From the NCBI RefSeq assembly GCF_011762095.1, contig NZ_JAASQO010000001.1, positions 1 to 64,000 on the forward strand: a stretch of 64,000 nucleotides of DNA, read 5' to 3'. The translations under genes were made by a program, and so were the position numbers. Under the pieces are notes generated by a model. It worked only from the letters and a program-made list of their open reading frames with translations, was not told where the DNA came from and did not search any database. Origin of the DNA: Parvibaculum indicum. Its GTDB lineage: Bacteria; Pseudomonadota; Alphaproteobacteria; Parvibaculales; Parvibaculaceae. Each line of letters begins with the position of its first letter. Within the stretch, counting starts at the first letter, position 1. This document shows, in pieces, positions 1 to 64,000 of this stretch.

Positions 1-125
1 GATGAACTCCGTCTCGAAGTCCTCAAGCTCGCGAAACGCTGGAAGCCGAAAACAAGCCGGTGAAATGGGCGGGGTGTGACCGGAACACCGCTTACCAAGA
101 TTGACCAAGCATGGAGGAACGAGCC

Positions 126-677
126 ATGACGAAACTGAAAACGATCCTGATTGCCGGTACCGCCGCGGTGGCGCTCGGAACGGCCCCCGCAATGGCCGGA
201 TTGCTCGACGGCGGCGCTGGCGGCGCTGGCGGCAAAGCGAACGCCAATGTTGGCGTGGGCACGAGCGGCCTCAAGGCCGGCGCCGAAACCGGTGCCAATA
301 CGCAGATGAAGACGCCGGGCGTCAACGGGTCCGCTTCCGGTCAGGCCGGCGCGCGCGGTAACGTCGAGACGCCGGATGCCTCCGGCGCGGCGGATACGGC
401 CGTCGATGCCGCTGCCGGTGCGACCGGCAAGATGAAGAATTCGGCCGAGGCCGGTGCTGAAATGGGTGCCGATGCGGCTGGTTCGGCGCTTCAGACGGCC
501 GCGAACCTGGAAGCGCAGCTCAAGGAACGCGGCTACACCGCCATTGAGCGCACTGACGACATGGCCGAAGCCGATGGCGAGGCCGAGTTCAAGGCGACCA
601 ACCAGGACGGTGAGAACGTGAAGCTCGTCGTGAATGCGCGGACCGGCGCGGTGGTCGACGAGCAGCCGGAATCCTGA
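126..677 (+). CDS. Secreted Gly/Ala-rich protein with PepSY-like C-terminus
   Basis: A 183-residue exported protein of unknown role. It begins with a classic signal peptide (basic MTKLK start, hydrophobic core, cleavage near AMAG at about residue 25). A low-complexity Gly/Ala/Asn/Thr-rich stretch follows to about residue 115. The last 55 or so residues have the pattern of a PepSY-type domain: a helix with LKERGYTAIE, then strands around FKATNQDGENVKLVV and TGAVV. The ATG at 126 is preferred over the one at 111 because GGAGG lies about 8 bases before it. It is monocistronic, with a strong terminator directly after the stop. PepSY domains are often linked to protease inhibition or envelope functions, but the role here is not established. 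Confidence 0.75.
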   Translation: MTKLKTILIAGTAAVALGTAPAMAGLLDGGAGGAGGKANANVGVGTSGLKAGAETGANTQMKTPGVNGSASGQAGARGNVETPDASGAADTAVDAAAGATGKMKNSAEAGAEMGADAAGSALQTAANLEAQLKERGYTAIERTDDMAEADGEAEFKATNQDGENVKLVVNARTGAVVDEQPES

Positions 678-725
678 AACTGGCTCTATAGCTGGTTCAA
701 TATTGCCGGATAAATCACTGTTTTG

Positions 726-757
726 CGGGCGATTCCACTCGGAATCGCCCGTTTTTA
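726..757 (+). terminator. Rho-independent terminator
   Basis: An 11-bp perfect GC-rich stem (left arm 726–736, right arm 741–751) with a 4-base ACTC loop is followed by TTTTT. It lies just after the secreted-protein gene and touches the stop codon of the converging metallo-hydrolase gene. The T-run is on the plus strand only. Confidence 0.85.
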
Positions 758-1573
758 CGTCGAAACGTCGAATTCGACCCGCATTCCGTCATAGGCCGGC
801 TCGACGCCTTCGGGCAGCTCGCCCTTCAGCGTCCGATAGTCCAGATCCACATGAAGGTTTGTCAGGACGCCATGGGCAACGCTCGCCCGTTTGAGCCATT
901 CCAGCGCCAGGTCCACATGGGCATGCGTCGGATGCGGCGTGTAGCGCAGCGCATCGACGATCCAGCTCTCGATCCCGTCCAGGAGCCGGAAACTCTCATC
1001 GGGCACATCCACGCAATCCGCGCAATATGCCAGCGGGCCGACCCGAAACCCCAGCGCCCTTATGCTGCCGTGATCCACATCGAACGGCAGAATGTCCATC
1101 GGGCCGCCCGCGCCCTCGACGCGGATCGCAGCGCCCGGCCCTTCGATCCGGTGCTCGTTCAGAATCGGCGGATAGCTGGAGCCCGGCGGCTGGATAAAAC
1201 AATAGCCGAACCGCGCGATGAGCGATTTCGAGGTCGGCTCGTCCATCCACACATCCACGCGCCGCCGCCGGTTGATCGCCAGCATCCGGAGATCGTCGAT
1301 CCCGTGGCACTGGTCGGCATGGTCATGCGTGTAGAGAACGGCATCCACCCAATCGACCTGCGCATCGAGAAGCTGTTCGCGCATATCGGGCGACGTGTCG
1401 ATAAGGACGCTCGTCTTGTGATGTGGTTCCGCCGGATCGAATTGCTCGATCAGCAGCGAGCAGCGCCGCCGCCTGTTTTTCGGCTCTTTCGGGTCGCAGG
1501 CGCCCCAGTGATTGCCGATACGCGGCACGCCGCCTGACGAGCCGCTGCCCAGAACCGTCGCGACGAGCTTCAT
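755..1573 (-). CDS. MBL-fold metallo-hydrolase (PhnP-like)
   Basis: A 272-residue metallo-beta-lactamase-fold hydrolase, related to PhnP/phosphoribosyl 1,2-cyclic phosphodiesterases. The metal-binding motif T-H-D-H-A-D is at about residues 82–87 with a further His at 90. Other likely ligands are in FDVDHG (near 167) and in THAHVD and NLHVD toward the C-terminus. The N-terminal LGSGSSGGVPRIG is typical of the family. Its ATG overlaps the tatD stop by four bases, so the two are translationally coupled at the end of the rlpA-to-MBL gene string. The true substrate is unknown; a cyclic nucleotide or phosphodiester is the family expectation. Confidence 0.85.
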   Translation of the reverse strand: MKLVATVLGSGSSGGVPRIGNHWGACDPKEPKNRRRRCSLLIEQFDPAEPHHKTSVLIDTSPDMREQLLDAQVDWVDAVLYTHDHADQCHGIDDLRMLAINRRRRVDVWMDEPTSKSLIARFGYCFIQPPGSSYPPILNEHRIEGPGAAIRVEGAGGPMDILPFDVDHGSIRALGFRVGPLAYCADCVDVPDESFRLLDGIESWIVDALRYTPHPTHAHVDLALEWLKRASVAHGVLTNLHVDLDYRTLKGELPEGVEPAYDGMRVEFDVST

Positions 1574-2376
1574 GCGCCATATACCGCTTCGCGCGGTACA
1601 CGCTTGAAAAGCTTGAGAAAATTCTCTGTGGTCGCTTCGGCCAGTTCCGCCGCGCTCACGCCCTTGACCTCGGCGAGCTTCGCGGCCGTGTGCACCACGA
1701 AGGACGGCTCGTTGCGCTTTCCGCGCTTGGGCACAGGCGCAAGATATGGCGCATCCGTTTCCACCAGCAGCCGCTCCAGCGGCAAGGCTTCCGCCGTCTC
1801 GCGCAATTCCTCGGCCTTCTTGAAGGTCAGGATGCCCGAAAGCGAGATGTAAAACCCTAATTCAACAGCCTTTTCAGCAAGTTGACGGCTGGAGCTAAAG
1901 CAATGCAGGAGACCGGGGAAGGCGCCCTTCTCCATCTCCTCGACCAGAATGCGCGCCGTGTCCTCATCCGCATCGCGCGTGTGGACGATGAGCGGCAATC
2001 CGGTTTCCCGCGAAGCCGCGATATGCGCACGGAACGCGGTTTCCTGCGCTTCGCGCGGGCTGTGCTCGTAAAAAAAGTCGAGCCCCGTCTCCCCGATGCC
2101 GACGACCTTGGGATGCTGTGCCAGCTCGATCAGCCGCGCTGCGGAGATTTCCGGCTCGTCTTCGGCCTCATGCGGATGGATACCGACGGTGCAATAAACA
2201 TGGGGAAACCGCTCCGCGACCGCCCTCACCCGTTCGAATTCGCTGATCTTGGTCGAAATCGTCACCATCAGCCCCACGCCCGCCTCATGGGCGCGGTTCA
2301 CGATCTCGTCGACCTCCTCGGCAAAATCCGGGAAATCGAGATGGCAATGGCTGTCGACCAGAACCGGGGCGTTCAT
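1570..2376 (-). CDS. tatD: TatD family metal-dependent hydrolase
   Basis: A 268-residue TIM-barrel hydrolase of the TatD family, whose members are 3'-5' DNA exonucleases/DNases. Metal-site motifs are visible: S-H-C-H-L-D at residues 9–14, GETGLDFFYE near 95, IVHTRDA and LHCFS in the middle, and VETDAPYLAP near 205. Length and motif spacing are normal for the family. It starts 2 bases after the metG stop and overlaps the next gene by 4 bases, so it sits inside a tight operon. TatD beside metG and holB is a common order in proteobacteria. Confidence 0.92.
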   Translation of the reverse strand: MNAPVLVDSHCHLDFPDFAEEVDEIVNRAHEAGVGLMVTISTKISEFERVRAVAERFPHVYCTVGIHPHEAEDEPEISAARLIELAQHPKVVGIGETGLDFFYEHSPREAQETAFRAHIAASRETGLPLIVHTRDADEDTARILVEEMEKGAFPGLLHCFSSSRQLAEKAVELGFYISLSGILTFKKAEELRETAEALPLERLLVETDAPYLAPVPKRGKRNEPSFVVHTAAKLAEVKGVSAAELAEATTENFLKLFKRVPREAVYGA

Positions 2377-2378
2377 CG

Positions 2379-3950
2379 TCAGGCCTTTCCTTCCTCGGCA
2401 AGTTCGTCCACGAAACGCGGGAAAACGGGCTCGGGCTTGGGCATCACGATCCCCGGTTTCAGCGATCCGGCCTCGTCGATCGTCGCAAAGCTCCGCGCAT
2501 CCTCAGGCACGGCCAGGCTATCGAGAAGCTTTGCCGTGGACGCCGGCATCACCGGTTGCAGCAAGGTCGCGCAACGCCGCACCGTCTCCGCCGTGACGTA
2601 GAGAACGGTCGCCATACGCTCCGGATCGGTCTTTTTCAGCGCCCAGGGCTCTTGCGAGGCGAAGTAGCGGTTGGCCTCGCTCACCACCTCGATGACGCTT
2701 CCGACGTAATTGTGGATCTCGAAGCGCGTCATCATCGCCCGCGTCGCCGGCAGCAGTTCGGCGGCGCTGTTGAGCAGCGCCTTGTCCTCGGATGTGAACT
2801 CGCCCGGCGTCGGCACCGCGCCGCCGCAGTTCTTGGCGATCATGGAAAGCGAGCGCTGTGCGAGGTTTCCGAGATCGTTGGCGAGCTCGGCATTGATGCG
2901 GTTCACCACCGTATCGTGGCTGTAGCTGCCATCCTGGCCGTAGCTGACCTCGCGGCAGAAGAAATAGCGGATCTGGTCGACGCCATAGGTATCGGTGATG
3001 GTGAAGGGATCGATCACATTGCCGACCGACTTCGACATCTTTTCCCCGCGATTGTTGAGGAAGCCATGGCCGAACACCTGGCGCGGCAGGTCCACGCCGG
3101 CGGCCATCAGCATGGCCGGCCAGATGACCGCGTGAAAGCGCACGATATCCTTGCCGATAATATGCGCATCGGCGGGCCAGTATTTCCGGAAAAGCTCGCT
3201 CTCCGTATCGGGATAGCCGACGGCGGTAATGTAGTTTGTGAGCGCGTCCACCCAGACATACATCACATGCTCGGGGTCGCCCGGCACCTCGATGCCCCAA
3301 TCGAGCTTGGAACGCGCGCGCGACACCGACAGGTCGTTGAGCCCGCGTTTGACGAAGGCCACGACCTCGTTGCGCCGCGACGCGGGCTGGATGAAATCGG
3401 GCTGTTCCTCATAGAGCTTAAGCAGCTTGTCGGCATAGGCCGAGAGCCGGAAGAAATAGGTCTCTTCCTCCATCCATTCGACGGGTGTGCCGGTGGGCGC
3501 AAGTTGCTGGCCGCCCTCGCCTTCGCTCAGTTCGTCCTCGCCGTAATAGGCCTCGTCGCGGACCGAGTACCAGCCAGAATAGGTGCTGCGGAAAATATCG
3601 CCCTTGTCCGCCATCTTCTGCCAGATCGTCTGGCAGGACCGGATATGCCGCTCTTCCGTCGTGCGAATGAAATCGTCATTGGAAATGTCCAGACGCTCCG
3701 TCATCGCGACGAATTTCGGCGCCATCTCGTCGGCCAGTTCCTGGGCCGTCATGTCGCGGGCCTTCGCCGTCTGCACCATCTTCTGCCCGTGATCGTCCAC
3801 GCCCGTCAGGAAGCGGACGTCATATCCGTCCAGCCGCTTATAGCGCGCGATGACATCCGTGGTGATGACCTCATAGGCATGGCCGATATGAGGCGCGCCA
3901 TTGGGATAGGAGATCGCGGTGGTGATGTAGAAGGGCTTGGGAGCCGTCAT
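2379..3950 (-). CDS. metG: Methionyl-tRNA synthetase
   Basis: Class I aminoacyl-tRNA synthetase that charges tRNA-Met. The HIGH-type signature P-H-I-G-H is at residues 20–24 and the KMSKS loop ([10 protein letters not shown]) near 305. At 523 residues it is the shorter bacterial form without the C-terminal EMAP/Trbp tRNA-binding domain. The connective-peptide region ([16 protein letters not shown]) shows no CxxC pairs, suggesting a zinc-free knuckle. It lies between holB and tatD in the minus-strand housekeeping cluster. Confidence 0.97.
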
Positions 3951-4010
3951 TCGGAAGTTACCTGAGCAGAAACAGAAACGCTGGCAGAATCGCCGGATTG
4001 TCGCATGGCT

Positions 4011-5123
4011 TCAAGCCTTCGCAAGCTCGGCGGCTGCGCTTTCCAGCATCGAAAAGATGTTGAGGATGACCAGCTTGCGGTCGGTATTGAGCGCCTCGGC
4101 GCGGGCGACCGTTTGGCTGATCTTTTCCCATACCTCGACCCAGCGATCAAGGCGGCTGCCCTGCGCCAGCCGCGCCATGGCGGCGCCCTCTCCCGTCACG
4201 ATATCGGCGCCCGTATCGAGCCCGCTCCCGGCGCGGATCAGCCGCTGCAACCAGTCGGTCAGCAGTTCCACCGTCGCGAAATAGGCGTCTTCCGCGCCCC
4301 GGCGGCCTACCTTGTCGCCCAATTCGTGCACGGCCTCCACATTGAGCTTGGGAAGCCCCATGAGGATATTCGCGACCTGCTTGTAAAGATCGAGCCCGCC
4401 GCCCGCGCTGAGCGAGAGGGCCCGGCCCGCGCTCCCTTCCGCCAGCCGCGCAATCGCTTCGCGGTCGTCCGCCGCGACGTCCGCGCCATTGGCGGCCAGC
4501 ACCTCGGCGATGGCGTCATGGCTGAGCGGTTTCAGCGGCAGGGTCCGGCAACGCGAGCGGATCGTCGGCAACAACCGGCCCGGCTGATGGCTGATGACCA
4601 GAAACAGGCTGTTTGCAGGCGGTTCTTCAAGCACTTTCAGAAGCGCGTTCGCGGCATTGGCGTTCATCTCGTCGGCGCTGTCGATGATGGTGACACGCCA
4701 TCCGCCCGCGCCTGCGCTCATGCCGAAGAACCCCGCCGTGCGGCGCACTTCTTCCACCGGAATAACGGTCTTGAGGCGCTTGCTTTTGTCGTCATAGGGC
4801 CGGCGGATCACCAGAAGATCGGAAAGACTTTGCGCAAGCCCCTGCCTGAAAACCGGATCGTCCTGGGGAAGAGAAAGCTTGGTCGCGCCCGCCGCCCGCG
4901 CCGCCGCCGGTGTGCCGTAACGCAGCACGAATTTCGCCATGCGATGCGCAAGCGTCGCCTTGCCGATTCCCTTTGGACCCGTCAGCAGCCAGGCATGGTG
5001 CATCCGCCCGCTCATGAAGGCGTCGAACAGGACCTGCTCGGCCTCTTCCTGGCCGATCAGCCCTGCCGTTTCGCGGGGATGCGGAAAATCACCCAGCCGG
5101 TCGCTTTCTGGCGTATCGCTCAT
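4011..5123 (-). CDS. holB: DNA polymerase III subunit delta'
   Basis: Clamp-loader subunit delta' (370 residues), an AAA+ family protein that helps load the beta sliding clamp. Visible motifs are the Walker-A-like GPKGIGKATLAHRM near residues 49–62, IIDSADEMNANAANALLKVLEEPP (sensor/Walker B region) and RSRCRTLPL near 185. It lies directly after tmk with a 24-base gap, the usual tmk–holB arrangement. Confidence 0.95.
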   Translation of the reverse strand: MSDTPESDRLGDFPHPRETAGLIGQEEAEQVLFDAFMSGRMHHAWLLTGPKGIGKATLAHRMAKFVLRYGTPAAARAAGATKLSLPQDDPVFRQGLAQSLSDLLVIRRPYDDKSKRLKTVIPVEEVRRTAGFFGMSAGAGGWRVTIIDSADEMNANAANALLKVLEEPPANSLFLVISHQPGRLLPTIRSRCRTLPLKPLSHDAIAEVLAANGADVAADDREAIARLAEGSAGRALSLSAGGGLDLYKQVANILMGLPKLNVEAVHELGDKVGRRGAEDAYFATVELLTDWLQRLIRAGSGLDTGADIVTGEGAAMARLAQGSRLDRWVEVWEKISQTVARAEALNTDRKLVILNIFSMLESAAAELAKA

Positions 5124-5147
5124 GGGGTTCTGTTAGCACGGCTGCCG

Positions 5148-5777
5148 TCAAACGGCGAGGCGGGAGCTCACGGCTTGCCAGATGGCGTCGGCCACCGTGT
5201 CCTCGTCATGGGTGGCATCGATGACGACGCATCGTTCCGGGTCCGCGGCGGCGATGTCGAGAAAGGCCTGACGCAGTTTCATATGAAAATCGTCGCCCAT
5301 GCGCTCGAAACGGTCTTCGTCATGGTCGCGCTTGCCGGCGCGGCCAAGACCCGTTTCCACCGGCAGATCGAGAATGAGGGTCAGGCCGGGCATATCCTCA
5401 CCGACCACCAGATCCCGCAACCCGGCGATCGTATCCGGGCTCATCCCCTGTCCGACGCCCTGATAGGCAAAGGTCGAATCCACGAAACGGTCGCAGATCA
5501 CCCATTTCCCCCTTTCGAGCGCGGGGCGGATGGTGCGCTCCAGATGGTCCGCCCGGGCCGCGAAGACGAGCAACGTCTCCGTCAACGGAGTCCATTTGTC
5601 GGTATCGCCGGAGACGATCAGCGAGCGGATATGCTCGGCGCCGGGCGAGCCGCCAGGCTCCCGGGTGACGACCACGCCGTGTCCATGCCGTTCGAGGGCC
5701 TGTGCGAGCCGTCGGGCTTGCGTGGATTTCCCGGCTCCCTCGCCGCCTTCGAAGGTGATGAAGCGTCCGCTTCTCAC
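5148..5777 (-). CDS. tmk: Thymidylate kinase
   Basis: Phosphorylates dTMP to dTDP for DNA synthesis. The 209-residue protein has the P-loop F-E-G-G-E-G-A-G-K-S-T at residues 9–19, the substrate-binding DRF motif at 96–98 followed by STFAYQGVGQG, and a basic lid segment (GRAGKRDHDEDRF). The start overlaps the dacC stop by four bases, implying coupled translation in the rlpA–dacC–tmk–holB order. Confidence 0.96.
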   Translation of the reverse strand: MRSGRFITFEGGEGAGKSTQARRLAQALERHGHGVVVTREPGGSPGAEHIRSLIVSGDTDKWTPLTETLLVFAARADHLERTIRPALERGKWVICDRFVDSTFAYQGVGQGMSPDTIAGLRDLVVGEDMPGLTLILDLPVETGLGRAGKRDHDEDRFERMGDDFHMKLRQAFLDIAAADPERCVVIDATHDEDTVADAIWQAVSSRLAV

Positions 5778-6982
5778 TGGCCGTCCGCCGGCTGTCGCGG
5801 CATCGGCGTACCGTCATCGCCCGTGCCGAAAATCATCGTTTTGAGGGAATCCATGGCGCGGCCGAAAATGCCGAGCCGTTCGACATCGGCCCCGGCGACG
5901 AGCGGATATTCCCGTGTCGGCAGGCCCGGGGCCTCCACGCGCAGCGTCCCCAGACGGCGACCGGCTTTCACGGGCGCCGCGATCGGCGTGGAATAGACCG
6001 CCTTCACCGTCATTTTACGGCGCTGCTCGGGCGACATGATCACGTCGATATCCTCGGTGCTGACGAGCGGCACTTTCGCATAGGTGCCCTGGAACACGGG
6101 CGCGTTCTCGACAGGCGTGTTCGCTGCGAAAAGCTTGTAGTGCCTGAACGAGCGGAACCCCCAGTCGATAACCCGGATACCTTCTTCGGCGCGGGCCTTC
6201 TGGCTCGGCATGCCGTTCAGCACCGCGATCAGCCGCTCCCCGTCGCGCTCGGCGGAGACCACGAGACCGTAGCCGGACTGTTCCGTATGACCAGTCTTGA
6301 GTCCGTCCACGGTGTTGTCCAGATAGAGCGCGGGATTGCGGTTGTGCTGGGTGATCCCGTTCCAGGTGAACACCTTCTCGCTGAAATAGTGATAGTACTC
6401 CGGATAGTCCTTGATGATGTGCCGGGCGAGGCGCGCAAGATCATGTGCCGTCATCATGTGATCGGGGTTTGGCCAGCCGGTTGCATTGGCGAAGGAGGAG
6501 TTTTTGAGACCGATTTCCTTCGCGCGTTCCGTCGCCGCGTCGGCGAAAGCGCTTTCCGATCCCTTCAGCGCCTCGGCAACGGCGATGCAGGCATCGTTGC
6601 CGGACTGCACGATGATCCCCTGAATGAGATCTTCCACCGGGATTTTGGACCCGACCTTGGCGAACATGGTGGAGGAGCCGGACGCCGCGCCACCGGTTTT
6701 CCAAGCATGCTCGCTCACCGTGAATGCGTCGTCGAGTTTGACCGTGCCGTCCTTCAGCGCGTGGAACAGCATCTCCAGCGTCATCAGCTTGCTCATGCTC
6801 GCCGGATGCATCCTGGTGTCGGCATCCTTCTCCCAGAGTACCGCCCCGGTCTGATAGTCCATGAGCACGGCATATTTCGCCGATGTCTCGAAGGCGTGCG
6901 CGGGCGTGCCCAGAAGAACAAGGGCAAACAGCGCGCAGCACAGGGTGGCAACTGAACTCGGCAGATGTCGCGGCAAGGTCAT
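5774..6982 (-). CDS. dacC: D-alanyl-D-alanine carboxypeptidase (PBP5/6 type)
   Basis: A periplasmic S11-family penicillin-binding protein that trims the terminal D-Ala of peptidoglycan stem peptides. Starting at ATG 6982 gives 402 residues with a signal peptide (hydrophobic core about 11–25, cleavage near AHA at 30). All three active-site motifs are present: S-M-S-K at 62–65, S-G-N at 127–129 and K-T-G at 229–231. A longer in-frame reading from 7105 would put 41 uncharged or irregular residues before the signal peptide and is rejected. The C-terminal region is beta-rich as in PBP5. The symbol could equally be dacA or dacF; only the family is certain. Confidence 0.93.
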   Translation of the reverse strand: MTLPRHLPSSVATLCCALFALVLLGTPAHAFETSAKYAVLMDYQTGAVLWEKDADTRMHPASMSKLMTLEMLFHALKDGTVKLDDAFTVSEHAWKTGGAASGSSTMFAKVGSKIPVEDLIQGIIVQSGNDACIAVAEALKGSESAFADAATERAKEIGLKNSSFANATGWPNPDHMMTAHDLARLARHIIKDYPEYYHYFSEKVFTWNGITQHNRNPALYLDNTVDGLKTGHTEQSGYGLVVSAERDGERLIAVLNGMPSQKARAEEGIRVIDWGFRSFRHYKLFAANTPVENAPVFQGTYAKVPLVSTEDIDVIMSPEQRRKMTVKAVYSTPIAAPVKAGRRLGTLRVEAPGLPTREYPLVAGADVERLGIFGRAMDSLKTMIFGTGDDGTPMPRQPADGQ

Positions 6983-7101
6983 GATCGGCTGGATTCCTCT
7001 CCGGATTGTCGGTGCGGGGCGGACTTTAACAGGGATACATGCGGCCCGCGCACAATCCAATATGACAAGTTTTTCATCTGCGCCGCGGTGTGTGTCGGCG
7101 T

Positions 7102-8124
7102 TCAATCGGTGACGATACGCGCGCCGGGATGGCCGTCGCCGATGATCTGCTGAAGCGTGCTGTCGGCGGAAGGAAGGTCGGAAACCGGCCCCACCCTCAC
7201 CCGGTAATACGGGGCGCCATCCACATAGGTCTGCTGGATCGAGACCTTGCCCATACCGGACAATTGCTGCTGGAGCTTCTCCGCATTGGCGAGATCCTGA
7301 AACGACCCCGCCTGCACATAGAGCTTGCCCGTGGGCGCCGCCACCGGATCGGCGGCGGTCCGGCTTACGGTATTCACAGTCTTGTCGTCGGCAATCGGCG
7401 CCATCTGCGCCTGCCCGTCCGGGATCGGCTGCATGGAGGCGGCGGGCTTGTTGGCGGACATGGTGGAAATATCGGGAGCCGTGAGCGTCGACCCGAGGCC
7501 CGCGGAAACGACGCTGACCCGTTGCACGGGCGCCGTCGCGGCCACCTTGCGCTCTTCGGGCGCCGTCTTCGGTTTGGCGGCGACGAAAGTCTCCCGGGAT
7601 GGATCGTCGGCGGCCGCCTGCAGCAGGCTGTAACCGGGATCGCCGGGAAGTGCGGCGCGCGCTATATACTGTACACGGACTTTCGTCGTCCCCTGGCGCA
7701 TATAGCCCAGTTCCTTGGCGGCTTCCTTGGAAAGGTCGATCTCACGCCCCGCCGCGAACGGCCCCCGATCGTTCACCCGGACGATCAGCGATTTGCCGTT
7801 TTCCAGATTGGTGACGCGAACCAGCACGGGCAGCGGCAGCGTCGGATGTGCCGCGGTCAGCTTGTTCTCGTCGAAGATTTCGCCGTTGGCCGTCCGCTTG
7901 CCGTGAAACTGCGGCCCGTACCATGAGGCGATACCGGTATGATCGTAGCCGGTATCCTCTTTCGGATAGTACCAGATGCTGCCGATGCGATAGGGATTGC
8001 CGACCTTGTAATGCGCGGTGCCGGCGCTGGAGGGAATGGAGCCGCTGCTCGGCGACGGGGTGCCGGAACAGGCGGCGAGCGCCATCGCCAGCGGCGCCAG
8101 GGCGACGAGGCCGCGCTGTCTCAT
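7102..8124 (-). CDS. rlpA: RlpA-type septal lytic transglycosylase lipoprotein
   Basis: A cell-envelope protein that cleaves denuded glycan strands at the septum. Starting at ATG 8124 gives a 340-residue lipoprotein with lipobox L-A-A-C (Cys19). The double-psi beta-barrel domain runs from GIASWYGPQFHGKRTANGE (near 67) through VRVNDRGPF and IDLSKEAAKELGY (near 150). A SPOR domain for binding denuded peptidoglycan occupies the last 75 residues (LYVQAGSF … YYRVRVGPV). Neither the 8124 ATG nor the upstream alternatives have a strong ribosome site; the lipobox position decides the start. It lies 119 bases upstream of dacC. Confidence 0.9.
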   Translation of the reverse strand: MRQRGLVALAPLAMALAACSGTPSPSSGSIPSSAGTAHYKVGNPYRIGSIWYYPKEDTGYDHTGIASWYGPQFHGKRTANGEIFDENKLTAAHPTLPLPVLVRVTNLENGKSLIVRVNDRGPFAAGREIDLSKEAAKELGYMRQGTTKVRVQYIARAALPGDPGYSLLQAAADDPSRETFVAAKPKTAPEERKVAATAPVQRVSVVSAGLGSTLTAPDISTMSANKPAASMQPIPDGQAQMAPIADDKTVNTVSRTAADPVAAPTGKLYVQAGSFQDLANAEKLQQQLSGMGKVSIQQTYVDGAPYYRVRVGPVSDLPSADSTLQQIIGDGHPGARIVTD

Positions 8125-8319
8125 AATGCGGGTCCGCCACCGCCTGTTGAAAACGCCCGTCATAGTTGCCGAACCATGTCCGTGTGAGGCCCCGGATTCG
8201 CACCCCGAATCAGTCGAGCTTGCTATGAAACGCTTATAGTCAGCGGCCCTTGCCACGGCAAGGAGCGCCCCCGAGAATGCCATAAAAACAATAGCCTAAA
8301 GACCATTAAGGAAAATCGA

Positions 8320-9675
8320 ATGTCAGGTTCCGTAATGCGGGCTCCCGAAGATTCAGCCGTGCCCGCCACGCTGACCGGGCAGCTTGCCCGCCATATCCGG
8401 GCAAAGCCGGTCTCCCGTGCCGATCTGGACGCCGCGGCGCTCTTCACGCTGGATGCCGTGGCGAACACGCTGGCGGGCCGAAACTCGGCGCCCGGCAAGG
8501 TCCTGCTCGACTGGTGGCGCGCCGGCCATCCGGGAAATCAGCCCGTCGAACCGGCCTCGCTGTCCTTCCTGATGGGCGCCCTCACCCACATTCTGGAAAC
8601 GGACGATCTGCACCGGGAATCGGTGGTGCATCCGGGCTGCGTGGTGGTCCCCGCAGCCTGGGCGCTAGGCGCGGCGCGCGGCGCGGACGGCAAGGCGCTT
8701 CTCGTCGCCATCCTGCATGGGTTCGAAGCCTGTACACGGGTCGGCATGGGCGTGGGCGCCGAGCATTATCGCATCTGGCACAACACCGCGACCTGCGGGC
8801 CTTTCGGTTCCGCCATGGCCGCCGCGCATCTTCTCGATCTCGACGAAGCGCAGAGCGTGAATGCGCTCGGCAATGCGGGCAGCCAGGCCGCGGGGCTCTG
8901 GCAGTTTCTCGAAACGGGGGCGATGACCAAGCATCTCCATGCGGGCCACGCCGCGGAAGCGGGCATGAAGGCGGCGGAACTGGCCGCGTTCGGCTTTACC
9001 GGTCCGCCCGCCATTCTCGAAGGCGAGAAAGGGTTCTTCCGCGCCGCCTGCCCGGGTGCGCGGCCGGAACTGGTCACGGCAGCGCCCGAGGCGCCCTGGC
9101 AGCTTCGCCGGACCTCGATCAAGCCCTGGCCGTCCTGCCGCCATACCCATCCGGCAATCGATGCCGGCGAAGAATTGCGCGACAGACTGGCCGCCGAAGG
9201 TCGCCCCGTCGAAGAGGTCGAGACGGTGAAAGTGGAAACCTATCGCGCCGCGCTGGATGTCTGCGACAGGCCCGTCGCCACGACGGATTACGAGGCGAAG
9301 TTTTCGCTTCAGCACGCGATGTCGGCCGCCCTGCTCCGCCCCGTGGTGGATTTCGCCGCCTTTGGCGATGCCGCGCGCGAACAATGCGCCGCGCTCGCAA
9401 CGCGCGTCACGCTCGAAGCCGCCGACCCCTTTGCCGGCGCTTATCCCAATGCCTGGGGCGCGCGCGTCACCCTTACGCTGAGGGACGGCACGCAGCACAT
9501 GGCGGAACGGACGAACGCAAAAGGCGATCCGGAAGCGCCGCTCTCCGACGGAGACATGATCGCCAAGGCCCGGATGCTGATGACGCATGGCGCCGTGCCC
9601 GATCCCGACAGGCTGATCGAGGCCATTCTCGCCCTGCCCGATGGCGGCGAGCTGCCCGATCTACACCTCGTCTGA
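8320..9675 (+). CDS. MmgE/PrpD family protein
   Basis: A 451-residue protein of the MmgE/PrpD family, which includes 2-methylcitrate dehydratase and cis-aconitate decarboxylase. Family signatures are visible: TLDAVANTLAGR, SFLMGALTHILETDD, HPGCVVVPAAWALG, GVGAEHYRIWHNTATCGPFG and KPWPSCRHTHPAIDA near 270. The ATG has AAGGA seven bases upstream. It stands alone, without prpB or prpC neighbours, so methylcitrate-cycle function cannot be assumed; a dehydratase or decarboxylase for another di/tricarboxylate is equally possible. Confidence 0.85.
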   Translation: MSGSVMRAPEDSAVPATLTGQLARHIRAKPVSRADLDAAALFTLDAVANTLAGRNSAPGKVLLDWWRAGHPGNQPVEPASLSFLMGALTHILETDDLHRESVVHPGCVVVPAAWALGAARGADGKALLVAILHGFEACTRVGMGVGAEHYRIWHNTATCGPFGSAMAAAHLLDLDEAQSVNALGNAGSQAAGLWQFLETGAMTKHLHAGHAAEAGMKAAELAAFGFTGPPAILEGEKGFFRAACPGARPELVTAAPEAPWQLRRTSIKPWPSCRHTHPAIDAGEELRDRLAAEGRPVEEVETVKVETYRAALDVCDRPVATTDYEAKFSLQHAMSAALLRPVVDFAAFGDAAREQCAALATRVTLEAADPFAGAYPNAWGARVTLTLRDGTQHMAERTNAKGDPEAPLSDGDMIAKARMLMTHGAVPDPDRLIEAILALPDGGELPDLHLV

Positions 9676-9683
9676 ACGAAATG

Positions 9684-9709
9684 GCGGGCGCTTCAGCCCG
9701 CGCTTTTTT
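9684..9709 (+). terminator. Rho-independent terminator
   Basis: A six-base GCGGGC/GCCCGC stem (9684–9689 with 9696–9701) with a six-base loop is followed by GC and TTTTTT. It ends the MmgE/PrpD transcript. The stop codon and last few codons of the converging small membrane-protein gene lie inside it. Confidence 0.75.
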
Positions 9710-10115
9710 CGAGAAGCGGTTCGATGATCGGCTTGAAGATGTCGAGATAGGCCTGCCCCAGAAACCCTGCCAGAAATGGAAGCCAGATCCAGGCCGTACG
9801 CCAGACGAAAGACCGTTTGGCCTTGGGCGCCTTTTCCGGCGCTTCCTTCGCGGCAACGGGTGCATCTTCCTTTTTGGCGACCGGTGCCTCGGGTACTTCG
9901 GCAGGCTTGTCCGCCACGGGCGGCGGCTCGACGGCGTCCGGCGCATCCGTCGTCAGCGCCGGCATCGTGACCTCCACGGGCGCGGCGCTGCCGGTATCGG
10001 CGGCCAGCACAGACGCCGACCGGCGCTCATTGATGAACAGCCGGATCATGATGAGAACGAGAACCCCGATCAGACCACCGGGAATCCAGACGGACGTTAA
10101 GTCGATTTGCGGCAC
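9693..10115 (-). CDS. Hypothetical membrane protein with two TM segments
   Basis: A 140-residue protein I do not recognise. Residues about 11–28 (WIPGGLIGVLVLIMIRLF) form one membrane helix. Residues about 35–100 are a low-complexity Ala/Pro/Val/Glu/Lys linker, and a second hydrophobic stretch (WIWLPFLAGFLGQAYL) lies near 110–128. The linker resembles flexible periplasmic or cytoplasmic tethers. Codon usage matches its neighbours. It is transcribed away from tRNA-Ser and converges on the MmgE/PrpD gene. Confidence 0.65.
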   Translation of the reverse strand: MPQIDLTSVWIPGGLIGVLVLIMIRLFINERRSASVLAADTGSAAPVEVTMPALTTDAPDAVEPPPVADKPAEVPEAPVAKKEDAPVAAKEAPEKAPKAKRSFVWRTAWIWLPFLAGFLGQAYLDIFKPIIEPLLEKSAG

Positions 10116-10195
10116 AGATTTACTCCCCCCAACAATACTGCGGCCTTCTTGGTATGTGCCACATTGGGACGCATTTTGCCAAGCTCACCGGGGAC

Positions 10196-10225
10196 TTGCA
10201 AAAGGGAATTGGCGTTAACTATACG
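10196..10225 (+). promoter_or_regulatory. Candidate promoter for tRNA-Ser
   Basis: TTGCAA (10196–10201) and TATACG (10220–10225) are separated by 18 bases and lie about 90 bases before the tRNA. Each box matches four of six sigma-70 consensus positions. This is a guess from sequence alone. Confidence 0.3.
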
Positions 10226-10314
10226 CCGCCGCGCGGCGCCTCGCTCACGGCGCGGCGAAGGAATGAATTTTCCCGTTGTGTCCTTTCGGCTGCGCGGCTA
10301 ACCAAGGGCCTGAC

Positions 10315-10404
10315 GGAAGGGTGGCCGAGTGGTTGAAGGCACCGGTCTTGAAAACCGGCAGGCGGGGAACCGTCTCGTGGGTTCGAATCCCACCCCTTCC
10401 GCCA
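10315..10404 (+). tRNA. tRNA-Ser (anticodon UGA)
   Basis: A 90-base class II tRNA. The acceptor stem GGAAGGG (10315–10321) pairs with CCCTTCC (10394–10400), followed by discriminator G and an encoded CCA (10402–10404). The anticodon loop is CTTGAAA, flanked by ACCGG-type stem arms, giving anticodon TGA, which reads UCA/UCN serine codons. A long variable arm and the T-loop GTTCGAATC are present. Confidence 0.97.
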
Positions 10405-10577
10405 TCGCGTCGATGCGCCTTCATGGCGGGATAATCCACCCGGTGACCGGGCCCGTGATGGTGCCTGGATACGCGCTTTTCCCCCGAATTCCCTAACCTT
10501 TCGGTAACTCCGGCGCCGCTATCCTTCCGCGCTGCCGCACTGCGCGAAATTTGCGGCTCACGGGAGCGATCCGGCTC

Positions 10578-12263
10578 ATGAAAAAAGCCGCCAATATCAC
10601 CAGCATCTCCGATCTTCAGGCCATCATCGACGTGATGCCGTTGCCGGTTCTCATCAAGAACAGCGATCATCGTATCGTTCTGATCAACGATGCGGCCTGC
10701 CAGTTTTTCGGCCATTCCCGCGAAGTGATGCTCGGCTTTTCCGACACCGATCTGTTCCCCGACGAAGAGGTCGAGGTGTTTCATGCCAACGACGACCGCG
10801 TATTCGAGACCGGCGTCCTGTCGGAGAATGAAGAACAGGTCACCGATGCGAGGGGCCAGCCCCGCACGGTGATAACGCGTAAACGCCGCGTTACGCTCAA
10901 TGACGAGTATTACCTCGTCGCGACCGTTACGGATGTGACGGCCTATCGCGAGGCGGAGGCCCATAGTCACTATCTGGCTTTCCATGACACGCTGACCGGT
11001 CTGCCAAATCGCGCCCTGCTGAACGAGCGCATCGACCAGACACTGCTTCGCCGCCGGCGGACCGATGAGCGCTGCGCCCTGCTCTACATCGATCTCGACC
11101 GCTTCAAGGAAGTCAACGACACCTATGGCCATCAGGCGGGCGATGCGCTGATTCAGGCTTTTGCCGCACGGCTTACGTCGATCGTCCGCGCCTCCGACAC
11201 GGTCTCGCGGCTTGGCGGCGACGAGTTCGCCGTCCTGCTTGTCGACCGCGGCGAGGACGCCGATGTGGAGATCGTCTGCAACCGCATTCTCGAAGCGGGC
11301 GCCGAGCCGTTCGAAATCGAAGGCGGCCGCGTTTTCCTTAGCGCCTCCGTCGGCGTTGCCGACGCGGTCGAGGAGCTCGACAATATCGAGTTCCAGCGCC
11401 GCGCCGACGTGGCGCTCTATCAGGCGAAACGCGAAGGCCGTGCCTGTTTCCGCCGTTTCACGAGCGAGCTCGACGAACGGATCCGGCGCATTCGACGCCT
11501 CGAAAAGGATTTGCGCGAGAGCCTGGCAAAGGAAAGCGGCCTGGAGGTCCATTATCAGCCGCTCTTCAACACCGCCGGTGAAAGCCTTGCGGGGATGGAG
11601 GCGCTGGTCCGCTGGCATCATCCCGAATTCGGATTGCTGCAACCCGAAGAGTTCATTCCCATTGCGGAGGAAACCGGTCTCATCGTACCGCTTGGTGAAT
11701 GGGTGTTGACGCAAGCCTGCACGATGATGGCGCAATGGCCCGACCTCGTATTGGCGGTGAACCTCTCGCCCGTGCAGATAAGGGAGGACAATCTGGTCGA
11801 CAGAGTTCTCGCCATTCTGCGGCAAACGGGGTTCAAGCCCTCGAAACTGGAGCTGGAACTGACGGAAGGCGCTATTCTGGATACGGATGGGATGGTGCGC
11901 GATCAACTGAAAAAGCTGCGCGCCGTCGGCATCAGGATCGTGCTGGACGATTTCGGCACCGGATATTCAAGCCTGACTCACCTGCAAAAGCTCGACATCG
12001 ACAAGGTGAAGATCGACAAGTCCTTCGTCCAGGACATCATAAAGAACGGCGAGTCCGAGGCGATCGTCCATGCGGTCACCTATCTTGCGCGGGTGCTGGG
12101 AATTCCCGTGACCGCCGAAGGCGTGGAAACGAAAACCCAGCATGATTTGCTGGGAATCATCGGCTGTTCGGAAATGCAGGGCTTCTTCTATTCGCAGCCG
12201 ATGAGCCCCGAAGACACGCGGCGCTTTCTGACCGACAAGACGAAATGGACACGTGTCGCCTGA
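10578..12263 (+). CDS. PAS–GGDEF–EAL cyclic-di-GMP turnover protein
   Basis: A soluble 561-residue regulator with an N-terminal PAS sensor (about 15–135), a diguanylate cyclase domain (about 145–300) and a phosphodiesterase EAL domain (about 320–550). GGDEF is intact at about residue 213, with the inhibitory I-site R-A-S-D exactly five residues upstream. The EAL domain keeps E-A-L (about 341), NLSP, ELTE, D-D-F-G-T-G, KIDKSF and AEGVET, so both activities may be functional. ATG 10578 is favoured over 10551 because GGAG precedes it and the PAS domain follows directly. No signal peptide or membrane segment is seen. It has its own terminator. Confidence 0.93.
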   Translation: MKKAANITSISDLQAIIDVMPLPVLIKNSDHRIVLINDAACQFFGHSREVMLGFSDTDLFPDEEVEVFHANDDRVFETGVLSENEEQVTDARGQPRTVITRKRRVTLNDEYYLVATVTDVTAYREAEAHSHYLAFHDTLTGLPNRALLNERIDQTLLRRRRTDERCALLYIDLDRFKEVNDTYGHQAGDALIQAFAARLTSIVRASDTVSRLGGDEFAVLLVDRGEDADVEIVCNRILEAGAEPFEIEGGRVFLSASVGVADAVEELDNIEFQRRADVALYQAKREGRACFRRFTSELDERIRRIRRLEKDLRESLAKESGLEVHYQPLFNTAGESLAGMEALVRWHHPEFGLLQPEEFIPIAEETGLIVPLGEWVLTQACTMMAQWPDLVLAVNLSPVQIREDNLVDRVLAILRQTGFKPSKLELELTEGAILDTDGMVRDQLKKLRAVGIRIVLDDFGTGYSSLTHLQKLDIDKVKIDKSFVQDIIKNGESEAIVHAVTYLARVLGIPVTAEGVETKTQHDLLGIIGCSEMQGFFYSQPMSPEDTRRFLTDKTKWTRVA

Positions 12264-12288
12264 ATAGCCTTGCGACCTGAAAAGAGTT

Positions 12289-12324
12289 GGCCTCCCCGCG
12301 CCGGTAACGCGGAGAGGCCTTTTT
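12289..12324 (+). terminator. Rho-independent terminator between GGDEF–EAL gene and katG
   Basis: A 12-base stem with one mismatch (12289–12300 paired with 12308–12319), a seven-base loop and TTTTT at 12320–12324. It is placed to end the plus-strand GGDEF–EAL transcript. It may also serve the converging katG, whose side has only a weaker T-rich tail. Confidence 0.8.
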
Positions 12325-12333
12325 GTATCGGGA

Positions 12334-14538
<2,205 letters not shown>

Positions 14539-14618
14539 TCAGGAGCGCGGAGCAGGCCGGTTAAAGGGGGCCGCCTGACCTGCGCGGGAACGAATGATGG
14601 GCTTCACGCCTTCCGCTC

Positions 14619-14655
14619 GTAGTCAGTTTCTACCACTTCATTAGAATAATTATAA
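14619..14655. promoter_or_regulatory. Predicted OxyR operator in the katG–oxyR intergenic region
   Basis: Four tetrads at exact seven-base spacing match the OxyR layout ATAG-N7-CTAT-N7-ATAG-N7-CTAT. They read GTAG (14619–14622), CTAC (14630–14633), TTAG (14641–14644) and ATAA (14652–14655). The first three each differ from consensus at one position; the fourth is weak. The last tetrad overlaps an AT-rich element containing TATAAT on both strands (about 14648–14658), which could be a -10 box for oxyR or katG. Confidence 0.7.
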
Positions 14656-14690
14656 TTTGTATTTCCTGATAGCGGCGATAGGCTCAGCTT

Positions 14691-15587
14691 ATGAATGCGA
14701 TCACGATCAAGCACCTTCGCTATTTCGATGCGCTGGCCCACCACGGGCATTTTGGGCGCGCAGCGGAAGCCTGCGCGATTTCCCAGCCGGCCCTCTCCCA
14801 GCAGATCAAGGAGCTGGAAGAAATCACGGGCGCCCCGCTCGTCGAGCGAGGAACGCGGCATATCCGCCTGACCGGCCTTGGCGAGGCCTTCGCGAAGCGT
14901 GCGCGGAGCATCCTTCAGGCGGTGGACGAGTTGGGTGATCTCGGCCGGGCGTCCTCCGACTGGCTGACGGGGCCTCTTCGGATCGGCGTTATCCCGACCG
15001 TGGCCCCCTATCTGCTGCCGAAGATTATCAAGGTCTTGGCCGAGCAATATCCCGAAGTGGATCTGCGCCCGCGCGAGGCTGTGACCCAGAAGCTCATCGA
15101 AGATCTGCAGGACGGCCGCCTGGACGCAGCTATCGTGGCGCTGCCCGTTTCGGAAGCGTCCCTGACCGAGCAGCCGCTTTTCGATGAGGAATTCGTTCTC
15201 GTCCGTCCGCTCGAAGATGCCGACAAGCCCATTCCCGGTGCGGACAAACTTCGCGAAATGCGCCTGCTTCTCCTCGAAGAGGGCCATTGCTTCCGCGATC
15301 AGGCGCTGTCTTTCTGCAAGCTGTCGGGCAGCGAACCGCGCGATCTCGTGGAAGGGAGTTCCCTTTCGACACTCGTGCAGATGGTGGGCGCCGGGATCGG
15401 CGTCACGCTCATCCCGCAAATGGCTGTACCCATCGAAACATGCTCCGCGCCGGTTTCCGTTGCGCGGCTGGGCGCCCCCCGCCCTTCAAGAACAATCGGC
15501 ATGGTATGGCGAAAAACCAATCCGTTGTCGGATCAGTTCGAGAATATTGCCGAAATCGTACGCCGGGCGGGTGCCGGCCAGGGGTGA
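14691..15587 (+). CDS. oxyR: OxyR, hydrogen-peroxide-sensing LysR regulator
   Basis: A LysR-type activator of peroxide defence genes. The winged helix-turn-helix occupies about residues 1–60 (FGRAAEACAISQPALSQQIKELE) and the periplasmic-binding-protein-like sensor domain about 92–295. The redox-active cysteines are recognisable as C200 (EEGHCFRDQ) and C209 (LSFCKLSG), matching the E. coli C199/C208 pair in position and context. It is divergent from katG. The 298-residue length is normal. Confidence 0.96.
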   Translation: MNAITIKHLRYFDALAHHGHFGRAAEACAISQPALSQQIKELEEITGAPLVERGTRHIRLTGLGEAFAKRARSILQAVDELGDLGRASSDWLTGPLRIGVIPTVAPYLLPKIIKVLAEQYPEVDLRPREAVTQKLIEDLQDGRLDAAIVALPVSEASLTEQPLFDEEFVLVRPLEDADKPIPGADKLREMRLLLLEEGHCFRDQALSFCKLSGSEPRDLVEGSSLSTLVQMVGAGIGVTLIPQMAVPIETCSAPVSVARLGAPRPSRTIGMVWRKTNPLSDQFENIAEIVRRAGAGQG

Positions 15588-15603
15588 GCGCAAGCGCCGG
15601 TGC

Positions 15604-16086
15604 CTATTCGAATGCGCCCAGCCATTTTCCCAGCAGCCTGTCGAGCGTCTTACGCTCGTTTTCGCTCAGCACCTCCACCATGGCATGCTGATTTTCGACA
15701 TGTGCCGTGACGGCCTTGTCGATCAGCTTGTGCCCCTTTTCCGTCAGCGCGATGACGAAGCCTCGTCCGTCCTCCGGATTGCGACGGCGCGTGATGAAGC
15801 CCGTCTGCTCCAGCCGGTCCAGCCGGTTGGTCATGGTGCCTGATGTCACCATTGTCCATTCGATGAGTTCCGAGGGCGAGAGCGCATAAGGCTCCCCTGC
15901 CCGCCGCAGCGTGGCCAGCACGTCGAAGCTTGCGGCATTCAGGCCATGGGCGGTGAAGACGCGTTCCATGCCTTGCGCCAGATGTGCCGTAAGGCGTTTC
16001 ATCCGGCCGATCGTACCCATGGGGGCGACGTCCAGATCCGGACGCTCCGCCCGCCATTGGTCGAGAATTCTGTCTATCTGATCCAT
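15604..16086 (-). CDS. MarR family transcriptional regulator
   Basis: A 160-residue winged-helix regulator. The DNA-binding region includes AASFDVLATLRRAGEPYALSPSELIEWTMVTSGTMTNRLDRLEQTGFITRR, followed by the wing (NPEDGRGFVIALTEKG). ATG 16086 has GGGAGAG eight bases upstream and is preferred over the GTG at 16095. It is divergent from an EamA-family transporter, the classic layout in which a MarR protein represses itself and an efflux gene. Two palindromes between the genes are its likely operators. Confidence 0.92.
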   Translation of the reverse strand: MDQIDRILDQWRAERPDLDVAPMGTIGRMKRLTAHLAQGMERVFTAHGLNAASFDVLATLRRAGEPYALSPSELIEWTMVTSGTMTNRLDRLEQTGFITRRRNPEDGRGFVIALTEKGHKLIDKAVTAHVENQHAMVEVLSENERKTLDRLLGKWLGAFE

Positions 16087-16106
16087 ACACGACACTCTCC
16101 CATAAA

Positions 16107-16124
16107 TATCTTGACGTCAAGATA
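16107..16124. promoter_or_regulatory. Predicted MarR operator 1 (perfect 18-bp palindrome)
   Basis: TATCTTGACGTCAAGATA is a perfect inverted repeat. It contains TTGACG (16111–16116), a plausible plus-strand -35 for the transporter with TATCTC 17 bases later (16134–16139). It also contains TATCTT on the minus strand (16124–16119), a plausible -10 for marR. Confidence 0.75.
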
Positions 16125-16134
16125 ATAGCCATAT

Positions 16135-16150
16135 ATCTCGACATCAAGAT
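16135..16150. promoter_or_regulatory. Predicted MarR operator 2 (imperfect copy)
   Basis: ATCTCGACATCAAGAT repeats operator 1 with two changes. Its centre lies 27 bases from the first. It covers TTGATG on the minus strand (16147–16142), spaced 17 bases from the marR -10 candidate, and the transporter's -10 candidate on the plus strand. Confidence 0.7.
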
Positions 16151-16165
16151 AAATGGAGGCGACAC

Positions 16166-17050
16166 ATGACGCGCACATTCGATCTCGTATCCACTGCAAT
16201 GGCTCCTGCGATCTGGGGCACCAGCTATATCGTCGCGACCGAGATGCTGCCCGACGGCTATCCGCTGACGGTAAGTCTGCTTCGTGCCCTCCCGGCAGGC
16301 CTTTTACTCCTTCTGATCGTCCGCCGACTGCCGCCCAGGGACTGGCTTGGCCGTACCCTCATTCTTGGCGGGTTGAATTTCACAGCTCTCTGGACGTTTC
16401 TCTTTCTGGCGGCCTATCGCCTGCCTGGCGGTGTGGCAGCCACTTTGGGCGCAACACAACCCTTGATGGTGTTGTTTCTTGCAAGGGCCGCTCTGGGTAC
16501 GACGATTTCCATGCCCGGCGTCATCGCCGCATGTACCGGAGTCATGGGGGTTGGGCTGCTGATCCTCTCGCCCGAGGCGAAGCTCGATTTCGTCGGTGTG
16601 ATGGCCGCCATTGGCGGTGCGCTCTCCATGGCCAGCGGAACGGTGCTGACCCGTAAATGGCAGCCGCCTGTTTCCGCGCTCACATTCACCGCATGGCAGT
16701 TGACGGCTGGCGGGCTTCTTCTGCTGCCGATGGCCCTCTTCTTCGAGCCAGGATTTCCCCTCCCCTCCGCCGTCAATCTGGCCGGTTTCATCTGGCTCGG
16801 TCTCGTCGGAGCGGCGCTGACCTATTTTCTCTGGTTTCGCGGGATTGCACGGCTCGGTCCGGCTAGCGTCACCGCTTTCACATTGCTGAGCCCTTTGAGT
16901 GCGGTCCTGCTGGGTTGGCTCTTGCTCGACCAGCGCTTGTCGCTCGAACAGGCCTGCGGCGCCGCGATCGTGATGCTGAGCGTCTGGCTTGGACAACGTG
17001 CCGGCCGAATGGCTCCCACCGTTGCCTCATCCCTTCAGAGCAAAGGATAA
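16166..17050 (+). CDS. EamA family (DMT superfamily) transporter
   Basis: A 294-residue inner-membrane protein with about ten transmembrane helices arranged as two EamA repeats (about 8–135 and 148–285). Early signature APAIWGTSYIVATEMLP and mid-protein MAAIGGALSMASGTVLTRKW are typical of RhaT/YdcZ-like metabolite exporters. GGAGG sits seven bases before the ATG. It is divergent from the MarR gene and 6 bases from the next gene, so it is probably a MarR-controlled exporter. Substrate unknown. Confidence 0.9.
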   Translation: MTRTFDLVSTAMAPAIWGTSYIVATEMLPDGYPLTVSLLRALPAGLLLLLIVRRLPPRDWLGRTLILGGLNFTALWTFLFLAAYRLPGGVAATLGATQPLMVLFLARAALGTTISMPGVIAACTGVMGVGLLILSPEAKLDFVGVMAAIGGALSMASGTVLTRKWQPPVSALTFTAWQLTAGGLLLLPMALFFEPGFPLPSAVNLAGFIWLGLVGAALTYFLWFRGIARLGPASVTAFTLLSPLSAVLLGWLLLDQRLSLEQACGAAIVMLSVWLGQRAGRMAPTVASSLQSKG

Positions 17051-17056
17051 ACAGGA

Positions 17057-17704
17057 ATGAAACTGATCGTTTTCGGTGCCACCGGCGATGTGGGCAGCCA
17101 TGTGGTTGCCGAAGCGCTAGCCCGGGGTCACGCCGTCACTGCCGTGGCCAGATCGCGGGACCGGCTTGACAAGTTGCCCGGCAATCTGAGGCGCGAGGTC
17201 GGTGACCTCATGATCGATGCGGATATCACCGTCGGATTGATGGCGGGGCATGACGCGGTTATCGGCGCGCTTCGTCCACCGACGGGCAGTGAGACCGACC
17301 TGGTCGGTCTGACCCGCACTCTCCTGGAAGGCGCTGCGGAAACATCTCTTCCCGTGTTCGTGACCGGCGGAGCGGCAACCCTGAAACTGGCCGATGGAAG
17401 TGGCGACACGGTTTTGACCGCACCGGGCTTCCTGCCTGACGCGGTGTGTCCGATTGCCGAAGCCTGCGCAGCGCAGGATGCCTTGCTCGAAACGGAAAAT
17501 GAGGCGGCATGGACTTGCCTGCGGCCGCCCGCCCTGCTGTTGCAGGGGCCGCGGACAGGACATTATGTCAGTGGAACGGATACGCTTGTGACCGATGCTG
17601 AAGGAAACTCGCAGATATCCTATGCCGATTTCGCGGTTGCCATGCTGGACCTGACAGAAGCGCGGGACGGCCGCCACAAACGCTTGACGGTCGGGTGGCG
17701 GTAA
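17057..17704 (+). CDS. NAD(P)-binding Rossmann-fold protein (atypical SDR)
   Basis: A 215-residue protein with the dinucleotide-binding motif G-A-T-G-D-V-G-S-H at residues 8–16 and the basic AVARSRDRLDKLP segment near 32, suggesting NADP preference. It belongs to the NAD(P)H-binding, NmrA-like/SDR-a5 group, often oxidoreductases or redox sensors. It lies 6 bases after the EamA gene and is probably co-transcribed under MarR control. Substrate unknown. Confidence 0.85.
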   Translation: MKLIVFGATGDVGSHVVAEALARGHAVTAVARSRDRLDKLPGNLRREVGDLMIDADITVGLMAGHDAVIGALRPPTGSETDLVGLTRTLLEGAAETSLPVFVTGGAATLKLADGSGDTVLTAPGFLPDAVCPIAEACAAQDALLETENEAAWTCLRPPALLLQGPRTGHYVSGTDTLVTDAEGNSQISYADFAVAMLDLTEARDGRHKRLTVGWR

Positions 17705-17718
17705 ACCGTAGTCGGAAG

Positions 17719-17740
17719 AAAATGGCAGGACTCCATTTTT
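17719..17740 (+). terminator. Weak hairpin terminator candidate
   Basis: AAAATGG and CCATTTT form a seven-base stem around a seven-base loop, followed by one more T. It is AT-rich, so its strength is doubtful, but it is correctly placed after the EamA–SDR pair. Confidence 0.35.
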
Positions 17741-17775
17741 GAAGCCTCGCCTGCCTGACGCCTTCCGCAGACGTC

Positions 17776-19035
17776 TTATGCGTGTATCTTCACCGGCAGC
17801 GTGGCGTAACCGCGTACGAAGTTGGAGCGGACGCGTTCCGGCTCGCCGACGACTTCGATCCGGCTGAAGCGCTTCAGGATTTCTTCCCAGAGAATGCGCA
17901 ACTGTAATTCGCCGAGGCGGTTGCCGACGCAACGGTGGATACCGAAGCCGAAGGAGAGATGCTGACGCGGCCGGGCACGATCGATGATGAAAGCTTCCGG
18001 ATTCTCGATTACTTCATCGTCGCGATTGCCGGACAGGTACCACATGACCACCTTGTCGCCCTTGCGGATGGTCTTGCCGCCAAGCTCGGTATCTTCCAGC
18101 GCGGTCCGACGCATATGCGCCAGCGGCGTCTGCCAGCGAATGACTTCCGGTATCATGCTGTCGATCAGCTTGCGGTCGGCCAGCAGCTTCTCATATTCCT
18201 TCGGATTCTGATGCAGCGCCAGCACGCTGCCCGACATGGAATTGCGCGTCGTGTCATTGCCGCCCACGATGAGGAGCGCCAGATTGCCGAGGAACTCTTC
18301 CGGCGGCATGTTCCGCGTCGCTTCCGAATGCGCCATCATCGAAATGAGATCCGGTTCCGGATCGGCATTGACGCGCTCGTTCCACAATGTCTGAAACGCG
18401 CCCGCGCATTCCATCAACTCGTCGGTGCGCTGTTCCCAGCTATCGATGATGCCTGTACCGGGCTGCGCGGTGATGACATCGGACCAGCGGGTGAGCTTGG
18501 CGCGCTCCTCATAGGGAAAATCGAAAAGCGTCGCCAGCATGCGTGTCGTCAGCTCGATGGATACCGTCGGTACCCAGTCGAATTCCTCGCCCACCGGCAG
18601 ACTGTCCAGCACCCCCGCCGTCCGCTCCCGGATCAGGCCGCTCATCCTGGCGAGATTGTCCGGCGCGACGATGGGGCTCACGGCCTTGCGCTGCGCGTCA
18701 TGCCGGGGCGGGTCCATGGCGATGAAGTTGGGAAGGTCGATACCGCCCTGCCCGGATTTCTGGATGCTGTCGTCGATGACGATACCGCCGAATTTCGCTT
18801 CCGAGGAATAGATCTGGTGGTGCGTCTCGACATGCATGATGTCGTTGTATCTGGTGACGGACCAATAGGGCCCATAGGCGCTATCCGCGCAGAAATGCAC
18901 AGGATCTTCCGCGCGCAGCCTGGCAAAATAATCGCCGACCGTGTCCGTCTCGAAAAGCACGGGATTGCTGACATCGATCTCGTCGAGCGGAATCGACGCC
19001 GCCGCCACGGCGGGACGTTCTGCGGCCATGCTCAT
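17776..19035 (-). CDS. Cytochrome P450 of the CYP153 type (alkane terminal hydroxylase)
   Basis: A 419-residue soluble P450. The haem-binding loop [13 protein letters not shown] (Cys about 369), the following [12 protein letters not shown] and the C-terminal [17 protein letters not shown] are hallmarks of CYP153 enzymes, which hydroxylate n-alkanes or fatty acids at the terminal carbon. The I-helix motif is GGNDTTRNS; ExxR is at EVIRW. ATG 19035 is chosen because GGAGGAGG precedes it. No ferredoxin or ferredoxin reductase is adjacent, so redox partners must be encoded elsewhere. A TetR gene is divergent. Confidence 0.93.
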
Positions 19036-19070
19036 GGGGTCCTCCTCCCTGATGAATGACAAGCGCATTA

Positions 19071-19088
19071 ATTGAGTAAAGTATCAAT
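19071..19088. promoter_or_regulatory. Candidate TetR operator between CYP153 and tetR
   Basis: ATTGA (19071–19075) and TCAAT (19084–19088) form an inverted repeat over eight bases inside the AT-rich divergent promoter region. The size fits a TetR operator, but only one copy is seen. Confidence 0.4.
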
Positions 19089-19143
19089 AACAATCCTGCA
19101 GCCTGTCAACATCTATTGAGCCATGGCATGATCCGGCACCGAA

Positions 19144-19785
19144 ATGACCGGGAGAATCGTTGAATTGTCCGTTGAAGGAAATCGCCGCCGAACCCGCCTT
19201 TCCCCAGAGGACCGGCGTGCCCAACTGCTTCATTGCGCCCTGGCCGCTTTCGCCGAGCATGGAATAGCGCGCGCGACGCATTCTCACGTGGCGGCGCGGG
19301 CCGGCGTTTCCATTCCGGCCGTCTATTCCTATTTCCGGACCCGGGACGATCTCGTCGCCGCGACTCTGGCAGAGGTCGAAACCTTCCTGGACGGCCTCCT
19401 CGCGGACTCGCTCGCCCGGAAAACGCTGCCCGCCGACGAGGCGCTGACGATACTCGCGCGCCTGTTCACGGACAGCGTGGAGGAACAGCCGGACCGCATT
19501 CGCGTCTGGCTGGACTGGAGCACGGGCACGGGAAGCGATCGCTGGCCGGCCTATCTGGAGGTTTTGGGGCGGCTGCACCACGCCGCGGAAGCGACCATCA
19601 GGCGCGGCCAGAAGGCAAACGACATTCCCGCCTGGATAAACCCGAAAGCCGCTGCGCGCATTTTTATCGGCGGCGGGCACACCGTGGCATTGATGAAATT
19701 CGCTGGGGCGACGAAGAAAGAGGTCGACGCCGCCCTCCTGCAACTTGTGGGCGGCGCCACCGGCTGGACGCGCACGCCGGAATGA
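19144..19785 (+). CDS. TetR/AcrR family regulator
   Basis: A 213-residue regulator. The N-terminal helix-turn-helix is clear: LLHCALAAFAEHGIARATHSHVAARAGVSIPAVYSYFRTRDDLV (about 28–72). The C-terminal ligand domain is helical and not diagnostic. The ATG at 19144 lacks a good ribosome site; a TTG at 19165 with GGGAG nine bases upstream is an alternative start. Being divergent from the CYP153 gene, it probably controls that P450 and perhaps responds to an alkane-derived or fatty-acyl ligand, which is inference. Confidence 0.88.
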   Translation: MTGRIVELSVEGNRRRTRLSPEDRRAQLLHCALAAFAEHGIARATHSHVAARAGVSIPAVYSYFRTRDDLVAATLAEVETFLDGLLADSLARKTLPADEALTILARLFTDSVEEQPDRIRVWLDWSTGTGSDRWPAYLEVLGRLHHAAEATIRRGQKANDIPAWINPKAAARIFIGGGHTVALMKFAGATKKEVDAALLQLVGGATGWTRTPE

Positions 19786-20487
19786 TCAAAACTGCCAGCT
19801 CATACGAAGCGTGGCGACATGATAATCCGCGCCCGTGCTGATGGATTCCGCGACGCCGGTCGAGCCGCCGGTTTCGAACTGGCCGGTACCGGTACGATCT
19901 CTTTTCGGAATGTGCATGTAGTTGTACTGCGCGCCGAGCACGATGTGCTCGGAGAGCTTGTAGTCCACGCCGGCCCCGAGCAGAAACCCGCTCTGCCAGA
20001 CTTCCTCGAAGAACTCGCTGATGCCGGGGCGTCCGGTCGAGGTGTGAATGTCGGTCCCCGCATAGCCGGCCAATCCGTAGAACAGATAATCTTCCCGCGC
20101 ATAGCCGAATTTCGCAGCGGCGGTCGCAAACCAGTCGATCGTGGTCTTTTGCACCACGCCGGGTGTCGAGGAGCTGTCGGAGGTATCTTTCAGATGCCCG
20201 GTGGACGCCGACAGTTCAACGCCCGCGACCCACGGTCCCCACTGATGGAGATAGCCCGCCTGGCCGCCCGCGATGAGGCCGTTCACCTTCGGATTATGCG
20301 TTTCGCCCGCGCTGGCGGCATACAAACCGGCTTGGTTCCACTCCCAATGCTCTTCGGCCGCGAGGCCGCCCGCATGGGCACCCAGATAGAAACCCGACCA
20401 GTCCGCGGTCTCCGCCTGCGCGGCATGGCCCGCGGCGAAGAAAGCGGATGCAAGAAACGCTGCGCCCAGCGCGAATCGATTGAACAT
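19786..20487 (-). CDS. Outer-membrane beta-barrel protein (Omp25/31-like)
   Basis: A 233-residue outer-membrane protein. It has a signal peptide with cleavage near AAQA at 25, the opening WSGFYLGAHAGGL typical of the alphaproteobacterial Omp25/31-like porin family, and alternating strands such as KFGYAREDYLFYGLAGYAG and GAGVDYKLSEHIVLGAQYNYMHI. It ends in a C-terminal aromatic (WQF), required for barrel assembly. Its stop abuts the stop of the converging tetR gene. Confidence 0.85.
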   Translation of the reverse strand: MFNRFALGAAFLASAFFAAGHAAQAETADWSGFYLGAHAGGLAAEEHWEWNQAGLYAASAGETHNPKVNGLIAGGQAGYLHQWGPWVAGVELSASTGHLKDTSDSSSTPGVVQKTTIDWFATAAAKFGYAREDYLFYGLAGYAGTDIHTSTGRPGISEFFEEVWQSGFLLGAGVDYKLSEHIVLGAQYNYMHIPKRDRTGTGQFETGGSTGVAESISTGADYHVATLRMSWQF

Positions 20488-20563
20488 TGAGCCCCCCCTA
20501 TTCCGAAATATCGCTTAGGCTTAGTCAGCTTGAGCAATGTGTCAATTGCCTTTGAAGAAAGGC

Positions 20564-20998
20564 TCAGCGCCCGACCTTGAACGTGGCGCTGCCGCGCGCG
20601 ACGAGATCGCCCGCCTCGTTACGGAGTTCGGCCTCCGCAAAGGCGATGGCCCGGCCGCGATGGCGAACCCAGCCCTCTCCCACCAGGCGGCCGGGATCGG
20701 CCCGCCCGATAAAACTCGTCTTCAGTTCCAGGGTAACCTGCGGCATTTCCGGATCGTCCGCCGGATGGGTGAGCCGGACCGCGTGTCCGCACAATCCATC
20801 GAGCATGGCGGCAAGGAAACCGCCATAAATCCGCCCGCCCCTGTTCAGGAAATGGTCGCCCGCGAAATAGGCCGCGCGGATATGGCCGCGCTGCCTGTCC
20901 GTCTCCAGAACTTCCTTGCCGAGTGTAATGGCGGCGGCGGATTCCCATTCGTCGGGATTGCGGTTTTCCGCTGCGTCCTCATTCGCCCCTTTGCTCAC
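20564..20998 (-). CDS. PaaI family thioesterase (hot-dog fold)
   Basis: A 144-residue hot-dog protein likely to hydrolyse acyl- or aryl-CoA thioesters. The core motif NRGGRIYGGFLAAMLDGLCGHAV (near 60–80) matches the PaaI/YbaW pattern with its catalytic Asp in a G-G-x-x-x-A-x-x-D-type helix. VTLELKTSFIGRADPG and GEGWVRHRGRAIAFAEAEL follow. The start is taken as GTG 20998 because AGGAAGAG sits seven bases before it and the upstream extension is low-complexity Arg-rich. Confidence 0.85.
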   Translation of the reverse strand: MSKGANEDAAENRNPDEWESAAAITLGKEVLETDRQRGHIRAAYFAGDHFLNRGGRIYGGFLAAMLDGLCGHAVRLTHPADDPEMPQVTLELKTSFIGRADPGRLVGEGWVRHRGRAIAFAEAELRNEAGDLVARGSATFKVGR

Positions 20999-21059
20999 CG
21001 ATCGTCTCTTCCTGTGCAACTCCCGGCCCGTCCGGATCCGGGCCGCACGGGGCCGACGG

Positions 21060-21449
21060 TCAGGACGACGCGCTCGGGAAGGGTTCCTTGTACTTTTCCC
21101 TGATCCACTTCTTCTGGCAGGAGACATGCTCTTGCGAAAGAAGCTCGAAACCCTGCTGGTCGCAGTATTTCGACGCCCTGAAGTCGCCCACGCGCTTGTT
21201 GACGCATGATTGCAGGTCGGGGACCCAGAGGAAGATACATACCATGGGAATATAGCGTTCCTCGCATGGCAGTTCGGAAATGTATTTCTGTTCTTGCGGG
21301 CTTCGCCGATCCCACCAGGCCTGGGCTTTCGTCGCGTTGCCGCGCTCGCTATCGACGCAAGCCGGCATTTCGGCCGCCGACGCAGGCATGGCCTTCATGG
21401 CCACCATGCCCAATCCGAACGCCATGACCATCCACAGCAGTGCCTTCAC
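21060..21449 (-). CDS. Secreted cysteine-rich hypothetical protein
   Basis: A 129-residue protein that I do not recognise. It has a signal peptide (hydrophobic 4–20, cleavage near ASA at 25). The mature part has six cysteines spread along its length (in PACVD, LPCEER, MVCIF, QSCVNK, KYCDQ and VSCQKK), suggesting disulphide bonding in the periplasm. The mature region is charged and shows no membrane segment apart from the short MVCIFLWV run. Confidence 0.7.
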   Translation of the reverse strand: MKALLWMVMAFGLGMVAMKAMPASAAEMPACVDSERGNATKAQAWWDRRSPQEQKYISELPCEERYIPMVCIFLWVPDLQSCVNKRVGDFRASKYCDQQGFELLSQEHVSCQKKWIREKYKEPFPSASS

Positions 21450-21592
21450 CTCATCTCCTCCCCAGTTGATAAAGGTTATTTACTAACCTGCCGCGAAAGG
21501 AGAAGCGGATGCAATCGTCAATTTGAGGTGGAAGAACGATTTTCGCAGGCGCAGGCCGAAGACCGGCCGCACCTGCGAAAAAGATCGTGCGA

Positions 21593-22210
21593 TCAGGCCG
21601 AGGCCGCCGCGCTCGGGCGGGCCTTCATCCGCTCGAACCATGCGGCAACATTCTTGTTGCCGGTATCGACCGCCTGGCCGACCTGCGTGCCGAAATCCAT
21701 GAAAGCGAAAAGCAGAATATCGGCAAGCGTCATGCGGTCGCCGGCGAGGAACTGTTTGCCTTCCAGCAGACCGTCGAGCCATTTCAGCTTGTCCTGCGCG
21801 ATGGCCTTGAGACCGTCCGCGGCTTCCGGCAGGCAGCGCATGCGATCCTTGAACATCGGCAGGCCTTCCGCATAGCGGAAACCGCCGGCCATGGGTTCGC
21901 AGATGCCCAGATCCACGCGGCGCGTCCACATATGCGTTTCGGCCCGCTCCTCCGGCGTGGTGCCCACAAGCGAATTGTCCGGGAACTTCTCGTCCAGATA
22001 TTCGCAGATCGCCGTGATCTCGGAGATCACGCTGCCATTATCGAGTTCGAGCGCGGGAAGCTGACCGGCCGGGTTGACCTTGAGATAAGGCTCCTGGCGG
22101 TTGGCGCCGGTCATAATATCCACTTCCTCGAAGGGGATTTCGATGCCCTTCTCCGCCATGAACATCTTCACCACACGAGGGTTGGGGCCGATGGAATTGT
22201 AGAACTTCAT
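21593..22210 (-). CDS. Glutathione S-transferase family protein
   Basis: A 205-residue protein with a thioredoxin-like N-terminal domain (KFYNSIGPNPRVVKMFMAEKG, then VNPAGQLPALELDNGSVISEITAICEYLDE near 50–80, the cis-Pro and SxE glutathione-binding region) and a helical C-terminal domain (FLAGDRMTLADILLFAFMDFG). ATG 22210 is preceded by GGGAGAG. The class is uncertain; it may be a detoxifying transferase or an isomerase. Confidence 0.9.
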   Translation of the reverse strand: MKFYNSIGPNPRVVKMFMAEKGIEIPFEEVDIMTGANRQEPYLKVNPAGQLPALELDNGSVISEITAICEYLDEKFPDNSLVGTTPEERAETHMWTRRVDLGICEPMAGGFRYAEGLPMFKDRMRCLPEAADGLKAIAQDKLKWLDGLLEGKQFLAGDRMTLADILLFAFMDFGTQVGQAVDTGNKNVAAWFERMKARPSAAASA

Positions 22211-22374
22211 GTTTCTCTCCCTGTACACGGTTCTGAATGCCGTTCGCTCATGTTTATCCGATGCCGGGACCGCGCGCTACCGGACAGGGCTTGGCCTGTG
22301 GACGTCCCTCGCGCTATAGGGCTTGGAGGGCGCGGCAGGAAACGGCACATCGGCGGCGCCGTCAGGGAGGATCG

Positions 22375-23661
22375 ATGACAACGCCGTCGGGAAAAGAAAC
22401 GCGCGGAAAACCGCCGCCGTTCTACGGGTGGTATGTCGTGGCGGGCGTCTTCATCGTCATGACGGTCTGCGCCGGGCTCGGCTTCTACAATCTCTCCGTC
22501 TATCTGAAGGCGTTCATATCGTCGGAAGGCTTTTCCGTCGCGGCGACCTCCGGCGCCACGGCCTGTTTTTTCGTTGCCTCCGGCATCACGGGCATCGGCG
22601 TCGCCTGGTTCATCGAGAGATACGATCCGCGCTGGATCATCACCGCCGGTGCGGTCGTGAGCGCGGCGGCCATCCTGCTGGCCGGCTATGTCCACACGAT
22701 CTGGCAGCTATATGCGTTCTACGTCGTATTCGGCAGCGGCTATGCCGCCACTGCCCTCATCCCGGGAACGACGCTGGTTGCGCGCTGGTTCGCGAGGCGC
22801 CGCTCCATCGCATTGTCCATCGCCTCGACCGGATTGTCCCTGGGCGGAATAATTCTGACGCCGGTTTCGGTGCGCCTGATCGATGCGAACGGGATCGGCG
22901 GCGCCGGCCCATGGCTTGCCGCGATCTTCATCGTCGGCGTTATCCCCGTGACATGGGCTTTTATCCGTCCTTCCCCGCAATCCATGGGCGTCGGCCCGGA
23001 TGGCGACGAAATCCGGCGCGACGAAACCGGGGTGGAACTGCCGCCCGACGGCATCGACTTCGACATAGCGGTCGCAAGCCGGTTCTTCCTGCTTTTCACC
23101 GCGGGCTACATCTTCGTGATGATGGCGCAGGTCGGCGCAATCGCGCATCAGTTTCGCCTGGTCTCCATGCGCACCGGAAGCGACGACACGGCCGCTCTGG
23201 CCATTGCCGTCATGGCGGGCGCCAGCATTGTCGGGCGTCTCGCCGGCGGCTGGGCGCTGGCATGGATGTCGTCGCGCTTTTTCGTTCTCGGCCTCATCGT
23301 GACCCAGGCGGTGGCTCTGTCTCTCTATGCCGCGCTGCATGGACAGACGGCGCTTATCGCAAATGCGGCGCTGTTCGGACTGACAGTCGGCAATCTGTTG
23401 ATGATGGCGCCTCTACTGATCGCGGAAGCCTTCGGGCTGAAGGCCTATGGCCGGCTCTATTCGGTGAACCAGTTTTTCATGACGCTCGGCGTGGCGTCCG
23501 GCCCGGCGCTGATCGGGATACTCGAAGAAACCACCGGTGGCTATGACGCCTCCTTCTTTCTGGTGGCGGCGGGCTCCCTTCTGGCATTCGGCCTGATCGC
23601 CGCGGCGGGCCCCGTGGGGCGGCTCATGGAGCAACAAACGGGAGATACGGCACATGACTAG
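22375..23661 (+). CDS. MFS transporter (OFA/monocarboxylate-like), copy 1
   Basis: A 428-residue, 12-helix major facilitator. The start FYGWYVVAGVFIVMTV is characteristic of the oxalate/formate antiporter and monocarboxylate transporter-like branch. ARWFARRRSIALSIASTGLSLGG forms the conserved loop and helix. ATG 22375 has GGGAGG at good spacing; the track-length version starting at 22237 is rejected. It overlaps the gamma-carbonic anhydrase gene by eight bases. Copy 2 lies 0.67 kb further on, with closely similar helix sequences. Substrate unknown, probably an organic anion. Confidence 0.9.
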   Translation: MTTPSGKETRGKPPPFYGWYVVAGVFIVMTVCAGLGFYNLSVYLKAFISSEGFSVAATSGATACFFVASGITGIGVAWFIERYDPRWIITAGAVVSAAAILLAGYVHTIWQLYAFYVVFGSGYAATALIPGTTLVARWFARRRSIALSIASTGLSLGGIILTPVSVRLIDANGIGGAGPWLAAIFIVGVIPVTWAFIRPSPQSMGVGPDGDEIRRDETGVELPPDGIDFDIAVASRFFLLFTAGYIFVMMAQVGAIAHQFRLVSMRTGSDDTAALAIAVMAGASIVGRLAGGWALAWMSSRFFVLGLIVTQAVALSLYAALHGQTALIANAALFGLTVGNLLMMAPLLIAEAFGLKAYGRLYSVNQFFMTLGVASGPALIGILEETTGGYDASFFLVAAGSLLAFGLIAAAGPVGRLMEQQTGDTAHD

Positions 23662-24214
23662 ATTCGGCCCGGATGTGGTCTTGAACGACCCCGCATTCAT
23701 TCACGACACGGCCCTCATTTACGGCAAGGTGACGGTCGGCGAAGGCGCCTCGCTCTGGCCCTATGTCGTCATCCGCAGCGAGATGCATGAAGTGGTGATC
23801 GGCAAGCGAACCAATATCCAGGATTTCGTGATGATCCATGTCGGCAACGAGACGCCGACGGTCATCGGCGACAATTGCTCCATCACCCATCACGTCACCG
23901 TGCATGGCGCCGAAATCGGCGATAACTGCCTGATCGGCATTAATGCGACCCTGATGGACGGAGCAAAGATCGGCGCGAACTCCATCGTCGCCGGGCACAG
24001 CATCGTCACGGAAGGGACCGAGTTCCCGCCCAATTCCATCATTGCGGGATCGCCGGCCAAGCTGGTGAAGACGCGGGATAATCGCGTGGCGAATATCATG
24101 AACGCCCGCTTCTACTATGAAAACGCGCTCGCCTATGCCCGGGGCGACCATCGCGTGACCGACCGCGACAGTTTCCGCAAAGCCATGGAAGACGAATTGA
24201 AGGCGCTGTCCTGA
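23654..24214 (+). CDS. Gamma-class carbonic anhydrase-like protein
   Basis: A 186-residue left-handed beta-helix protein of hexapeptide repeats (VTVGEGASLWPYVVI, VVIGKRTNIQDF, VIGDNCSITHHVTVHG, IGDNCLIGINATLMDG). The expected zinc histidines occur in FVMIHVG and in THHVTVHG. This is the YrdA/CaiE-type family. It overlaps the preceding MFS gene by eight bases, with GGAG at the proper distance. A role in bicarbonate supply or CO2 handling next to organic-acid transporters is plausible but unproven. Confidence 0.92.
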   Translation: MTRFGPDVVLNDPAFIHDTALIYGKVTVGEGASLWPYVVIRSEMHEVVIGKRTNIQDFVMIHVGNETPTVIGDNCSITHHVTVHGAEIGDNCLIGINATLMDGAKIGANSIVAGHSIVTEGTEFPPNSIIAGSPAKLVKTRDNRVANIMNARFYYENALAYARGDHRVTDRDSFRKAMEDELKALS

Positions 24215-24330
24215 CCGGATCGGGATGGGGTGGTCACCCTATAAATCCCTTGGTTTGCCGCAACGGAAACGATAAGTAAGGCGGGCGCGTCGCCTGCCCG
24301 GGTCGGCGCGTCTGTTTTCTGGAGAGTTTC

Positions 24331-25647
24331 ATGGGTGAGGACAGCGCCGGCGCTCCGGCGCCGGGAGAGACAGGCGGGCCAAGGCCCCGACCGCGGATAT
24401 TCTACGGCTGGTACGTTGTCGGCGCGGTCTTCGTGACGCAGACGGTCGGCTGCGGCCTCCTGTTCTACAATCTTTCCATTCTGCTCAAGGCGTTCGTCGC
24501 AGAGGGGCCTTTCTCCGTCGGCACGACCTCCGCCGCGACGGCCATGTTCTTCCTGTCCTCCGGCGTGACAGGCCTTGGCGTCGGCTGGCTGCTCGACCGC
24601 TACGACCCCCGCTTCGTGATGACGGGCGGCTCGCTGCTCGCCGCCGCCACGCTGGCAAGCGCAGGCCATGTGAGCGAGCTCTGGCAGCTCTACCTGTTCT
24701 ATATCCTCTTCGGCATGGGCAATGCGGCGCTGGTGGTGATTCCGGGCATGACCATCGTGGCGCGATGGTTCACCCGGCAGCGTTCCAAGGCCATCGCCTA
24801 TGCCTCCACCGGCCTGTCGCTGGGCGGCATCGTCTTCACGCCGTTTTCCGCCTCGCTGATCGAAAATCTTGGCCTCGGCGGCGCGGCCTACTGGCTTTCC
24901 TTCATCCTGTTGATCGGCATTCTGCCGGTGTCATGGGTGTTCCTGCGGCCGAGCCCGGAATCCATGGGCCTTGCCCCGGACGGCGATCCGCCGCGTCTGC
25001 GCGCGGATGGCAGCGTCGAACCGCCGGACGGCGTGGACTATGCCGACGCGATCCGCAGCCGCTTTTTCATTCTTTGCACGGCGGCCTATGTCTTCTCGAT
25101 GATGGCGCAGGTCGGCACGCTGGCGCACCAGTTCCGGCTCGTTTCCCTGCGCGCGCAGGACGACGGCATTGCGGCCTATGCCATCTCGATCATGGCCGCC
25201 TCCAGTATCATCGGCCGGCTGGTCGGCGGTTCGCTCCTTCAGCGGATTTCGTCCCGCGCCTATCTGATGGGAATTTTCTGTATTCAGGCCGTGGCGTTCT
25301 TCTCATTCGCCTTTGCCCACACGAACTGGCAGCTTTTCATCGTCTCGTCCCTTTTCGGCGCGACCGTCGGGAACCTGCAGATGATGCAGCCGCTCCTCAT
25401 CGCCGAGGCGTTCGGGCTCAAGGCCTATGCCCGCGTCCTGTCGCTGGCCCAGATGATCACCACCTGCGCGAACGCGGCGGGCCCCGCCCTGCTCGGCTTC
25501 CTCTATGAGACCACGACCGGCGGGTATCAGACCGCCTTCCTCGTCATCACCATCTCGCCCATTCTCGGTTTTCTGGCGCTCTGGGCGGCGGGCCCCGTTT
25601 CCGCGCCTCTCAAGGCCCACCGGACCGCCGAAAACGAGACGTTCTGA
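24331..25647 (+). CDS. MFS transporter (OFA/monocarboxylate-like), copy 2
   Basis: A 438-residue, 12-helix major facilitator closely related to the gene at 22375. Shared segments include FYGWYVV, ARWFTRQRSKAIAYASTGLSLGGI, SRFFILCTAAYVFSMMAQVG and LIAEAFGLKAYARVLS. The latter part of the protein is conserved between the two, whereas the N-terminal tails differ. GGAGAG precedes the ATG by five bases. Together with copy 1 it flanks the gamma-carbonic anhydrase. Substrate unknown; the pair may have diverged after local duplication. Confidence 0.9.
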   Translation: MGEDSAGAPAPGETGGPRPRPRIFYGWYVVGAVFVTQTVGCGLLFYNLSILLKAFVAEGPFSVGTTSAATAMFFLSSGVTGLGVGWLLDRYDPRFVMTGGSLLAAATLASAGHVSELWQLYLFYILFGMGNAALVVIPGMTIVARWFTRQRSKAIAYASTGLSLGGIVFTPFSASLIENLGLGGAAYWLSFILLIGILPVSWVFLRPSPESMGLAPDGDPPRLRADGSVEPPDGVDYADAIRSRFFILCTAAYVFSMMAQVGTLAHQFRLVSLRAQDDGIAAYAISIMAASSIIGRLVGGSLLQRISSRAYLMGIFCIQAVAFFSFAFAHTNWQLFIVSSLFGATVGNLQMMQPLLIAEAFGLKAYARVLSLAQMITTCANAAGPALLGFLYETTTGGYQTAFLVITISPILGFLALWAAGPVSAPLKAHRTAENETF

Positions 25648-25720
25648 CTGGCCGCTGGCCTCGTAGCGCGCCGCGGATTATGCTGCGCCGCAAATTCCTA
25701 TCAGCAAAGACGGACCGGAC

Positions 25721-26767
25721 ATGAAGCTTCCCAGCAATTTCTACAAGCCCCTCGCCATCGGCGCCCCCGAGCCCTATCGCGAATTGCCGATCCGGCTGGA
25801 GCGGATGATCCATTTCTTTCCCGGGCACAACGAAAAGGTCCGCGCCCGCGTCGGAGAGATGATCCCGAAGGTCGACGTGCTGCTGGGCAATCTCGAAGAT
25901 GCGATCCCCGCCGACGCCAAGGAAGCGGCGCGTCAGGGCTTCATCGAAACGGCGAAGGCCCATGATTTCGGCGAAACGGGTCTGTGGACGCGCGTGAACC
26001 CGCTGAACAGCCCCTGGTTCCTCGACGACGTGACGGAGATCGTCGGCGCCGTCGGCGACAAGCTCGACGTGCTGATGCTGCCCAAGGTCGAAGGCCCGTG
26101 GGACATCTATTTCACCGACCAGCTCCTCGCCCAGCTTGAAGCGAAGCATGGCGTGAAGAAGCCGATCCTCATTCACGCGATCCTTGAAACCGCGCAGGGC
26201 GTGAAGAATGTCGAAGAGATCGCCGCCGCGAGCCCGCGCATGCACGGCATGAGCCTCGGTCCGGCCGACCTCGCCGCCTCGCGCGGCATGAAGACGACGC
26301 GCGTCGGCGGCGGCCATCCCTATTACGGCGTGCTGGAAGACCCGAAGGAAGACGGCAGTGCGCGCGCCTATGCGCAGCAGGATCTTTGGCACTATACCGT
26401 CGCCAAGATGGTGGACGCCTGCCTCTCCAACAACATCAAGCCGTTCTACGGCCCGTTCGGCGACATTCAGGATCTCGACGCCTGCCGCCAGCAGTTCCGC
26501 AACGCCTTCCTAATGGGCTGCGCGGGCGCCTGGTCGCTGCATCCCAACCAGATCGCCATTGCCAAGGAAGTCTTCAGCCCTGAGCCCGATGAAGTGATCT
26601 TCGCCAAGAAGATTCTCGACGCCATGCCCGACGGCAGCGGCGTCGCCATGATCGACGGCAAGATGCAGGACGACGCGACCTGGAAACAGGCCAAGGTCAT
26701 CTACGACCTTGCCGAAAAGGTCGCCGCCCGCGACCCGGACCTGGCCGAGGCTTACGGCATAAAGTGA
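25721..26767 (+). CDS. CoA-ester lyase (malyl-CoA/citramalyl-CoA lyase type)
   Basis: A 348-residue HpcH/HpaI TIM-barrel protein. Family features are [15 protein letters not shown] (near 58–72, acidic metal site), [26 protein letters not shown] and [36 protein letters not shown]. These match the lyases that cleave malyl-, citramalyl- or beta-methylmalyl-CoA to acyl-CoA and glyoxylate or pyruvate. The long C-terminal extension (from about 230) is the capping region seen in this family. It follows the MFS/carbonic anhydrase group by 73 bases and may act on the acid those transporters import. Exact substrate not assignable. Confidence 0.88.
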
Positions 26768-26792
26768 CGCCCGCCACACGATGAATTGAGAC

Positions 26793-26820
26793 GAAAGGCT
26801 GGCCTCAGAGCCAGCCTTTC
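26793..26820. terminator. Shared hairpin at convergent 3' ends
   Basis: GAAAGGCTGG (26793–26802) pairs perfectly with CCAGCCTTTC (26811–26820) across an eight-base loop. The stop codon of the converging ZntB-like gene (26805–26807) is in the loop. A-rich and T-rich flanks are short, so it may be a weak bidirectional terminator. Confidence 0.5.
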
Positions 26821-27776
26821 CATTTCAGGAAGGCATATTCCGCCACGGCGCCGAGCAGAAGCAGGCCGACGACGATGGCGAAGGATCCGGAATATTCCGA
26901 TCCCGGAATACCGCCGACATTGATGCCGAGAAGCCCGGTGACGAAACCGAGCGGCAGGAAGATCACGCTGACAATGGCCAGCACATAAAGGTTCCGGTTG
27001 AGTATGTCGGCAAGGCGGCTTTCCACCTCATCCTGCAACACGCTCGCCCGGTCGCGCATCGTGTCGAGCTCTTCCATATGGCGCGTGGCGTCGTCCAGAA
27101 TGTCCTGAAACTTCGTGCGCGCCCGCTTGTCGAGCCAGGGCGCATCGTCCCGCGACAGGCTCATGAGCGCTTCGCGTTGCGGCGCGATGAAACGCTTCAG
27201 CCGCAGCACCCGCTGGCGCAGCTTGGCAAGCCGCGTGCGCATCTCGCGGTCGGCATTGTCGATGATCTGTTCTTCATAGCTGTTCAGGAGGTCGTTGAGA
27301 CCGGCGACGATGGGCTGTGTGCGTTCCACCAGCCCGTCCGCCAGTTCGGTCACGAAACGCGCCGCGTCCTTCGGCCCCTGTCCGCCGGACATCCGATCCG
27401 CAAGGCTCCGCACCGCCTGGAGCGGCCTCAGATAGACGCTGATCACGCGCCCCTTCTCCACCCACATGCGGATCGAGATCATGTCTTCGGGGCTTGCGTC
27501 CGGATTGAGGTTGACGCCTCTCAGATTGATGATGGCGCCCTCGCCCATGCGCGTGAAACGGGGGCGGGTCTCCGGCGCGCTCAGGGCCTCCACCACGATC
27601 GGATCGAGACCGCTGCCCTTTGCCAGCCAGTCGAGCGCGGCCTCGTCCCGCAGATGGATATGGGCCCAGACCAGCCCGTCGGCCCGCGGCGCGGAAGCCG
27701 AAGACAGCTCGACCGGACCGGCCTGACCGCCCGCATCCACGGCGAAGGCGAATGATTTTGAGTCTTGCTCTGTCAT
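26805..27776 (-). CDS. zntB: CorA/ZntB-type divalent cation transporter
   Basis: A 323-residue pentameric-channel-family protein. A long cytoplasmic N-terminal domain (about 1–255, with a coiled helical segment from EEQIIDNADREMRTRLAKLRQR onward) precedes two C-terminal transmembrane helices. The conserved loop between them reads G-I-N-V-G-G-I-P-G, where CorA has GMN and ZntB a GxN variant, so ZntB-like zinc transport is more likely than Mg uptake. No strong ribosome site precedes the ATG. Confidence 0.88.
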   Translation of the reverse strand: MTEQDSKSFAFAVDAGGQAGPVELSSASAPRADGLVWAHIHLRDEAALDWLAKGSGLDPIVVEALSAPETRPRFTRMGEGAIINLRGVNLNPDASPEDMISIRMWVEKGRVISVYLRPLQAVRSLADRMSGGQGPKDAARFVTELADGLVERTQPIVAGLNDLLNSYEEQIIDNADREMRTRLAKLRQRVLRLKRFIAPQREALMSLSRDDAPWLDKRARTKFQDILDDATRHMEELDTMRDRASVLQDEVESRLADILNRNLYVLAIVSVIFLPLGFVTGLLGINVGGIPGSEYSGSFAIVVGLLLLGAVAEYAFLKWKGWL

Positions 27777-27836
27777 CGCCCGTAGTTTCGCCGTGGAAGC
27801 GCGATTTGGCCAGAGGAGCCCTCGGACCCCGCCGGA

Positions 27837-28940
27837 TCAGGAAAGCGTGGCAAGCGCTTCCGGGCTGAAAGGCAGCAGTTCGGGATAGCGCTCTTCATGG
27901 ATTTTCCGCGCCCATGCCGGGTCCACCAGCAGCGCCCGGCCCACGGCCACAAGGTCGAACTCGTCCTTGTCGAGCCGCTCGAGCAGGTCGTCGATGCCCG
28001 TGGCTTCCGACGACTCGCCCATGAAGGAGCCGATGAACTCGCCCGAAAGGCTGACGCTGCCCACTGTGATGGTCGGCTTGCCGGTGAGCTTCTTGGTCCA
28101 GCCCGCCAGGTTCAGGTCGGATCCGTCGAACTCAGGCTCCCAGAAGCGGCGCTGCGAGCAATGGAACATGTCGACTCCCGCCTCGGAGAGCGGCTTCAGG
28201 AATGCGCCCAGAAGCTCCGGCGTCTGCGCCAGCTTCGCCGTGTAGTCCTGCTGCTTCCACTGCGAGAAGCGCAGGATGAGCGGATAGTCGTCGCCGACCC
28301 GCCGCCGCACTTCCTCGATGATCTCCACGGCAAAGCGCGTGCGGCCGACCATGTCGCCGCCATACTCGTCCTCGCGCTCATTGGTCCCCTCCCAGAAGAA
28401 CTGGTCGATGAGATAGCCATGCGCGCCATGCAGCTCGATGCCGTCGAAGCCGATCTCGCGCGCATCATAGGCGGCCTGGCCGAAGGCCTGGATCGTGTCC
28501 TTGATCTCCTGCGTGGTCATCGGCTCGGCATGCTTGGAACCCGGCTTGGTGAGGCCCGAGGGACCGTGGCTCGGCAGATGCGTATTGGTCGCCTTGGACG
28601 GGTTGCGCATCATGCCGACATGCCAGATCTGCGGCATGATCTTGCCGCCTGCCCCATGCACTTCCTCCACCACGCGCTTCCAGCCTGCCAGCGCCTCATC
28701 GCCCCAGAACTGCGGCACATTCGGATCGCCGGTGGAAACGGGCGTGTTGACCGTCGTCCCTTCGGTGATGATAAGGCCGGTCTCGTTTTCCGCGCGCCGC
28801 CGGTAATAGGCCGCGACCTCCGGCCCCGGCACCGCGCCCGGGGATTTCGAGCGCGTCATCGGCGCCATCACGATACGGTTCGGCAAGGTCAGGCCGTTGA
28901 AGGTGAAAGGCCGGAACAGGGATTCTACAGAGCGGGACAT
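27837..28940 (-). CDS. NADH:flavin oxidoreductase, old yellow enzyme family
   Basis: A 367-residue FMN TIM-barrel ene-reductase. Features are LTLPNRIVMAPMTRS (near 20), GLIITEGTTVNTPVS, IMPQIWHVG, EIGFDGIELHGAHGYLIDQFFWEGTNEREDEYGG (catalytic HxxH/N region near 180–210) and a C-terminal DLVAVGRALLVDPAW phosphate-binding segment. ATG 28940 has GGAGAA seven bases upstream. It would reduce activated C=C bonds of enals or enones; its physiological substrate is unknown. Confidence 0.92.
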   Translation of the reverse strand: MSRSVESLFRPFTFNGLTLPNRIVMAPMTRSKSPGAVPGPEVAAYYRRRAENETGLIITEGTTVNTPVSTGDPNVPQFWGDEALAGWKRVVEEVHGAGGKIMPQIWHVGMMRNPSKATNTHLPSHGPSGLTKPGSKHAEPMTTQEIKDTIQAFGQAAYDAREIGFDGIELHGAHGYLIDQFFWEGTNEREDEYGGDMVGRTRFAVEIIEEVRRRVGDDYPLILRFSQWKQQDYTAKLAQTPELLGAFLKPLSEAGVDMFHCSQRRFWEPEFDGSDLNLAGWTKKLTGKPTITVGSVSLSGEFIGSFMGESSEATGIDDLLERLDKDEFDLVAVGRALLVDPAWARKIHEERYPELLPFSPEALATLS

Positions 28941-29054
28941 GTGTTTTTCTCCAGAGGGCAAATTTTCGAATAGGCGTCATAATGGGGACCCCGCCGCCAA
29001 GAACAAGACTTATGACGGCAACAAGCTGTTCAACTCACGCAACCCGGAAGCTCA

Positions 29055-29951
29055 ATGACGCATAACCCAGCTCTCGAAAAACTCGGTTTCAAACCAGACG
29101 ACCGCGTGGCGATCCTGCATGTGGACGATGTCGGCATGTGCGGGGCCTCGCTGGCCGCCTTCGACGAGCTATGGGCGAAAAGCGCGGTAACCTGCGGCTC
29201 GGTCATGGTGCCCTGCCCCTGGTTCCGCGCGACGGCCGAATGGGCCCGCGCCCACCCCGCCGCCGATCTGGGGGTTCATGCGACGCTGACCAGCGAATGG
29301 TCCGGCTATCGCTGGGGCCCCGTCTCCACGCGCGATCCGGCCAGCGGCCTGATGGACGATGAAGGCGCGTTTCCCCAAACCTCCCCCGAAATCATGGAAA
29401 GCGCCGCCCCCGAAGCCGCCGAACTCGAACTGGCCCGACAGGTCGAACTGGCGCTGGAAGCCGGGATCGCGGCCACGCATTTCGACACCCATATGGGCTC
29501 GGTGATGGACCGCCGCCTCTACCCCCTGTTTCTCGAGGTCGCGCACCGTCACGGCCTCGCCCCCTTCGCCTTGCGCCTGACGGCGGAACAATGGGGCCGC
29601 GCCGGATATCCGGAGGAAACGGTTCAGGTGCTGACCCGGGAGACCGCGCGCCTCGAAGAGGCCGGCATTCCGCTGCTGGACCGGATCCACCAGCTTTCGC
29701 TCTCCGACGAAGAGGACCGCCTCCCCAAGACGAAAGCCATGATCGACACCATCAGGCCGGGACATATCGGCTATGTGGTTTTCCACCCCGCGCATGACAC
29801 GCCTGAAATCAGGTCGATCTGCCCGGATTGGCGCTCTCGCGTCATGGACCACGAAATGCTGGTTTCCGGTGCGATCCGGGAACATGCCGAAGCGCAGGGA
29901 ATCAACCTTGTCGGCACACGGGCCCTGCAAAACGCCATGGCGGAGAGCTGA
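29055..29951 (+). CDS. ChbG/HpnK (YdjC-type) deacetylase family protein
   Basis: A 298-residue carbohydrate-deacetylase-fold protein. Expected metal and catalytic motifs are visible: H-V-D-D-V-G at about 23–28, GVHATLTSEW near 74 and HFDTHMG near 140. HpnK acts in hopanoid modification and ChbG on N-acetylated sugars, but no hopanoid genes are adjacent, so the substrate is open. GGAAG precedes the ATG. It is divergent from the old-yellow-enzyme gene across 114 bases. Confidence 0.85.
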   Translation: MTHNPALEKLGFKPDDRVAILHVDDVGMCGASLAAFDELWAKSAVTCGSVMVPCPWFRATAEWARAHPAADLGVHATLTSEWSGYRWGPVSTRDPASGLMDDEGAFPQTSPEIMESAAPEAAELELARQVELALEAGIAATHFDTHMGSVMDRRLYPLFLEVAHRHGLAPFALRLTAEQWGRAGYPEETVQVLTRETARLEEAGIPLLDRIHQLSLSDEEDRLPKTKAMIDTIRPGHIGYVVFHPAHDTPEIRSICPDWRSRVMDHEMLVSGAIREHAEAQGINLVGTRALQNAMAES

Positions 29952-30045
29952 CGCGAAGGAACGCCGTTACATTTGCGCTTTCCGGCCAAGCTGATAGGTT
30001 TCGCGACCCGAACGGACGGCCCCGAGTAAGGAAAGTTGGGCAGGA

Positions 30046-30378
30046 ATGGAGATCAACCGGCAGGCGAAATTCCGGATCGGACAGGTGGTGCGGCATCGCT
30101 TCTACCCCTTCCGTGGCGTGATCTTCGACGTCGATCCCACCTTCAACAATACCGAGGAATGGTGGCAATCCATTCCCGAAGAGGTACGCCCGCGCAAGGA
30201 TCAGCCCTACTACCATCTGCTCGCCGAAAACGGCGAGACGGAATATGTGGCCTATGTGTCCGAGCAGAACCTGCTTCCCGACGAGTCGGGCGAGCCGGTT
30301 CGGCATCCGCAGGTCGCCGAATTCTTCGGGCCGCTGGAAGACGGTGTGTACAAGCTGCGTGAAGACAACTCCCACTAA
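30046..30378 (+). CDS. hspQ: Heat-shock protein HspQ
   Basis: A 110-residue small protein of the HspQ (YccV-like haemimethylated-DNA-binding) family. The motif FRIGQVVRHRFYPFRGVIFDVDP opens the domain, and QPYYHLLAENGETEYVAYVSEQNL is the conserved core. In enterobacteria HspQ modulates Lon protease specificity. The length is typical. It lies between the ChbG-like gene and an acyltransferase, with no evident functional link. Confidence 0.93.
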   Translation: MEINRQAKFRIGQVVRHRFYPFRGVIFDVDPTFNNTEEWWQSIPEEVRPRKDQPYYHLLAENGETEYVAYVSEQNLLPDESGEPVRHPQVAEFFGPLEDGVYKLREDNSH

Positions 30379-30431
30379 ACACAAAGCGCGCCGCATGAGC
30401 CGCCGCCCCTGCTTCTGACAAGGACCTCCTA

Positions 30432-31154
30432 TTGCGCCAGGACAACAGGCCCTATCCCATTCGTCGCCTGCGCGACGGCTTTCAGAAAGCCTGGACGAAA
30501 CGCTTTCTCGTTCCCGGCTTTGAAGCCGTCGGCCCCGGGCTCGATGTCACCAATCCCTGGGACGTGGAGCTTTGGGGAAGAGGCATCACGGCGGGTGCCA
30601 ATTTCCATCTCCACGCATCGCGCGGCAATCTCGTTCGCATTGCGACATGGCAGGCGGCGGACAGGCACGGCCGCGTGACCATCGGTGACAATGTGCTGAT
30701 CAGTCCCGGCACCCAGATCATCTCGTCCATCGACATCGAAATCGGTAGCAACACGATGATGGCAAGCGGGGTCTATATCTCCGACTCCGATTGGCACGAC
30801 ACCTACGATCGAACCGCCGAACTCGACAAATACGCCCCCGTTCGCATCGGCGACAACGCCTGGCTCGGGGTGCGCGCCATTATCGGCAAGGGCGTCACGA
30901 TAGGCGATAACAGCATCATCGGCGCCGGAGCCGTCGTCACCCGGGACGTGCCGGCAAACACGATCGCGGCGGGCAACCCCGCGCGCGTCGTCCGCGAACT
31001 GGACCCGGACCGCCCCCGTCGGCGGCGCGCCGACCTGTTCGAGAATCCCGAAAAGCTCGCCCGCGACGTCGATCTGTTGCAGCGCTATCTGCTTCGGGAG
31101 AACACCTATTGGCGGTGGCTCCGAAGCATTTTCGCGCCCACAAGGGAAGACTGA
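30432..31154 (+). CDS. Hexapeptide-repeat (LbH) acyltransferase
   Basis: A 240-residue left-handed beta-helix acetyl/acyltransferase of the WbbJ/LacA type. It has hexapeptide repeats VTIGDNVLISPGTQI, IEIGSNTMMASGVYI and VRIGDNAWLGVRAIIGKGVTIGDNSIIGAGAVVTRDVPANTIAAGNPARVV, with the candidate catalytic His in SDWHDTYDR. The start is TTG at 30432, with AAGGA about eight bases upstream. A C-terminal basic helical tail follows. It may O-acetylate a surface polysaccharide; no glycan cluster adjoins it. Confidence 0.88.
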   Translation: MRQDNRPYPIRRLRDGFQKAWTKRFLVPGFEAVGPGLDVTNPWDVELWGRGITAGANFHLHASRGNLVRIATWQAADRHGRVTIGDNVLISPGTQIISSIDIEIGSNTMMASGVYISDSDWHDTYDRTAELDKYAPVRIGDNAWLGVRAIIGKGVTIGDNSIIGAGAVVTRDVPANTIAAGNPARVVRELDPDRPRRRRADLFENPEKLARDVDLLQRYLLRENTYWRWLRSIFAPTRED

Positions 31155-31160
31155 CGAAGA

Positions 31161-31697
31161 TTATTCCGGCTTGGGAAGATCGTTCGTCGCAGCGGTGAAG
31201 CCGTCGAGTTTCACCGGCACGGTGACGGGCCCCTTGCCGAGAACGACGAAACTGACCTTCAGTTCGTTGCCGGCCTTCAGCCCCTGCACATTTTCCGCGC
31301 TGAGCTTGTGTTCGGCCTGGCATCCCGTCGGCAGGCAATAGGCGTAACCGGACTTGGCCATTTCCTTGCCGTCCAGTTCGTATTTTACGCCGCCGGGAAG
31401 GACGGATCCGAGAGGGGTCATCGAGAACATGAAAAGCTGACCCTTCTCACTCGGATTGTACCCGACACCCATGTAGAGAATACGCTGTTTCTTGTCTTCG
31501 CCGATTCGAACGTCGACAAAGGCATGACAGGTTTCGGCGGTACGCTTTCCGGCATCGCAGCGCGTGCTCCACGATCCGAAATTCTTGATTTCCGGCTTGG
31601 GCTGCTGCTGCTTATCCTGCGCGAACGCAGGTGCCGCCAGAAGCGGCGCGGCAAGGAGGCCGGCAAGGGCAAGGCTGAATGACCGGCGAAACTTCAT
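31161..31697 (-). CDS. Invasion-associated locus B (IalB) family protein
   Basis: A 178-residue periplasmic protein common in alphaproteobacteria and named after a Bartonella virulence factor. A signal peptide (cleavage near AFA at 26) is followed by IKNFGSWSTRCDAGKRTAETCHAFVDV and a later YAYCLPTGCQAEHKL, giving the two conserved cysteine pairs. ATG 31697 is preceded by AAGGAG. In free-living species the role is unclear. It starts 44 bases from the divergent solute-binding-protein gene. Confidence 0.9.
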   Translation of the reverse strand: MKFRRSFSLALAGLLAAPLLAAPAFAQDKQQQPKPEIKNFGSWSTRCDAGKRTAETCHAFVDVRIGEDKKQRILYMGVGYNPSEKGQLFMFSMTPLGSVLPGGVKYELDGKEMAKSGYAYCLPTGCQAEHKLSAENVQGLKAGNELKVSFVVLGKGPVTVPVKLDGFTAATNDLPKPE

Positions 31698-31741
31698 GGG
31701 AACTCCTTTTCCGGCATGGCCGGGTGGCTGGCGGATATCTG

Positions 31742-33592
31742 ATGCGTCTGAGAAGGTTTCACCGCAAATTTCGGCCAAATCATGTCGGCACCCTGGCGGC
31801 GGCGGTCTGTGCGCTGGTCGGCCTGCTTGTTGTCGCGGGATCGCCGCTCTGCGCTGGTGAACGACTACATGCCATCTCGATGCATGGAACGCCAGCCTAT
31901 CCGGAGGGCTTCCCCCATTTCAACTACGTCAATCCGGACGCGCCCAAAGGCGGAAAGATAAGGTTCGGCGCAACGGGCAGTTTCGACAGCCTGAACCCGT
32001 TTATCGTTAACGGCACGGCGGCGATCGGCCTGCGTGAGCATGTGTTCGAAAGTCTCATGGCGCGCGGATATGACGAACCGTTCACGTTATACGGATTGCT
32101 CGCCCAATCTGTGGAGTGGCCGGCGGATCGCGGATCGATCACCTTCCATATAAATCCGGATGCGAAATTTTCGGATGGCTCATCCGTAACGGCGGAGGAT
32201 GTGGCTTTTTCGCTGAAAATCCTGCGCGACAAGGGCCGGCCGAACTACGGCACCTATTATTCCAAGGTTGTCAGGATCGAAAAGCCCGACCGCCTGACGA
32301 TACGTTTCGTATTCGACGGATCCGGAGATCGTGAAATTCCTCTCATCATGGGGCTTATGCCGATCCTGCCGAAGCATGTTTACGAGAAACGCGACTTCAA
32401 GAAATCGAGCCTCGAAAAACCGGTCGGCAGCGGACCCTATGTCGTCAGCTCCATGGAACCCGGGCGTCGCATCGTCTACGCGCGCAATCCGGACTATTGG
32501 GGCGAACGCCTTTCCGCCAATCGCGGCCAGAACAATATCGACCTCCTGAATTACGAATATTACCGCGATGCCAATGCTTCCTTCGAAGCCTTTAAATCCG
32601 GCCTCTATGACGTTCGGGTGGAAGACGATCCGGGGCGCTGGACCACCGGCTATGATTTTCCGGCTGTCCGGGACGGCAAGGTCCGGCGGCAGACATTCCC
32701 GACTGGTATGCCGTCGGGTATGCGCGCCCTCGTCTTCAACATGCGCAGAAAGATATTCGCCGACAGGCGCGTCCGCGAAGCGTTGATCGAGCTGTTCAAC
32801 TTCCCCTGGATCGACAGGAACCTCTATCACAGCGTGTATATCCGTACAAAGAGCTATTTCGATAACTCTGTCCTCGGGTCGCATGGCAGGGCGGCCACCG
32901 AAAGGGAAAGAGAGCTGTTGGCGCCCTTTCCCGGCGCCGTGACGCCGGACATTATGAAACGCGGCTGGCGCGCACCGGCGGGCGATCCGAAAGGGCTGAA
33001 CCGCGACGGCAGGATGCGCGCCGTGGAGCTGCTGCGGGCAGCAGGCTATGAAGTGCGGGACGGCGGAATGGTCGCCGGAAAAACCGGAGAACCGCTTTCA
33101 TTCGAAATTCTCGTCACGACGCCCGAGGACGAGCGCCTCGCCCTCGTCTACCGCAATATGGTGCGGCAGGCGGGCATATCGGCCTCGGTCAGATATGTCG
33201 ATTCCAGCCAGTATCAGCAAAGACGCGACGAATATGATTTCGACATGATCTTCAATGACTGGTTCGCCTCGCTTTCCCCCGGCAATGAGCAGCTTTTCTA
33301 TTGGGGATCGCAAGCCGCCGAGCAGCCGGGAACGCGCAACTATATGGGGATGAAAAGCCCCGCGGCGGACGCCATGATCCACGCCATGCTGGAGGCGAAG
33401 ACCGAAACCGAATTCGTCTCGGCATCGCGGGCGCTGGATCGCACGATCATGTCGCAGGCATGCCTGATCCCCCTCTTCCATCGCGACCGGCAATGGCTCG
33501 CCTTCTGGAACAAGGTCCGTGTACCGGACACGACCTCGCTCTACGGCTTCCGCCCGGGCACATGGTGGATCTCGCCGAGGAATTCCCACTAG
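31742..33592 (+). CDS. Extracellular solute-binding protein, YejA-like (SBP family 5)
   Basis: A 616-residue ABC-transporter binding protein. Signal-anchor hydrophobic residues lie at about 17–34, and the mature protein starts near GERLHAISMHGTPAYPEGFPHFNYVNPDAPKGG, the YejA/oligopeptide-binding signature. KFSDGSSVTAEDVAFSLKILRDKG and VGSGPYVVSSMEPGRRIVYARNPDYWG are standard SBP5 motifs. No yejB, yejE or yejF permease genes follow, so it is an orphan here and may pair with a transporter elsewhere. Lower GC than the neighbours. The ribosome site before ATG 31742 is poor; an in-frame start at 31679 would overlap ialB. Confidence 0.9.
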   Translation: MRLRRFHRKFRPNHVGTLAAAVCALVGLLVVAGSPLCAGERLHAISMHGTPAYPEGFPHFNYVNPDAPKGGKIRFGATGSFDSLNPFIVNGTAAIGLREHVFESLMARGYDEPFTLYGLLAQSVEWPADRGSITFHINPDAKFSDGSSVTAEDVAFSLKILRDKGRPNYGTYYSKVVRIEKPDRLTIRFVFDGSGDREIPLIMGLMPILPKHVYEKRDFKKSSLEKPVGSGPYVVSSMEPGRRIVYARNPDYWGERLSANRGQNNIDLLNYEYYRDANASFEAFKSGLYDVRVEDDPGRWTTGYDFPAVRDGKVRRQTFPTGMPSGMRALVFNMRRKIFADRRVREALIELFNFPWIDRNLYHSVYIRTKSYFDNSVLGSHGRAATERERELLAPFPGAVTPDIMKRGWRAPAGDPKGLNRDGRMRAVELLRAAGYEVRDGGMVAGKTGEPLSFEILVTTPEDERLALVYRNMVRQAGISASVRYVDSSQYQQRRDEYDFDMIFNDWFASLSPGNEQLFYWGSQAAEQPGTRNYMGMKSPAADAMIHAMLEAKTETEFVSASRALDRTIMSQACLIPLFHRDRQWLAFWNKVRVPDTTSLYGFRPGTWWISPRNSH

Positions 33593-33796
33593 GCGAGCGC
33601 CGGACGACACCCGCGTAACGTCGATGCGAAGAAGCGTGTTCCGGTTTTCGATATTGTTTTCACACAAGGCGATGCCATGCCGATTCCGTGACTTCGGCGC
33701 CTATCGCGATTAGTGTTTCCGTATCCGTCGTCATCGACGGGGTGTAATCGGGGGACGAAGACGGCGGACCTGCCAGCGTTTTCAGGGAGGTTCCGC

Positions 33797-35164
33797 ATGA
33801 ATAAAACGATCCGCACGGCCTTGCCGTTCCTTGTGTCCGGCGTCGCAATCCTTTCCATCGCAACGAGCGACGATGCCCACGCCGCAGGCTTTTTCCTGCG
33901 CGATCAGTCGGCCTGCGCCCAGGGCATGGCCGATGCCGGCGTGAGCGCCGGTTGTGACGATGGTTCCATCAGCGGCATTTTCTTCAATCCGGCAACCTTG
34001 ACGCTGAATGACGGTGTCCATTTGACCGGCGAAGCGGCGCTCATCGCAGCCAGTGCACATATGAAGGAAGCCCGCGCCAGCACCTATAACGGTTACCCGA
34101 TCGCCGGAACGCCGGGAGGCAATCTGCTTCAGACGGCTGTTGTGCCCGCGGCTTACGGATCGTGGCAACTGACAGACGACACATATGCGGGGTTCAGTTT
34201 CAACGCACCATGGGGGCTGGTGACAAGCCAGGACGAAACATGGATTGGCCGTTATCACGGCATCACCTCGGCCCTGCGAAGCTACAATCTCACGCCCATG
34301 CTCGCATGGAGGCCCACCGACTGGCTGTCGCTGGGCGCCGGTTTTCAGGTGCAGTACTTGACGGCGAGGCTTACCAGCGCCGTGGATATCGGCAGCGCCG
34401 TCTCTTCTCAGTTGCTTCCCCTCCCCGGCATCACACCCGGCGACGGGGCGAACGACTCCTATGCGGAGGTCAGGGGAAACACATGGTCCTATGGCTATAC
34501 GCTGGGCATATTGCTGGAGCCATCGCCGGATTGGCGGATCGGGATCGGTTACCGCTCGAAACTCGACGTCGACCTCGACGGCGCGGCCCGTTTTACCGTA
34601 AGCCCTTCCGGCCAGTTGGCCTCAGGCCTCTCCGGCGCCCTGCAAGACACGGGCGGCTCCACGCATATCACTCTGCCACAGACGGTATCCCTCGGCATCC
34701 GGCACGATCTGGACGACAGATGGACGCTGGCCGCCGAACTTGCATGGATGCAATGGAGCGAGTTCGACCGCCTGGTCGTGAAATTCGACAATGCGGATCA
34801 GCCGGACGATGTGACGGTCAACAACTGGAAGGACAGCATCTTCGTTTCGCTTGGCGCAACCTACCGCCTCTCGGACAAACTGAGATTACGCGCGGGCGTC
34901 GCCTTTGACGAAGGGGTTATCCCCGGCGGGGAATACAGGGATGTCCGGATTCCCGATGCCGACCGCTACTGGGTCTCTGTCGGTGCCGGATACGACCTCA
35001 CCGATTCCATCACTTTCGACGGCGCCTATTCGCATATTTTTTCGCCTGAAACGACGATCGACCAGCATGCGAATGACGAGGGCAATCAGCTTCGCGGCAA
35101 TCTGAACGGCAAGGTCGAAGGGTCGGCGGATGTCGTCAATACGAGCCTCAGCATGACCTTCTGA
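33797..35164 (+). CDS. OmpP1/FadL family outer-membrane transporter
   Basis: A 455-residue outer-membrane barrel for hydrophobic compounds such as long-chain fatty acids or hydrocarbons. A signal peptide (cleavage near AHAA at 28) is followed by the hatch-like N-terminus AGFFLRDQSACAQGMADAG, and the N-P-A signature appears in GIFFNPATLTL. Barrel strands run to a C-terminal TSLSMTF. GGGAGG is six bases before the ATG. It fits the hydrocarbon- and lipid-degrading enzymes in this window. A 204-base gap upstream has no other recognisable feature. Confidence 0.9.
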   Translation: MNKTIRTALPFLVSGVAILSIATSDDAHAAGFFLRDQSACAQGMADAGVSAGCDDGSISGIFFNPATLTLNDGVHLTGEAALIAASAHMKEARASTYNGYPIAGTPGGNLLQTAVVPAAYGSWQLTDDTYAGFSFNAPWGLVTSQDETWIGRYHGITSALRSYNLTPMLAWRPTDWLSLGAGFQVQYLTARLTSAVDIGSAVSSQLLPLPGITPGDGANDSYAEVRGNTWSYGYTLGILLEPSPDWRIGIGYRSKLDVDLDGAARFTVSPSGQLASGLSGALQDTGGSTHITLPQTVSLGIRHDLDDRWTLAAELAWMQWSEFDRLVVKFDNADQPDDVTVNNWKDSIFVSLGATYRLSDKLRLRAGVAFDEGVIPGGEYRDVRIPDADRYWVSVGAGYDLTDSITFDGAYSHIFSPETTIDQHANDEGNQLRGNLNGKVEGSADVVNTSLSMTF

Positions 35165-35168
35165 GAGC

Positions 35169-35930
35169 TCAGCCCGGTTTCTCGGCGAAGATCGATTCAA
35201 GGCTCGTCATGTTCATGCCGTGCTTGAAATAGTTATAGGGCGTGACGTTGACCGACTTGATGATGGCCCGCTCGATATCCGTGCCGGGCGTTCCGTCTTC
35301 ATGCGGCACCATGTCGAAATCGATGACGTTGATACAGGCCGGGTCCTGCTCGAACGCCCGCACCGATGTCAGCGCGTTCTCGCGCGAACAGCCCGTCGCC
35401 GCCCATCCGAGGATCAGCCGGTTGATGCCTTCATGCGCGGCGATCAGCATGGTGTGCCAGCCGGGCTCAGCCAGCAGTCTTTCGATCTCGTCCACAGCGC
35501 GGTTCAGCGCATCGCGGAAGACTTCGCCGCCTTCCATCATCGTCGCGCCTTCCTCCGCGGCGGTCTCGAAATAATAGGCCATCTTCGCGGCCAGCTCGGC
35601 CCGGCTGCGGATCGTGCCGATCCGCCCGCCGTGAATTTCGACAAGGCCGGGAATGACTTCAAGCGCAGGTCTTGCGTTCGCCGGCTGCGCGGCGAGTGCG
35701 CGTTCGGCGGTCTGCTGCGTCCTGGGCACGCCGGAGCATGCCGCCCGGTCGAAGCGGATATGGGAAAGCGCCTGCCCGGCGGCGTCGGCCTGTTCCTGTC
35801 CCAGAGGCGTCAGCGGAACGACCTTCGTGTCGCCGCCCGCCGCGGCGATTTCCTTGCCGAAATAATCCACATGCCCGTGGCGCATCAGATAGATCCGGCG
35901 GCGGCCGGTGGTTCCCGGGAGTACGGTCAT
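35169..35930 (-). CDS. Histidine phosphatase family protein
   Basis: A 253-residue phosphoglycerate-mutase-like protein. The catalytic R-H-G is at residues 17–19, with IRFDRAACSGVPRTQQTAERAL carrying the second conserved Arg and LIAAHEGINRLILG the second active-site His. It could be a sugar-phosphate or phosphohistidine phosphatase; substrate unknown. It converges on the FadL gene with a 4-base gap. Confidence 0.88.
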   Translation of the reverse strand: MTVLPGTTGRRRIYLMRHGHVDYFGKEIAAAGGDTKVVPLTPLGQEQADAAGQALSHIRFDRAACSGVPRTQQTAERALAAQPANARPALEVIPGLVEIHGGRIGTIRSRAELAAKMAYYFETAAEEGATMMEGGEVFRDALNRAVDEIERLLAEPGWHTMLIAAHEGINRLILGWAATGCSRENALTSVRAFEQDPACINVIDFDMVPHEDGTPGTDIERAIIKSVNVTPYNYFKHGMNMTSLESIFAEKPG

Positions 35931-36007
35931 GGCTATGCCTCATAACGAATTCGCCGGCGGACCCGATCCGATCCGCCGGCGACAGTTCTAGCGTAATCGC
36001 GTGACGG

Positions 36008-37138
36008 TCAGATAGCTTCCGCCTTCTTCAGGGCGTCGATATCGCCGCCCGAGAAGCCCCAATCGGCCAGAGCGTCCTCGGTATGCGCGCCGACCTCCGG
36101 CACCGGTCCCTGAATCTTCGACTCGGTGCGCGAAAAACGCGGCGCCACATTGGGCTGCGCCACGCCGTCGATTTCAACGATGGTTTCACGCGCCTTGTTG
36201 TGCGGATGATCCTTGGCTTCGGTGATGGAAAGAACGGGCGCAAAGCAGATATCGGTGCCCTCCATGATCTCGCACCACTCGTCCCGCGTCTTGGTCTTCA
36301 TGACCTCGGAGATCTTTTCCTTCATTTCCGGCCATTTCGACTGGTCCATCTGCGCGTCCCAGATATCTTCGGACAGCCCGGCCTTCTCACGCAGGATCGC
36401 ATAGAACTGCGGCTCGATGGAGCCGAGCGAGACCCACTTGCCGTCCCTGGTCTCATAGGTGTCGTAGAAATGCGCGCCGCCATCCAGCATGTTGGTGCCA
36501 TGCGGTTCCTTCCACATGCCCGATGCCGTGAAGCCGTAGAACATCGCCATCAGCGAGCTGGCGCCATCCGTCATCGCGGCATCGACCACCTGCCCCTGGC
36601 CGGAGCGCTGCGCCTCGTGAAGCGCGGCCAGCATGCCCATGGCGAGATAGAGCGCGCCGCCGCCGAAATCGCCGACCAGGTTGAGCGGCGGAACCGGCTT
36701 CTCGCCCGGACGGCCGATCGCGTGCAGCGCTCCGGTGAGCGAGATGTAGTTGATGTCATGGCCGGCAGCCTTGGCGAGCGGCCCGGTCTGGCCCCAGCCG
36801 GTCATGCGGCCATAGACGAGTTTCGGATTGCGCTTCAGGCACACATCCGGACCGAGGCCGAGGCGTTCCATCACGCCCGGGCGGAACCCTTCCTGCAGGA
36901 TATCCGCGCTCTCGATGAGCTTGAGGCAGGCTTCCACCGCTTCCGGCTTCTTCAGGTCCAGCGCAACGGAGCGGCGCCCGCGGCTGGCGATATCGAACTT
37001 CGATCCGCCGCGCCCGCCCTTGCGGTCGATGCGGATGACATCGGCGCCCATATCGTTCAGCAGCATGGCGCAGAACGGGCCCGGCCCGATGCCTGCGAAC
37101 TCGATGATCCTGACGCCGGAAAGAGGCCCGCTTCCCAT
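36008..37138 (-). CDS. CaiB/BaiF family CoA-transferase, alpha-methylacyl-CoA racemase type
   Basis: A 376-residue family III CoA-transferase-fold enzyme. It starts with [39 protein letters not shown]. The segment [25 protein letters not shown] carries the conserved Asp of the racemase branch, and [17 protein letters not shown] and [22 protein letters not shown] follow the AMACR pattern. It probably epimerises 2-methyl-branched acyl-CoAs before beta-oxidation. ATG 37138 is chosen over an upstream Arg-rich extension because AAGGGAG precedes it. It is divergent from the acyl-CoA ligase gene. Confidence 0.9.
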
Positions 37139-37311
37139 TTTGCTCACTCCCTTGAAAAAATCGTTGTCATCGTCTTTTGACGCCTCTTTTAGCCTTTGCT
37201 CGCGGGAGCGTAAACGGCGGCGGCGTTCTGTCCGATATGACGCAGCGTCGGCTTGAGCCGGTGGAGGAAGCACCATTGCCTGCGGGCCCGTTCTGCATGT
37301 AGATAACGACC

Positions 37312-38871
37312 ATGCCCATGCCTTCTCCTTCCATAGCGCGCGGATTCTCCGGCGAACTGCCGCCCGCCCGGTTCAACATGGCTCGCTATTGCCTCGAACG
37401 GCAGGCCGCCGGGACGCCCGACAAGACCGCCCTCATCGTCGTGTCCGATATCGCTCGTCCCGTAAGCGAGGCCGAGTGCTGGACCTATGGCGCGCTGGAC
37501 GATGCCGTCCGCCGGATCGCAGCCGGTTTGCTGGCGGAAGGGTTTGAAGCCGGCGACCGCATCATGATCCGTATGCCGAATACCAGCGAATACGCACTGC
37601 TCTTTTTCGGCGCGCTGGCGGCGGGTCTGGTGCCGCTGCCGTCATCCTCCCAGTTGACCGCGCATGAGGCCGAATTTCTGCTTTCCGACTCCGGTGCCAA
37701 AGCCGTGGCCATCGCCAAGGACATGGTTGTCGACGCAGGCGGCGCGCGGATCTTCGACGAGACGGCCATCCACGCGCTGAGAGAACACGAGCCCCTGCCC
37801 GACTATGTCGATACGGCGGCAAACGATCCGGCTTTCCTCGTCTACACCTCCGGCACCAGCGGGCGCCCGAAAGGCGTATTGCATGCGCATCGCAGCGCCT
37901 GGGGCCGCCGCCCGATGTATCGCGGCTGGTACGGCATCCGGGCGGACGACGTGATGCTCCACGCCGGTGCCTTCAACTGGACCTACACGCTCGGTGTCGG
38001 CCTGACCGACCCCTGGGCCAATCGCGCGACCACGGTGCTCTATAACGGTCCGAAAGACGTTCAGGTCTGGCCCCGGCTGATGGAGGCCGCCGGCGCCACG
38101 CTGTTTGCCGCGGTGCCGACGCTCTACCGGCAGATCCTGAAATATTGCGATCTTGCAGAACACGACATGTCCACGCTGCGTCACGGCCTCACCGCGGGGG
38201 AAGCGCTCTCTCCGGCGCTTCTCGCCCACTGGCAGGAAGCAACCGGCAGGAACCTCTATGAGGCGCTGGGGATGAGCGAGTGCTCGACCTATGTCTCCAC
38301 GGGACCGGACATGGAAATCCGGCCCGGCTCGCCCGGAAAACCCCAGCCGGGCCGATGCGTCGCGGCTCTGCCCGTCGAACGCGGCACCGAGCCGCTGCCC
38401 GCTGGCGAGACCGGCCTCCTCGCTGTTCACCGCAGCGATCCGGGCCTGATGCTGGGCTATTGGCGCCGCCCCGGGGACGAGGAAGCCGTCTATCGCGGAG
38501 AATGGTTCATCGGCGGCGATCTCGCCGCTTTCGACGAGGACGGCTACCTCTGGTATCGCGGCCGCGCTGACGATGTAATGAACGCCATGGGCTATCGCGT
38601 ATCGCCGCAGGAGGTGGAAGCGGCGCTGGCGGAACATCCCGACATTGCGGAAGTCGCCGTCACGGAACTTTCCGTCCGCGAGGATGTGAAAGTGATCGCG
38701 GCCTATATCGTTCCGCGCGAAGGGGCCGCGCCCGACAAGGCCTCCATCGAGGCGTACGCGAAAGAAAATCTCGCCGCCTACAAATGCCCCCGCGAAATCC
38801 TGTTTGTGGAAAAGCTGCCCCGCACGGCAAACGGAAAGGTCATGCGCCGCGCTCTTCATCAGCCGGACTGA
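37312..38871 (+). CDS. AMP-binding acyl/aryl-CoA ligase (benzoate-CoA ligase-like)
   Basis: A 519-residue ANL adenylating enzyme that makes acyl-CoA from an acid, ATP and CoA. It has the P-loop-like [21 protein letters not shown] (near 175–195), A5-type [10 protein letters not shown], the hinge motif [23 protein letters not shown] and the catalytic Lys in the final [11 protein letters not shown]. Architecture and N-terminus ([15 protein letters not shown]) resemble benzoate-CoA and related ligases. The start could be at residue 1 or 3. The racemase-type gene is divergent, suggesting joint use on branched or aromatic acids. Confidence 0.88.
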
Positions 38872-38899
38872 TATATCGGCGTGAAGGGCTATTCGGCCG

Positions 38900-40372
38900 T
38901 CAGTCTCCGGCCACGGCGTCGAACGTATTTGTAATCTCTTCGGAAGGTTGCCGCTCCATCAGGCTTGCCACGACGATCGCAACCATGGCGAAAACGAAGC
39001 CCGGAAGAATTTCGTAAATCTCGAAAAGCCCGCCGGAGAGGTGCTTCCAGACAAGCACGGTCACGGCCCCGACAATCATGCCCGCGAGCGCGCCGTTGCG
39101 TGTCATCCGTTTCCAGAAGAGCGACAGCAATATCACCGGCCCGAAAGCCCCGCCGAAGCCCGCCCATGCATAGGCGACGAGCGAGAGAACGCTGCTCTCC
39201 CTGTCGGACGCCAGAATGACGGCGACGATGGATATGATCAGCACGGACAATCGTCCGACACGAACGAGTTCCGCGGGGCCCGCCTGTTTGCGATAGAGGC
39301 GTTTGTAGAAATCCTCCGCCAGCACGCTGGCCGACACGAGAAGCTGCGACGAGACGGTGGACATGATCGCGGCCAGGACGGCGGCGAGCAGGAAGCCCGT
39401 GACCCAAGGATTGAAGAGAACCTTCGCGAAATTCAGAAACACGCTTTCGGGATTGTCGAGCGGCGCCTCCGCGAAATAGGCGATACCCGTAAAGCCCGTC
39501 GCGATGGCGCCGTAAAGCCCCAGCACCATCCATGTCATGCCGACGGCCTGCGCCACGGGAATCTCGTCGGCATCCCGGATCGCCATGAAGCGCGCGAGAA
39601 TATGCGGCTGCCCGAAATAACCGAGCCCCCATGCCATCAGCGACACGGCGCCGATGAAACTCGTTTCGTGAAATACATCGAGAAAGGCGGGTGACTGAAC
39701 GGTCGCGACAGCGGAAAGCGTGGCGTCCCATCCCCCCAGCGACGAAATGGCGACGGCGGGCACGATCAGCAGCGCGAAGAACATCATCACGCCCTGAATG
39801 CTGTCGGTCCAGCAGACGCCGATAAAGCCCCCGATGAATGTGTAGGACACGATGGCGAGAGAACCGATCAACAATGCCGGGAAATAGCCCAGTCCGAACG
39901 TCTCCTGAAACAGGATCGCACCGCTGACGAGACCGGCGGACGTATAGATCGTGAAGAAGATCAGGATCACGATCGCCGAGGCCACCCTGAGCAGCCGGCT
40001 TTCATCGCCGAAACGGTTCTCGAAATAGTCGGGAATGGTGAGCGCATCCCCCGCCTGTTCGGTGTAGCGGCGCAGGCGCTTTGCCACGAACCGCCAATTG
40101 GCGAGCGCGCCGAATGTAAGCCCTACCGCGATCCAGACCTGGTTGAGGCCGGAGGCGTAAAGCGCGCCGGGCAGCCCCAGCATCAGCCAGCCGCTCATAT
40201 CCGAGGCCCCGGCCGACAGGGCGGTGACGGCGGCGCCGAGGCTGCGTCCGCCCAGAATGTAGTCGGACAGGTTTTTGGTCAGCCGGTATGCGGCCATGCC
40301 GACGCCCAGCATCGCCAGGAGGTAGAGCACCAATGCGATGAGGGTCGGCGTACCCACCGCGGTTTCGGTCAT
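38900..40372 (-). CDS. putP: Sodium/proline symporter PutP
   Basis: A 490-residue sodium:solute symporter with about 13 transmembrane helices. The signature Y-R-L-T-K-N-L-S-D-Y-I-L-G-G-R-S-L-G and the following ALSAGASDMSGWLMLGLPGALYASGLNQVW are diagnostic of PutP. EAPLDNPESVFLNFAKVLFNPWV and FGGAFGPVILLSLFWKRMTRNGALAG are further matches. Its ATG overlaps a 40-residue membrane-protein ORF by four bases. Confidence 0.95.
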   Translation of the reverse strand: MTETAVGTPTLIALVLYLLAMLGVGMAAYRLTKNLSDYILGGRSLGAAVTALSAGASDMSGWLMLGLPGALYASGLNQVWIAVGLTFGALANWRFVAKRLRRYTEQAGDALTIPDYFENRFGDESRLLRVASAIVILIFFTIYTSAGLVSGAILFQETFGLGYFPALLIGSLAIVSYTFIGGFIGVCWTDSIQGVMMFFALLIVPAVAISSLGGWDATLSAVATVQSPAFLDVFHETSFIGAVSLMAWGLGYFGQPHILARFMAIRDADEIPVAQAVGMTWMVLGLYGAIATGFTGIAYFAEAPLDNPESVFLNFAKVLFNPWVTGFLLAAVLAAIMSTVSSQLLVSASVLAEDFYKRLYRKQAGPAELVRVGRLSVLIISIVAVILASDRESSVLSLVAYAWAGFGGAFGPVILLSLFWKRMTRNGALAGMIVGAVTVLVWKHLSGGLFEIYEILPGFVFAMVAIVVASLMERQPSEEITNTFDAVAGD

Positions 40373-40491
40373 TCCTTGTCCCCGCCCTCACCCGGGAACC
40401 GCCGGTCGTGCAGATGCGCAAGCGAAAGCGCCACCGCGACAAGCGGCAGCAGCAACACGATCCAGCTTGAAAACGCTATTCCCCCGGTCAT
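40369..40491 (-). CDS. Small 40-residue membrane protein upstream of putP
   Basis: A very short ORF (MTGGIAFSSWIVLLLPLVAV…) with one transmembrane helix followed by a charged tail ending FPGEGGDKE. Its stop overlaps the putP start by four bases (ATGA), the usual sign of translational coupling. It might be a small transporter accessory subunit. No homologue is recognised. The ribosome site is weak. A longer reading upstream (to 40752) is Ser/Arg/Pro-rich and is treated as noncoding. Confidence 0.5.
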   Translation of the reverse strand: MTGGIAFSSWIVLLLPLVAVALSLAHLHDRRFPGEGGDKE

Positions 40492-40537
40492 GGGGCAACA
40501 GTGAGGGGGAATCGCAGGCCGTGTCCAGCCTGTCGTC

Positions 40538-40738
40538 CTAGAGGCCCTCGGAAAGGGGCAACGGGATATGGACCTTGTCGCCCTGCGCCTCGCGCACGGG
40601 GCCCTGGATATCGAGAAACTGGTCGCAAGCAGCCACGAACTTGCGTCCGAACCCGAAAAATGCTTCCCCGGCGTCCAGTTCGTAAGTCCAGGTGCAGGCC
40701 AGAAAGCCCAACACGAATCCAAAAAGCAGCTTTTCCAT
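40538..40738 (-). CDS. Small hypothetical protein with N-terminal hydrophobic segment
   Basis: A 66-residue ORF (start MEKLLFGFVLGFLACTW…) with a signal-like or membrane segment at 4–16, then an acidic/aromatic region and a C-terminal PVREAQGDKVHIPLPLSE. Amino-acid composition is protein-like. It is 46 bases upstream of the 40-residue ORF, so the three may form a small operon with putP. Unknown function; the ribosome site is poor. Confidence 0.55.
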   Translation of the reverse strand: MEKLLFGFVLGFLACTWTYELDAGEAFFGFGRKFVAACDQFLDIQGPVREAQGDKVHIPLPLSEGL

Positions 40739-40772
40739 AACTCAGAAGCCATCCCGTCAGTGGATTGCCACC

Positions 40773-40804
40773 AATTTAGGCAGGCTAGTGAGTTAACCTA
40801 AATT
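40773..40804. repeat. AT-rich inverted repeat upstream of the small-protein/putP operon
   Basis: AATTTAGG (40773–40780) and CCTAAATT (40797–40804) are perfect inverted copies separated by 16 bases. They lie within an unusually AT-rich island (about 40770–40855) that also holds GTTAA/TTAAC arms (40792–40796 and 40810–40814). It probably contains the promoter or an operator for the minus-strand genes; the regulator is unknown. Confidence 0.5.
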
Positions 40805-40849
40805 AATTATTAACAGAGACTTTCCCAATTCCTCCGTATTTATACCTAA

Positions 40850-41629
40850 TTAGAGCGATTGGCCGTCATCGACCGTGAAAAGAGACCCGGTAATGAAGCG
40901 CGAATGGTCGGATGCAAGCAGCAAAAGCGTGCCGTCGAGGTCCTCTTCCAGGCCGAGCCGCTTGCGCGGCCAGCGACGGATCTGCTTCTGACCGCCCTCC
41001 GAAGCGAACCAGTCCGAGTTCAGCTCCGTCTCGATGAAGCCCGGGCACATGGCGTTCACATTGATGTTGTGCCGCGCCCATTCCTTGCCGAGCGACCGCG
41101 TCATCATGCCGACAGCGGCTTTCGTCATGCAGTAGATGGTAAGGCCCGGCAGAACCGTATGCGCGCCGATCGAGGCGATATTGATGATGCGCCCGCCCTG
41201 CCCGCGCGCGATCATGCTCCGGCCCGCGGCCTGCGCCATGAAGAAGGCCCCCCGCACATTGGTATCGAACATGGTGTCGAAACCGTCCGGCGTGACATCG
41301 GCCGGCAGCGCCTCCACGTTCATGCCCGCATTGTTCACGAGAATGTCGACGGGACCGAGCTGCGCCTCGGTTTGTTCCATGCAGGCCGCGATGCTGTGCG
41401 TATCGGTAACGTCGAGCGCGATAGAGGCCGCCTTGCCGCCCATCGCCTCGATTTCCTTTTGCAGGTCGGCAAGACGTTCCACGCGCCGCCCCGTAATGGC
41501 GACCCTGGCGCCCGCCTTGGCGAGAATCAGGGCGAAGCGCTTTCCGAGGCCGCTGGTTGCCCCGGTGACGAGCGCCACCTTGCCGGTCAGATCGTGGGAC
41601 GGCAGTGAGATTTCCCCTGCGTCAGCCAT
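40850..41629 (-). CDS. SDR family oxidoreductase
   Basis: A 259-residue classical short-chain dehydrogenase. The cofactor motif is T-G-A-T-S-G-L-G at about 22–29 and the NNAG motif is near 97. The catalytic Tyr-x-x-x-Lys is in IYCMTKAAV near 170, with the upstream Ser position expected at IASIGAH. Arg residues in TGRRVERL after strand 2 favour NADP. GGGAG precedes the ATG. The substrate is unknown. It is divergent from the DsbA-like gene. Confidence 0.9.
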   Translation of the reverse strand: MADAGEISLPSHDLTGKVALVTGATSGLGKRFALILAKAGARVAITGRRVERLADLQKEIEAMGGKAASIALDVTDTHSIAACMEQTEAQLGPVDILVNNAGMNVEALPADVTPDGFDTMFDTNVRGAFFMAQAAGRSMIARGQGGRIINIASIGAHTVLPGLTIYCMTKAAVGMMTRSLGKEWARHNINVNAMCPGFIETELNSDWFASEGGQKQIRRWPRKRLGLEEDLDGTLLLLASDHSRFITGSLFTVDDGQSL

Positions 41630-41786
41630 GCAACACTCCCTATCATGCTGATTTAACGTGCTTTTCCGTTCCGGCGGAGCATAGGGCCGCCGCCATGGGC
41701 GTCAAGCCGGGGCCCCCGCCCTTGCGAAGCCGCGCCGCCGCCTTTCTAATTCCCTGACGTCATTTGGAACCTTTGGGAGACGAGCC

Positions 41787-42443
41787 ATGCAACTCGATGT
41801 CGTGTCGGATGTGGTCTGCCCATGGTGCTATATCGGGAAGAAGCGGCTGGACACGGCGCTGGAGATGCGCGGACAGGAGGGCATCACCCTGCTTCACCGT
41901 CCTTTCCAGCTCGACGCGACCATTCCCGCCGAAGGCGTCGACCGCAAAGCCTATATGGAAAAAAAGTTCGGGCCGGACCGCGCCCGGAATCTCGGCAACA
42001 CCATTCGCGAAGCCGGAGAGGCCGCGGGCATAACCTTCAATTTCGACAGGATCGAACGCTCGCCCAACACGCTGGACTGCCATCGTCTGATCCGCTGGGC
42101 CGGCACGGCCGGCGTTCAGGGCCGGATGGTCGACACCCTGTTCCGTCGCTATTTCGTCAATGGCGAGGATGTCGGGCGGCATGACGTCCTGGTGGACGCC
42201 GCCAACGAAGTCGGCATGGACACGGCCATCGTGGAAGATCTTCTCTCGCGCGACGCGGACAAGGAGCTCATTCGCCGCGAGGACGCGCTGGCGCGCGAAA
42301 TGGGCATACAGGGCGTGCCGACCTTCGTCATCAACTCCCAATGGATCATGGTCGGCGCGCAGGAGCCGGAAACGCTGGTGCGTATGTTCGACAAGCTGAT
42401 CGCCAAGGAGAAGGCGGAAGCGGAAGAACAGGCAGACGCATGA
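41787..42443 (+). CDS. DsbA family oxidoreductase, FrnE-like
   Basis: A 218-residue thioredoxin-fold protein with the redox motif C-P-W-C at residues 11–14 and the cis-Pro region GIQGVPTFVINSQW near 170. The absence of a signal peptide and the insertion with YMEKKFGPDRARNLGNTI fit the cytosolic FrnE/2-hydroxychromene-2-carboxylate isomerase-like branch. GGGAG precedes the ATG. It is probably a disulphide oxidoreductase or isomerase; some family members function with glutathione. Confidence 0.9.
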   Translation: MQLDVVSDVVCPWCYIGKKRLDTALEMRGQEGITLLHRPFQLDATIPAEGVDRKAYMEKKFGPDRARNLGNTIREAGEAAGITFNFDRIERSPNTLDCHRLIRWAGTAGVQGRMVDTLFRRYFVNGEDVGRHDVLVDAANEVGMDTAIVEDLLSRDADKELIRREDALAREMGIQGVPTFVINSQWIMVGAQEPETLVRMFDKLIAKEKAEAEEQADA

Positions 42444-42447
42444 CGCC

Positions 42448-45400
42448 TCAGGCCGCAGCCACGCCCTCTCCCGCCATTTCGGCCAGATTTTTCATCAGCC
42501 GGAACGTGCCCTGAAGCCGCTCCTCCGGGGTTTCCCAGTCGCGCTTGAAAACGAGTTTGTGGTCGGGCCGCAATTTGGCCTTGCCGCGTTCGTCGTTGAT
42601 CAGCTCCACAAGCGCCCCCGGATTGGGGAACGTGTTCTCGCGGAAGGTCAGCACGACGCCCTTCGGCCCGGCGTCGATCTTCTCCGCGTTCGCGCTACGG
42701 CAGAACCCCTTGATCTCGATGATCTTGAGCAGGAATTCGACTTCCTTCGGCAAGGGACCGAAACGGTCGATGAGTTCCGCGCCCAGACTGTCCACCTCCG
42801 CCCGGCTTTCGACATCGGAAAGGCGTCTGTAAAGCGCCATGCGCGCATTGAGGTCGGGCACATAATGCTCGGGGATAAGAACGGGCGTGCCGAGGTTGAT
42901 CTGCGGCGACCACTGACCTTCCTCCCCGTCTTCCTCTCCGCCGCCCCGCATGGACGCCACCGCCTCTTCCAGCATTTCCTGGTAAAGCTCGTAGCCGACT
43001 TCCTTGATATGGCCGGACTGTTCGTCGCCGAGCAGGTTGCCGGCGCCGCGTATGTCGAGGTCGTGGCTTGCCAGCGTGAAGCCTGCGCCGAGGGAGTCGA
43101 GCGACTGCAGTACGCGCAGGCGTTTCTCCGCCGTCGCGGTCAGCGTCCGGTTGGGGGGCACGGTGATATAGGCATAGGCGCGCGCCTTGGACCGGCCGAC
43201 GCGGCCGCGGAGCTGGTAAAGCTGCGCCAGACCGAACATATCCCCGCGATGAACGACAAGCGTATTGGCGGTTGGAATGTCGAGCCCGGATTCCACGATC
43301 GTCGTGGCCAGCAGAATGTCGTATTTGCCGTCATAGAAGGCCGACATGCGGTCTTCGATTTCGCCGGGCGCCATCTGGCCATGCGCGGAGATGTATTTCA
43401 CTTCCGGCACATATTCCTTCAGAAACTCTTCCGCTTCCGCCAGGTCCGAAATACGCGGCACCACATAGAAGCTCTGTCCGCCGCGATAATGTTCGCGCAA
43501 CAGAGCCTCCCGGATCACCACCGGATCGAACGGCGTCACATAGGTCCGCACGGCCAGTCGGTCCACCGGCGGCGTGGCGATGATGGACAGTTCGCGCACG
43601 CCCGAAAGCGCAAGCTGTAGCGTGCGCGGTATGGGTGTCGCCGTCAGGGTCAGGACATGGACTTCCGCCCGCAGCTTCTTCAGGCGTTCCTTGTGCCCGA
43701 CGCCGAAATGCTGCTCCTCGTCGACGATCACCAATCCCAGATTGCGGAATTTGACCTGTTTGCCCAGAAGTGCATGCGTACCGACGACGATATCGATATC
43801 GCCATTGGCCAGCCCTTCCTTCGTTTCGGACAGTTCCTTCTGGGAGACGAGCCGCGACATTTGCCGGACATTCAGCGGCAAGCCATGGAAGCGTTCCGAG
43901 AATGTCTTGAAATGCTGCCGTGCCAGCAATGTCGTCGGCACCACGACCGCGACCTGATAGCCCGCCATGGCGGCGACGAAGGCGGTGCGCAGCGCAACCT
44001 CTGTCTTGCCGAAGCCGACATCGCCGCAAATCAGCCTGTCCATGGGGCGGCCTCTTGCGAGGTCTTCAAGAACGGCCTCGATGGCCTGTTCCTGGTCTTC
44101 CGTTTCGGTAAAGGGAAAGCGCGCGCAGAATTCGTCATAGGCGCCGGGAGCCGGCTCCATCACCGCGGCTTTCTTGAGTTCGCGCGCGGCAGCGATCTTG
44201 ATGAGTTCGCCCGCCATTTCGCGAATGCGTTCGCGCAATTTCGCCTTGCGCGACTGCCAGCCCGTGCCGCCAAGGCGGTCGAGCTGGGTGGTCGTGTCGT
44301 CGCTGCCATAGCGCGACAGAAGTTCGATATTCTCGACCGGCAGATAGAGCTTGTCGCCGCCATGATAGACCAGCAGCAGGCAATCATGCGGCGCGCCCAT
44401 CACTTCCACGGTCTGCAGGCGCTCGAAGCGACCGATACCGTGATCGACATGCACGACGAGATCGCCGGGCGTGAGGCTCGACGCCTCCGTCAGGAAGTTT
44501 TCGGCCCGGCGTTTCTTGCGGTGGCGCACCAGACGGTCGCCGAGCACGTCCTGCTCGGAAATGACGGCAAGGTCGTCGGTTTCGAAACCGGCTTCCAGAC
44601 CGAGAACAATCAGTGAAACCGTCGCTTTGTTAGCAGTGTTAACATCGGCCCAGCTCTCGGCGGGGAGAACATTCCGGATACCGTGGTCGCCGAGAACATT
44701 CTCCAGCCTGTCGCGCGACCCCTCGCTCCAGCTCGCAATGGCGATCCGCTTGCCCGCTTTTCGCAGCCCCTGGATGTGCCCGCCGAGCACCTCGAAGATA
44801 TTCACGCCGTCCTGCGCCCTCTCCGGGGCGAAACTGCGTCCCTGCCGGGCACCGAGATTGAGCGCGGCTATCCCCTCATGTTCGGGAACGCTGAAGGGGG
44901 AAAACACGCGGCTGCGCCGCGCTTCGAGAATGCCGTCCCACTCCTCCCCGGTCAGATAGAGCGCTTCCGGCGCCAACGGTTTGTAGCTGGGGACATCGAT
45001 GGTCTTCACTTCGCGAGCGGAGATGCGCGCATCATAATAGTCCTGGACCAGTTCCAGCCGGGACGTCCGAGCCTCATCCGCCAGCGCATCCAGCGTCACC
45101 AGCGCATCGGGGATAAAGTCGAAAAGCGTCTCGAGCTTTTCATGGAACAGCGGCAGCCAGTGCTCCATCCCCTGATACTTGCGGCCCTCGCTGACGGCCT
45201 CGTAAAGGGGGTCCCCATCGGTCGCCGAGCCGAAGGTTTTCACATAGGCGGCACGGAACCGGCGGATCACTTCTTTCTCAAGCTGAATCTCGCCCGCGGG
45301 CACCAATTCTATAGCTGAATCTTGCCCGGTTGTGCGCTGGCTCTCGGGATCGAAGGTCCGGATGGCGTCCAGCGTGTCGCCGAACATGTCCAGGCGAACC

Positions 45401-45954
45401 GGTGCCTCGAAGCCCGGCGGAAAGACGTCGAGAATGCCGCCGCGCACCGCGAATTCCCCGCTCTCCCGCACGGTTCCGGTACGAATATAGCCATTATCGG
45501 AGAGATATCCGGCCAACGCATCCATATCGATGCGGTTGCCGACATGCGCCGACCAGGCCGTTCCCTGCACATTATCGCGCGCGGGAACGCGCTGAAGCGC
45601 GGCATTGACGGTCGCAAGCACCACGACCGGGCGCCCATCCGCCTTGCCGGAGACGAGACGCGACAGCGTCGCCATCCGGCGGCTTACAATGTCGGGATGG
45701 GGCGAAACGCGGTCGTAGGGAAGACAGTCCCAGGCCGGAAACTGCTCCATATCGATGTCCGGCGCGAAATAGGAGAGCGCCTCCGCCATGGCGGACAGCC
45801 GTGCATCGTCCCGTGCGATGTGAAGGATCGGCCCCTCGCCCGCCGCGGCACGCGCTCGCGCCAGATCGATCAGCACCAGCGCGTCGAAGCCCTCCGGGAC
45901 CTCACCAAGCGTCAGCCGGCCCGGGGCGGTTCGAATTTTGTCCAGTTCCTGCAA
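42448..45954 (-). CDS. mfd: Transcription-repair coupling factor Mfd
   Basis: A large 1168-residue SF2 translocase that removes RNA polymerase stalled at DNA damage and recruits UvrA. Regions in order are the UvrB-homology module (about 1–330), the RNA-polymerase-interacting CarD-like domain (LTPGDLVVHVDHGIGRF near 490), and helicase domains with Walker A GDVGFGKTEVALRTAF and DEEQ in IVDEEQHFGVGHKERLK, then a C-terminal D7 domain. The start is a TTG at 45954. It lies 31 bases from sdhE. Confidence 0.97.
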   Translation of the reverse strand: MQELDKIRTAPGRLTLGEVPEGFDALVLIDLARARAAAGEGPILHIARDDARLSAMAEALSYFAPDIDMEQFPAWDCLPYDRVSPHPDIVSRRMATLSRLVSGKADGRPVVVLATVNAALQRVPARDNVQGTAWSAHVGNRIDMDALAGYLSDNGYIRTGTVRESGEFAVRGGILDVFPPGFEAPVRLDMFGDTLDAIRTFDPESQRTTGQDSAIELVPAGEIQLEKEVIRRFRAAYVKTFGSATDGDPLYEAVSEGRKYQGMEHWLPLFHEKLETLFDFIPDALVTLDALADEARTSRLELVQDYYDARISAREVKTIDVPSYKPLAPEALYLTGEEWDGILEARRSRVFSPFSVPEHEGIAALNLGARQGRSFAPERAQDGVNIFEVLGGHIQGLRKAGKRIAIASWSEGSRDRLENVLGDHGIRNVLPAESWADVNTANKATVSLIVLGLEAGFETDDLAVISEQDVLGDRLVRHRKKRRAENFLTEASSLTPGDLVVHVDHGIGRFERLQTVEVMGAPHDCLLLVYHGGDKLYLPVENIELLSRYGSDDTTTQLDRLGGTGWQSRKAKLRERIREMAGELIKIAAARELKKAAVMEPAPGAYDEFCARFPFTETEDQEQAIEAVLEDLARGRPMDRLICGDVGFGKTEVALRTAFVAAMAGYQVAVVVPTTLLARQHFKTFSERFHGLPLNVRQMSRLVSQKELSETKEGLANGDIDIVVGTHALLGKQVKFRNLGLVIVDEEQHFGVGHKERLKKLRAEVHVLTLTATPIPRTLQLALSGVRELSIIATPPVDRLAVRTYVTPFDPVVIREALLREHYRGGQSFYVVPRISDLAEAEEFLKEYVPEVKYISAHGQMAPGEIEDRMSAFYDGKYDILLATTIVESGLDIPTANTLVVHRGDMFGLAQLYQLRGRVGRSKARAYAYITVPPNRTLTATAEKRLRVLQSLDSLGAGFTLASHDLDIRGAGNLLGDEQSGHIKEVGYELYQEMLEEAVASMRGGGEEDGEEGQWSPQINLGTPVLIPEHYVPDLNARMALYRRLSDVESRAEVDSLGAELIDRFGPLPKEVEFLLKIIEIKGFCRSANAEKIDAGPKGVVLTFRENTFPNPGALVELINDERGKAKLRPDHKLVFKRDWETPEERLQGTFRLMKNLAEMAGEGVAAA

Positions 45955-45985
45955 AATCGGCTCTCGGATAGCGAATATGGCGGGA

Positions 45986-46276
45986 TCAGCGCCACATCTT
46001 CTCTTCCATGTGCTTCAGGGAGCGGATGCGAGCGAAGAGCGGCGTATCGTGTTCGGCGGGCGTCTTGTCGCGTCCTGTGATCCAGTTGTAAAGCTCGCCG
46101 TCCGGCAACTCGATCAGCTCCTCATAAAGATCCAGATCTTCCGGCGAGAGCTTGTCCAGCTCGGTATCGGCGAAATGGCCGAGGATCAGGTCCATTTCCT
46201 TCATGCCCCGATGCCAGGAACGGAATTTGAGCCGCCGGCGGCGGGTTTCGAGGTCTTCGGGCGCGGCGTCGCTCAT
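45986..46276 (-). CDS. sdhE: FAD assembly factor SdhE
   Basis: A 96-residue protein that helps attach FAD to succinate dehydrogenase and fumarate reductase flavoproteins. The signature R-G-M-K-E-M-D-L-I-L (RGxxE) is near residue 23, and LDLYEELIELPDGELYNWITG is a family core. The second of two adjacent ATGs is chosen because AGGAG is spaced six bases from it. A longer in-frame reading on this strand is a shadow of the neighbouring hydrolase gene. It precedes mfd in the same direction. Confidence 0.93.
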   Translation of the reverse strand: MSDAAPEDLETRRRRLKFRSWHRGMKEMDLILGHFADTELDKLSPEDLDLYEELIELPDGELYNWITGRDKTPAEHDTPLFARIRSLKHMEEKMWR

Positions 46277-46369
46277 CATCGTCTCCTGTCGGTTCAACGC
46301 GAGGATATAGACCTCTCGAGCCCGTCTGTCAGCCTCGCGGGGGCGAAGACAGAGGGTTAGAATGCCCTC

Positions 46370-47272
46370 ATGATTCCGCAGATGCCGAAAATGGATCAAA
46401 TGACCCCGAAAACGGCCATGAGCCTGCGTTTGAGGAATGGCCGGATATTGGGATATGCCGATGGCGGCGATCCCGAAGGGGCACCTGTGCTTTATTTCCA
46501 TGGATTCCCCGGATCGCGGCTGGAAGCCACGCTTTTTCCGGTGCCGGGAATCCGCCTGATCGGTATCGACAGGCCGGGATACGGGCTCAGCACACCCGAC
46601 CCCCATCGCCGCCTGGCCGATTGGGCGGACGATATCGCCGAATTCGCCGACCGGATAGGCCTGCCCCGCTTCGGCGTCATCGGCCTGTCCGGCGGCGGTC
46701 CCTATGGCGCCATGATCGCCCATGCGCTCAGCGAACGCGTGAGCGCGCTTGCGCTGGTCTGCGGCCTCGGGCCGCCCGAAGCCCCCGGCATGACGGCAGG
46801 CCGCCTGAAGCTGCTGGGAAGCGTCGGCCGGAGCCGCCTCGCCCGCTTCGGCCTGTCGCAGCTTGCCAGGCGCCTGATCCATTCCGACCGCGCCGTGACG
46901 CGGCTGAAGCGGGTACGGGACCGTATGCCACGTGCCGGCGCGGATATCGACCTCATGCGCGGCGGGCTCGAAAACGCCATGCTGGCGAGCTGGCGTGAAG
47001 GGCTGTCCCGCTCCTCTCTCGGTATGTCCACCGACGCGCGGATCTATGGCGAGGACTGGCCCTTCGACCCGTCCGTGATTGCGGTTCCGACAACCATCTG
47101 GCATGGCCGGGCCGACACCATCGTGCCCGTTTCCATAGGCGAGTTCTATGCCAAGGCAATGCCTGAGGCGGAGGTGCATTTTCCCGAAGCCGAGGGCCAT
47201 TTCTCGGTAGTGGTAAACGGCCTCGAACACATCGCCGCCTTTCTCGCCCGGCATGCGGAAGACGCGGCATGA
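46370..47272 (+). CDS. Alpha/beta hydrolase
   Basis: A 300-residue esterase/lipase-fold protein. The oxyanion-hole region is YFHGFPGSRLEA near 45. The nucleophile elbow G-L-S-G-G-G is near 108. The catalytic Asp is in WHGRADTIVPVS and the His in PEAEGHFSVV near 285. The N-terminus has several Met codons and the start is uncertain. The stop overlaps the recG start by four bases, which suggests coupling. Substrate unknown. Confidence 0.88.
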   Translation: MIPQMPKMDQMTPKTAMSLRLRNGRILGYADGGDPEGAPVLYFHGFPGSRLEATLFPVPGIRLIGIDRPGYGLSTPDPHRRLADWADDIAEFADRIGLPRFGVIGLSGGGPYGAMIAHALSERVSALALVCGLGPPEAPGMTAGRLKLLGSVGRSRLARFGLSQLARRLIHSDRAVTRLKRVRDRMPRAGADIDLMRGGLENAMLASWREGLSRSSLGMSTDARIYGEDWPFDPSVIAVPTTIWHGRADTIVPVSIGEFYAKAMPEAEVHFPEAEGHFSVVVNGLEHIAAFLARHAEDAA

Positions 47273-49353
47273 GACCGGAAATCCTGTTCCCCCTCTTTGC
47301 CCCCGCCCGTTCCCTGCCGGGCATCGGTCCGCGCATGGAGAAGCTGGTCGAAAAACTGACCGGCCCGAATGTCGTCGACCTCTTATGGCATCTTCCCTCC
47401 GGTCTCATCGACCGCCGCGAGCGCCCGAAGATCAGCGAAACCAAAGACGGTGAAATCGCCACGATGGAAGTGACGATTGGCCTTCATGTGCCCGCGCGGC
47501 GAAAGGGGCTGCCGTACCGCATCCACATTCATGACGAAACCGGCGAGATGCAGCTCGTCTTTTTCAACCCGCGAGCCGACTATCTCGCCAGAACATTTCC
47601 CGAAGGAGCGCAGCGCATTATCTCCGGCCGCATAGATTTCTATCAGGGCGAGCCGCAAATGACGCATCCGGACCATGTTGTCGCTCTCGATGAAATCGAA
47701 AAGCTGCCGCTACTGGAAGCGACTTATCCCCTGACGGCGGGACTGCCGCAGAAATCGGTCCAGAAAGCCGTTTCCGGCGCATTGGAGCGGGTGCCGGAAC
47801 TGGTGGAATGGCAGGACACAGGGTGGCTGGCAAAGAAGGCCTATCCGTCATGGCGCGACGCCGTGCTGCAGGCGCATCGCCCGCAATCGCTGGCCGACCT
47901 GAAACCGGAGGCCCCGGCGAGGGAACGGCTCGCTTTCGATGAATTCCTGTCGAACCAACTGGCGCTCGGATTGGTGCGATTGCGGATGAAAAAACTGCCG
48001 GGACGCGAAATCGCAGGAGACGGCCATCTGCGCAAAAAGGTCGTCACGGCCCTTCCCTTCGCGCTCACCGGTGCGCAATCTCGCGCCCTGCACGATATCG
48101 ACGACGACATGCGCAGCCCGCATAGAATGTTGCGGCTGTTGCAGGGCGATGTCGGGAGCGGCAAGACGGTCGTCGCGCTGCTGGCCATGCTGAATGCCGT
48201 CGAGGCCGGCTACCAGGCGGCGATGATGGCGCCGACGGAAATCCTTGCCCGGCAACATTATGCCGCGCTGGAACCGCTTTGCGCCGAGGCGGGGATAAAG
48301 ATCGCGCTCCTTACCGGTCGCGACAAGGGCCGCCAGCGAGCGCAGATATTGCAGGATGCCGCCACGCGAGAACTGGATATCCTCGTCGGCACGCATTCGC
48401 TCTTCCAGGCGGACGTCGCCTTCCATGCACTGGCGCTCGCCGTGGTCGATGAGCAGCATCGCTTCGGCGTACATCAGCGGCTGGAACTTTCCGGCAAGGG
48501 CGGAAAGGGAACCGACGTGCTGGTGATGACGGCGACCCCCATCCCTCGAACGCTTACGCTGACCGCCTATGGCGACATGGAAGTCTCCAAGCTCGACGAG
48601 AAACCGCCGGGACGAAAGCCCGTCGACACGCGCGCCATGCCGCTCGAAAAGCTGGACGACGTGGTGACCGCCATGCGCCGCGCGCTGGAAGCAGGTGCGC
48701 AAGTCTACTGGGTTTGTCCCCTCGTGGAGGAAAGCGACGAGGTCGATGCCGCCGCGGCCGAGGAGCGATATAAACATTTACGCGGTATCTTCGGAGACAG
48801 CGTGGCGCTTATTCACGGTCGCATGAAGCCTGCCGAGAAGGACGCAGTCATGATGCGCTTCGAACAGGGAGATGCGCGTATCCTCGTGGCGACGACCGTC
48901 ATCGAAGTGGGCGTCAACGTGCCCAATGCGACGGTGATGGTCATCGAGCACGCCGAACGCTTCGGTCTGGCGCAGCTTCATCAGCTGCGCGGGCGCGTCG
49001 GGCGCGGCGCGGAAAAATCGACCTGCCTTCTGCTCTATGCATCGTCTCTGGGAGAAACGGCGGCGGCGCGCATCCGTATCATGCGGGAGACCGAAGACGG
49101 TTTCCGGATCGCCGAAGAGGATCTGCGCCTGCGCGGCGCGGGCGAATTGCTGGGCACACGCCAAAGCGGATTGCCGGAGTTTCGGATCGCCGACGCGGAG
49201 AGCCAGAGCGATCTGCTCGCCGCGGCCTATGACGATGCAAGGATGATCCTGGAACGGGACCCGGAACTCGAAACGGAGCGCGGCAAGGCGCTCCGTACCC
49301 TTCTCTACCTTTTCGAGCGGGACGAAGCCATCCGCTATCTGAGATCGGGTTAA
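47269..49353 (+). CDS. recG: ATP-dependent DNA helicase RecG
   Basis: A 694-residue branch-migrating helicase acting on stalled replication forks. The wedge/OB domain is at about 60–150. Motif I G-D-V-G-S-G-K-T is near 300, DEQH in [18 protein letters not shown] near 400, and motif III in [11 protein letters not shown]. Motif [15 protein letters not shown] is near 570. The start overlaps the upstream hydrolase gene. Its stop overlaps the rubredoxin stop on the other strand. Confidence 0.97.
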
Positions 49354-49529
49354 AGCTCGATCATCTCGAAATCCGATTTGGGTGTCCCGCACATCGGGCA
49401 GACCCAGTCCTCCGGAATATCGGCCCAGCGTGTACCCGGTTCCAGACCTTCATCCGGGTCGCCTTCCGCTTCGTCATAGATGTAGCCGCAGGTCTGGCAT
49501 TGCCACACCTTGAATTCGGTTTCCGCCAT
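49350..49529 (-). CDS. Rubredoxin
   Basis: A 59-residue iron-sulphur (FeCys4) electron carrier, too short to appear in a standard ORF list. Ligand pairs are visible as C-Q-T-C-G-Y near 11–15 and C-P-M-C-G near 44–48, separated by the acidic loop [20 protein letters not shown]. It ends in DFEMIEL. It follows the P450 gene by 13 bases on the same strand, so it is a likely redox partner in that operon. The stop codon overlaps the recG stop. Confidence 0.95.
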
Positions 49530-49542
49530 GATCGCGCTCCAA

Positions 49543-50817
49543 TCAGTTCATCTTGTAGCGGATGGGAACATGCTTCGGTCCGCAGACGAAATTCGACTGG
49601 CTGAGTTCGGCAGCGCCGTTGAGCTCGATGGAGTCCAGCCGCGGCAGCAATTCCTCCCACAGGATACGCATTTCCATCTTGCCGAGATGCTGCCCAAGGC
49701 AGACATGCGCCCCATAGCCAAACGCGACATGCTTGTTCGGCGAGCGATCGACCTTGAAGGAGAACGGATCGTCGAACACATCCTCGTCACGATTGCCCGA
49801 GGGATAGGAAAGCATCATCCAGTCGCCCTTGGCAATCTTCTGTCCCGCCACTTCGGCATCCGCCGTGGCGGTGCGCATGAAATGCTTCACCGGCGTGGCC
49901 CAGCGGATCGACTCGTCCAGATAGTTCGGAATGAGAGACGGATCCTTCTTCAACATGGCGAACTGGTCGGGATTTTCGGCAAGCGCCCAGAGACCCGACG
50001 CCGTCGTGTTCGAGGTCGTGTCATGACCGGCCGTGGCGACGATGATGTAGTAGGACATCGCTTCCAGCTCGCCGAGCGGACCGCCATGCACCTGACCGTT
50101 CGCAATAACGGAAGCGGCGTCCTCGCGCGGATGAGCTCGGCGGTCCTTCGTCATCTCCGAGAAATAGGCGATGAACTCACCGACCGTTTCCTGCAGCGCA
50201 AGAACGCGCTGTTCGTCGGTCATCTCCTGCTCGCCTGTGCGTGACAGCTCGGGATCCGCGGCGCCGAAAAGCTCCTGGGTGAGCTTCAGCATCGTCGGCT
50301 CGTCTTCCTCGGGCACACCCAGAATTTCCATGATGACATGCAGCGGATAGAGGAACGCGATGTCGCTTGCGAAATCGCACTCGCCGCCCTTCGCGGCCAT
50401 CTTGTCCACCGCGCCGCGCGCAATCTCGCGGATGCGCGCTTCAAGCTTCTTCAGGTTCTGCGGCATGAACCAGGATTGAGTAAGTTTCCGGTAGGCCATG
50501 TGGTCCGGATTGTCCATCTGGACCAGAGAGCGCACGAGATGCGGCGAGCCGCCCATCATCTCCCGGACCATGCGGTCGCCTTCCTTCGTCACGAGCGTGG
50601 TGGCGCGGTCGCCATTGTGAAAAAGCTCGTTTTGACCTTCGACCGTACGAATGTCGTCATATTTGGTGACGACCCAGAACGGATCGAAGCCTTCCGGCTC
50701 GGCAATGGCGAGCGGCATTTCGCGGCGGAGATATGAGAAGGCATCGTCCACCGGCTTGTTCTCGCCATAGGCCTTGGGGCCGACGATCGTTTCGGCGATT
50801 TCCTGAGGAATCCTCAT
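49543..50817 (-). CDS. Cytochrome P450 (non-CYP153)
   Basis: A 423-residue soluble bacterial P450. The haem loop [13 protein letters not shown] puts the Cys at about 372. The I-helix is [11 protein letters not shown] near 265 and the ExxR motif DESIRW follows. It resembles CYP125/CYP142- or CYP108-like families rather than CYP153, so the substrate may be a steroid, terpenoid or alcohol; this is not resolved. ATG 50817 has GGGAG eight bases upstream. It lies directly upstream of the rubredoxin gene. Confidence 0.92.
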
Positions 50818-51006
50818 CCTGTGCTCCCGACTGTTTATGCGCGCTGCCCTGCGCTTTTTATGTCCGCCAATTCTGGCGCATCCGAGCCTAGGGAAAAAAG
50901 CGCCAAGGTGTCGCGGATGACGTGGCGTAAAGCATCGGGATTTCTTGTTTTCCGCGCGCACCGCTACGACAGCCTTACGCTGCGTCAGGCGGCCCGTCGC
51001 GACCGA

Positions 51007-51744
51007 TCATTCCGGCAAGAGAGGATTCGAATCCTCCGCGGCACGGTGCGGCGGTTCGACCAGCCCCGCTGAAATGATCATTTTCGCGCCCTCTTCTATC
51101 GACATATCGAGAATAGTGATGTCTTCCACGGGAACAAAAAGGAGGAAGCCGGAGGTCGGATTAGGAGTCGTCGGCACGAAAACGCTCACCAGCTCGCAGC
51201 CCGTGCGGGTCGCAAGCTCGTTTTTCGTCCGTGTCGTGATGAAACAGATCGAATAAATCCCTTTCCTGGGATACTCGATCAGGCCGACTTCGCGGAAGGA
51301 CTGATTGCTCTGCGAAATGACGGTCTCGAAAATCTGTTTGAGAGCGCCATAGATGCTCCGTACCACAGGCATTCGCGACACAAGCCGCTCGCCCGCGTTC
51401 AGGATCGTCCGGCCAATGAAATTAGCCGTAATGGCGCCCAGCATCGTGAGCAGTACGAAAGCGATGATAAGACCCAGACCCGGAATTTCGACCGGCAGAA
51501 AATTATCCGGCCTGTAGGGCGCAGGGATCAGTGGCGTAAACCAGTTGTCTACCAGGTCGATGAACCAGGTCGTGATGTAGATCGTCAGGCCGATCGGCGC
51601 AGCCACGACGATGCCCGTCAGAAAGTAGTTCCTGATCCGGGTGGCAATGCCGTGCTTCTTCGGTGGCAGGATCAGCGGTTCGCCGGGTCCGTCCCCCGCT
51701 TCTTCCGGATTCGAGGTGTCGCTGTCGGTCTTTTTCGCTGTCAT
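51007..51744 (-). CDS. DUF502 family membrane protein
   Basis: A 245-residue protein with two N-terminal transmembrane segments (YFLTGIVVAAPIGLTIYITTWFIDL and IPGLGLIIAFVLLTMLGAITANFIG), followed by the conserved PVVRSIYGALKQIFETVI and GIYSICFITTRT motifs of the DUF502 family. The family is widespread and of unknown function, possibly linked to transport or stress. ATG 51744 is used, but a TTG at 51813 with AGGAAAG upstream is a credible alternative start. The minus-strand reading continuing upstream of this is a shadow of the next gene. Confidence 0.88.
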   Translation of the reverse strand: MTAKKTDSDTSNPEEAGDGPGEPLILPPKKHGIATRIRNYFLTGIVVAAPIGLTIYITTWFIDLVDNWFTPLIPAPYRPDNFLPVEIPGLGLIIAFVLLTMLGAITANFIGRTILNAGERLVSRMPVVRSIYGALKQIFETVISQSNQSFREVGLIEYPRKGIYSICFITTRTKNELATRTGCELVSVFVPTTPNPTSGFLLFVPVEDITILDMSIEEGAKMIISAGLVEPPHRAAEDSNPLLPE

Positions 51745-51900
51745 TTCCGCGGCCGCACTTTCATTCGCGGCTCTTGACGCCGCGTCTCGCTGGGGTTCCT
51801 CGATTGTAACCAAGCAGCCCTTTCCTGTCAGAATTTTGCGCTCCAAGATAGGCTCAGCAGAATTCGAATAGAGGCGCCCGAAGGCGTCCGGGAGGACCCA

Positions 51901-52932
51901 ATGAGCAATGCCGGCAAAGGCACGAAAATCCGTCTCGCCCCGGAGGACGAATATCCGCATACACCGGATACCGCCGCAAATTACAATGAAAGCATGTATT
52001 TCAATGTGTTCGATCCGGCGCGGCGGATCGGCGGCTGGTTTCGGCTCGGCAACCGCCCGAACGAACGCTATGCCGAGATGACCATATGCCTCTACCTGCC
52101 CGGCGGGCGCGTGGCCTTCATGTACAAAAAGCCCGAAATCACCTCCAATGACGAGATGAACGCTGGCGGGCTGCGTATCGATGTGGTGGAGCCGTTCAAG
52201 CACCTGAAGCTCAACTACACCGAGAAGGCGCTTCTTCTCGACCGGCCCGGCGAGATGGCGGATCCCAAAAAGGCCTTCACTGAAAACCCGACCCTGCCCT
52301 GCACCGTGTCCCTCGATTTCAGGGGCGTTTCGCCCATGTTCGGCGGCGAGACCGTGAAGGAGGACGGATCGTCTCTCGCCCTCGACCCGGAAAAATCCTT
52401 CGCCAAAGCTCACTACGAACAGCACATGGCGGTCGAGGGGAGATTCACCCTGGGCGACGAGAGCTTCGAGATTTCCGGCTTCGGGCTTCGTGACAAGAGC
52501 TGGGGGCCCCGCTACTGGCAGGCGATCCATTGGTATCGCTGGCTGCCGATGAATTTCGGCCCCGATTTCGCGATGATGATTTCCATCGTCACCAATGAAG
52601 AAGGCCAGGAACGTCAGGGCGGGATGGTCCTGAAGGACGGAAAATACGATCTCATCCGGAAATGCAGCATCGACAGCGAATGGGACGACAACTGGTACCA
52701 GACCTCGCTGAAGGCCCATGTCGAGACGGAGTCAGGCGCGCAATACGATGTCGAGGGCGATGTGATCTCGCTCATCCCGCTGCGCAATCGGCGCAAGGCA
52801 CCTGACGGCACGGACCTCAACACCCGCATTACCGAAGGCATGACCGAATATCGCTGCAACGGGATGACCGGTCTGGGCATGTCGGAATATCTCGACCAGA
52901 TCGTCGACGGCAAACCGGTAAGCGTGGCCTGA
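51901..52932 (+). CDS. Uncharacterised protein (DUF7064-like)
   Basis: A 343-residue soluble protein without signal peptide, rich in beta-strand-like segments and aromatic residues. The motif G-L-R-D-K-S-W-G-P-R-Y-W near 195 followed by HWYRWLPMNFGPDFAMMIS recalls the R-D-x-S-W-G box of DUF7064/7065 and hydroxyneurosporene-synthase-like proteins. I cannot assign a function with confidence. GGGAGG precedes the ATG. It is followed two bases later by a kinase-like gene and then DUF6285, so it belongs to that operon. Confidence 0.75.
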   Translation: MSNAGKGTKIRLAPEDEYPHTPDTAANYNESMYFNVFDPARRIGGWFRLGNRPNERYAEMTICLYLPGGRVAFMYKKPEITSNDEMNAGGLRIDVVEPFKHLKLNYTEKALLLDRPGEMADPKKAFTENPTLPCTVSLDFRGVSPMFGGETVKEDGSSLALDPEKSFAKAHYEQHMAVEGRFTLGDESFEISGFGLRDKSWGPRYWQAIHWYRWLPMNFGPDFAMMISIVTNEEGQERQGGMVLKDGKYDLIRKCSIDSEWDDNWYQTSLKAHVETESGAQYDVEGDVISLIPLRNRRKAPDGTDLNTRITEGMTEYRCNGMTGLGMSEYLDQIVDGKPVSVA

Positions 52933-52933
52933 G

Positions 52934-53941
52934 ATGAGCGATAGGAACAACGACTTCACCGCTTCGCTCTCCGAGGCGGTCCGGCGCCATATCGAGGGCG
53001 CAACGGGCGTCGACGGGCTCCAGCGGCTATCGGGCGGCGCGAGCCAGGAAACCTGGGCCTTCGATGCAACGACCTCGAAGGGGACGCCTCTCCCCCTGAT
53101 CCTGCGGCGCGCGCCGGGTGGAACGCGGGCGGAAAAGACGACGGCTGTGGCGCTTGAGACGGAAGCCGTACTGATCGAACTGGCGGAAAAAGCCGGTGTG
53201 CCCGTTCCCACGGTACGCCACGTCCTGACGCCGGAAGACGGCGTTGGTCAAGGCTTCATCATGAACCGGCTGACGGGCGAGACGATCGCCCGCAAGATCC
53301 TCCGGGACGAGGAATATGCCGAGGCGCGGCCCAAACTCGCCCGGCAATGCGGCGAGATCCTTGCCCGCCTGCACAGCATCGACAAGGCGAAACTGCCGGC
53401 GCTGCGCGTTGCGGCCGCCGGAGAGGAAATCAGGCAGTACCACGCCACCCTGCGCGAGCACGGTCACCCTCACCCCGTTTTCGAATTGGCCTTCCGCTGG
53501 CTCGAAGACAATCTTCCCGCCGGGGACACCGAACTTACACTCGTCCATGGCGATTTCCGGAACGGCAATCTGATGATCGGACCGGATGGCGTGCGCGGGG
53601 TCCTCGATTGGGAACTCGCCCATATCGGAGACCCGATGGAAGATCTCGGCTGGATCTGCGTGAACTCCTGGCGCTTCGGCAATATCGACAAGCCTGTCGG
53701 CGGCTTCGGTACGCGAGAAGATATGTTCGCGGGTTACGAGGCAGTGAGCGGCCAGAGCGTCGACCCCGAACGGGTGAAGTTCTGGGAGGTACTGGGCACC
53801 CTCAAATGGGGCATCATGTGCACAAGTATGGTGACGGCCTTCAAAAGCGGTCTCGACCCCTCCGTGGAACGCGCCACCATCGGCCGTCGCTCGTCTGAAA
53901 CCGAGATCGACCTGCTGCGCCTGCTGGCGCCGCGAAGCTGA
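52934..53941 (+). CDS. APH-family phosphotransferase (LvaA-like)
   Basis: A 335-residue aminoglycoside-phosphotransferase-fold kinase. Motifs are HGDFRNGNLMIGPDG (catalytic H-G-D-x-x-x-x-N) near 200, then VLDWELAHIGDPMEDLGW with the metal-binding Asp. RLSGGASQETWAF near 30 is the nucleotide-binding loop. It lies between the DUF7064-like gene and a DUF6285 gene. The kinase plus small partner resembles LvaAB of Pseudomonas, which phosphorylates a 4-hydroxyacyl-CoA; that comparison is inference. No drug-resistance function is implied. Confidence 0.85.
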   Translation: MSDRNNDFTASLSEAVRRHIEGATGVDGLQRLSGGASQETWAFDATTSKGTPLPLILRRAPGGTRAEKTTAVALETEAVLIELAEKAGVPVPTVRHVLTPEDGVGQGFIMNRLTGETIARKILRDEEYAEARPKLARQCGEILARLHSIDKAKLPALRVAAAGEEIRQYHATLREHGHPHPVFELAFRWLEDNLPAGDTELTLVHGDFRNGNLMIGPDGVRGVLDWELAHIGDPMEDLGWICVNSWRFGNIDKPVGGFGTREDMFAGYEAVSGQSVDPERVKFWEVLGTLKWGIMCTSMVTAFKSGLDPSVERATIGRRSSETEIDLLRLLAPRS

Positions 53942-53951
53942 GGAGAACGCC

Positions 53952-54338
53952 ATGCAGGACCAACCCACATCGGCTGAACTCGTCGGCGCGGTTGCCGACT
54001 TCATTCGCACCCACGCCATGCCCCAGCTGGAAGGCCATGCCGCGTTCCATGCCCGCGTGGCGGCCAATGCTCTGGATATCGTGAAACGCGAACTAGAGAT
54101 CGCGCCGGAGGCGAATGCCGGAGAACATGATCGCCTGAAGGCATTGCTGGGCGCGGACGGAAGCCTGGACGATCTGAACCGCGAACTTTGCACCCGTATC
54201 CAGGCCGGAGAGCTGACGCTCGACACGGAGGGGCTCAAGGATCACCTCTGGGCTACGACACTCGCCAAGCTTGCCGTCGATCAGCCGAAATATTCCGGCT
54301 ACCGGCGGGCGCTTGAAGAGGAAAATGCAGAAAAATAG
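53952..54338 (+). CDS. DUF6285 protein, likely partner of the upstream kinase
   Basis: A 128-residue, mostly helical protein. TSAELVGAVADFIRTHAMPQLEGHAAFHARVAANALDIVKRELE and LWATTLAKLAVDQPKY are the family core. The start is 10 bases after the kinase stop with GGAG upstream. Small proteins of this kind occur immediately after APH-type kinases in acyl-CoA degradation operons and are needed for kinase activity in the LvaAB case, as far as I know. That relation here is inference. Confidence 0.8.
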   Translation: MQDQPTSAELVGAVADFIRTHAMPQLEGHAAFHARVAANALDIVKRELEIAPEANAGEHDRLKALLGADGSLDDLNRELCTRIQAGELTLDTEGLKDHLWATTLAKLAVDQPKYSGYRRALEEENAEK

Positions 54339-54427
54339 GTAATCCGGCTCAGGCTACCTGCAAAAACAACTGTTTCTTCACGACTGAAAAGCAAATATGG
54401 CGCTTCAATCCGAAGTGGTGAGTAACG

Positions 54428-54913
54428 GTGTACGAAGCGTCGGACCCGAAATACGTTGAAGTCTCGCTGGCCCAGCTGCCCGACCGGCATCCGGTCGCGT
54501 TCTTCGCGCGGTACTGGGACGCCAAGCGGTCTGTCGCTCGCCCGCTGCCCCATCGGACGGACATCAGACCCTCCGAGATGCTCCCTGCCATCCCCTGGCT
54601 GCTGATCCTGGAAAAATGTAGCGATGCGCAATTCCGCTACCGGCTCGCGGGAACGGGCTGCACAGAACTGTTTGGCGTCGATTACACCAACCGGCTGTTG
54701 GGAGAAAACATCGATCCTGAAGCCACGAAGATCCGGTTGCAAGAGTTCGAATATGCACTCAACGCGCGCGAGCCGATCTTTTCGCGGACACCGCTTCCCA
54801 TTCCCGATCGCGAGTTCATTACGGCTTATCGCGGCGTCTTTCCGATAGCGACAGACAGCGCCGAAGCCGACCAGATCTTCTGTGTCATCGCTGCCGACAA
54901 GGCCAGGATCTGA
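54428..54913 (+). CDS. PAS_5-type domain protein
   Basis: A 161-residue protein dominated by a PAS-like fold. HPVAFFARYWDAKRSVARPLPHRTDIRPSEM leads into LLILEKCSDAQFRYRLAGTGCTELFGVDYTNRLLGENI, typical of the alphaproteobacterial PAS_5 family often seen as stand-alone proteins. The start is a GTG with a weak ribosome site. It has no output domain, so it may act through a partner protein. It abuts the converging MBOAT gene. Confidence 0.8.
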   Translation: MYEASDPKYVEVSLAQLPDRHPVAFFARYWDAKRSVARPLPHRTDIRPSEMLPAIPWLLILEKCSDAQFRYRLAGTGCTELFGVDYTNRLLGENIDPEATKIRLQEFEYALNAREPIFSRTPLPIPDREFITAYRGVFPIATDSAEADQIFCVIAADKARI

Positions 54914-56425
54914 TCAGAACTGGAAATACAGAAACTCGCTGATCCGCTGAAGGCTGAGAAAGGCCAGAGCGCCGGCACCGCCCACTGCCACGGCATGGGG
55001 TATTCCCGGACGCCAGCGGAGAAGTTTTTCACGCCACCGAGTGCCTTCGACAGGCAGGAGAAGCGGATCCTGTTTCCGGTCCGCCCATGAATAGTTGAAA
55101 GCCGGATTGGCCCTCGCCAGCCACTGCTGAGTGTTCGGCCAGTACCAGACGACCGCCAGCCAGAAGACCAGCCAGCAAGCCGAAACGGCGAAGTCCGAAA
55201 GAGGCATTCCCAGCGGCGATGAAAACATCGACCGATAGATCGTGAATGCGCCTTCCATGGTTTCGGCCCGGAAAACCACCCACGCCATGGCCACAGCGAA
55301 AAATGTGAGCAAACGTGCGACAAGGCGCGACCACCAGCGGTTGATCGGCGCGATGCCGAGGGCGCGCCAGCCGTGATTGATGATGAGATAAAGCCCGTGC
55401 ATCGCGCCCCACAACGCAAAGGTCCAGGCCGCGCCGTGCCATAAGCCGCCTATCGCCATCGTGGCGAAGAGGTTCAGATATCGCCGATACTTCCCTTTCC
55501 TGTTGCCGCCGAGCGAGATGTAGAGATAGTCGCGCAGGAAACGCGAAAGCGTCATGTGCCAGCGGCGCCAGAAATCGATGATGTTTTCCGACTGATAAGG
55601 CGAATGGAAATTGAGCGGCAGACGAATACCGAAAATTCGGGCCGCCCCGATGGCCATATCCGAATAGCCGGAAAAATCGAAATAAATCTGGAGGCTGTAG
55701 GAAACCGTTCCCTGCCACGCCTGCAGGAAAGTTACATGCTCGCCCTGATCGGCCAGAGAAAAAACATGCGTTGCGACCGGGGCGACATTGTCTGCCAGCA
55801 CGACTTTCTTGAAGAGACCGATAAGAAAGATCGTCGCTCCGATGGAGATATTCGTCCAGTCGAAATTGAAGCTCCGGTTCAGTTTCGTCTGCGCGAAGAT
55901 TTCCTTGTGATGCACGATTGGCCCCGCAATGAGCTGGGGAAAGAACATCACGAAGAAGCTGTATTCGAGAAAGCTGTGGGGCTCGACCTCGCCTCGTCGC
56001 GCATCGACCAGATAAGCGATCTTCTGAAACGTAAAGAAGGATATGGCGAGTGGCAGAATGACGTGCTGAAGCGGAATGTCCGTCTCCGCGACCGCGTTCA
56101 CGCTGCCGATGAAGAAGTCCGCATATTTGAAATAGGCAAGAGAGAGAAGGTCGACCGACACGCCGAAGGTCACCAGCGCGGTCGCCCGCCCCCCATTCGG
56201 CCGGCTCCTTTCCGCCATGATCAGGCGTGCGAGCAGAAAGTTGAAGACGGTAAGCCCGATCAGCAACGGGAGGTAAAGCGGGTTCCACCATCCGTAAAAG
56301 AAAAGAGACGCAAGCACCAGAAAGCCCAGTGCCGCCTCCCTGCCCGCCCGCGCACGGATCACGAAGCAAAGCAGCGCCGTGACAGGCAGAAAAACGAAAA
56401 TGAAAACCGGCGAGTTGAAAAGCAT
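54914..56425 (-). CDS. MBOAT family O-acyltransferase (AlgI-like)
   Basis: A 503-residue membrane-bound acyltransferase with about ten membrane segments. The characteristic MBOAT regions are SEYSFFVMFFPQLIAGPI-like (near 175), FWRRWHMTLSRFLRDYLYISLGGNRKG near 295 and the catalytic-His segment GGLWHGAAWTFALWGAMHGLYL near 335. It probably moves acetyl groups across the membrane for polysaccharide O-acetylation. GGGA precedes ATG 56425. The gene 4 bases upstream encodes its probable periplasmic partner. Confidence 0.92.
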   Translation of the reverse strand: MLFNSPVFIFVFLPVTALLCFVIRARAGREAALGFLVLASLFFYGWWNPLYLPLLIGLTVFNFLLARLIMAERSRPNGGRATALVTFGVSVDLLSLAYFKYADFFIGSVNAVAETDIPLQHVILPLAISFFTFQKIAYLVDARRGEVEPHSFLEYSFFVMFFPQLIAGPIVHHKEIFAQTKLNRSFNFDWTNISIGATIFLIGLFKKVVLADNVAPVATHVFSLADQGEHVTFLQAWQGTVSYSLQIYFDFSGYSDMAIGAARIFGIRLPLNFHSPYQSENIIDFWRRWHMTLSRFLRDYLYISLGGNRKGKYRRYLNLFATMAIGGLWHGAAWTFALWGAMHGLYLIINHGWRALGIAPINRWWSRLVARLLTFFAVAMAWVVFRAETMEGAFTIYRSMFSSPLGMPLSDFAVSACWLVFWLAVVWYWPNTQQWLARANPAFNYSWADRKQDPLLLPVEGTRWREKLLRWRPGIPHAVAVGGAGALAFLSLQRISEFLYFQF

Positions 56426-56429
56426 GCGA

Positions 56430-57476
56430 TTACTCCCTCGCCGCCAGCTTGTCATTGAAACGACGAAGCCCCGCGATATGGGCCGCCATCAACCGATCGA
56501 GATTCATCTTCTTGACGTCCAGACCCGGCCCGGGATCTCCGGCGAGGAGATGCGCAGCGACCACGCGGTTGACGCGATAGGCATAGTGAGACCCGTCGGG
56601 CGTGTTGCGAGGATCGGCGGTCATCCTTGTCACCACACTGAAATCGACGAAGCGGTCGAAATGCTGAGACGCCTTCTTCAGACCAGTCAGGTAGGATCGC
56701 AGCTCCCCCTCACGCTCCATGTCCTCGACGCGCCAGGCGGAAATCGGGGGGACATAGCCGACAAAACGAGCGTCGGGAAAATAGGCGCGTAGCTGGCCGT
56801 AAAGCTCCGAGACTTCGGGCTTGAACGGGCCGGCGCTCCGATCCCGATGGTCGGGCCTATATGTTTTGAACGAATGCGGGAGGCGGCAATCGAAATCGAT
56901 TGTGCAGACCCAGTCATCCGGAGTGCGCGCCCGATGGGCTTCCCACGAACGCTGGAGTCCGTCGATAGATGCATAGACCTTGAAGGGGGATGGTGGCTCC
57001 TCACCCTTCTTCACGAAGGGCGGTACATTCCACCCGCCGACAGTCTCGAAATTGAAATCATCCACACCTGTAATAACGAGCTTGGGCCGAAATCCGCGAT
57101 CGCTCAGATATTTGGCGTAGTAGACAAACTCGCCGATACGCCCGGCGCTGAAGGCCAGATTGAAGCATTTATGCTCTTCGAGCAGATGCGTTGGCAAAAG
57201 GATCGTCCGGGAACTGCCGAAAATCAGACAGTCATACCGATCTCGCTCGGCGAGCAGGTGATAGAGTTTCTGGCGACGCTCATCGAAGCGTGTGGCATGC
57301 GCCAAAGCCGCGTTGCCGCCGAAATAATGCAGCGGATCCACAGTAAAATTGACAGCAAGCGCGGAGCCCGTGATCGCGCCGGCGGTCAATATCATTGCGC
57401 TGAGATAGCGAATGAGCACCAGCCGGTGCCCGCGGCGGCGCGCGTCGTTCGGACGATGGCCGGATTTCTTATCCAC
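56430..57476 (-). CDS. Membrane-anchored SGNH-like protein, partner of MBOAT
   Basis: A protein of about 348 residues with one N-terminal helix (MILTAGAITGSALAVNF) and a periplasmic domain. The segment C-L-I-F-G-S-S-R-T near 85 resembles the Ser-containing block I of SGNH/GDSL esterases, and P-D-G-S-H-Y-A near 300 resembles the Asp-x-x-His block V. Such proteins accept the acetyl group from an MBOAT partner. The start is uncertain: GTG 57476 is assumed, GTG 57530 or a later Met is possible. Transcription leads directly into the MBOAT gene. Confidence 0.75.
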   Translation of the reverse strand: MDKKSGHRPNDARRRGHRLVLIRYLSAMILTAGAITGSALAVNFTVDPLHYFGGNAALAHATRFDERRQKLYHLLAERDRYDCLIFGSSRTILLPTHLLEEHKCFNLAFSAGRIGEFVYYAKYLSDRGFRPKLVITGVDDFNFETVGGWNVPPFVKKGEEPPSPFKVYASIDGLQRSWEAHRARTPDDWVCTIDFDCRLPHSFKTYRPDHRDRSAGPFKPEVSELYGQLRAYFPDARFVGYVPPISAWRVEDMEREGELRSYLTGLKKASQHFDRFVDFSVVTRMTADPRNTPDGSHYAYRVNRVVAAHLLAGDPGPGLDVKKMNLDRLMAAHIAGLRRFNDKLAARE

Positions 57477-57589
57477 GCTCCCTCTCGTGCAGTCTTGGCT
57501 GGACCACAAGAAACAGGGAGTTTCGGGCACTTATCTGGAGAAAATGAGCCTTGTTTTGGGCAATAAGACGACCACTCACACACAATGCA

Positions 57590-57617
57590 AAAAAGGCCGG
57601 TCAAGACCGGCCTTTTT
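57590..57617 (-). terminator. Rho-independent terminator after the thiolase operon
   Basis: A GGCCGGTC/GACCGGCC stem with A-rich and T-rich flanks on both sides, giving a T-tract whichever strand is read. The minus-strand thiolase gene ends 22 bases before it. No plus-strand gene ends here, so its main use is on the minus strand. Confidence 0.85.
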
Positions 57618-57638
57618 CAACATCCATGCCCGGGACGT

Positions 57639-58841
57639 TTAAGCCCCTTCGGCACCGATGATCGTTACCGAGCAGACATTCTGCGACGGCGCACCGCCGA
57701 GATTGTGGGTGAGGCCGATCTTGGGATTGGGAAGCTGGCGTTCCCCTGCCCGGCCTTGAAGCTGCAGATACATCTCATAGGCCATGCGCAAGCCGGAGGC
57801 CCCGATCGGATGCCCGAAGCACTTCAGGCCGCCATCGATCTGGCAAGGCACCTTGCCGTCACTGTCATAAAAGCCGTCCATCACATCCTTCACCGCGCCG
57901 CCTTCCGGTGAGATGAAGAGGTCCTCCATGGTCACAAGCTCGGTGATGGAGAAGCAGTCATGCACTTCCATCATGCTGACCTGCTCGCGCGGATTGTCGA
58001 TACCGCCTTCCTTGTAGGCTTTCTTGGCGGCGATGCGCGCGGTGTGGAAGTAGCTGCCGTCCCAGCTATTGTGCTGTGATTCAAGGCCGTTGGAGACGGA
58101 AAGCTGCATGGCCTTCACCGTCACGACATCCTTCTTGCCCATCGCCTTGGCGATTTCGGGCGTCGTGACGATAGCCGCCGCCGCGCCATCCGAGACGCCG
58201 CAGCAATCGAAGAGCCCGAGCGGTTCTGCGATCATCGGCGCGTTCATCACCTGCTCTTCGCTGACTTCATTGCGCAGATGTGCCTTCGGATTCTTGGCAC
58301 CATTGGCATGGCTCTTCACCGAAACATGCGCAATGGCGCGCTTCAGGTCTTCCTTGGCCACGCCATGCTTGGCGCGATAGGCCGAGGCGAGCTGCGCGAA
58401 ATTGCCGGGCGCGGACCCGCTCGGCGACCATTGTGGATTGAGCGTCCCCATATTGCCGACCGGCAGACCGCCATATCCTGTATCTTTCAGCTTCTCGACG
58501 CCGACCGCGAGTGCGATGTCGCAAGCGCCCGAGGCCACCGCATAGACCGCGCCGCGCAGCGCTTCCGATCCGGAGGCACAGAAGTTTTCGACGCGTGTCA
58601 CCGCGATATTGGGCAGACGCAGCGCCAGGGAGAGCGGCGTACCGCCCTTGCCCGTACCGATGTCATCGATATGCGTCGAAAACCACGCCGCATCGATCTG
58701 TGTCGGTTCGATTCCGGCATCCTGCATTGCCTCGAGATAGGCCTCGACCATCAACTCTTCGGGACCGCTGTCCCAGCGCTCGCCGAATTTCGAGCAGCCC
58801 ATGCCGACGATCGCAACCTTGTCCTTGATACCTGTAGCCAT
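57639..58841 (-). CDS. Thiolase, SCP-x type acetyl-CoA acetyltransferase
   Basis: A 400-residue thiolase-superfamily enzyme. The nucleophile Cys is C88 in VENFCASGSEALRGAV. A His-containing block is in MMEVHDCFSITELVTMED near 295, GGLKCFGHPIGASGLRMAYEM supplies another conserved region near 345, and the second Cys is near 390 in APSQNVCSVTIIG. These residues suggest a working thiolase or aldolase of the SCP-x/Ltp branch that handles branched or steroid-like acyl-CoAs. GGGAGGAAATC lies before the ATG. It follows the OB-fold fusion gene by 45 bases in the same operon. Confidence 0.9.
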   Translation of the reverse strand: MATGIKDKVAIVGMGCSKFGERWDSGPEELMVEAYLEAMQDAGIEPTQIDAAWFSTHIDDIGTGKGGTPLSLALRLPNIAVTRVENFCASGSEALRGAVYAVASGACDIALAVGVEKLKDTGYGGLPVGNMGTLNPQWSPSGSAPGNFAQLASAYRAKHGVAKEDLKRAIAHVSVKSHANGAKNPKAHLRNEVSEEQVMNAPMIAEPLGLFDCCGVSDGAAAAIVTTPEIAKAMGKKDVVTVKAMQLSVSNGLESQHNSWDGSYFHTARIAAKKAYKEGGIDNPREQVSMMEVHDCFSITELVTMEDLFISPEGGAVKDVMDGFYDSDGKVPCQIDGGLKCFGHPIGASGLRMAYEMYLQLQGRAGERQLPNPKIGLTHNLGGAPSQNVCSVTIIGAEGA

Positions 58842-58886
58842 GATTTCCTCCCGTTCGGGAATTTCGTGTTGGTTTATCGTGGTTGA

Positions 58887-60386
58887 TTATTCGGCAGCCT
58901 GCGCGCCCGCGACGCTGGCCGGCATGGGAACGGCTTTCCAGAAATAGCGTTTAAAACCACGCTTTTCGTCGACTTCCTTCACACGGAAGACGAGCCGCAC
59001 TTCCATGCCCGATTCCACATTGCCGACTTCGACATCGGTAAAATCCATCATGATGCGGCCGCCTTCGTCGAACACCACCATGCCGTAATGATTGGGCGGG
59101 TTCATGGAGAAGGACAGATAGTCGGCCGACCAGCTCAGAATTTTGGCCTTCTTTTCTGCAAACTTGTAGGGCTCCTGCGTATCGACCGTGTGCTTGTTCG
59201 GATTGACGGAGATGCGCGAGCGGGGAAACTGGATAACGCCCGTTTCCGTGCAACGGCCGCCGACGAGCCCCATGATCATGTCCTCGTTGCGGTAGAGCGT
59301 GGTGAGCGCGGTCTTCTTGTCCTGCTCGGCGCGCATACCCCTTTCCCATTCAACGAGACCGTTGAAGGTCAGGAACTTCATGTAATTGGTCTCTTCGACC
59401 CGCTCGGCGAGCGAACCGGCGATGCCGCGCTTGCCGGACATCGTGGAAAGCTTGTCCGTCACCTCGAAGATGAGCGCATCGCAGCCGCCGCCGAATTGCG
59501 CCACCAGCACCTTGTCGCCGGGCTTGGCCTCGGTCTGAAGCGTGTTGATGAGCATGACCAGCGCATGCGCGGTGCCCGTCTCGCCGCAATTGGCGGCCAG
59601 CGTATCGCGCGCGATCTCGGGGTTGAGGCCGCATTTCTTCGCGAGGCCCGTGATGAACTTCATGCCGAAGGTGGACGGAATGATGAAATGCGCGATGTCC
59701 TCGCCCTTGAGGCCGGCATCGTCCAGCGCCGACTTCACAGCGCGCGGAACGATCTTGGAAAAACCCTCATCTCGGATCCAGCGCTCTTCCCAGTTGTAGT
59801 CGAACTCTTCCGTATCGCCCCGGAAATGATCGACGAAATCCACGGTCAGGCTCGCCCCGCCGAGATATTTGGCGATCACATTGTCCGTGCCGACGGAAAG
59901 CGCCGCCGCGCCGTCGCCGAAATCGAGTTCCTGAGCAGTCACCGCTTTGGTCTTGCGATGATCGGAAGCGAGCACCAGCCCGTTTTTCGTCTCTCCCGAT
60001 TTGGCGGCGGCAAGCGCCTGCATCAGTGCGCTCGTGCCCGCGCGCTGCGTGGACGATACATCGATCGCCCGCACACGATCTTCCAGTGTCAGCGCCGCTG
60101 AAATGATGCCGCTGTTGAGACGGTCCGCGAACGGCATGGTGGTCGAACCGAAATAGACCGCATCCACATGGCTGCGATCGTCATCCGGGCCGAGCAGGTC
60201 GCGCGCGGCCTCAACGGCCATCGTCACGGAATCCTCGTCCCAATTGGCCATGGAGCGTTCGCCCTTGGCTTTGCCCATGAAATTCGGCGCTACCCACGCA
60301 TTGGCCTGGGCGATGGCCTTTCTTTGCAGCCGGAGGCGGGGGATATATCCGCCAAAGCCCGTCAAACCTACTGTTTGCTCGGCCAT
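58887..60386 (-). CDS. HMG-CoA-synthase-like protein fused to an OB-fold (DUF35) domain
   Basis: A 499-residue protein. Residues about 1–350 have the ketoacyl synthase III/HMG-CoA synthase fold (GLTGFGGYIPRLRL, VYFGSTTMPFADRL, FGDGAAALSVG, FGGGCDALIFEV). Residues about 370–490 are a DUF35-type OB-fold. The usual active site looks altered: the position of the catalytic Cys reads S-S-T-Q-R-A-G-T-S-A-L (Q114), the Glu region is GSTTMP, and the His region is IIPSTFG. In DUF35 the zinc-ribbon cysteine pairs are reduced to one Cys (GGRCTETG). ATG 60386 has GGGAGG upstream. It is co-transcribed with the downstream thiolase. Confidence 0.88.
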   Translation of the reverse strand: MAEQTVGLTGFGGYIPRLRLQRKAIAQANAWVAPNFMGKAKGERSMANWDEDSVTMAVEAARDLLGPDDDRSHVDAVYFGSTTMPFADRLNSGIISAALTLEDRVRAIDVSSTQRAGTSALMQALAAAKSGETKNGLVLASDHRKTKAVTAQELDFGDGAAALSVGTDNVIAKYLGGASLTVDFVDHFRGDTEEFDYNWEERWIRDEGFSKIVPRAVKSALDDAGLKGEDIAHFIIPSTFGMKFITGLAKKCGLNPEIARDTLAANCGETGTAHALVMLINTLQTEAKPGDKVLVAQFGGGCDALIFEVTDKLSTMSGKRGIAGSLAERVEETNYMKFLTFNGLVEWERGMRAEQDKKTALTTLYRNEDMIMGLVGGRCTETGVIQFPRSRISVNPNKHTVDTQEPYKFAEKKAKILSWSADYLSFSMNPPNHYGMVVFDEGGRIMMDFTDVEVGNVESGMEVRLVFRVKEVDEKRGFKRYFWKAVPMPASVAGAQAAE

Positions 60387-60507
60387 AGGTCCTCCCATCA
60401 CATATTTGTGCTTGTTTTGGGAGGAGTTTAGGAGCGATTGAGCGGTCCGCACAACTGCTTCCGGCAAAGAGCGCTCAACGCTTGTCTGCCGTTACGTCAG
60501 GCGCGCC

Positions 60508-61683
60508 CTAGCGGGGAACGACGCAGTCGATGTCCACTGTGGAAAGTCGCGCACAAAGCCGGTGCGCCACGGATTCTTCCGCATAACCGCCCGCTCTCAG
60601 ACGATAGAAAATACCCCGGTCACCGAGGTCCGCCCGAACGACCCGATGTTCGATGCCCGAGAGCCTGCCCTGGCTGCGGGTCTGCAGATTGCGCCAGGCG
60701 ATTTTTGCCGTCTCTTCGTCGCGATAAGCACCGAGCTGTACCTGATACGGTCCGGGTGCCGGCGTAGCTTCGGCAGCGACGGTTCTCGAACCGGGCGAAG
60801 GCTTGCTCACGGCATTGTCGATATTCGCCAGCCTGTCGGGGGACCGAACCGCCTTGTTGTCCGCCGGCGCCGGCGAAACGCTTCCGGCCGGGTTGGCATA
60901 TTTGACGGCAGTGGTCTCCCAGCCCGTGGCCGACGCGACGCGAATGACCCTCGCCTTGCTTTCCCCACCTTTCATCGCCGTATCGGAGCCGATAAGCGGT
61001 TTCGGTTGCGGCCGGTTCAATGCGGCGAGCTCGGTTTTGGCCGGCGCGAAATCGTTGTCGATCTCGAGAGCCGCTTCATAGTCGGCTTTCGCTTGGCTTT
61101 TGCCGCCCTCCGCTTCATAGGAGAGCCCCCGACCGTGAAAGGCATATTTGCGGGCATCGCCCGACATATATTCCAGCGCCTTGGTATAATTTGAAATGGC
61201 GGCTTTCTGGTTTCCCCGACGCCGCTCGATATTGGCCAGATTGTGATAGGCCGCGCCATAGCTCGGCACCAGCTTCACGGTTTCGCGGTAATCGGCCTCG
61301 GCCTTGGCATCCTCGCCCAGCTGCGAATAGGCGATGCCGCGATTGTAATGCGCGCGCGCCAGAACAGCCTCGGGCAGTGCATTGCCCGCAATGGCTTTGC
61401 TGTAGTCGGCAATCGCCGCAGCCGGCTGCCCCAGCTTCTGCTCGGCGATACCCCGGTGATGATGTGCAAGCGCCAGCCCATGCTCATTGAGCGCGCCGCT
61501 GGAAATCGCCTCTTCGAAAAGAGAAATGGCCTGACCGTACTTCCCCTGCTCGATCGCCCGCGCGCCGCCATGCAGGTCGTCGATCGCATCGGCTCGCGCA
61601 GGGCTGGCAGTGATCAGCAAGGCGGCAATAGCGGCCATCGCTGCGCAATGCAGGATCCCCTTGCTCCGCCTGTTTGCGATCAT
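60508..61683 (-). CDS. TPR and SPOR domain periplasmic protein
   Basis: A 391-residue exported protein. The signal peptide (hydrophobic core about 12–26, cleavage near ARA at 31) is followed by about five TPR repeats (HRGIAEQKLGQPAAAIADYSKAI, YNRGIAYSQLGEDAKAEADYRETV and so on to about 225). A disordered Pro/Ala-rich linker and a C-terminal SPOR domain come next (YQVQLGAYRDEETAKIAWRNLQ near 315–390), with Cys residues in RLCARLSTVDIDC. It probably binds peptidoglycan and scaffolds other proteins. AAGGA precedes the ATG. It lies 129 bases downstream of glmS on the same strand. Confidence 0.85.
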   Translation of the reverse strand: MIANRRSKGILHCAAMAAIAALLITASPARADAIDDLHGGARAIEQGKYGQAISLFEEAISSGALNEHGLALAHHHRGIAEQKLGQPAAAIADYSKAIAGNALPEAVLARAHYNRGIAYSQLGEDAKAEADYRETVKLVPSYGAAYHNLANIERRRGNQKAAISNYTKALEYMSGDARKYAFHGRGLSYEAEGGKSQAKADYEAALEIDNDFAPAKTELAALNRPQPKPLIGSDTAMKGGESKARVIRVASATGWETTAVKYANPAGSVSPAPADNKAVRSPDRLANIDNAVSKPSPGSRTVAAEATPAPGPYQVQLGAYRDEETAKIAWRNLQTRSQGRLSGIEHRVVRADLGDRGIFYRLRAGGYAEESVAHRLCARLSTVDIDCVVPR

Positions 61684-61741
61684 GGCCCCGTCCTTTGCCT
61701 AGGTGTCGCGTTTCCGAAAACAACTCTCGGGCGTACCGCCT

Positions 61742-61790
61742 GTGCCCTCAGAATCGACCGCAACGCTTTACAGTCGGTTAAACAGGGCAC
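61742..61790. repeat. Inverted repeat in the glmS downstream spacer
   Basis: GTGCCCT (61742–61748) and AGGGCAC (61784–61790) are perfect inverted copies, with a shorter GACCG/CGGT pairing inside. It lies between glmS and the TPR–SPOR gene. There is no T-run, so it is not a standard terminator. Confidence 0.4.
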
Positions 61791-61812
61791 CCCGCGAGCC
61801 TGCTGATTCGGA

Positions 61813-63636
61813 TTATTCGACTGTGACGGATTTTGCCAGATTTCGCGGCTGATCGACATCGGTGCCTTTGGACACGGCCGTGTGATAGGCCAAGAGTTGC
61901 ACCGGAATGGCATTGATGATGGGAGCGATCAGGGGATCGACCGCCGGAATCTCTACAGATTCCCATAATCCTTCGCCCGCATGCTCGATACCGGCCTTGT
62001 CGGCGATCAGAAGCACCTTACCCCCACGCGCAATGACCTCCTGCATGTTGGAGACCGTTTTCTCATAGAGCGGGTCCATCGGCGCGATCACGATCACGGG
62101 CACATTCTCGTCGATGAGAGCGATGGGACCGTGTTTGAGCTCGCCCGCGGCATAGCCTTCGGCATGGATATAGGAAATTTCCTTGAGCTTGAGCGCGCCT
62201 TCCAGCGCAACCGGATAATTGTGTCCACGCCCGAGATAAAGTACGTCCCGCGCCTTGGCGAGATCGACGCTGAGGTCCTGGATCGCGCCGTCCGCGCCGA
62301 GCGCCTCGGCGACATGCCGCGGGGTTTCGATCAATGTATGAACGATCCGGCGTTCTTCTTCCGCATCGATCTGACCGCGCGCAATTGCGGCCCGCACCGC
62401 AAGGATGGCCAATGTGGAAAGCTGGCACGTAAAGGCTTTGGTCGAGGCGACCCCGATCTCGGGGCCCGCGAAAGTCGGCAGAATGACATCCGACGCGCGT
62501 GCGATACTCGACTCCACCACATTGACGACAGACAGCGTCTTTTGCCCCCGCGACTTGCAGTAGTGCAGCGCGGCCAGCGTGTCGGCAGTTTCCCCCGATT
62601 GCGAGATGAAGATGGCAAGACCGCCTTCCGGCAAGGCGGCTTCGCGATAGCGGAATTCAGATGCGATATCGACTTCGACCGAAATGCGCGCGAGTTTTTC
62701 GAACCAGTATTTGGCGACGAGCCCGGCATAGAACGCCGTGCCGCAGGCGATGATGGTAATGCGCGGCACAGTGGCGAGATCGACCGGCAGGTCCGGCAGG
62801 TGAAGTTTTTCATTTACCAGGTCGAGATATTCCGACAGCGTATGACCGATCACTTCGGGCTGCTCGAATATCTCCTTGGCCATGAAATGGCGGTGGTTGC
62901 CCTTGTCCACGAGCGCGGCGGAAACGTCGGTGATCTTGACGGTACGCTCCACGTTACGCCCTGCCGCGTCATAAATGACGGCGCCCTCCCGGGTAAGTTC
63001 TACGCGATCCCCCTCTTCCAGAAAGGACACGCGGTTCGTCATCGGCGCCAGCGCGAAAGCATCGGACCCCAGATACATCGACCCATCGCCATAACCGACT
63101 GCGAGCGGGCTACCGCGCCGTGCGCCGATCATCAGATCTTCTTCGCCGGAAAAAATGATGGCGACGGCGAACGCACCTTCGAGTTCACGCAGCGCATCGG
63201 CGGCGGCCCTTCGCGGATCCTTGCCCCGGTTCAGGTGATCGGTCACCAGATGGGCAATGATTTCGGAGTCCGTATCGGTCGAAAAAGAGAACCCTTTCTC
63301 CAGCAGCATTTGCCGCAATTCGCGAAAATTCTCGATGATGCCGTTATGAACGATAGCGGCGCGGTCGGTCGCGTGAGGGTGTGCGTTGTTTTCGGTCGGA
63401 GCGCCATGGGTTGCCCATCGCGTATGGCCGATGCCGAGCCCGCCGTGAAGCGGCTGAGCCGTAAGTGCGGTTTCGAGGTTGAAAAGTTTTCCTTCCGCCC
63501 GCCGCCGTGTGAGCTGCCCGTCGTCCAGGGTCGCTATGCCGGCACTGTCATAGCCACGATATTCCAGACGTTTCAGCGCCTCGAGAATGACGGGCGCAAC
63601 ATCTCGCCCTCCGACGATCCCGACAATACCGCACAT
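61813..63636 (-). CDS. glmS: Glutamine–fructose-6-phosphate aminotransferase
   Basis: A 607-residue enzyme making glucosamine-6-phosphate from fructose-6-phosphate and glutamine, the first committed step toward UDP-GlcNAc. The nucleophile is Cys2 in MCGIVGIVGG. Glutaminase features are EYRGYDSAGI and GHTRWATHGAPTENNAHPH. Two SIS domains follow (FISQSGETADTLAALHYCK near 345, LGRGHNYPVALEGALKLKEISYIHAEGYAAGELKHGPIALIDE near 470–510), ending in PRNLAKSVTVE. It starts 3 bases after the glmU stop. Confidence 0.97.
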   Translation of the reverse strand: MCGIVGIVGGRDVAPVILEALKRLEYRGYDSAGIATLDDGQLTRRRAEGKLFNLETALTAQPLHGGLGIGHTRWATHGAPTENNAHPHATDRAAIVHNGIIENFRELRQMLLEKGFSFSTDTDSEIIAHLVTDHLNRGKDPRRAAADALRELEGAFAVAIIFSGEEDLMIGARRGSPLAVGYGDGSMYLGSDAFALAPMTNRVSFLEEGDRVELTREGAVIYDAAGRNVERTVKITDVSAALVDKGNHRHFMAKEIFEQPEVIGHTLSEYLDLVNEKLHLPDLPVDLATVPRITIIACGTAFYAGLVAKYWFEKLARISVEVDIASEFRYREAALPEGGLAIFISQSGETADTLAALHYCKSRGQKTLSVVNVVESSIARASDVILPTFAGPEIGVASTKAFTCQLSTLAILAVRAAIARGQIDAEEERRIVHTLIETPRHVAEALGADGAIQDLSVDLAKARDVLYLGRGHNYPVALEGALKLKEISYIHAEGYAAGELKHGPIALIDENVPVIVIAPMDPLYEKTVSNMQEVIARGGKVLLIADKAGIEHAGEGLWESVEIPAVDPLIAPIINAIPVQLLAYHTAVSKGTDVDQPRNLAKSVTVE

Positions 63637-63639
63637 CTC

Positions 63640-64000
63640 TCAGTCCTTCACTTTCCCGGAAGCGGATTCATTCTTTGCACGGAAGGCTGAGGCCCATCCG
63701 GATTTTTCGACCTGCTTTGGTCGCGTAAAAGCAAGTGCGTCCGGCGTAACGTCCTTCGTGATGACGCTGCCGGATCCAAGGTAGGCTCCATCGCCGATCT
63801 TGACCGGTGCGACCAGCGCCGAATTGGAGCCGACGAACGCCCCGGCCCCGATATCGGTAAAGAACTTGTTGTAGCCATCATAATTGCAGGTGATCGTGCC
63901 CGCGCCGATATTGGCATGAGCGCCGACGCGGGCATCGCCGATATAGGAAAGGTGGCTGACCTTTGCGCCTTCTTGAATCTCGGCCTTCTTCGTTTCGACG
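63640..64000 (-). CDS. glmU: GlmU, C-terminal part (partial at window edge)
   Basis: The last 119 residues of the bifunctional N-acetylglucosamine-1-phosphate uridyltransferase/glucosamine-1-phosphate acetyltransferase. Left-handed beta-helix repeats are visible: [20 protein letters not shown], then [47 protein letters not shown], and a basic tail. The N-A-x-I-G-A-G-T and C-N-Y-D-G motifs belong to the acetyltransferase active site. The gene continues beyond the right edge. glmU–glmS order is typical, with only 3 bases between them. Confidence 0.95.

Follow-up and report, generated by a model that had tools for sequence, protein, structure and literature searches.

An HMG-CoA synthase-like protein without catalytic residues as a probable structural partner of an SCP-2-type thiolase in Parvibaculum indicum

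Introduction

The first 64,000 nucleotides of contig NZ_JAASQO010000001.1 of Parvibaculum indicum (the window) contain a gene for a 499-residue protein that resembles HMG-CoA synthase (HMGCS) next to a thiolase gene. The original prediction held that this protein has kept the HMGCS/KASIII fold and lost its catalytic residues, and that the pair could be a scaffold or a new CoA-dependent lyase or aldolase. This raises the question of what a dead enzyme fold does beside an apparently intact thiolase. We consider it most likely that the 499-residue protein is a structural subunit of the thiolase.

Gene organization

The features of the locus are as follows.

58887..60386, minus strand: HMGCS-like protein of 499 amino acids, with an HMGCS/KASIII-like domain (about residues 4–346) fused to an OB-fold (ChsH2_C/DUF35) domain (about residues 372–488)
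57639..58841, minus strand: SCP-2-type thiolase of 400 amino acids (NCBIfam PRK06157)
57588..57619, minus strand: terminator-like hairpin 3' of the thiolase gene (consensus match only, 14 pairs)
52934..53941, plus strand: APH-fold kinase of the ACAD11 type, a syntenic neighbour of the pair
53952..54338, plus strand: DUF6285 protein adjoining the kinase, also a syntenic neighbour

The thiolase and HMGCS-like open reading frames lie on the same strand with 45 bp between them. The hairpin scan yielded three terminator-like sites against a shuffle mean of 3.0, which is no excess. The kinase has 3dxp as its best structural match (4.1e-19) and also matches the ACAD11 kinase structure 8v3v (1.4e-10), while a literature search for DUF6285 by name found nothing. 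Together these conserved neighbours hint weakly at 4-hydroxyacyl-CoAs. Within the window the pair stands outside any beta-oxidation operon, and this counts against the interpretation that we favour below.

Fold and catalytic residues of the HMGCS-like domain

The predicted single-chain model of the 499-residue protein has a pLDDT of 81.8 and a pTM of 0.85; its OB part is poor, with pLDDT below 50 for residues 348–374 and 422–432. Fold matches were taken from the VIA-align list, and families absent from that list were not counted as evidence. The HMGCS/KASIII fold that had been claimed is reproduced by the model, the best matches of which (Z 40–43) are archaeal HMGCS (6esq_I, Z 42.7), PhlA (9skh_A, 42.4; 5mg5_A, 41.6) and MucA (9vbo_A, 40.2), followed by MvaS (36.7). 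Structures of FabH C112Q are also among the matches.

Aligned with archaeal HMGCS (6esq), the protein has T82, Q114, P237 and E269 at the Glu, Cys, His and Asn positions, whereas the archaeal enzyme carries Glu82, Cys114 and the His. This alignment confirms the claimed loss of all three catalytic residues. The same alignment places C, G, Q and D at the four positions of PhlA (5m3k). The FabH-like protein encoded in this genome (L002) served as a positive control: in alignment with the window protein it shows Cys at 114, His at 237 and Asn at 269.

Close relatives share these substitutions. Among 80 relatives kept of 220 found, none has Cys at position 114 (Q in 65, L in 13, M in one, I in one); T82 is present in 79 and P237 in all 80. 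A wider set comprises 34 rows (the window protein, eight of the 80 relatives, five genome rows and 20 plasmid rows), and in none of them does Cys occur at 114 or Glu at 82; two have His at 237 and 19 have Gln at 114. Judged by these alignments and by the low dN/dS given below, the loss of catalytic residues is neither local nor a matter of decay: it is a property of the family.

The thiolase

The adjoining protein scores 718.6 bits with PRK06157 (SCP-2-type thiolase), well above the cut-off of 403. It had been described as an SCP-x-type thiolase that keeps its cysteines, which agrees with what we find: Cys88, the nucleophile, is intact, and so are HDCF (residues 294–297, H294–F297), a motif of SCP-2 thiolases, and GHP (343–345, with H344). 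Cys88, H294-D-C-F297 and H344 are identical in all 21 close rows, window included. The aligned wide-set thiolases comprise 30 rows, leaving out L105 and L108, which were located only; the nucleophilic Cys is present in all 30, and HDCF and GHP are present together in 28. The remaining two (L104 and L111) belong to Firmicute three-gene sets adjoining NRPS genes.

The OB-fold domain and a conserved stretch

Two further features of the 499-residue protein are relevant here.

59178..59267, minus strand: degenerate zinc ribbon of the OB domain (residues 374–403), with C379 alone left of C-x2-C...C-x4-C
59763..59840, minus strand: conserved stretch D183–G208, DFVDHFR...FDYNWEERWIRDEG

The OB fold is matched by PF01796 (DUF35/ChsH2) at 37.1 bits (cut-off 27.1), while zf-ChsH2 reaches 12.1 bits, below its cut-off of 23.2. 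The zinc-binding CxxC pairs are indeed lost from the window protein, as had been noted, although 13 of the 45 aligned rows keep all four cysteines. Since these rows still carry the full motif, the loss is lineage-specific and looks secondary.

Across the 45 rows of alignment A1, ten residues of the D183–G208 stretch (D183, H187, W199, E200, E201, R202, W203, R205, D206 and E207) never vary. When 31 fused rows of greater diversity are compared, conservation of 90% is reached by D186, E200, E201 and R202 alone, and R202 corresponds to an Arg in 6esq and PhlA as well. Among close relatives the conservation of D183–E207 is stricter than a mere scaffold requires, which again counts against our preferred interpretation.

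Pairing, gene contexts and selection

Neighbouring genes at 80 loci were identified by BLAST with the window genes; longest-ORF gene calling is unreliable for neighbourhood clustering because antisense ORFs abound in GC-rich DNA. The thiolase is seen at 73 of the 80 loci and lies within 200 bp of the HMGCS-like gene at 58. At another 15 loci the two are separated by 0.4–3.6 kb, and the ORFs between the partners mostly differ from locus to locus (six of the 15 gapped loci: L026, L039, L041, L061, L074 and L075) and were set aside as candidate components. Five of the seven loci without the thiolase end within 1.5 kb of the HMGCS-like gene; at the other two (L072 and L077) no such thiolase occurs within the next 8 kb.

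A plasmid sample of 20 of the 39 matching records holds 17 fused and three unfused genes. All 17 fused genes adjoin a thiolase gene, and each of the 16 annotated fused loci has genes for acyl-CoA dehydrogenase, hydratase, SDR, CoA-ligase or CoA-transferase, a raw count over 6–12 kb on each side. The plasmid operons that carry the pair differ from one another.

The dN/dS ratio is 0.03–0.13 for the HMGCS-like gene and 0.006–0.07 for the thiolase (five comparisons each), values that are rough because dS is about 1 or above 1 in most comparisons. The HMGCS-like gene is under purifying selection. Recent decay of a single gene is ruled out by the low dN/dS together with the family-wide residue loss.

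A model for the pair and its alternatives

The reading that we hold to be probable is that of a two-subunit beta-ketoacyl-CoA thiolase, in which a non-catalytic HMGCS–OB subunit would aid assembly and shape the CoA/substrate channel. It is based on the residue loss, the predicted fold, the intact thiolase residues, the pairing, the catabolic neighbourhoods in other bacteria and purifying selection; from these we infer complex formation, stoichiometry, the thiolytic direction of the reaction and what the dead domain does. Both genes would serve in a CoA-dependent degradation pathway. By analogy with known thiolases, the SCP-2-type thiolase would perform the chemistry: Cys88 is expected to attack the beta-keto group, with His344 and Cys296 as likely acid/base residues, after which a short acyl-CoA would depart and a second CoA would thiolyse the acyl-enzyme. 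The 499-residue protein would be equivalent to a fusion of PhlA and PhlB, its own OB (DUF35) domain replacing a separate bridging subunit. Most likely it keeps thiolase dimers together in an assembly like that of PhlABC and lines a shared CoA/substrate channel. PhlABC is (A2C2)2B4, and a 4+4 arrangement is predicted for the fused pair.

That the protein is still a working HMG-CoA synthase, its catalytic residues having moved elsewhere in the chain, is barely credible. The fold is that of HMGCS and NCBIfam HMGCS models do match (190 bits at best), but all three scores fall below the curated cut-offs (NF003274, 190.4 against 244; TIGR00748, 136.3 against 353.35; TIGR01835, 50.7 against 360.35). 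C267, near the Asn site and the candidate for a displaced nucleophile, is conserved as Cys in no more than 14 of 45 rows and was rejected as such. The genome has IspH and gives no match to HMG-CoA reductase, and a demand for HMG-CoA from a mevalonate pathway is accordingly not to be expected. On the scores, the residue alignment, in which none of the 34 wide-set rows has the Cys or Glu, and the missing reductase match we reject this enzyme, in line with the original prediction. A retro-aldolase pair like Sal–Shy or Ltp2–ChsH2 is very improbable: it would share the thiolase fold and the DUF35 domain, and MaoC hydratases occur in several plasmid operons, but the window thiolase has HDCF in place of YDHF or YDCY and retains Cys88. 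An aldolase was rejected on the HDCF motif, and the suggestion of a new lyase or aldolase is not supported, whereas that of a scaffold gains from the family-wide loss, purifying selection, the nearly always adjoining thiolase and the PhlA precedent.

Two other readings deserve somewhat more weight, though both seem unlikely. The HMGCS-like domain might still be catalytic and act on a CoA thioester before or after the thiolase, either through a new site on W-E-E-R-W-x-R-D-E or, in the manner of a KSQ decarboxylase, through Gln114. A Cys-to-Gln change converts ketosynthases to decarboxylases, and Gln replaces Cys in most close relatives and in over half of the wide set; the FabH C112Q matches and the ten invariant residues point the same way. 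Against this, 13 of 80 relatives have Leu instead of Gln, Pro takes the place of the His and mostly Glu/Asp that of the Asn, A, P, H or T is seen at that place in actinobacterial and haloarchaeal rows, and R202 is shared with 6esq and PhlA. As the main reading a KSQ-type decarboxylase was dropped, given that Leu can stand in for Gln and that both the His and the Asn have been lost. It is similarly doubtful that the dead domain is a re-purposed second CoA-thioester site, in which Gln114 and D-F-V-D-H-F-R...W-E-E-R-W-x-R-D-E-G would bind or transform an acyl-CoA, for example decarboxylating or gating it, and pass it on to Cys88 along a fused channel. We give both a low weight because conservation of most D183–E207 residues does not extend to the wider fused set. 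If true, the latter would establish channelled degradative thiolases as a new class, represented in Proteobacteria and Actinobacteria and in at least one haloarchaeon. A synthetic role, in which the pair would act as a C-acyltransferase or a Claisen condensing enzyme in the manner of PhlABC/MucABC, appears about equally improbable. PhlA and MucA, subunits of multi-component acyltransferases, are among the top fold and sequence matches, but the plasmid contexts look degradative, the tree groups PhlA with Firmicute rows and apart from the fused family, and the window thiolase has the HDCF motif that is missing from the two Firmicute rows beside NRPS genes (PhlC of P. protegens lies outside this comparison).

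Relation to known systems

The proposed two-subunit thiolase with a dead partner finds its closest parallel in PhlABC of Pseudomonas protegens and CsATase. PhlA is reported to have Gly115 and Cys83 in place of the Cys and Glu, only PhlC residues being catalytic (PMC6392133). Like the 499-residue protein, PhlA has the HMGCS fold but neither the catalytic Cys nor the Glu. It works beside a subunit of the OB/DUF35 kind and a thiolase-fold subunit that is catalytic through Cys88; in CsATase, C88S in PhlC abolishes formylation activity (PMC12955522). A dead HMGCS-like partner in a thiolase–DUF35 complex had already been described (PMC6392133 and PMC2954200). By this analogy the scaffold-type dead subunit is not new as an idea, a precedent that the original prediction overlooked. 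In contrast to PhlA and PhlB, which are separate chains, the A- and B-like parts are fused here, and the plasmid contexts are catabolic, unlike the C-acyltransferases PhlABC and MucABC. MucABC of Streptococcus macacae is related to the pair through the fold match of MucA. A literature search with limited reach into subscription papers found no description of a fused PhlA–PhlB-like subunit with a degradative HDCF-type thiolase, the combination seen here within groups of catabolic genes from Proteobacteria and Actinobacteria and from one haloarchaeon.

The fused family would be a natural single-chain PhlA–PhlB analogue tied to a degradative thiolase. It lets one ask why selection has maintained a dead enzyme fold in different phyla, be it for assembly, for CoA binding or for channelling, and it may mark a thiolase step that several little-understood degradation pathways have in common. 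Where such proteins bear the annotation of a 'hydroxymethylglutaryl-CoA synthase' or '3-oxoacyl-ACP synthase III' domain, they are probably thiolase subunits, and reconstructions of metabolic pathways may err by treating them as enzymes.

Other complexes are related in part. The archaeal HMGCS complex (6esq) has the same three modules. The aldolases Ltp2–ChsH2 and Sal–Shy, which act on steroid side chains, combine a thiolase fold with the DUF35 domain of a partner enzyme, but differ in their retro-aldol chemistry and in their motifs, YDHF in Ltp2 and YDCY in Sal (PMC12329534). BbsAB, the benzoylsuccinyl-CoA thiolase, is likewise a degradative thiolase with a DUF35 partner. To our knowledge, its complex has no HMGCS-like subunit. 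The window thiolase scores 159.7 bits with the BbsB model (NF053628), below the cut-off of 750, and is matched by the BbsB chain at 6.3e-45.

The gene pair and its fold

The window opens contig 1 of a genome that totals 4.02 Mb over 37 contigs. The pair consists of two genes, with the thiolase gene 45 bp downstream of the HMGCS-like gene:

58887–60386, minus strand, 499-residue HMGCS-like protein
57639–58841, minus strand, 400-residue thiolase

Pfam places ACP_syn_III_C and OB_ChsH2_C above the cut-off in the 499-residue protein and thiolase domains in its neighbour, which NCBIfam assigns to PRK06157, far over the cut-off. The 499-residue protein stays under the cut-off for all ten NCBIfam models listed, three of which are HMG-CoA synthases. 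Within the genome collection it is closest to Parvibaculum records, of which the top one is 97% identical across the protein. A 14-pair terminator-like hairpin 3' of the thiolase gene matches the consensus, in a scan that as a whole is no richer than shuffled sequences.

The AlphaFold model of the HMGCS-like protein (pLDDT 81.8, pTM 0.85) is best matched by archaeal HMGCS (PDB entry 6esq), PhlA, the PhlA of CsATase and MucA, all of which are subunits of multi-component complexes, while stand-alone HMG-CoA synthases rank lower. These matches bear on the N-terminal domain. The OB domain, where pLDDT is partly below 50, is assigned from Pfam and from 6esq_E, a DUF35 chain to which its similarity is weak (1.7e-4).

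Loss of the catalytic residues and of the zinc ribbon

In the alignment with 6esq, the archaeal Glu, Cys, His and Asn correspond to T82, Q114, P237 and E269, and in the OB domain one of the four zinc cysteines is left. The original prediction of an HMGCS-like subunit without catalytic Cys, Glu and His, and with its CxxC zinc pairs lost, is thus borne out. PhlA, of the 2,4-diacetylphloroglucinol (DAPG) acyltransferase, has Cys, Gly, Gln and Asp at the same four positions. A FabH-like protein of the same genome, the gene of which adjoins what by eye looks like plsX, does present Cys, His and Asn at positions 114, 237 and 269, showing that the alignment method is able to detect catalytic residues.

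No Cys occurs at position 114 in the 80 relatives kept from 220 found. Sampling more widely, with 34 rows (the window protein, eight of the 80, five further genome rows and 20 plasmid rows), gives no case of Cys at 114 or of Glu at 82, while two rows carry His at 237. Arg takes the Cys position in L090, L105 and L109, zinc-less loci that make up a divergent subfamily; P237 is matched by His in L090 and L109.

All four zinc cysteines are kept in 13 of the 45 rows of an alignment of HMGCS-like proteins. In the tree, the window protein falls within a group of six zinc-less rows (support 100/99), together with one alphaproteobacterium, Caulobacter, the PS1 clade, Rhodobiaceae and Variovorax. The second zinc-less group, L090/L105/L109 (support 100/100), and locus L093 are placed elsewhere. 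Zinc loss looks later than, and separate from, loss of the Cys because the zinc-keeping relatives also lack the latter; the tree is midpoint-rooted with haloarchaeal rows on long branches, and the order of events is therefore only one that we infer.

As judged from sequence, the HMGCS-like gene is not a decaying gene. Against five relatives its dN/dS is 0.03–0.13 and that of the thiolase 0.006–0.07, ratios that are rough since most comparisons give a dS close to or over 1. Ten counted residues within Asp183–Glu207, including W199-E200-E201-R202-W203 and R205-D206-E207, are identical in all 45 rows. When 31 fused rows of greater diversity are compared, conservation of 90% or more is limited within this stretch to D186, E200, E201 and R202, and R202 is Arg also in 6esq and PhlA. 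Residues 181–200 have block-mean pLDDT values of 67 and 71 in the model.

The partner thiolase

The neighbouring SCP-x-type thiolase retains its cysteines, as had been proposed: all 21 close rows share Cys88, HDCF (294–297) and GHP (343–345). A broader alignment of 30 rows, which leaves out the located but unaligned thiolases of L105 and L108, has the Cys throughout and HDCF and GHP in 28 rows. The two exceptions, from Priestia and Lactiplantibacillus, belong to three-gene sets beside NRPS genes. The HDCF motif sets the window thiolase apart from the Ltp2 and Sal aldolases, for which YDHF and YDCY are described (PMC12329534).

Pairing and gene neighbourhoods

The thiolase gene lies downstream of the HMGCS-like gene in 73 of 80 loci, within 200 bp in 58 and at 0.4–3.6 kb in 15. 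Five of the seven loci without a visible thiolase end within 1.5 kb of the HMGCS-like gene; in the other two, L072 and L077, a thiolase of this type is absent from the following 8 kb. The HMGCS-like gene is found at E < 1e-20 in 7 of 299 genomes drawn over the phylum and the thiolase at E < 1e-100 in 10 of 58 drawn over the class, own genome included in each.

Of 39 matching plasmid records 20 were fetched, three of which are unfused three-gene sets. All 17 fused genes adjoin a thiolase gene (that of L108 in two pieces; the L105 record is unannotated). Acyl-CoA dehydrogenase, hydratase, SDR, CoA-ligase or CoA-transferase genes are near 16 of 16 annotated fused plasmid loci (6–12 kb per side; raw count), and ring-hydroxylating dioxygenases occur at three, in Variovorax SRS16, Rhodococcus qingshengii and Niveispirillum. 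The pair of the window's own lineage sits outside any such catabolic operon.

Two of the unfused sets, on Priestia and Lactiplantibacillus plasmids (L104, 3992–6770; L111, 3001–5780), are NRPS-adjacent and comprise HMGCS-like, thiolase and zinc-ribbon genes, an arrangement like that of PhlABC and MucABC. The fused HMGCS-OB gene of a Haladaptatus plasmid (L102, 4823–7410) lacks the catalytic residues, falls on a long tree branch and adjoins a thiolase gene; UbiD decarboxylases and a benzoate-CoA ligase are neighbours. The thiolase of Paraburkholderia sp. PGU19 (L108, 9448–10634) may be frameshifted, as it is unannotated and matches as two overlapping pieces; the HMGCS-like gene there is open. 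Own genome also encodes three further DUF35 (PF01796) proteins away from the pair, on C2 and C3.

Function of the pair

A dead HMGCS partner is already known from PhlABC, which was described in 2010 as active and inactive thiolase-superfamily members plus an OB-fold protein (PMC2954200). Gly and Cys replace the HMGCS Cys and Glu in PhlA, the Phl(A2C2)2B4 assembly has a continuous cavity, and the acting residues are those of PhlC only (PMC6392133). Formylation by the PhlC of CsATase is reported to require C88 (PMC12955522). The window protein resembles a PhlA–PhlB fusion, and with this precedent we read the pair as what would be one thiolase, the HMGCS-OB protein being its probable non-catalytic subunit. 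That the two proteins form a complex is what we infer, as are its stoichiometry, the direction of the reaction and what exactly the dead domain does. This reading is opposed by the strict conservation of residues within Asp183–Glu207 among close relatives, by the two thiolase-less loci and by the isolated position of the pair in the window. On these grounds the HMGCS-like domain might bind a ligand or take part in the chemistry, which we consider improbable. Among the papers listed by our searches, we recognized none that describes such a fusion paired with a degradative thiolase in catabolic gene surroundings.

Neighbouring kinase and DUF6285 genes

Four further genes lie in this region of the window:

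49543–50961, minus strand, cytochrome P450
51901–52932, plus strand, DUF7064/DUF7065 protein, Rv3169-family match under the cut-off
52934–53941, plus strand, APH-fold kinase matching ACAD11 kinase structures
53952–54338, plus strand, DUF6285 protein

The kinase and DUF6285 genes, on the opposite strand, are both found in 44 of the 52 loci having at least 6 kb past the thiolase, mostly close relatives and thus not independent. The best structural match of the kinase is 3dxp (4.1e-19), named a putative acyl-CoA dehydrogenase, followed by the aminoglycoside phosphotransferase 9o56 and ACAD11 (8v3v; 1.4e-10). ACAD10/11 phosphorylate 4-hydroxyacyl-CoAs (PMC11342911), and in bacteria LvaA and LvaB together reportedly turn 4-hydroxyvaleryl-CoA into 4-phosphovaleryl-CoA (PMC6692424). 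The two proteins are possibly an acyl-CoA kinase pair, with DUF6285, at a guess, the LvaB family; the neighbour genes hint weakly at 4-hydroxy acids. The DUF7064 protein recurs close to the pair in Parvibaculum loci.
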